A stretch of DNA of 20,191 nucleotides from a virus: the IMG/VR virus record IMGVR_UViG_3300036785_000016, positions 1 to 20,191 of that record. The stretch is one strand, 5' to 3'. Position numbers and translations under genes: made by a program. Position 1 is the first letter of the stretch; the number at the start of each line of letters is the position of its first letter. Below the pieces are notes generated by a model. It was not told the DNA's origin. It worked only from the letters and a program-made list of their open reading frames with translations, and made no database searches. This document shows, one piece after another, positions 1-20,191 of the stretch.

Positions 1-324
1 TTGAGGCACTATAAATATTGGCCTTAGACAATCTGACGGGTACGCATACTCATACGCCCATGGCGGCGGAGGAATGCCCTTATCCCAAACTAGCGGTACT
101 GCTGTTGGATTCTCAGGCGTTCCTGGAGCTGAGCAAATCAACGATAAGTTTATGAAGTTCCTAGCACAGTTCCATGGAGCCATGCGCAGCACTTCATCTC
201 GAAGAGGCTCCAACAAGAGCTTGACCTGAATACTCTCGTTGGAGCCCTCATCAAGCGAGGCTATCGAGCTACGAGTTCCTATAGCCGATAGTGCTCGATT
301 GGCAATGTCGACTTCACTTGTCAT
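1..324 (-). CDS. Tail tubular protein A-like (T7 gp11-like), 3' part cut by window edge
   Basis: Reading the minus strand from an ATG at 324 gives 108 residues with no stop before the left edge, so the C-terminal part lies outside the window. The N-terminus begins MTSEVDIANRALSAIGTRS, followed by the patterns LDEGSNES, LLLEPLRDEVLRMAPWNCA and WAYEYAYPSDCLRP. I recognise this opening from the phage family related to T7 gp11, which forms the ring joining portal and nozzle in short-tailed phages. The start overlaps the stop of the upstream gene by one base (TAATG), with a weak AGAAG ribosome site, so coupled translation is likely. The function rests on remembered family resemblance of the N-terminus; the conserved C-terminal part cannot be checked here. 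Confidence 0.85.
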   Translation of the reverse strand, partial: MTSEVDIANRALSAIGTRSSIASLDEGSNESIQVKLLLEPLRDEVLRMAPWNCARNFINLSLICSAPGTPENPTAVPLVWDKGIPPPPWAYEYAYPSDCLRPIFIVPQ

Positions 325-581
325 TACTTCTGCGACCCAGATCTATGAATAGTGCCGCCAATGCCAGGACTACCACTACCCCGGCCAGCCACTGGACATC
401 TAGCATGACCATGACTATCGCCATGCAAGCCAGGACCTTTAGGGTCACCGATATTACTCGGCCCCTTAGGCGCCGCATAGTTCATCACGTCACGGGCGGA
501 CTTTACACCACCAGTCGTAGCCCGAGCCGCTTGGGGTTGGCGAGACTCAGGCCCATATTCCGACAGAATATCTCTAGCCAT
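324..581 (-). CDS. Small Gly/His-rich phage protein, unknown function
   Basis: An 85-residue protein starting MARDILSEYGPESRQPQ. It has a strong GAGGAGG ribosome site, and its ATG overlaps the upstream stop by one base (TAATG at 579-583). The second half is low complexity and appears built from imperfect repeats of a PG-x-x-G-x-x-H pattern: PGLHGDSHGHA, then PGIGGTIHRSGSQ at the C-terminus. The protein encoded at 786-926 ends in nearly the same motif. No domain, signal peptide or membrane segment is visible. Similar small proteins sit between tail fibre and tail tubular genes in related phages as far as I recall, so a minor virion or assembly role is possible, but I do not know its function. 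It feeds directly into the tail tubular gene by a second TAATG. Confidence 0.75.
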   Translation of the reverse strand: MARDILSEYGPESRQPQAARATTGGVKSARDVMNYAAPKGPSNIGDPKGPGLHGDSHGHARCPVAGRGSGSPGIGGTIHRSGSQK

Positions 582-775
582 TATGCAGCCTCCTCTTCTT
601 TAACTTCTTTTGGTCGCAAGGCATTCTCAAGGGCAGCGCAAACCTGTGCAAGATGCATGTTGGCGACCTCGTTTAGGGCCTTGTAAGCAGGTGTTCCAGA
701 AGTTTTCTGAATGATATCGAGCAGCCCATTGATCCCAGCTGCATCGATTTTTGGTAGTCCATCATCTTTTGCCAT
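581..775 (-). CDS. Small acidic-tailed helical protein, unknown function
   Basis: A 64-residue protein starting MAKDDGLPKIDAAG. I chose the ATG at 775 over an upstream in-frame start because AGGAG lies 7 bases before it, and the longer version would run into the preceding gene. The middle looks alpha-helical (LLDIIQKT, YKALNEVANMHLAQVCAALENAL) and the C-terminus is charged (RPKEVKEEEAA). Its stop overlaps the next start as TAATG. There is no recognisable family, signal peptide or membrane segment. It belongs to the run of tiny genes between the tail fibre and the tail tubular gene; its role is unknown. Confidence 0.7.
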   Translation of the reverse strand: MAKDDGLPKIDAAGINGLLDIIQKTSGTPAYKALNEVANMHLAQVCAALENALRPKEVKEEEAA

Positions 776-785
776 AACTGCGCTC

Positions 786-926
786 CTACTTATGTTTTCC
801 TTGTGACCCACTTGGATGAATAGTCCTTCCACCGCCAGGGCCTAGAGCGGGTCTATCTGGTCCAGGCGGTGTATATCCCTTACCTCCCATCATCGGAGTG
901 TGCTTGAAGGCAAGTGCCATTCCCAT
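786..926 (-). CDS. Very small Gly/Pro-rich protein with TIHxSGSQ tail
   Basis: A 46-residue protein starting MGMALAFKHTPMMGGKG. A longer in-frame start at 1016 would overlap the preceding gene by 85 bases. The ATG at 926 lies just after that gene's stop at 932 and has GGAGG 11 bases upstream, so I prefer it; an ATG at 920 is a second option. The protein is rich in Gly and Pro (PPGPDRPALGPGGG) and ends GGGRTIHPSGSQGKHK. The GG-x-TIH-x-SGSQ part matches the C-terminus of the protein at 324-581. No function is known to me. The gap to the next gene start at 775 is ten bases. Confidence 0.6.
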   Translation of the reverse strand: MGMALAFKHTPMMGGKGYTPPGPDRPALGPGGGRTIHPSGSQGKHK

Positions 927-931
927 TTGCC

Positions 932-1264
932 CTACACCCTCCGGGCTAGCCGCATGAGGCTTGGGTTCGACTTTCCATGAAGCTCGGCCTTCTTTACTGG
1001 CATGTCCTTGTCGCATTTCTCTGGTTCCTTTCTAAAAACTCCTCCTTGACCGTGTTCTCGATCGAGTTGCCCTAGCAGGGAGGTCTCCGCTCGGGCCATC
1101 TCGCCCTTAACCCATGGTGGGGGTTGTTGGCCTATACTCTCATAAAAGTATCGAATGTAAATGAGGTTATGCAGGTGCTGCGTCAATCTCATTATGTTTG
1201 GCGGCACCAGCTTGTCGATGTCATCGCCAAACATACCATCAGATGGGCCTAACGGATTAGCCAT
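932..1264 (-). CDS. Hypothetical phage protein, 110 residues
   Basis: A protein starting MANPLGPSDGMFGDDIDKLV. The ATG at 1264 is preferred over an upstream in-frame start at 1372: GAGGAAGAAG lies just upstream, and the longer version would overlap the real gene at 1257-1421 almost completely. Its first 8 bases overlap the end of that gene (ATGGCTAA). Residues 25 to 45 look helical and aromatic (MRLTQHLHNLIYIRYFYESIG), followed by QQPPPWVKGE and a basic, charged C-terminal half that ends MRLARRV. No known domain, signal peptide or membrane span is apparent. Position suggests a minor tail or assembly protein; the function is unknown. Confidence 0.7.
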   Translation of the reverse strand: MANPLGPSDGMFGDDIDKLVPPNIMRLTQHLHNLIYIRYFYESIGQQPPPWVKGEMARAETSLLGQLDREHGQGGVFRKEPEKCDKDMPVKKAELHGKSNPSLMRLARRV

Positions 1265-1421
1265 TCTGCTTCTTCCTCTTCTTTTTGAGAATACCAGTCT
1301 TAGCGTCAGCTTGGTTAAACTCTTTAGCAACGCCTGTGGGGATACCCACTTTCTTGGCAAACTTCGGATCATGCGCCGCCGCCGCCATTGTTCGAGCTTG
1401 TTTAGGTGATGAGCTTGGCAT
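1257..1421 (-). CDS. Small basic phage protein (MPSxSPxQAR type)
   Basis: A 54-residue gene short enough to be missed by length filters. The ATG at 1421 has a near-perfect AAAGGAGG ribosome site 6 bases upstream, and the stop (TAA, 1257-1259) overlaps the next start. The product begins MPSSSPKQARTMAAAAHD, continues PKFAKKVGIPTGVAKEFNQAD and ends in a very basic KKKRKKQNG. I recognise this as a widespread family of tiny phage proteins with the pattern MPSxSxxQ.RxMAAAAHxPxFAKKVGIP, usually annotated as hypothetical. The basic tail suggests nucleic acid or acidic-protein contact, but that is inference. Recognition as a gene is firm because of the ribosome site and family pattern; its role is unknown. 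Confidence 0.85.
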   Translation of the reverse strand: MPSSSPKQARTMAAAAHDPKFAKKVGIPTGVAKEFNQADAKTGILKKKRKKQNG

Positions 1422-1433
1422 TTCGAGCCTCCT

Positions 1434-1727
1434 TTATGGATTTGTCGGTGGTGGTTGTCTAGCTGTCTGAGCTGTAAGCGCAGCCGCTATATTAGCAATG
1501 TAGCTATCACCAACACTCCATGGAACTGGACCGCCATAAAGTACAGTAAAGCCATCAGTACCACAATGCCGTACTCCAGGCTCATACACACGATCTACAC
1601 ATCCGGACGGCAAAACTGGTGTCACTACGTTAAAATCCAAAGCAGCGTTAGCGTAAGTATCAATATAAACCTGACTCGCAGAGCGGACAATTAGGTGGCC
1701 ATCTGGAGTCTGTTGAACCATAGTCAT
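1434..1727 (-). CDS. Hypothetical tail-region protein, 97 residues
   Basis: A protein starting MTMVQQTPDGHLIVRSASQ. The ATG at 1727 overlaps the tail fibre stop by 4 bases (ATGA), with a second possible ATG six bases later. The protein contains VLPSGCVDRVYEPGVRHCGTDG and a Pro-rich end (RQPPPTNP). No signal peptide, membrane span or known domain is visible. It follows the tail fibre gene with tight coupling, so it could be a fibre chaperone or a minor tail component. That idea comes from position only; I do not recognise the family. Confidence 0.7.
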   Translation of the reverse strand: MTMVQQTPDGHLIVRSASQVYIDTYANAALDFNVVTPVLPSGCVDRVYEPGVRHCGTDGFTVLYGGPVPWSVGDSYIANIAAALTAQTARQPPPTNP

Positions 1728-2923
1728 AGTTTCACCATAACATTGATAAAGACTGTTGGCTGCATTGTGTTGACTGGTGTGCCACTGCCGACAACAGGAG
1801 TATTTGCGCTGAAAACACTATCAGTCCCACTAAAAGTCATATTGTTAAAACCAGCAACACCTTGCCCCAAATATGTACCAGCGGCATAGGGACTCGGCGG
1901 GTCATGACTATGAGCTGCCATCGTCGCTATTGATGGTGTTATAGTTTCCACACCTATCTTCGATCCAAGCACACGATTTGTCAATCCCGATCCATGACCA
2001 GCAAGGCCTAGCACACGACTTGAGCCTGGAGGTAAACTCATACGACAATGGGCGGCAAATGCCGTTGCAGCTGTCCCTTGAGCCGCTCTAGTTGTGGCGC
2101 CACCAGTACTAGTAGCTAATGGGCAAAGAGCGTCTGTATAACCGTTATAATATAACGTGAATAGCGCCTGAGTATCAGTGTTCGCCCTTATAGTTGCTCC
2201 AGACGAGGCATCGCCTACGTTGCCGTCTACCCAGAGAACCCAGCCAGTATCAGCTACAGTCTTATGAGTTGGCTTAAGATCTCCAGTAGAGAATGCTGAT
2301 CCACTAGCAGCTATAGCCGCATTTATAAGATCAGGAATGCCCATTGCAGTCTGGGCTAATGGAATTGTAGCAGCTGTAACCACAGGCTGCATTGCAGTCG
2401 AGATTATAATATTTGGCGCCAGACCACCTACTAGATTACCAGCAGAGTCAAAAATAGCTGATTGATTCGCACGAACAGAGACTGGTGGAACAACAGCTGG
2501 AGGCGGATCACCCGGCCCAACCTGAAAGACACGACTCAGATCACCAGTGATATCTTGCCTAAGCATAGTCAAATAATCTAAGGCCTGCTCTATAGCAGCT
2601 GGATATACAATTCCTTGATTGGCAAAGGAAGTCTGCTGGACAGAGGCAAGAGTCCTGATTATCGTTAGTTTATTGCCAACAGCAAGCGGCGGACCAACTA
2701 GCGGATAGATCACCATTCCGCCGACAGGAGTTGGGTTAGGTGGAGATGGAGCATTTATGACTAGGTTATATAAACCAGTAGAAAGCTCCGATGTAATACC
2801 GGTAGGATCAGCCAGTTGAACTGAAATGGTCTCAGCAGACGGCACAGAGAAGCTGAATGAGAACTGGGTAGTAGCCCCGTCAGCTAAATAAGTTATTCTA
2901 TCAGAAATAGAGTTGACTGTCAT
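1724..2923 (-). CDS. Tail fibre with T7-like N-terminal domain and collar-type tip
   Basis: A 399-residue protein starting MTVNSISDRITYLADGATTQ. Residues 1 to about 135 follow the layout of the T7 gp17 N-terminal domain that attaches fibres to the tail: a short strand with a YxxDG turn, a FSFSF strand, then KLTIIRTLASVQQTSF and a helical stretch AIEQALDYLTMLRQDITGDLSRVFQV. The middle (about 140 to 210) is a Pro/Ala linker. The last roughly 190 residues, from TGDLKPTHKTVADTGWVLW through GSGLTNRVLGSKIG and MAAHSHDPPSPY to a Val-rich end, resemble the phage tail collar tips that contact the host surface. The start is an ATG four bases after the upstream stop, with GGTGA close by. Function is inferred from domain layout; the receptor is unknown. 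Confidence 0.8.
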   Translation of the reverse strand: MTVNSISDRITYLADGATTQFSFSFSVPSAETISVQLADPTGITSELSTGLYNLVINAPSPPNPTPVGGMVIYPLVGPPLAVGNKLTIIRTLASVQQTSFANQGIVYPAAIEQALDYLTMLRQDITGDLSRVFQVGPGDPPPAVVPPVSVRANQSAIFDSAGNLVGGLAPNIIISTAMQPVVTAATIPLAQTAMGIPDLINAAIAASGSAFSTGDLKPTHKTVADTGWVLWVDGNVGDASSGATIRANTDTQALFTLYYNGYTDALCPLATSTGGATTRAAQGTAATAFAAHCRMSLPPGSSRVLGLAGHGSGLTNRVLGSKIGVETITPSIATMAAHSHDPPSPYAAGTYLGQGVAGFNNMTFSGTDSVFSANTPVVGSGTPVNTMQPTVFINVMVKL

Positions 2924-2927
2924 AACA

Positions 2928-5900
2928 TCACCAAAGAGCGTTGGCCTGAGTTACTGTATCTGCAAATTCATTCACGCCAGAATGGGCATTCAAGACAAGT
3001 GACGGATAGATGCCTTGATCAGCCTGCGCTGTAATAGTGAAATATGGCGCCATTGCCAAAGTATCGCCACCACCAGCTGTTGGACCTACGTTAAAAGCAT
3101 GACCTCCTGTCAGCCAGAATGGCACAGCCACTATCGTATCACCAGCTACGTTGCCAGTTATAGCAGCAGCCGTAATATGGCGAAGACCCACAGTTTTCAG
3201 ATTAACAATCTGACTTACACTAAAAGGATATGTCTTTCCACTGGCCGTCTTATAACCAAACAAGGCAAGAGTGAGCAGATAGGACGCAGCTGCTCCCGTA
3301 TATGGCCGTAGCACATTGATATCCAGATAAAGCAGATTTCCTGCTAGTCGGACATTCTTTTCACTTGTGCCTACGTTAATTGGTCCACCGGAAATTGCAC
3401 GCCGAAAGTATGAATATATCGGAATATCCGGCGGTGCTCCCGCCATGTCAGCTACTGTTCGACCACCAGTGCAATTGATCACTGTCAACCTAGCACAGGG
3501 ATGTGGTGAGTAGACCATTGGTAGTGTTGCAGTAAAAGTAGTTGATGCTATCGTTGCAGAATTACTGATCGTGTAAGTCCCAGTTCCGGCTCTCGGTATA
3601 CCAGGAGTATCATTTGTTATGGTCGTTCCAGCAGGGAGGCCACCACCAGTAATAGTCATGCCAATCAATAGATTTGCATCAGAAGGTGTAATCGCTGTAA
3701 CGGTCAATGTATTACCAGCTACCGATGCTGTGATACTTAATGCCGTATCAGGCAGTGCTGTGAGATCAGTGTCCACACTGAATGCATTGCTACCGTCCAT
3801 GTAGACATCCAAGACCGTGAAGGCCTTGATTAATCCACTGGTTGCCACAACAGCGGTTGCCCCAGTCGTGCTTATCTGCGAAGAAGAATTGATTGCAATC
3901 TTAGCACCAGGGACAGCCCAAGGCAATGGACAAACTGCCGCCGTAGCACCGCCTGGAGCACGCCATGTGCCATAAGTAGTTGCAGCTCCTACAGCAACTG
4001 ACAATGTGCCACTGGTAAATGTAACTGTATTAACACCAATAGTACTACCCTCCTGCAGGCCGTCAGTGGTCTCCCCTATATATGAGTTAATCAACGTAAC
4101 ACGATCGGTTGCACCATATACTGGGCCAAACTGAAGCTGCTTGGTGATGAAGCTGTCTTTGATAACAGTTTCTTTTCCTGTACCAGTTAGACCACTCATC
4201 AACTTACAGCGTGTGATAACCATCTTGTTGACAGACGCCGTCTGCAAGCGAGGGTAAGAGTTTTCATCAAATACACAGTCGATATACTGAAGTGTGTCGA
4301 TCATCTTGTCGACTTCAGGAGTGCAATTATGAAATGTACAACGTTCCATGGTGAAATTGCGTACATTGGCTGGAGATGGGCCAGAGTCGAATGCCCAACC
4401 ATTCATTACACAGTCAACAAGGCGCACCGTCTTCATGCCACCAATTGTGCCCTCGGTTACGCCATAGATATTCAGCCCTCGGACCTCGAGTTCCTGATCA
4501 AACCCATCGTTAAGTTGCACTATCGTAGCGGGCCCGTCTACAGAGCCACTCCAGCCAATACCAGTCCCAGGCGTGAACTTCGGCAAGGTTGAACGATAGT
4601 TGTATTGCATACGGTCATAGAAAGTAATAGTACCTGAAGGCACGTCGACTGACTCAATTCTGAGAAACTCAAACGTAGATGGGTTCCAATTGGCGCCAGC
4701 ATTCTGCTGCATATCAACAGCCATCAAAGCAACCCAAGAGTTAGGATAGAAATTAACCGCTTGAGCCGGTGTTATCAGTGTGACAAAGTTTTGTTGGTGT
4801 CCGCTAGTGTCGACGTCAGTAGTTTGGAATTGAGTATGGTAGCACCACATAGAGGTACCAGTGTTTGCATTCTGGTCTCGATCGGCTCCACCGTAGAAAT
4901 TGATGTTTGTAGCTATACGAGTTCCATAAGCTAAAATCCTAGTTTTCTTCAGCCCAGCATTAATGCCCGGAGCCATGTTGTTGCTAGCGGCATAAGAGCC
5001 AGGATCCCAAACAAAGTCAGTCCAACTCTCGCCGTAAGTTGTAATAGAGTGTGTGCCAGACTGAGTGCCGGTAGTGGCGATAGCTGTGCCCTTAGTCGAC
5101 GAACTTGAAGTACCGTTGAATAGTGGTGTGCTGGTGATCTGGAATGTAATATTTGATCCCGGCCCTGTAGCTAAGATTGATTTTACAGTACCATAAAGGA
5201 CGTAGTAAATTTGATTGGCGACAATTCCAGTAGGCAATGCACCAGTGGTCTGGAAACTAATCGCCGAACCACTACACAGTGACGGCTGCTGAAAGGTAGG
5301 CGAAGTGACGGTGATAACAGCTGGGTTGGCAATAGAGATTGTAACTGTGCCTGTCTGAGGCGTACCCGCACGCTCGGCACCTACACCACCAGAGGGCGCT
5401 GCTGTAGTTGCTAGATATTGGCTGAAGAACTGGAACGGCGTAACATTATCAGGCGATGTTGGATCTATCCCGAAGTGTCTGGTATGGAGTGGCACTGGTG
5501 GAAGTAACTGCCAATAAGAAGCATCAAGGGCCGGGCGTGGAAATGTCTTGAATGTTGCCACAACCCCATTCGATGGATTCGCACCGTTCGACCAAGTTGG
5601 GTTAAACGTCAGACCAGCCGTACTTGTAGCAACAGCACAGGCAATTGCATTTCTAGAATGAATTGGTGGAGAGAGGTCAATCCACCCTGGAGCCATTGTA
5701 TAGTTGATAGGAACATCATCAAGAAGAATAGGATTTGCACCGTTAGACATCATCCCAATAACTAGCTCTGGCTGTGTCGATAACGGCCCCGTTGCAAGTG
5801 ACGGCGAGGCTGTAGTTACTGGAGCTCCTGCAAAAAGCTTTGTTACATCTAATGTAGCGCCATTAAACCCAGAAACAGTGTAAACATACAGACAGCCGGG

Positions 5901-6848
5901 GCCAGTACGTCCGGCAATAGCGAAGGTTGTGCCAGTAGGAGCAAATACAGGATTAAGACAATAAAGGATAGCTCCCACGCCATTATTAGTACCAAAATCG
6001 ACTGCCATGGTGTAGGTATTGCCAGCACTATCGGTAGCAGTCGAGGGAACCACTCCATAATCAAATACAATTATCAGCGCCAGTGACCCAGCATGAATTG
6101 GTTTGATTGACGGCCCCCAGCCTGGAGAACCTACAGTAGCATTAGCAGCAGTTGTAGCATAAACAAGTTCTGGAACCACGCCACTTGTGAAGCTTGGCGG
6201 GACCATGGAGGTAAAGCCAGTACCGACATATGGAAAAGCTAGACTGCTGACTCTAGCATAAACACCGGCTCCACCATCATCTGGGGCTGAATTGCCTGCG
6301 ACTGAGATGAAGTTACTTGTATCTGGAATAACAGCAACTGAGGCTACTGCTGGAGTGCTATATAATAGCATATCAGTTGCTGCAGTCGTAGTTCCTCCGC
6401 CTCCGCCTCCGCCTCCCCCAGAGCCTACGCCAGAACTGACGTTGTACCACCCGCTCATATCACGTAAAGGAAGAAGGCAAAGAACCTCATTGGCGATGGC
6501 CATCGTGATAGATGCAAATGTCTTATCAATAAATTGCCCTGAAGCCGACGTGACTATAATGTTAGCTGTAGCAGCATTACCACCAAGGTCCTTAACCACA
6601 ATAGCTCGTTCAAATCCTGTAGCCGGCATATAAGAAGTTTCTTGCACCCACTTCCTAACATCAGGCAAGTTAATGGTAACAGTGCCCATGGAGTCGACCA
6701 GCACAACTCCAGTACCTGGGGCTACAGCGTAGGTCCCACCACTCATTATAGATTGACTGGGATTAACCCTGACATTAACCCAGCCTAAGGTCGGGCCTAA
6801 GTTGACCCTAACTACCTGCTCTGGATTGCCACTCTGGTCTAGATCCAC
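2928..6848 (-). CDS. Large modular tail spike or appendage protein
   Basis: A 1306-residue protein, the largest in the window. It starts at a GTG directly abutting the upstream TAA (TAAGTG); the next Met is residue 35. Residues 1-140 form a beta-rich head that looks like a virion attachment part. Residues 144-152 are nine glycines acting as a linker. About 250-440 is a beta sandwich-like stretch with TATDSAGNTYT. About 500-600 is an Ig-like module with SFQTTGALPTGIVANQIYYV, and about 1035-1110 another with SITASVAGNTLTVTAITPSD. Between them, about 775-925, short repeated strands (VRLVDCVMNG, FTMERCTFHNC, VITRCKLMSG) look like a right-handed beta-helix, the fold of many polysaccharide-binding or -cleaving spikes. 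No catalytic residues can be assigned. Role in host recognition is inferred. Confidence 0.75.
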   Translation of the reverse strand: MDLDQSGNPEQVVRVNLGPTLGWVNVRVNPSQSIMSGGTYAVAPGTGVVLVDSMGTVTINLPDVRKWVQETSYMPATGFERAIVVKDLGGNAATANIIVTSASGQFIDKTFASITMAIANEVLCLLPLRDMSGWYNVSSGVGSGGGGGGGGGTTTAATDMLLYSTPAVASVAVIPDTSNFISVAGNSAPDDGGAGVYARVSSLAFPYVGTGFTSMVPPSFTSGVVPELVYATTAANATVGSPGWGPSIKPIHAGSLALIIVFDYGVVPSTATDSAGNTYTMAVDFGTNNGVGAILYCLNPVFAPTGTTFAIAGRTGPGCLYVYTVSGFNGATLDVTKLFAGAPVTTASPSLATGPLSTQPELVIGMMSNGANPILLDDVPINYTMAPGWIDLSPPIHSRNAIACAVATSTAGLTFNPTWSNGANPSNGVVATFKTFPRPALDASYWQLLPPVPLHTRHFGIDPTSPDNVTPFQFFSQYLATTAAPSGGVGAERAGTPQTGTVTISIANPAVITVTSPTFQQPSLCSGSAISFQTTGALPTGIVANQIYYVLYGTVKSILATGPGSNITFQITSTPLFNGTSSSSTKGTAIATTGTQSGTHSITTYGESWTDFVWDPGSYAASNNMAPGINAGLKKTRILAYGTRIATNINFYGGADRDQNANTGTSMWCYHTQFQTTDVDTSGHQQNFVTLITPAQAVNFYPNSWVALMAVDMQQNAGANWNPSTFEFLRIESVDVPSGTITFYDRMQYNYRSTLPKFTPGTGIGWSGSVDGPATIVQLNDGFDQELEVRGLNIYGVTEGTIGGMKTVRLVDCVMNGWAFDSGPSPANVRNFTMERCTFHNCTPEVDKMIDTLQYIDCVFDENSYPRLQTASVNKMVITRCKLMSGLTGTGKETVIKDSFITKQLQFGPVYGATDRVTLINSYIGETTDGLQEGSTIGVNTVTFTSGTLSVAVGAATTYGTWRAPGGATAAVCPLPWAVPGAKIAINSSSQISTTGATAVVATSGLIKAFTVLDVYMDGSNAFSVDTDLTALPDTALSITASVAGNTLTVTAITPSDANLLIGMTITGGGLPAGTTITNDTPGIPRAGTGTYTISNSATIASTTFTATLPMVYSPHPCARLTVINCTGGRTVADMAGAPPDIPIYSYFRRAISGGPINVGTSEKNVRLAGNLLYLDINVLRPYTGAAASYLLTLALFGYKTASGKTYPFSVSQIVNLKTVGLRHITAAAITGNVAGDTIVAVPFWLTGGHAFNVGPTAGGGDTLAMAPYFTITAQADQGIYPSLVLNAHSGVNEFADTVTQANALW
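6394..6419 (-). repeat. Hexanucleotide repeat coding the poly-glycine linker
   Basis: On the plus strand the unit CCTCCG occurs three times in a row (6394-6411) followed by CCTCCC; on the coding strand this encodes most of a run of nine glycines (residues 144-152 of the spike). Because the unit is six bases, slippage would lengthen or shorten the linker without changing the frame. Confidence 0.75.
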
Positions 6849-7652
6849 TTACGGCACCCCTACTGTTGTTCCATATGTTCGCAGGCGAGTGTAGAAATTA
6901 CCTACTTGTGTTGAATTTAAACTTCCGCCGAATGAAACCATTGCTATTTGATGTAAGGTAGCATCAGCCCCAGTAAATGGGTCATTAAACACTACGTAGG
7001 TAGAGTTAATTAGTGCAGAACTTACTTGCGTATCACTACCCACAGATGCTCCATTTAAATATGACTGGGTTGCACCACTAGCAGAACGATTTCCTAAGAA
7101 GAACCCTCGACTATCAGCGACAGCAAATCCTGCACCAACAGCAGAACAAATACGATTATAGAAATTACCGTCTGTGTACCAATTGAACATATGGGAAAAG
7201 TCAGTACCAGCTGTCGCATTTGACAAGATGCGTTGGGTATGAACTGCAGTTGTGATATCCCAAAATGAGTGGTGTGCACTATTTTGAGTATAGTTACCTC
7301 CTGCTGTTGATGGATTAAATCCTGTAGCAATTCCATCACCAGCAATCTGCGCATTGTACCCTCTAAATGCTACAAATGGTGGCGTTCCTTGCTTAGTAGA
7401 CAAAGACCTAGCAACCATATCTGTAAGGGCGCTAGGTTCGTTTTCTCCTGCATAGATCCATAAGCGATCTAGAAGTGCCCAAATTCCGTCAGCCTTTAAT
7501 CCAACAATTAGGTTATTAATCAAAGTCTGCTGCGGACCACTGACTGTACCGCCATTAGTACCTACAGCACTAATCCACGCTGTGGTGGCACTATCAAGGC
7601 CTCCACTAGAGACTGTAGGCATAAACAAGGTTGGCGCAAGGGCAGGTATCAT
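6849..7652 (-). CDS. LamG/concanavalin-like phage structural protein
   Basis: A 267-residue protein starting MIPALAPTLFMPTVSSGGLD, with its ATG overlapping the upstream stop by 4 bases (ATGA). The N-terminal part contains QQTLINNLIVGLKADGIWAL and DRLWIYAGENEPSALTDMVA. The middle reads GFNPSTAGGNYTQNSAHHSF. The C-terminal part, FNDPFTGADATLHQIAMVSF then LNSTQVGNFYTRLRTY, has the pattern I associate with concanavalin/LamG-like jelly-roll proteins in phage tails and prophages. No enzyme motif, signal peptide or membrane span is visible. It is probably a virion surface or carbohydrate-contacting protein placed just before the spike gene. The fold assignment is from memory of similar sequences and is not secure. 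Confidence 0.65.
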   Translation of the reverse strand: MIPALAPTLFMPTVSSGGLDSATTAWISAVGTNGGTVSGPQQTLINNLIVGLKADGIWALLDRLWIYAGENEPSALTDMVARSLSTKQGTPPFVAFRGYNAQIAGDGIATGFNPSTAGGNYTQNSAHHSFWDITTAVHTQRILSNATAGTDFSHMFNWYTDGNFYNRICSAVGAGFAVADSRGFFLGNRSASGATQSYLNGASVGSDTQVSSALINSTYVVFNDPFTGADATLHQIAMVSFGGSLNSTQVGNFYTRLRTYGTTVGVP

Positions 7653-8167
7653 TGGTGTGCAGCTATACGGTATCCGCTAACGCTGTTAATACGCCAGATA
7701 CTTAGCGTGAACTTATTTCCGCTAGTAGTAGTTAGAGCATCGCCTGTGTTTGAGCCTACACTAAAGCCAGTGAATGTAATGGCCCCGGCACTAGCACTGT
7801 TGGTCGCTAGCAGCATACAAGATCCATCAGCAACAGGGGCTGTGATAGTAAAAGCCCCATTGTTGGTGATAAATTGGAGTGGACAGGCCCCACAGTCTAC
7901 TGTTATATTACCGGTCGTTAGAGACTTCGAGGTTACATTAGCGCCACCAGAGACCGTTTGATCTGCTACATCAAGTGTAGCTGGCGTCCCTGCTGTCTGG
8001 CCAAGAACACCAGCGTTATTAATAAGCCCTCGTCCATTAATTCCACCTGAGACTGTAGACGAGCCTATAGTGACACCAGATGAGCCTCCAACTATAGCGG
8101 CCACATCTGCTACAGTCAGACCTCCAAGTTCCTGCTGTGTTGTTTGGAACTTAAGGGTATCAGCCAT
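7649..8167 (-). CDS. Beta-rich structural protein, 172 residues
   Basis: The ATG at 8167 is chosen over a TTG three bases upstream because AGGAGG lies 5 bases before the ATG, and it forms a TGATG overlap with the upstream stop. The product starts MADTLKFQTTQQELGGLTVA. It is rich in Gly, Ser, Thr and Val, with alternating short strands (GVTIGSSTVSGG, QFITNNGAFTITAP, AGAITFTGFSVGSNTG) and ends LSIWRINSVSGYRIAAHQ. This is typical of a beta-strand tail or decoration protein. I recall similar proteins in other phages but with no assigned function. No signal peptide is present, unlike the proteins encoded at 8977-9869. Confidence 0.7.
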   Translation of the reverse strand: MADTLKFQTTQQELGGLTVADVAAIVGGSSGVTIGSSTVSGGINGRGLINNAGVLGQTAGTPATLDVADQTVSGGANVTSKSLTTGNITVDCGACPLQFITNNGAFTITAPVADGSCMLLATNSASAGAITFTGFSVGSNTGDALTTTSGNKFTLSIWRINSVSGYRIAAHQ

Positions 8168-8712
8168 CAAAGCCTCCTGCCAGATACCTTCTTCTTCTCT
8201 AGCAACTCTACTTGAAGAACTGCATTTAGATCCATAAGCTGCTTGACTTGCTCTTGGAGTTCTTCAAACTTCTTTGGATCAACGCCCTTAATCGAGACAT
8301 TGGGGAAGGGTTTGTCTGCCTGAACCATCTTAGTGGCCATCAGCTGAGCTATTTCCCGTTCGAAGTCGCTTAGCCTGCTCTCAGAGTAAGTCATGTTTAA
8401 GGAGTCGATTGGATGCTTCCAGTCGGCTCTATGTTCGTTAGAGATCTTTGTGGCCTCATCATCAAGCGGCTCCATGTCAGGAGTCGGAGGCCCAGTAAAG
8501 ACAACATCTCGCCTATGAGCAGGGTCAAACCTGTTAGACACAACTATGCCATCAGGATCGTTCCAGTCTTGCACCCAAGTTGGGTTTAGGTACAAGGGAA
8601 CCTCATAAACCTTTCGGGCGGCCCTACCAGTCTCACGGTCGCTCTCTTTGTATTCCCACTCTATCCCAGGCACGCTAAGATAGTGGGCATCCTTTAACAT
8701 CCATCTAGCCAT
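8167..8712 (-). CDS. Conserved phage hypothetical protein with C-terminal coiled coil
   Basis: A 181-residue protein starting MARWMLKDAHYLSVPGIEWE, with AGGA 8 bases before the ATG. The N-terminal half contains ESDRETGRAARKVYEVPLYL and IVVSNRFDPAHRRDVVF; the middle has GPPTPDMEPLDDEATKIS and DWKHPIDSL. Residues from about 145 (KKFEELQEQVKQLMDLNAVLQ) to the basic end KKKVSGRRL have the heptad-like spacing of a short coiled coil. I recall this family downstream of capsid genes in BPP-1-like phages, without a defined role. It may be a head-completion or connector component; that is inferred from position only. Confidence 0.75.
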   Translation of the reverse strand: MARWMLKDAHYLSVPGIEWEYKESDRETGRAARKVYEVPLYLNPTWVQDWNDPDGIVVSNRFDPAHRRDVVFTGPPTPDMEPLDDEATKISNEHRADWKHPIDSLNMTYSESRLSDFEREIAQLMATKMVQADKPFPNVSIKGVDPKKFEELQEQVKQLMDLNAVLQVELLEKKKVSGRRL

Positions 8713-8716
8713 AATA

Positions 8717-8965
8717 TCATCCTATACTATTGACGCCAGAGATTGTACATGGAACTGTATAGTTAGCAAAGACACTGGCGTTCATAATAGTTGTAGCTGT
8801 ACCATCAAGCGGGATCAACATTGGAGACATGCTGCTAGATGAGCCACAACTAGCCCACACTACATCTCCAGGCAAGGCATTACCTACAGTATCAGCAAAG
8901 ATGGTGCCTGCTTTGTAGCGGGCGTGCGCAATAACAAAGGCAGCTTGTGATCTGAACCTAGCCAT
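8717..8965 (-). CDS. Small conserved structural protein, 82 residues
   Basis: The ATG at 8965 is preferred to an upstream in-frame start because AGGAG lies 8 bases before it and the longer version would overlap the secreted-type gene at 8977-9390. The protein starts MARFRSQAAFVIAHARYKAG and continues TIFADTVGNALPGDVVWASC, with a Ser-rich segment CGSSSSMSPMLIPLD and a hydrophobic end. It looks like a compact beta-rich domain. No signal peptide or catalytic motif is visible. It sits four bases upstream of the following gene. Probably a minor virion protein; function unknown. Confidence 0.65.
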   Translation of the reverse strand: MARFRSQAAFVIAHARYKAGTIFADTVGNALPGDVVWASCGSSSSMSPMLIPLDGTATTIMNASVFANYTVPCTISGVNSIG

Positions 8966-8976
8966 TCGATTTTCTC

Positions 8977-9390
8977 CTAGAATTGGCCGTAACTGACTAC
9001 GGCGTTGATTGGACCTGTGCCAGTTATGGTGTGGCACAGCTGAGCACCTTGCGCAGACGAGAACCAAACAGGGGCTCTGCTGACCAAGACCCCATTTATG
9101 CCAAGACTAAACACAGGGGTGACGTTAACTGTATTGGCATTGCAGTTCGTGCCTGTACCTACAGTTAATTGATATGTCCCAGCAGCTGCGCCTGCGTTTA
9201 TGTCGTAGCCACAGATGTGGATCGCTTGAGTGGCTACAGCTGCGACAACTTGAGTTATGGAAGTAGCGCCTGCGCTAACTACAACGGACCTATTGCAGTA
9301 TAGCGCAGGCGGCCCTACAGTTTGGGCTTTGGCTGGCTCACCACAGCCATAGAGCAGAAGTGAGCCAACAACAGCTAGGAACTTCCACAT
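8977..9390 (-). CDS. Secreted or lipoprotein-like small protein in virion operon
   Basis: A 137-residue protein. The ATG at 9390 (rather than a GTG three bases upstream) gives a TGATG overlap with the upstream stop and an AGGA site 7 bases away. The N-terminus MWKFLAVVGSLLLYGCGEP has a charged residue, a hydrophobic core and then LYGC, which resembles a lipobox (atypical, with Tyr before GC); an alternative signal peptidase I site could follow AKAQ. The mature part has Cys residues (LYCNRSVVV, IHICGYDIN, TGTNCNANTV, GAQLCHTITG) and is beta-rich. Its neighbour at 9390-9869 also has a signal peptide. Export of a virion-operon product is unusual; see findings. Function unknown. Confidence 0.75.
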   Translation of the reverse strand: MWKFLAVVGSLLLYGCGEPAKAQTVGPPALYCNRSVVVSAGATSITQVVAAVATQAIHICGYDINAGAAAGTYQLTVGTGTNCNANTVNVTPVFSLGINGVLVSRAPVWFSSAQGAQLCHTITGTGPINAVVSYGQF

Positions 9391-9869
9391 CACCGTATCC
9401 TAAACCATTTGAGGTTGGCAAAGTTGAACTGCCACTCATTAGATGCAGCAGCAGTCACCGTTTGAGCCGAGAAGGCTGCTGACATGGTCTGGTTCTGCGG
9501 TGAGGTCCCAGCCTGAACTGTGACCATAGTCGTGAGAGTCGTGTCTGTGCTGACTGAGATTATCTCTCCATCAAATGCTGGATTCGGGAGAGTAATAGTC
9601 CAAGTGGTTGGGGCTGCGCCTGTCCAGAACAACGTGCTATTCGCTTGCGTTGCTGTGGTAGTAAAGGCGCCTGCGCCAGAGAACAAGCTAAGCGCAGTTC
9701 CATTCCGCACAAGATTGACGCAAAGAAACTGACTTGGGCCTCCTGGACCTTGACCAGCATTCCAGCACTCATTACCAGAGACGTTGTTCTGAGCTACTGG
9801 CTGGGCCCAAAGGACGGTGGAGAGGGTGGCAATCGCCACCCCAACCAACCAATTTGCATATTTTCGCAT
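9390..9869 (-). CDS. Signal-peptide-bearing beta-rich protein
   Basis: A 159-residue protein starting MRKYANWLVGVAIATLSTVLW. It has a classic signal peptide layout: basic N-terminus (RK), a hydrophobic core and a small-residue region ending WAQPVAQ, where cleavage after about residue 22-23 is plausible. The mature part begins NNVSGNECWNAGQGPGGPSQ, with Cys in ECWN and FLCVN, and continues as a beta-rich domain (TLPNPAFDGEIISVSTDT, TMVTVQAGTSPQNQTMS, EWQFNFANLKWFRIR). The start overlaps the cement protein stop as TAATG and has no strong ribosome site, so translation is probably coupled. Presence directly after the capsid cement gene suggests a decoration or host-surface role, but I do not know its function. 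Confidence 0.75.
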   Translation of the reverse strand: MRKYANWLVGVAIATLSTVLWAQPVAQNNVSGNECWNAGQGPGGPSQFLCVNLVRNGTALSLFSGAGAFTTTATQANSTLFWTGAAPTTWTITLPNPAFDGEIISVSTDTTLTTMVTVQAGTSPQNQTMSAAFSAQTVTAAASNEWQFNFANLKWFRIR

Positions 9870-10396
9870 TAGTTGTTGACCACAACGCCTGGAGGATAGC
9901 CACCAAGCACTGCATTGCTGAGTGCATTGTAGAACATATCGTGACGATCGAGCACGATGAATGCTTGAAGATTTCCTGCTGTAAAGACTCCTGCGGCTGT
10001 ATAGAGAAGCCGAAGGAACCTAGGCTCAACAACGCCTGCAGGAGGCCTAGGCATATCCATATCGTAGAGCCTAGCACCTGCAACAAGTGTTGCAATGGCA
10101 TAGACAGGTGAGAGCCACCAAGTCACAAAGGTACCAGGGAGCCCAGAACCATTGTCTGGTGCCCCTTGTAGAGCGACCTGAAGACTTGTACCACCAGCAG
10201 CGGCAACGCTAACTTGGACCAGCAGCTTCATTGCTGGATCGTCACCAATGCCGATATCTCTAGCACCTTGCCCTGCGGCAAGGATAGGGATACCTGCCAT
10301 ATGCAGGTCGATGACATTCGTGCTATTCACGGTGGCAGCCAAGATGGTGTCACCTGGAGAGGGAGCACTGAACTGAAGTAGTCCGTCTAAGATCAT
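9869..10396 (-). CDS. Capsid cement protein, Bbp16-like
   Basis: A 175-residue protein starting MILDGLLQFSAPSPGDTILA, with AAGGAGA about 7 bases before the ATG. Conserved-looking segments are GARDIGIGDDPAMKLLVQV, SLQVALQGAPDNGSGLPG, ARLYDMDMPRPPAGVVEPRF and LGGYPPGVVV. I recognise these as the pattern of the Bbp16 family of Bordetella phage BPP-1, whose protein forms dimers that clamp the major capsid protein lattice from outside. The gene follows the major capsid gene by 11 bases, the same order as in BPP-1. Length agrees with the family as I recall it. The assignment rests on recognised sequence and on the neighbour. Confidence 0.88.
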   Translation of the reverse strand: MILDGLLQFSAPSPGDTILAATVNSTNVIDLHMAGIPILAAGQGARDIGIGDDPAMKLLVQVSVAAAGGTSLQVALQGAPDNGSGLPGTFVTWWLSPVYAIATLVAGARLYDMDMPRPPAGVVEPRFLRLLYTAAGVFTAGNLQAFIVLDRHDMFYNALSNAVLGGYPPGVVVNN

Positions 10397-10407
10397 GGGT
10401 TGTCTCC

Positions 10408-11451
10408 TTAAACCACTCTAGCTTCGTTGTTCAAGATAGCATCGCAAGTTCTGATCGGGATTCCCCTGAAGGTAGTGATAGGCTTGCCATCGAACTCTTC
10501 AATGCGCAGCAAGACGTTGGTCTTGTTCATTGCTTGAAGATCGAGATAGGTCCGTAGCACACGGTTGGCGTACATGACGGTACGACCCATGTTGGCTCTG
10601 ATCTCAGGTGTATCGGAGGTCTGGACAACCGTAGCACCTGCTGGCGCCGTAGGGAGACGGTACAGACCTCGCACAAGCAAGTTGATGAGGTTTGCTGCAT
10701 TGACGCCGGTGAGCTGAGTGACGTCGATATTTGCGAGTCTGACGACATAGCGCCAATCCCTTCCGACAAGGCCTATCTCCCACTTGAAGTGGTCTCTATA
10801 GGCTTGGTAGGTGTTACCTGCGGCATCTTGGACAGGCCACTCTCCCATGTCTCTATGCTGGAGGCCAGTTATCTTGCCTTTAGGGAAGGTAGCATGAGTT
10901 GTGTCTGGGCCCCAGACTACGATCCAGATGCTAGAGTTAGTAGAGGCTGTTCCACCACTGTCAAGGACGTTTGCGGCTGTCTGAGAGGCGGCTTGGCTGA
11001 CGGTGGAGTATCTAGGCGAGAAGCCAGTAAAGCGCTCTGGGTTTATGAACTGGTTCCCATAGATCAGAGTAGCTGCTACCTGCTGAGACATGCCTTCGAG
11101 AAAGGCTTTAACCTCGCTTAGCCTGAAGTCAGCCGTGTTGCCGTTGAGGTCAGCCACATCTTTATCGATAACTGCGTAAGTCTCGAGGTTGCCGCAGGTA
11201 TCAACAATCTGCGCTGTAGTTGACTTGGCATTAGGCACGCCTGTGTTCAGCATACGCCAAGTAGCTTGTGGCAAGCCAGTCCTGACGGTTGTTTTATGCC
11301 CAGTCGGAAGGTTACCCTCGACAACGAGCATGTCATCAAGGATTTCGTTAGTCTGCGACAGCAGTTCAATGATGGTGGCTACGTGGTAGCCATCATCAAG
11401 TCGCTTAGCCCAGTCCGCATAGGTTAGGGCAGTAGAGCCTATAGTAGCCAT
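10408..11451 (-). CDS. Major capsid protein, Bbp17-like
   Basis: A 347-residue protein starting MATIGSTALTYADWAKRLDD, with AGGAG 7 bases before the ATG. Recognisable segments are HVATIIELLSQTNEILDDM, VVEGNLPTGHKTTVRTGLP, GMSQQVAATLIYGNQFINPE, ERFTGFSPRYST, DHFKWEIGLVGRDWRYVVR and EFDGKPITTFRGIPIRTCD. This is the capsid protein type of BPP-1 (Bbp17) and many phages of Proteobacteria, an HK97-related shell protein; in BPP-1 the fold has a rearranged connectivity. The scaffold gene lies directly upstream and the cement gene directly downstream, which supports the call. No cleavage or prohead protease gene is evident next to it, which fits use of a separate scaffold. Confidence 0.93.
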   Translation of the reverse strand: MATIGSTALTYADWAKRLDDGYHVATIIELLSQTNEILDDMLVVEGNLPTGHKTTVRTGLPQATWRMLNTGVPNAKSTTAQIVDTCGNLETYAVIDKDVADLNGNTADFRLSEVKAFLEGMSQQVAATLIYGNQFINPERFTGFSPRYSTVSQAASQTAANVLDSGGTASTNSSIWIVVWGPDTTHATFPKGKITGLQHRDMGEWPVQDAAGNTYQAYRDHFKWEIGLVGRDWRYVVRLANIDVTQLTGVNAANLINLLVRGLYRLPTAPAGATVVQTSDTPEIRANMGRTVMYANRVLRTYLDLQAMNKTNVLLRIEEFDGKPITTFRGIPIRTCDAILNNEARVV

Positions 11452-11528
11452 CTGTTATCTCCTGTTAAGCTTGGCTCCTCTGCTTAGGCCCATCTGAGCT
11501 TGGCTGTTCATCCTCTAATGAGGCTGGG
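11452..11528 (-). other. 77-base gap between scaffold and capsid genes with a direct repeat
   Basis: This is one of the few gaps in the operon. On the transcribed strand AGCCAAGCT occurs twice, 29 bases apart (plus-strand 11497-11505 and 11468-11476). A weak inverted pair TAAGC/GCTTA lies between the repeats and the AGGAG ribosome site of the capsid gene. No promoter or U-tract terminator is visible. The gap could tune capsid expression relative to scaffold. Confidence 0.35.
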
Positions 11529-12221
11529 CTACGGCAAATTCGGGAACATGGCCCTAGCACCCATCCCCGATGTGGCGCCTGGGCGTTGTTGACCTGCTGC
11601 TGAGGGCCCACGTCCTGCGACATGGCCACCTTCAGTGACTAGCTGTGCCAACTTGTAGAATGCCTTGATGAAAGCTGGGTTGTTTCCTGCTCCAGTATAG
11701 TCCATAGCGGCTCTAAACTCCGTCGCAAGTCGAGCATCTCCGAGCGAGTCAATAGCTCTGGATATAGTTTGAGTAACCTGGCTAAGTCTCGGGCCGATGG
11801 TTGGATCAGATTTGACTTGCTTAACCCACTCCTCCTGAGTCTTGCGCCATGCGTCGTACGGAGCATTTACGGCCTCTAAGGTTTTAGACGAATAGAAATC
11901 GACTAGCTTCTGAGCCTCAGCTTGGGGGAGGTTCATGCCTTTGAACAGTTCTCCAGCTTCCTTGGCTACGCCCTCATTTAGCTCGAAGCCCTCTGGAACT
12001 GTGAATGGTTCATACGCCTCTGGCGCCCCAGAAGCTGGCTGATTGGCTAGTGAAGTTCCAGTTTGGCTAACTAGGCTCTTTTCCGTCGGCTCCGAGGTAG
12101 TCTCGGTAGTAGTGCTCGTCTGCGGCGTCGTCACCGCTGGTGTCGTCGTCTGACCCTTGTCCTGGATCTCGCCCGTAGGTGTCCTTGCGATTTCGGACGT
12201 CTGAGATGGTGCTTCGCTCAT
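11529..12221 (-). CDS. Capsid scaffolding/assembly protein
   Basis: A 230-residue protein starting MSEAPSQTSEIARTPTGEIQ, with GAGGGA about 6 bases before the ATG. The first 50 or so residues are low complexity and Thr-rich (QTTTPAVTTPQTSTTTETT). Then come FTVPEGFELNEGVAKEAGEL and a helical region FKGMNLPQAEAQKLVDFYSS, WRKTQEEWVKQVKSDP, FRAAMDYTGAGNNPAFIKAF, with a basic, Gly-rich end. This helical, acidic N-terminal and basic C-terminal layout directly before the major capsid gene is typical of internal scaffolding proteins that guide prohead assembly and leave before maturation. The first 155 bases overlap the end of the Bbp19-like gene in another frame. The next in-frame Met is near residue 95, so the start is probably correct. 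Confidence 0.85.
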   Translation of the reverse strand: MSEAPSQTSEIARTPTGEIQDKGQTTTPAVTTPQTSTTTETTSEPTEKSLVSQTGTSLANQPASGAPEAYEPFTVPEGFELNEGVAKEAGELFKGMNLPQAEAQKLVDFYSSKTLEAVNAPYDAWRKTQEEWVKQVKSDPTIGPRLSQVTQTISRAIDSLGDARLATEFRAAMDYTGAGNNPAFIKAFYKLAQLVTEGGHVAGRGPSAAGQQRPGATSGMGARAMFPNLP

Positions 12222-12504
12222 TTCTTTCCCTCATCATTGTGATATAGTGATCTGGGCATGACGCCATGATGTCCCCGAGCAGATTAAGGCCGACCTCCCT
12301 TTGGCCTTCCATAAAGGCCATTCTGTTGGAGGAATCAGCATACGAAGTGGCGAAGATATGGCAGTGCTCAAGAAGCTGACACATCCAGCCTCGACCAGGC
12401 GCAACTGACATAATACCGGCAACAATTTCACGGCGCTGCTGCTCCTCGAGCTTAGCTTGTTTCTCGAGCCGACGAACGTCCTTCTTGTTCCCTGCGTCGT
12501 ACAT
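12067..12504 (-). CDS. Bbp19-like phage protein
   Basis: A 145-residue protein starting MYDAGNKKDVRRLEKQAKLE. The basic N-terminal helix (RRLEKQAKLEEQQRREIVAG) is followed by IMSVAPGRGWMCQLLEHCHI, FATSYADSSNRMAFMEGQRE and VGLNLLGDIMASCPDHYITM. I recognise this as the Bbp19 type of Bordetella phage BPP-1: a small, conserved protein encoded between the portal and scaffold genes, of unknown function. Residues from about 95 on lie in the segment shared with the scaffold gene and are acidic and Gly-rich (QGSDDDTSGDDAADEHYYRD). Only the first 90 or so residues match the family core in my recollection, so the tail may be a by-product of the overlap. The start overlaps the upstream gene by 53 bases. 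Confidence 0.8.
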   Translation of the reverse strand: MYDAGNKKDVRRLEKQAKLEEQQRREIVAGIMSVAPGRGWMCQLLEHCHIFATSYADSSNRMAFMEGQREVGLNLLGDIMASCPDHYITMMRERNERSTISDVRNRKDTYGRDPGQGSDDDTSGDDAADEHYYRDYLGADGKEPS

Positions 12505-12655
12505 TTAACATCTCATCGTAAATAGCATCTACTACTATCGCCCTTAGCATCTCTTGCATTGTCAAAGCATGACGAGTACAGATTTCCTTTAGGACACCAG
12601 CTTCTTCCTTAGTAAGTCGGCAAGATATGACATGATCTTTGAGAACGTCCTTCAT
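12452..12655 (-). CDS. Putative ribbon-helix-helix protein
   Basis: A 67-residue protein starting MKDVLKDHVISCRLTKEEAG. The layout fits the CopG/Arc ribbon-helix-helix fold: a strand (HVISCRLT), a first helix (KEEAGVLKEICTRHA), a turn and a second helix (TMQEMLRAIVVDAIYDEM). Such proteins bind operator DNA as dimers using the strand pair. The ATG overlaps the portal stop by 4 bases (ATGA), and AGGAG lies only one base before it, which is closer than usual, so coupling from the portal is likely. The Arg-rich tail (VRRREQEGRSSARETS) overlaps the next gene's start by 53 bases. DNA binding is inferred from pattern; the protein could instead be a small structural helper. Confidence 0.6.
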   Translation of the reverse strand: MKDVLKDHVISCRLTKEEAGVLKEICTRHALTMQEMLRAIVVDAIYDEMLNVRRREQEGRSSARETS

Positions 12656-14379
12656 GCTCCTAACATCTGCTGAATTGCATTCTTGCCACCGCCTACATCG
12701 ACATTAGATAGATTCTCAGCACCCTGCGAGAGTTTCTGAGCCCTATCGGCCATAGCGTTTTGCTGCTCTTGTTGCTGCTGCTGCGCTCGCTGCTGACGGA
12801 TCGCCTGAAGCTGTTGAGGCGTGCGTATAATGCGAGGATCGTTATTCATCAACGTTGAGTACTTGGCGAGGGCGAAGTCTGTGTCGATGTTGTCCATAAC
12901 TCCTGGGTCGAGACCAGCGAGGGATCCTGCCATTTGTAGAGTTCGTTCAATACCTGAAGTAGCTGATGCAAGCTGCGCCTGGAGTAGCATGGAGATATAC
13001 TCGATATCGATATTAGCTCCTTGAATTTCAGCTGGGGGTGGCGGCAGAACTCCGGCCCTAGACATAACTGCGAAGGTTCGTTCGATAACAGGAGACAACA
13101 ACTCATGTTGTATTCTCTCCAGAACTGGGCCTAGCATAATCAGGGCTTCACTTCTTCGGGCGTCTATCTCAGTTGCGCTTACATTAGAGCGGGTCTCAAA
13201 CTGAGAGATGACCTGAAAGACATCGTTAAAGAATACTTTGCGAATACGTTCTCTGACTTCGTTTAGATCCTCGCTTATAGCGGCAATGTCAGGCCGCCAA
13301 TTGCCGTAGGCTGTGGTGAATCCGGAATTGGCGGCCTGCATCATCCCGGCGATGTAAGTCACACCACCAGGAAGAAGTGAAGCTGGTTGGTTCTTTAGCT
13401 GAACATCTGCCAGCATTGGTGGGTTGACAGTCTTGTCAATCGCTTGGCCTTTACGGCGGACTTCTTGCTGTAGTTGCTTAACGTCCGGCAGAGCATCCAT
13501 GCCTGGAGACCGTCCATAGGCGTCGTTCGATACGAGGTCCCATCTGACAGCAATATTTGGAGCCTCATGGAATCCTCGTTTGCGAAGAAAGCCTTGATGG
13601 ATGTTAGCGTAGCCTCCCTGCGGATAAACCGAGCCACCCCACTCCCAATATGCCTCTCTGAACTTAAAGTTTCTAGGAATACCGAAGTCTCGCCCGTCGT
13701 CATTAGGCTCAATAGCATGGGCAACAATTATCTCCCTAGTAAGCGCAGCCTTTCCTTCGGTATACAACCGCTTGACTTGGTCCGAGACATTCTCCTCGCC
13801 AAATTCATTAACGACCTGATCGACTGTAAGCGTGAACTCTCGGAAGAAGATAGCTGGCCGGTACTTACCATCATTGTCAAGATAATACTCTCCAAAGCAG
13901 GGATTAACACAATTGATAACATTATCGAAGTCCTCGTAGATTAGCATTACTGCTGAGCCAAAGATAACAAGGTCAAAATAAACGACTGCTATAGAGTTGT
14001 AGAAGTTTGAGGCCTGAAATACGAGCATCATCAGGCGCTCGCACTCAGCTAGCCACAGGCTTATTGGAGATGTTTGAGTCGAGTCTCGCCAGCCCACCTT
14101 GAGCCTGAACCAAGGCCTAGTAGGCGAAGAAATGCCAGACATCATGCCACTCGCTAAGTTGCGAGCCGCAAGGGTGCCAGTTGAGTCGAGGATATGTTGA
14201 TTGATTGGCGAACCCCGAGTCATCATGTTTGGGGTGATTAGCCATTTATAGCGACGGGGTAGAAGGAAGTCTGCTAGCTCACGAGCATGCACCCACCAAG
14301 AATAGCGGTTAACTCTCAGCCCCAAGAGCCGCTCGTTTACGTGAGAGTGGTATTTCTCGTCTATTTCGCTTAGTGGCAT
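12652..14379 (-). CDS. Portal protein (T7-type head-tail connector family)
   Basis: A 575-residue protein starting MPLSEIDEKYHSHVNERLLG, with AAAGG 6 bases before the ATG. Segments typical of the head-to-tail connecting protein family (Pfam Head-tail_con) are DFLLPRRYKWLITPN, ILDSTGTLAARNLASGMMSG, SSPTRPWFRLKVGWRD, YNSIAVVYFDLVIFGSAVML, NDAYGRSPGMDALPDVKQLQ and RIRKVFFNDVFQVIS. The C-terminal region is Gln-rich (QQRAQQQQQEQQNAMADRA). The portal forms the twelve-subunit ring at one head vertex through which DNA is pumped by the terminase and ejected. Length is close to the 530-600 residues expected. The large terminase gene lies two genes upstream, as usual. Confidence 0.95.
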   Translation of the reverse strand: MPLSEIDEKYHSHVNERLLGLRVNRYSWWVHARELADFLLPRRYKWLITPNMMTRGSPINQHILDSTGTLAARNLASGMMSGISSPTRPWFRLKVGWRDSTQTSPISLWLAECERLMMLVFQASNFYNSIAVVYFDLVIFGSAVMLIYEDFDNVINCVNPCFGEYYLDNDGKYRPAIFFREFTLTVDQVVNEFGEENVSDQVKRLYTEGKAALTREIIVAHAIEPNDDGRDFGIPRNFKFREAYWEWGGSVYPQGGYANIHQGFLRKRGFHEAPNIAVRWDLVSNDAYGRSPGMDALPDVKQLQQEVRRKGQAIDKTVNPPMLADVQLKNQPASLLPGGVTYIAGMMQAANSGFTTAYGNWRPDIAAISEDLNEVRERIRKVFFNDVFQVISQFETRSNVSATEIDARRSEALIMLGPVLERIQHELLSPVIERTFAVMSRAGVLPPPPAEIQGANIDIEYISMLLQAQLASATSGIERTLQMAGSLAGLDPGVMDNIDTDFALAKYSTLMNNDPRIIRTPQQLQAIRQQRAQQQQQEQQNAMADRAQKLSQGAENLSNVDVGGGKNAIQQMLGA

Positions 14380-14388
14380 TACTTACCT

Positions 14389-15009
14389 TTATGGCTCAAG
14401 AATATGATGTCTTCCAGTAGGATCATATGCCTCCACTCCATATCGCCCTTTTCGTAGATCAGTAGTCCAGCCTTTCTCCTTGAATACTTTCTGTACTTCC
14501 TTCGCCGTCATATTGCCCTTTGCCCATTCACTTACAGTATCTTCAAGAGTTTGTCTTGTCCTTAACGTCTCCGCCCCAAGCGCAGTTCCGCCTCTGGATG
14601 TTCCACCTTCTCCAGGCCGCATCCTGCCGCCAAGCGGGTTGAATGGATCTTTCGTGTCCTCCATTGCAATTACAGTTCCTTTTTCTTTAGGAACTACAAC
14701 CTCTGGCCCTTGTTCGCCTACTAGATATGGTTCGCCTTCTTCTACTGGACCGCCTGTTGCTCTAGACTTAACTCCGCCTTTACGCCCAGTGCCTGAGCCT
14801 CTAGTTACATGTGGCATCTTAATTCCGCCGCTAGCAGCACCACCTAGCTTATCGCCCGATGGCTCGACTAAGCGGCCCATACCATGCATAGTTGCGGCTG
14901 CCATAAGCACATGCTCAGGTGTTACGTTGTCCTTACCACCGCCCATAAGGCCTTGCCCACTGGCCTCGCCTGAGACTTGAGATGGATCTAGCATTGGGAC
15001 TTGTGGCAT
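14389..15009 (-). CDS. Phage protein with tape-measure-like GGPV/GExGPE motif
   Basis: A 206-residue protein starting MPQVPMLDPSQVSGEASGQG, with AGGA 7 bases before the ATG. It is Gly-rich throughout. Residues 85-112 read TGGPVEEGEPYLVGEQGPE, then VVVPKEKGTV, a motif well known from the C-termini of tape measure proteins of siphoviruses and myoviruses (GGPVxxGxPYLVGExGPE). The protein is far too short to be a tape measure and has no long helical region or membrane span. The C-terminal part (residues 155-206, EWAKGNMTAKEVQKVFKEKG then GVEAYDPTGRHHILEP) looks like a small compact domain. The gene lies between the terminase/GPA-rich gene and the portal. Its function is unknown; a minor virion component is likely. 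Confidence 0.75.
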   Translation of the reverse strand: MPQVPMLDPSQVSGEASGQGLMGGGKDNVTPEHVLMAAATMHGMGRLVEPSGDKLGGAASGGIKMPHVTRGSGTGRKGGVKSRATGGPVEEGEPYLVGEQGPEVVVPKEKGTVIAMEDTKDPFNPLGGRMRPGEGGTSRGGTALGAETLRTRQTLEDTVSEWAKGNMTAKEVQKVFKEKGWTTDLRKGRYGVEAYDPTGRHHILEP

Positions 15010-15013
15010 AGCA

Positions 15014-15301
15014 CTATCCTAACAAACTTCTCTGTTGCCCACCAGTAGCTGTTTTCCCAGCCAACTGGCCAGCTGTAGCAGCAGCACCTAGGAAGCTTGC
15101 TGTGCCTGCTGCCTTCTGGGCCTTTTGACCTGGGCTCAGGGTTGGAATAAACGAGGGTGGTTGAGGGGCAGCTGTAGGAGCCGCCGGTGGAGCGGGAGGC
15201 GGCGCCACCGGCGCCGGTGGTGGAACGGCGGGAACAGCAGGGGCTCCTCCACCGCCTCCACCACCAAATACCGAGCTAAAGAACTTAGGCACAAAGCTCA
15301 T
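15014..15301 (-). CDS. Gly/Pro/Ala-rich small phage protein after terminase
   Basis: A 95-residue protein starting MSFVPKFFSSVFGGGGGGGA. A short hydrophobic head and a run of seven glycines are followed by a Pro/Ala stretch (PAVPPPAPVAPPPAPPAAPT) and a C-terminal region SPGQKAQKAAGTASFLGAAA ending GGQQRSLLG. This layout (MSF-x-FGGGG, Pro-rich middle, GxAS..L..., terminal LLG) is common in small proteins next to the terminase or portal gene of T7-like and related podoviruses. No enzyme motif is seen. The ATG overlaps the terminase stop by 4 bases (ATGA). Function unknown. Confidence 0.75.
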   Translation of the reverse strand: MSFVPKFFSSVFGGGGGGGAPAVPAVPPPAPVAPPPAPPAAPTAAPQPPSFIPTLSPGQKAQKAAGTASFLGAAATAGQLAGKTATGGQQRSLLG

Positions 15302-16839
15302 TGCAAGCCTCCATAACCATAAACTGGTTCAGGCTCAGGCCTTGGAATTTCAGCATAAATCGACTCTTTAGTGTAAGGGTTGTACTCGGACTCAACCATC
15401 GACTTCTTCATGAAATCCCTCGAGACCGAGGCAATTGGCATGGCGAACGTTAGAGCCAGAGCATCCGCTAAATCAGGCGACTCTAAGCCCCTAGTCATCA
15501 TTTGTTCTTTTTTCTCTAAGAGGATTTCATTCTTAAGCGTATAGGTGTAGAGCGGCCCTACAAGTTGCGCCTTAAGGTCTGCGTCATTCGGGATTGAGCC
15601 TGACTTGAGCCAAGCTCGCATGGCGCCCCACATTTCGGCTCGCTTATTGGCGTAACGCTCACCCTCGTTGCCCGTAGCCCAACCCATGCCTTCGGCACGA
15701 GAGCCGAATTGAATATCAAATACGCTAAGATGAAGGGCCCGACAATTATCAACAACACCACCGCCGACACCGCCTCCATCAATAAATACAGCATCAACAT
15801 GATATCTATTGTGAACTTCCATAACCTTACCGGCAAGCTCGACCGTTGATGTTCCACGTAAGCGGATTGCTGGGATTGAGCGAGCGTCTCTGCCTTTACG
15901 AAACCAAATGACTGACTCATTTTGCCCGTACCTTGCTACATCGACGCCTATGACTAGCGGATCATTTGGGAACAGCTCTAATTCTCTAGTTGCCGCCGAG
16001 TCAACATCTTCCGACGAGATAAACTCCATCTCGCCTGTCCTGGGGAACACGCCTCTGACACGGACTCTAACGAAGTCTGCATCTTCGCCGTAGGCCTCGA
16101 TCCATGATTGTATTTGGTCTTTGTTGGTAAGCGAGACTTCACGAGAATCAATCTGCTTGGAGTTCCATTCTTTTGAATGACGCTGACCTGGAAAGCATTC
16201 TCTAAATCGTCCGGTGTTACGGGTGGGGTTGCCAAATACGCACCAAACGATTTCAGTCTCAGAATCCGTGAGCGCACCCTCGGTGGTTTCCCAAATAATG
16301 TCGGGGATGGCCGAGGCTTCATCAAAGACCACTAAAATCCGTCGGCCCTTGTTGTGCAAGCCAGCGAACGCCTCAGTGTTGCGCTCGGACCACGGAACCA
16401 TGTCAATACGCCAAGTTCGTTCATGGGCCGTGTCCTTGGAGAAGATTGCTGTTGCGGTTAGCTGAAACAAGTCTTTGGCTAGGAACATATGAAACCACTT
16501 ACCAAGCTCGGCCCAAGTCTTGGTTTTAAGCTGAGTTTCAGTATTGGCGGTGACAACGCCTCTGGTGTCGGGCATTGTGGAGAGAGCCCAAAGCATGATC
16601 CACGAGACGAGTGCTGTTTTGCCTATCCCGTGACCCGATGCCACCGCCAACTGAATGGCCCGATTGACATCCACAAGTCCATCACGGATAAGGTTGAGGA
16701 TGTCCCTTTGCCAAGGTTCGGGTCCATTAGGGTACCCTGCTAGGCGAGTATCATTCTCGCCCCAAGGGAATGCGCCCATGACGAACGCATATGGGTCCCT
16801 AGAGGTTTCGGCCAGCCAGCCTAGCAGGGATTCGTTCAT
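15298..16839 (-). CDS. Terminase large subunit (ATPase and nuclease)
   Basis: A 513-residue protein starting MNESLLGWLAETSRDPYAFV. It cuts concatemeric phage DNA and pumps it through the portal into the prohead. The ATPase domain shows Walker A ASGHGIGKT (residues 67-75), Walker B ILVVFDEAS (168-176, with D173-E174) and a FGNPTRNTGRF coupling segment near 202. The nuclease domain has VIGVDVARYG (D300), VFIDGGGVGGGVVD (D354) and SPDLADALAL (D456, D459), giving the acidic residues expected for an RNase H-like metal site. An in-frame stop lies 18 bases before the ATG, so the start is fixed; AGGAG is 12 bases upstream, farther than usual. All key residues appear intact. Confidence 0.97.
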   Translation of the reverse strand: MNESLLGWLAETSRDPYAFVMGAFPWGENDTRLAGYPNGPEPWQRDILNLIRDGLVDVNRAIQLAVASGHGIGKTALVSWIMLWALSTMPDTRGVVTANTETQLKTKTWAELGKWFHMFLAKDLFQLTATAIFSKDTAHERTWRIDMVPWSERNTEAFAGLHNKGRRILVVFDEASAIPDIIWETTEGALTDSETEIVWCVFGNPTRNTGRFRECFPGQRHSKEWNSKQIDSREVSLTNKDQIQSWIEAYGEDADFVRVRVRGVFPRTGEMEFISSEDVDSAATRELELFPNDPLVIGVDVARYGQNESVIWFRKGRDARSIPAIRLRGTSTVELAGKVMEVHNRYHVDAVFIDGGGVGGGVVDNCRALHLSVFDIQFGSRAEGMGWATGNEGERYANKRAEMWGAMRAWLKSGSIPNDADLKAQLVGPLYTYTLKNEILLEKKEQMMTRGLESPDLADALALTFAMPIASVSRDFMKKSMVESEYNPYTKESIYAEIPRPEPEPVYGYGGLQ

Positions 16840-16892
16840 GTAGCTAAAGCACTCCTATAACCATAACCAGAACTAACATGGGCCTTCGGCCT
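16840..16892 (-). other. 53-base gap before terminase with short stem
   Basis: Just after the upstream stop, the transcript contains GGCCGAAGGCC (16881-16891), able to form a 4-pair stem with a GAA loop; no U-tract follows, so it is not a standard terminator. Downstream, TTATGGTTATAGGAG supplies the terminase ribosome site. Confidence 0.4.
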
Positions 16893-17054
16893 TTAGTGTA
16901 GAACTCGCCCCAAGCCGCCTATAAGCTCACTAGCTATCCAGAATGCAATGGCGGCCCATCCAAGATGAAAGCGCCCAGCCTGCACCATTATGCAGCTGGC
17001 TATGACGGCAAAGACAAAGGCGAAGACTAGGAAGATGAGGCCTATGTTTTGCAT
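16893..17054 (-). CDS. Small two-segment membrane protein
   Basis: A 53-residue gene short enough to be missed by length filters. The ATG at 17054 has AAGGAG 9 bases upstream, and the gap from the upstream stop is 4 bases. The product starts MQNIGLIFLVFAFVFAVIAS and has two hydrophobic stretches: residues 4-24 and about 31-46 (LGWAAIAFWIASELIG), separated by a short polar turn with QAGRFH; it ends GLGRVLH. I recall similar tiny two-span proteins near terminase genes in other phages, generally hypothetical. A holin or holin-like role is possible given the nearby transglycosylase, but nothing in the sequence proves it. Confidence 0.8.
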   Translation of the reverse strand: MQNIGLIFLVFAFVFAVIASCIMVQAGRFHLGWAAIAFWIASELIGGLGRVLH

Positions 17055-17058
17055 TATC

Positions 17059-17430
17059 TCAAACTCCTTGTACCGCTCCTTGAACTTTGGATGTCATTGG
17101 CCTCTTTTGTATAAAGAGGTAATCACCCTGTTCTCCAGGCATTTGGTAAATGTCAACATCATTTCTATTCTCTATATCCTTAAGGTCAGGATGATCCTTC
17201 GGCGTCAAGAATCCCTCAGGGGCATTCTCTATATGATCCTTTAGCTGGCTGCTAGTAGGAGCAAATCGCCATTTCTGCTGCTCTGTCGTCTGGCCCATAG
17301 TCTTTTCTGAGTAGCTATAAAATCTATCCCAATCCTCCTGAGACATTGTAGGATACTTTCCTTTATCACCGACCTTCCGCATTTTGCCAGTGGACCAGCC
17401 CTGTTCTGGATATTGAAATTGTTGTGGCAA
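17059..17430 (-). CDS. Hypothetical protein, probable TTG start
   Basis: A 123-residue protein if translation starts at the TTG at 17430, which has GGAG 7 bases upstream (GGAGTTTGAGATTG). A TTG two codons earlier is too close to the site, and the first in-frame ATG (17382) has no ribosome site. The protein runs PQQFQYPEQGWSTGKMRKV, then MSQEDWDRFYSYSEKTMGQT, LKDHIENAPEGFLTPKDHPD and DVDIYQMPGEQGDYLFIQK. It is polar and has no membrane span, signal peptide or known domain. It lies between the transglycosylase-like gene and the small membrane protein and is tightly spaced with both. Function unknown. Confidence 0.65.
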   Translation of the reverse strand: MPQQFQYPEQGWSTGKMRKVGDKGKYPTMSQEDWDRFYSYSEKTMGQTTEQQKWRFAPTSSQLKDHIENAPEGFLTPKDHPDLKDIENRNDVDIYQMPGEQGDYLFIQKRPMTSKVQGAVQGV

Positions 17431-17432
17431 TC

Positions 17433-18212
17433 TCAAACTCCAGTGAACTTAGGAACTAGATCGGGAACTGTGAATTTGGGGATGTTGGGCTTGTAGGGCT
17501 CAACATCTTCTATCTCATTTATTAGGCTTCCTTTCTTAGCATCAGCTGCGCCTCGACCAGCTCTAGTGTGTTTACCACCTTCACCTTCGCCTGTGTCTAT
17601 TGCACCTTCAGGAAGGCCAGCCATTTCATGTTCTTCATCAGGTAAGTCTGAGGCTTGGCGAGGCATGCCAGCTGGTTCGTGGCCTTCAAGCAGAGCACCG
17701 CCCTTAGATAGTTTCTGGTTCCACATATCAACAAACTGCTGACTGGTTATGTTCTCAACACCCCCAAATTGGGCTACGCCCCCTGGAGTATTGAGCTTAA
17801 TGGCGAGCTTAGACCATCCAGCACCTTTCTGCTTACCCTCGCCTGTAGAGTACATATTTTGCCAAGCTGGAGCATCGGGGTTAGCCATATGAGCATCATA
17901 TCCGGCTGAGCCTTGCTGGTGGATCATATAGATGTCGCCTAAGCTTGGGTCTCGGCCGTATTTGGCCTTGAAGTCTCTGGACTCTTGAGCCATCTTATTA
18001 GCAGCGGCCATTGTGCTTTGCTCAGGGTCGAACCTAGAGCCTGTTCCGCCATGCCGAGTGAATTCACTTTGACTTAGCTGGAACAAACCACAATAACTCC
18101 CTGTGCAGCCGGTTGCTCGTTCAGAGTTCTCGATCTGCGCAATTCGCTTGAGCCACGAAGGATCGACGCCAGTTCGGTTGCCATGTTTCTCGTAGAGGTC
18201 GTCATATGGCAC
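17433..18212 (-). CDS. Lytic transglycosylase-like (SLT) virion protein
   Basis: A 259-residue protein beginning at a GTG that overlaps the upstream TAG by one base (TAGTG). Residues 1-120 resemble the soluble lytic transglycosylase fold: VDPSWLKRIAQIENSERATG with candidate catalytic Glu28, then YCGLFQLSQSEFTRHGG (matching the usual GLFQ motif), and GDIYMIHQQGSAGYDAHMA, in which HQQG-x-AG matches many phage transglycosylases. Such enzymes cleave the glycan strands of peptidoglycan, here probably carried in the virion to help DNA entry, since no signal peptide is present. The C-terminal 100 residues are Gly/Glu-rich and Pro-rich and look disordered. Activity is inferred; the catalytic Glu context (QIENSE rather than ESGG) is somewhat divergent. 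Confidence 0.78.
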   Translation of the reverse strand: MPYDDLYEKHGNRTGVDPSWLKRIAQIENSERATGCTGSYCGLFQLSQSEFTRHGGTGSRFDPEQSTMAAANKMAQESRDFKAKYGRDPSLGDIYMIHQQGSAGYDAHMANPDAPAWQNMYSTGEGKQKGAGWSKLAIKLNTPGGVAQFGGVENITSQQFVDMWNQKLSKGGALLEGHEPAGMPRQASDLPDEEHEMAGLPEGAIDTGEGEGGKHTRAGRGAADAKKGSLINEIEDVEPYKPNIPKFTVPDLVPKFTGV

Positions 18213-19078
18213 TACCTTGGCCCCCCAGGTCGCTTCTTGGCAATATAATCGGCGGCTGCCTTCTCCATCCTCTCCAATTTCCCGGTATAATCCTGCGCCA
18301 TTGGCCCTTTTGTGAACAAATACCTTGCCCTATCCCTCTGTTGCCTTCCTACACCTTCCGGGCCCGGAACTTCTTCCGCTTTCTCCGGGTTTCCCATCTT
18401 CGTCTCCATCAAATGCCTGACAACATATTCCTCCATCTGCCCCTTAGTAATGTCCTTAAATTCCGGATCCCAAAACTCACTCTCTTTAAGTTTTTGTATC
18501 CCCCTGTGGATACTCTCATGGGTAATCGTGCTAGCAGAATATACATTGCTATATATGTCATCCTTGCTAGGAGAATACATCCCAAGGATATTTACATCCT
18601 CTGGTTTACGTGTCACGTCAACTGCTACTTTCGTAGGATCAAAGCCAAGTTTTGCCAAAGGACTTCCTTCCACGGCAAGCTGCGCCCGCATATAATATTG
18701 ACTAAGGGCTCCCGTCGCCTCTGGATACTTCTGCTTGAAATCCTTCAACTGCTCCGCTGGAATATTTCTAGTTTCCAATGGCTCCTTGTTCGGGTCACCG
18801 GAGAGAAACTGGTATTGCTGTTCCTTTGCGTATGGCTCCGACCCTTGCCCATATGCGTAGCCTTGCCTCTGTGCAAACTCAGCCTCTTCCTTCGTAGGAT
18901 ACGTTTGCCTTGGCGGCGCTTGAGTTGGTTTAGCTTTGGCCTCTCTTAACCCTAACATCTCCATTACACCAGAAAGAAATCCTCCCTTCTCCTGTTGATA
19001 TTGTGTCCCATCGCCGCCATTCGCCAAGCTTCCTTCATTCTGCCTTCCATTTCCATTAATGTAAGGCACAGTCGGCAT
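18212..19078 (-). CDS. Putative HExxH metallopeptidase-like phage protein
   Basis: A 288-residue protein starting MPTVPYINGNGRQNEGSLAN. Residues 1-80 are polar and low complexity (NGGDGTQYQQEKGG). The core from about 100 to 235 contains YYMRAQLAVEGSPLAKLGF and VDVTRKPEDVNILGMYSPS, then SASTITHESIHRGIQKL: HESIH at 187-191 is an HExxH zinc-binding motif preceded by a small/hydrophobic helix-like segment. About 26 residues later QMEEYVVRHLMETK offers Glu216/217 as a possible third ligand, as in gluzincins. The C-terminal part is charged and ends KKRPGGPR. Zinc binding and peptidase activity are inferred from motif only. It lies between the small terminase and the transglycosylase genes, overlapping the latter by one base. 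Confidence 0.65.
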   Translation of the reverse strand: MPTVPYINGNGRQNEGSLANGGDGTQYQQEKGGFLSGVMEMLGLREAKAKPTQAPPRQTYPTKEEAEFAQRQGYAYGQGSEPYAKEQQYQFLSGDPNKEPLETRNIPAEQLKDFKQKYPEATGALSQYYMRAQLAVEGSPLAKLGFDPTKVAVDVTRKPEDVNILGMYSPSKDDIYSNVYSASTITHESIHRGIQKLKESEFWDPEFKDITKGQMEEYVVRHLMETKMGNPEKAEEVPGPEGVGRQQRDRARYLFTKGPMAQDYTGKLERMEKAAADYIAKKRPGGPR

Positions 19079-19081
19079 CGC

Positions 19082-19744
19082 TTAGATCCGCCGCTTAAAC
19101 TTAAGAACTTGCGCTTTGACATTAGGCTTTATCTCGGGCTCCTGGCCTAAGATGGTGTGCTTGGGCTTTGGTAGGTTTTCTAGGCCTTCGGCCTTTAACT
19201 CCGGAGCAATCTCAATAATCGGGATTCGCTTAACGGTGTGGGTACGGGCAATGGCTCTATCTAGCATCTGCGCAAAGTCGACCGAGATATTGGTTTGAAC
19301 CGAGCGTTTGCTAAGGCCCACCCTATCTGCTGAATCTCGAGATATGCTAATTAGCTCTCGGACCGAGAGTTCCTCAGTCTCATCATCATCATCAAGCTTA
19401 TCGGCGAGTTTGCGCTCGGCCTTAAGGCCATTCTCCAGCATCATCTTATAATAAGCTTGCATTCCATCTCTAATCGGGGCCTCATCAATGGCTCGCTTTT
19501 CATCGACTAGATCGCTAAATGCTGGGGTGCCCCTAAGCACAGAAACCCTCGCCAAAGAATACCCCGTAATTTCGGCAACTTCTCGAGTTCGCAGGCCACA
19601 TGCAAACAGTTGGGCCATGCGATGGTGACTATCTCGAAATCGCTTAACGGCAGGCACTGCCCCTCGCTTAACGTTAAATAGCTCCGTCAAGCTTATTTCG
19701 CGAACTCCGAGGATTTGCGCCGCTTTCGGGGATCTTCCTGACAT
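19082..19744 (-). CDS. Terminase small subunit-like DNA-binding protein
   Basis: A 220-residue protein starting MSGRSPKAAQILGVREISLT. It is the first gene of the leftward operon, 20 to 25 bases downstream of a consensus promoter start. Residues about 42-75 (RMAQLFACGLRTREVAEITG then YSLARVSVLRG) form a helix-turn-helix of the kind small terminases use to recognise the packaging site. The middle is helical (YYKMMLENGLKAERKLADKL) with an acidic patch DDDDETEE at 118-125, and the C-terminus is basic (LKFKRRI), where the contact with the large subunit often lies. Position ahead of the large terminase supports the call, although four genes separate them. No catalytic residues are expected. Confidence 0.8.
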   Translation of the reverse strand: MSGRSPKAAQILGVREISLTELFNVKRGAVPAVKRFRDSHHRMAQLFACGLRTREVAEITGYSLARVSVLRGTPAFSDLVDEKRAIDEAPIRDGMQAYYKMMLENGLKAERKLADKLDDDDETEELSVRELISISRDSADRVGLSKRSVQTNISVDFAQMLDRAIARTHTVKRIPIIEIAPELKAEGLENLPKPKHTILGQEPEIKPNVKAQVLKFKRRI

Positions 19745-19770
19745 GCCGCGCCTGCCTTATGATTGCCCTT

Positions 19771-19799
19771 ATTATAGCATAAATTCGCCATTTTGTCAA
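19771..19799 (-). promoter_or_regulatory. Consensus sigma-70 promoter for the leftward virion operon
   Basis: On the minus strand, TTGACA (19799-19794) and TATAAT (19776-19771) are both perfect consensus hexamers with a 17-base spacer, and TGC directly before TATAAT gives an extended -10. Transcription would start near 19764, about 20 bases before the small terminase ATG. This is the only clear promoter in the window and probably drives all leftward genes. Confidence 0.93.
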
Positions 19800-19839
19800 C
19801 TCTTAATTTCACGCGTGTATACAAAAACATTCACTTTCC

Positions 19840-19850
19840 GGCCGAAGGCC
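19840..19850. repeat. GGCCGAAGGCC short inverted element
   Basis: The sequence GGCCGAAGGCC at 19840-19850 recurs on the opposite strand at 19183-19193 (inside the small terminase gene) and 16881-16891 (in the gap before the large terminase). Each can form a four-pair stem with a three-base loop. Function unknown. Confidence 0.45.
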
Positions 19851-19980
19851 GAAAACCCAGGTATGGCTCATTGAAATAATAGAATTTTTGCGCAGGCCCT
19901 CTGGCTGGCGGCGAGAGCTCGAGTTTGGGCCCCGGCGCCCCAAGCGATGGCGCAGACCATGTTGCAATGCACAACGGATA

Positions 19981-20033
19981 ATGGTGCGGTGCACCATCAC
20001 GAACCCGTGATGTCTGATCACGCACTCGTGATC
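19981..20033. promoter_or_regulatory. Cluster of three perfect inverted repeats, likely operators
   Basis: Dyad 1 (19981-19997) is ATGGTGC-GGT-GCACCAT. Dyad 2 (19995-20012) is CATCACG-AACC-CGTGATG. Dyad 3 (20016-20033) is GATCACG-CACT-CGTGATC. All arms are perfect 7-mers. Dyads 2 and 3 share the half-site ATCACG/CGTGAT with four-base spacers, and their centres (20003.5 and 20024.5) are 21 bases apart, two helical turns. This is what dimeric repressors or activators use; a terminase-binding (cos/pac-type) site is an alternative. Confidence 0.65.
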
Positions 20034-20090
20034 GAACCTTGGCGCTGGCCGTGGTACTAATGGGCATCGACCGACACCCAGGAGCAAGAC

Positions 20091-20191
20091 ATGATGAAAT
20101 CGGAGCTACTCCAACAATACGGCAAATACCAATCCATGCCAGAGTTTCATCAAGGTTGGGATGATTACATGGCCAACAAGTGGAACCATAG
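20091..20191 (+). CDS. 5' end of a rightward gene, cut by window edge
   Basis: The only convincing plus-strand gene start. ATG at 20091 has AGGAG 6 bases upstream (CCCAGGAGCAAGAC). The 33 visible residues begin MMKSELLQQYGKYQSMPEFH and continue QGWDDYMANKWNH without a stop; the composition is that of a normal soluble protein, with Gln, Tyr and Trp. An in-frame stop lies ten codons upstream, so the start is constrained to near here. It diverges from the virion operon and has the dyad cluster about 60 bases upstream. Too little is visible to name a function. Confidence 0.6.
   Translation, partial: MMKSELLQQYGKYQSMPEFHQGWDDYMANKWNH

Follow-up and report, generated by a model that had tools for sequence, protein, structure and literature searches.

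A record of 20,191 bases in IMG/VR, from a virus of soil bacteria, analysed here over its whole length and referred to as the window, carries in its early-gene control region an apparent twin operator, ATCACG-N4-CGTGAT, in which each dyad is a near-perfect predicted site for CenR. CenR is an OmpR-family response regulator, which together with CenK makes up a two-component system of Alphaproteobacteria. On balance, and with slightly better than even confidence, we read the two dyads as twin CenR boxes through which this host two-component regulator would control the early promoter of the phage.

The gene content of the window is that of an epsilon15-like phage. Its capsid protein is nearest to those of epsilon15-like phages, and the nearest large terminase of a named phage is that of Pseudomonas phage AF (47.5%). 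The virion operon runs leftward from the small terminase gene terS (19744), and three dyads are found 180-230 bp beyond the terS promoter, ahead of a rightward frame, with the end of the contig just past them (Table 1). The placement of the dyads in a divergent region, proposed in the first-pass annotation, is borne out directly on the left side, where terS is read leftward from a perfect promoter; on the right side the window holds only a short truncated frame, and early genes are confirmed there in relatives. The promoter scan of the window found no consensus rightward promoter near 20032..20060. The -35 hexamer of the candidate placed there, TCGAAC, shares its first base with the end of the dyad, and a relative (L015) has TTGAAC-18-TACTAA at this position.

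Table 1. Features of the divergent region of the window.
Feature	Position	Strand	Remarks
Small terminase gene terS	19082..19744	-	220 aa, weak HTH_23 match; homologues in relatives
Sigma-70 promoter of terS and virion operon, perfect TTGACA-17-TATAAT	19771..19799	-	Promoter scan; conserved in relatives
Second conserved element, AATTTTTGCG ... about 35 bp ... TTTGGGCCCC	19878..19942		Between terS promoter and dyads
Exact TGCAnTGCA box, TGCAATGCAC	19963..19972	+	Left of twin element
First dyad, ATGGTGC-GGT-GCACCAT	19981..19997		Perfect 7-base arms
Upstream twin dyad, ATCACG-AACC-CGTGAT	19996..20011		7-base arms 19995-20012, CATCACG-AACC-CGTGATG; PWM 21.7 of 24.9
Promoter-proximal twin dyad, ATCACG-CACT-CGTGAT	20017..20032		7-base arms 20016-20033, GATCACG-CACT-CGTGATC; PWM 22.3 of 24.9
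Candidate weak rightward early promoter, TCGAAC-17-TACTAA	20032..20060	+	Placed by position
Rightward early reading frame, MMKSELLQQYGKYQ...	20091..20191	+	Start only, truncated by contig end; early genes here in relatives

Other conserved features accompany this region. A TGTATACA palindrome, present also in L002-L006, lies 16 bp upstream of the -35 of the late promoter (window 19771-19823), as would suit a late activator. The first early gene is small in L092 (11448-11702) and in its homologues (L008 12079-12465, G006, G008, G025 and G027), which have a conserved '(S)VYGxGKFPVTLYKSQW' domain with no PHROG or curated Pfam match.

The three dyads with perfect 7-base arms are packed into 53 bases as originally described, at 19981-19997, 19995-20012 and 20016-20033, and none of 400 dinucleotide shuffles of the window had three separate dyad centres in a stretch of 53 bp. 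The second and third share their half-site and four-base spacer, and the two-turn phasing claimed for them holds, their centres (20003.5 and 20024.5) being 21.0 bp apart; a pair of N4 dyads with the same half-site at 21 bp appeared in 0 of 300 shuffles of the window. The picture of three inverted repeats in a row stands in that all three exist, but the first dyad, which overlaps the second by 3 bases, is a separate motif outside the repeat. It is a diverged copy of a TGCAnTGCA box that is conserved beside the twin dyads: with at most one mismatch, this box adjoins 10 of 22 dyad sites, versus 3% of random stretches. The box at window 19963-19997 is possibly the site of a second regulator.

An exact-pair scan of IMG/VR gave matches that included L007, a relative with a 61%-identical terminase and a twin pair at the corresponding place, and L008, another relative with the exact pair in its early region. 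Further pairs were found in 80 loci gathered by large terminase alone, the motif not being used. In the combined phage set, to which three contigs retrieved with the pattern itself belong, ATCACG was the commonest of all 4096 N4 dyads (19 copies; the next had 9), and its letter permutations had a mean of 0.16 copies. Nearby site pairs were exactly 21 bp apart in 14 of 17 cases (one each in the window, L012, L013, L016, L021, L028, L033, L047, L049 and L070, which is the same contig as L007, and two each in L008 and L083). Core positions T, A, C and T, G, A were invariant in 32 sites, with variable loops, flanks and linker. The half-site can be written WTCACR, and the full element is WTCACR-N4-YGTGAW twice, with centres 21 bp apart. 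Conservation in related phages, on which the first-pass annotation had made its reading depend, is thus found for both the dyads and their spacing.

A relaxed scan across IMG/VR, allowing gaps of 0 to 30, returned 103 stretches, from which 83 distinct pairs were read. The spacing was 21 bp in 33 of these, a few of them near-identical copies of one phage; the next commonest spacing was 18 bp, with 10 pairs that were mostly tandem repeats. About a dozen of the 33 pairs belong to phages without detected relatedness to this epsilon15-like family, including L168 and L215, where the twin pair adjoins a likely small terminase gene. Five come from a different group, with a 21-bp phased TCACATnnATGTGA inside an open reading frame (L171 7554, L174 9702, L222 10670, L224 5204 and L233 2788); here the pair adjoins a likely AAA ATPase gene and is iteron-like. 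A search for named relatives of the other twin-bearing phages gave no matches.

In the phages that carry it, the twin pair is found either between terS and the divergently read early genes or just ahead of an early gene, and L008 and G043 have a second pair ahead of another early gene. A -35 hexamer starts at the dyad edge or one base before it in L070, L083, L037 and L057 (two sites), followed by a -10 seventeen or eighteen bases after the -35, one of those in L057 being poor. L015 shows this arrangement weakly. The motif GCCACAAT recurs 19 or 41 bp past the last dyad, positions that are two helical turns apart, in L008, G043 (L102), L021, L047, L012, L013 and L019. It is possibly the early -10 element, but it was not established statistically by the mean score per offset, and we therefore put no weight on it. 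Taken together, the constant arms, the base-exact spacing and the second pairs of L008 and G043 form the pattern of an operator, occupied twice on one helix face by a dimeric protein.

The candidate for that protein came from a full-text literature search with the gapped consensus, which led to a paper on CenK-CenR of Sinorhizobium meliloti (PMC9561847). Inverted repeats of the form TCAC-N6-GTGA, AGTCAC-N6-GTGACT at srlA and ATTCACGACGTTGTGAAT at SMc01226, immediately precede the -35 there, and their centres are 42 bp away from the transcription start; srlA is controlled by CenK-CenR, its promoter is less active when point changes are made in the repeat, and a class II activator is proposed by the authors (PMC9561847). 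Of the 31 CenR sites published for Rhodobacter sphaeroides, whose motif its authors describe as a direct repeat TGA-N8-TGA, 28 are directly upstream of a -35 (PMC9275681). Read column by column, these 31 sites have the majority consensus TCACG-N4-CGTGA in the register of the phage dyad, with which it agrees at each of the ten informative positions; of 5000 permutations of the columns, none was as similar. The R. sphaeroides sites take the form T[CG][AG]C[GA]-N4-[CT]GTGA, and the phage dyads conform to TCACR-N4-YGTGA. Related regulators, such as EssR or ChvI, could share this consensus.

On bacterial chromosomes, single dyads were found in 121 of 398 sampled Pseudomonadota genomes at near-chance density, several of them preceding secreted or lipoprotein genes. 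The 21-bp twin was absent from the same sample except for one MAG labelled Betaproteobacteria, and is therefore phage-specific. No strong (autoregulatory) site was found in the regions upstream of OmpR-type genes of one probable alphaproteobacterial genome. Among 84,980 bacterial and archaeal genomes, exact twin dyads occurred only in one Lake Baikal MAG, as tandem repeats of 23 and 21 bp (L010 345-383, L011 5169-5205) that precede two genes, likely those for a D-aminoacyl-tRNA deacylase and recJ. Single ATCACGNNNNCGTGAT sites were seen at one conserved locus in large, probably Bradyrhizobium-like proteobacterial genomes (L144-L146, L149-L152) and before a small lipoprotein gene (L154, L159 and L160). 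These loci are possible members of a chromosomal CenR regulon.

Dimer sites two helical turns apart place their proteins on one face of the DNA, where they could bind cooperatively. We infer that CenR dimers would occupy both dyads in this way and that the proximal dimer would touch RNA polymerase at the early promoter. The proximal site is beside or over the early -35, so phosphorylated CenR would most likely be a class II activator; with the opposite sign, CenR would repress the rightward early promoter. Early transcription would then follow CenR activity, and the early genes of the phage would be coupled to the envelope or physiological state of the host.

The first-pass annotation had proposed cooperative binding by a phage regulator or by the terminase. 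What survives of this is a DNA-binding regulator with two sites on one face in a divergent control region. A phage-encoded helix-turn-helix repressor or regulator, as in epsilon15, is the strongest alternative to CenR, and we regard it as unlikely. Two sites on one helix face are typical of cooperative phage repressors. Epsilon15 is a phage of similar kind, with seven annotated repressor sites ATTACC-N4/5-GGTAAT, one of which, a 16-17 bp dyad at 12-27, immediately precedes terS. The half-site of our dyads, however, differs from ATTACC, and the dyads are confined to one or two places per genome, whereas the epsilon15 sites are scattered. No HTH_3, integrase or OmpR-type protein turned up in the near-complete, twin-bearing genomes G011 and G029, in searches that did pick up the repressor and the integrase of epsilon15, the positive control. 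When twin-bearing and twin-less contigs were compared, no gene segregated with the dyads. The lack of a phage repressor in G011 and G029, together with the lack of a gene that follows the dyads, points to a host protein, and the identical 21-bp twin in phages without detected relatedness likewise argues against a phage-encoded repressor. A phage regulator is therefore less likely than a host one, whose site the dyads match in the case of CenR.

Ribbon-helix-helix (RHH) proteins were considered in two forms. The one encoded at 12452-12655, in the virion operon, had been named earlier as a protein that might bind the dyads, but its gene was not detected in the twin-bearing G029 and G002. It is also improbable, in our judgement, that a small RHH protein of the early operon autoregulates the early promoters by binding each of the four ATCAC half-sites, which are spaced by 10 and 11 bp. 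Such an RHH-like protein is kept in the early operon of G011, G029, L008 and others, and the RHH protein Omega recognises WATCACW heptads (PMC9499535). Against this, Omega requires contiguous 7-bp repeats (PMC9499535), single sites in the phages are always complete dyads, and G023 has identical RHH strand residues (ITKVTLNL) and no dyads; a fold search with the modelled early RHH protein gave weak ParD-like matches only.

A part in replication or packaging is less probable still. Phased palindromes that come as a pair in a large intergenic stretch would fit an origin of phage replication to which an initiator of the phage or of the host binds, as would the 21-bp phased TCACATnnATGTGA that another phage group has in a reading frame by a likely AAA ATPase gene. 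We think this quite improbable: the dyads are in two copies in some genomes, are absent from close relatives with the same replication genes and are tied to promoter position. Slightly less credible again is a pac or cos site recognised by the small terminase. The dyads do adjoin terS in the window and in several unrelated phages (L009, L168 and L215), but the terminase is rejected as the binder because the TerS of G023 is 70% identical to that of G011 and the dyads are present only in G011. Furthermore, in two phages there are two pairs, separated by more than 1 kb and each ahead of an early gene, and a better packaging candidate than the dyads is the AATTTTTGCG...TTTGGGCCCC element, which is common to phages with and without the dyads and is a possible packaging site.

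The last alternative, RNA stem-loops or bidirectional terminators, can practically be dismissed: each pair of arms could form a 7-bp stem, but there is no T-run, no terminator was found in the window scan, the folding z-score is -1.1, 13 of 32 sites lack an intact outer pair, pairing after shuffling 3' halves among the 32 sites equals that observed, and RNA stems would leave the 21-bp spacing unexplained. Half-sites are constant, loops are variable and covariation is no higher than in the shuffles; the element is therefore a DNA site and not an RNA stem. An Rfam search of the region gave no match, and a tRNA gene reading of it was rejected after a tRNA gene search.

With regard to the hosts, the twin-bearing phages are more depleted in GANTC, the site recognised by CcrM, than in any other of the 16 palindromic 5-mers, although moderately so (0.66 pooled). 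The corresponding ratios are 0.35 and 0.02 in Caulobacter phages, 0.93 in epsilon15 and, a mild depletion, 0.78 in Pseudomonas phage AF. Caulobacter phages are also among the distant relatives. Both observations are suggestive only, and are consistent with the proposed alphaproteobacterial hosts.

Few cases are known in which phages without evident lysogeny genes read the state of the host through a host transcription factor, such as Spo0A in phi29 and CtrA in Caulobacterales phages (PMC9437464). If the dyads prove to be CenR boxes, envelope signals would join these inputs, in about thirty environmental phages with one exact geometry. The prediction would be testable at once with published CenR proteins, and the element would hint at Alphaproteobacteria as the hosts of many orphan soil phages and provide a sequence signature for finding more such phages. 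More tentatively, and at somewhat less than even confidence, we suggest that several unrelated environmental phage lineages have independently acquired the 21-bp twin CenR box in the control region of their early or terminase genes, so that an essential envelope-stress regulator gates their early transcription.

In half-site consensus, the ARG box differs from the phage dyads. E. coli ArgR ARG-box pairs nevertheless have a comparable geometry, two 18-bp palindromes with 3 bp between them, 21 bp centre to centre on one helix face (PMC6640053). The WATCACW heptads of Omega (ParB of pSM19035) have the ATCAC core in common with the phage dyads but are contiguous 7-bp repeats, while the phage half-sites are arranged as dyads, 10 and 11 bp apart (PMC9499535). 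The repressor operators of epsilon15 (NC_004775), a phage with related capsid and terminase, resemble the dyads of the window in being 16-17 bp dyads of which one is immediately upstream of terS; they differ in their half-site and in being seven scattered unpaired sites in a phage with its own repressor and integrase. The CenR sites of Alphaproteobacteria share with the phage dyads their consensus, their register and, in several relatives, the place upstream of the -35, and CenR-site promoters are described as class II or as having the site directly upstream of the -35 (PMC9275681, PMC9561847). The phage dyads are more symmetric than these sites, including those of R. sphaeroides, are usually paired at exactly 21 bp, an arrangement not reported for CenR, and stand at viral early promoters. 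No link between CenR and phages was found in the library searched, which covered mainly open-access journal papers. By analogy, the nearest precedent for twin CenR boxes is CtrA in alphaproteobacterial phages, where the divergent region next to the terminase contains a cluster of sites for a host response regulator ('lytic deferment', PMC9437464). CtrA boxes are TTAA-N7-TTAA, of which our records have 0 in all but one, which has 1, and CtrA is linked to the cell cycle, whereas CenR, the regulator proposed here, is linked to the envelope. The twin CenR box, with a geometry unseen in the host's own regulon, may accordingly be viewed, as a conjecture we hold at a little under even confidence, as the envelope-sensing counterpart of CtrA-controlled lytic deferment.
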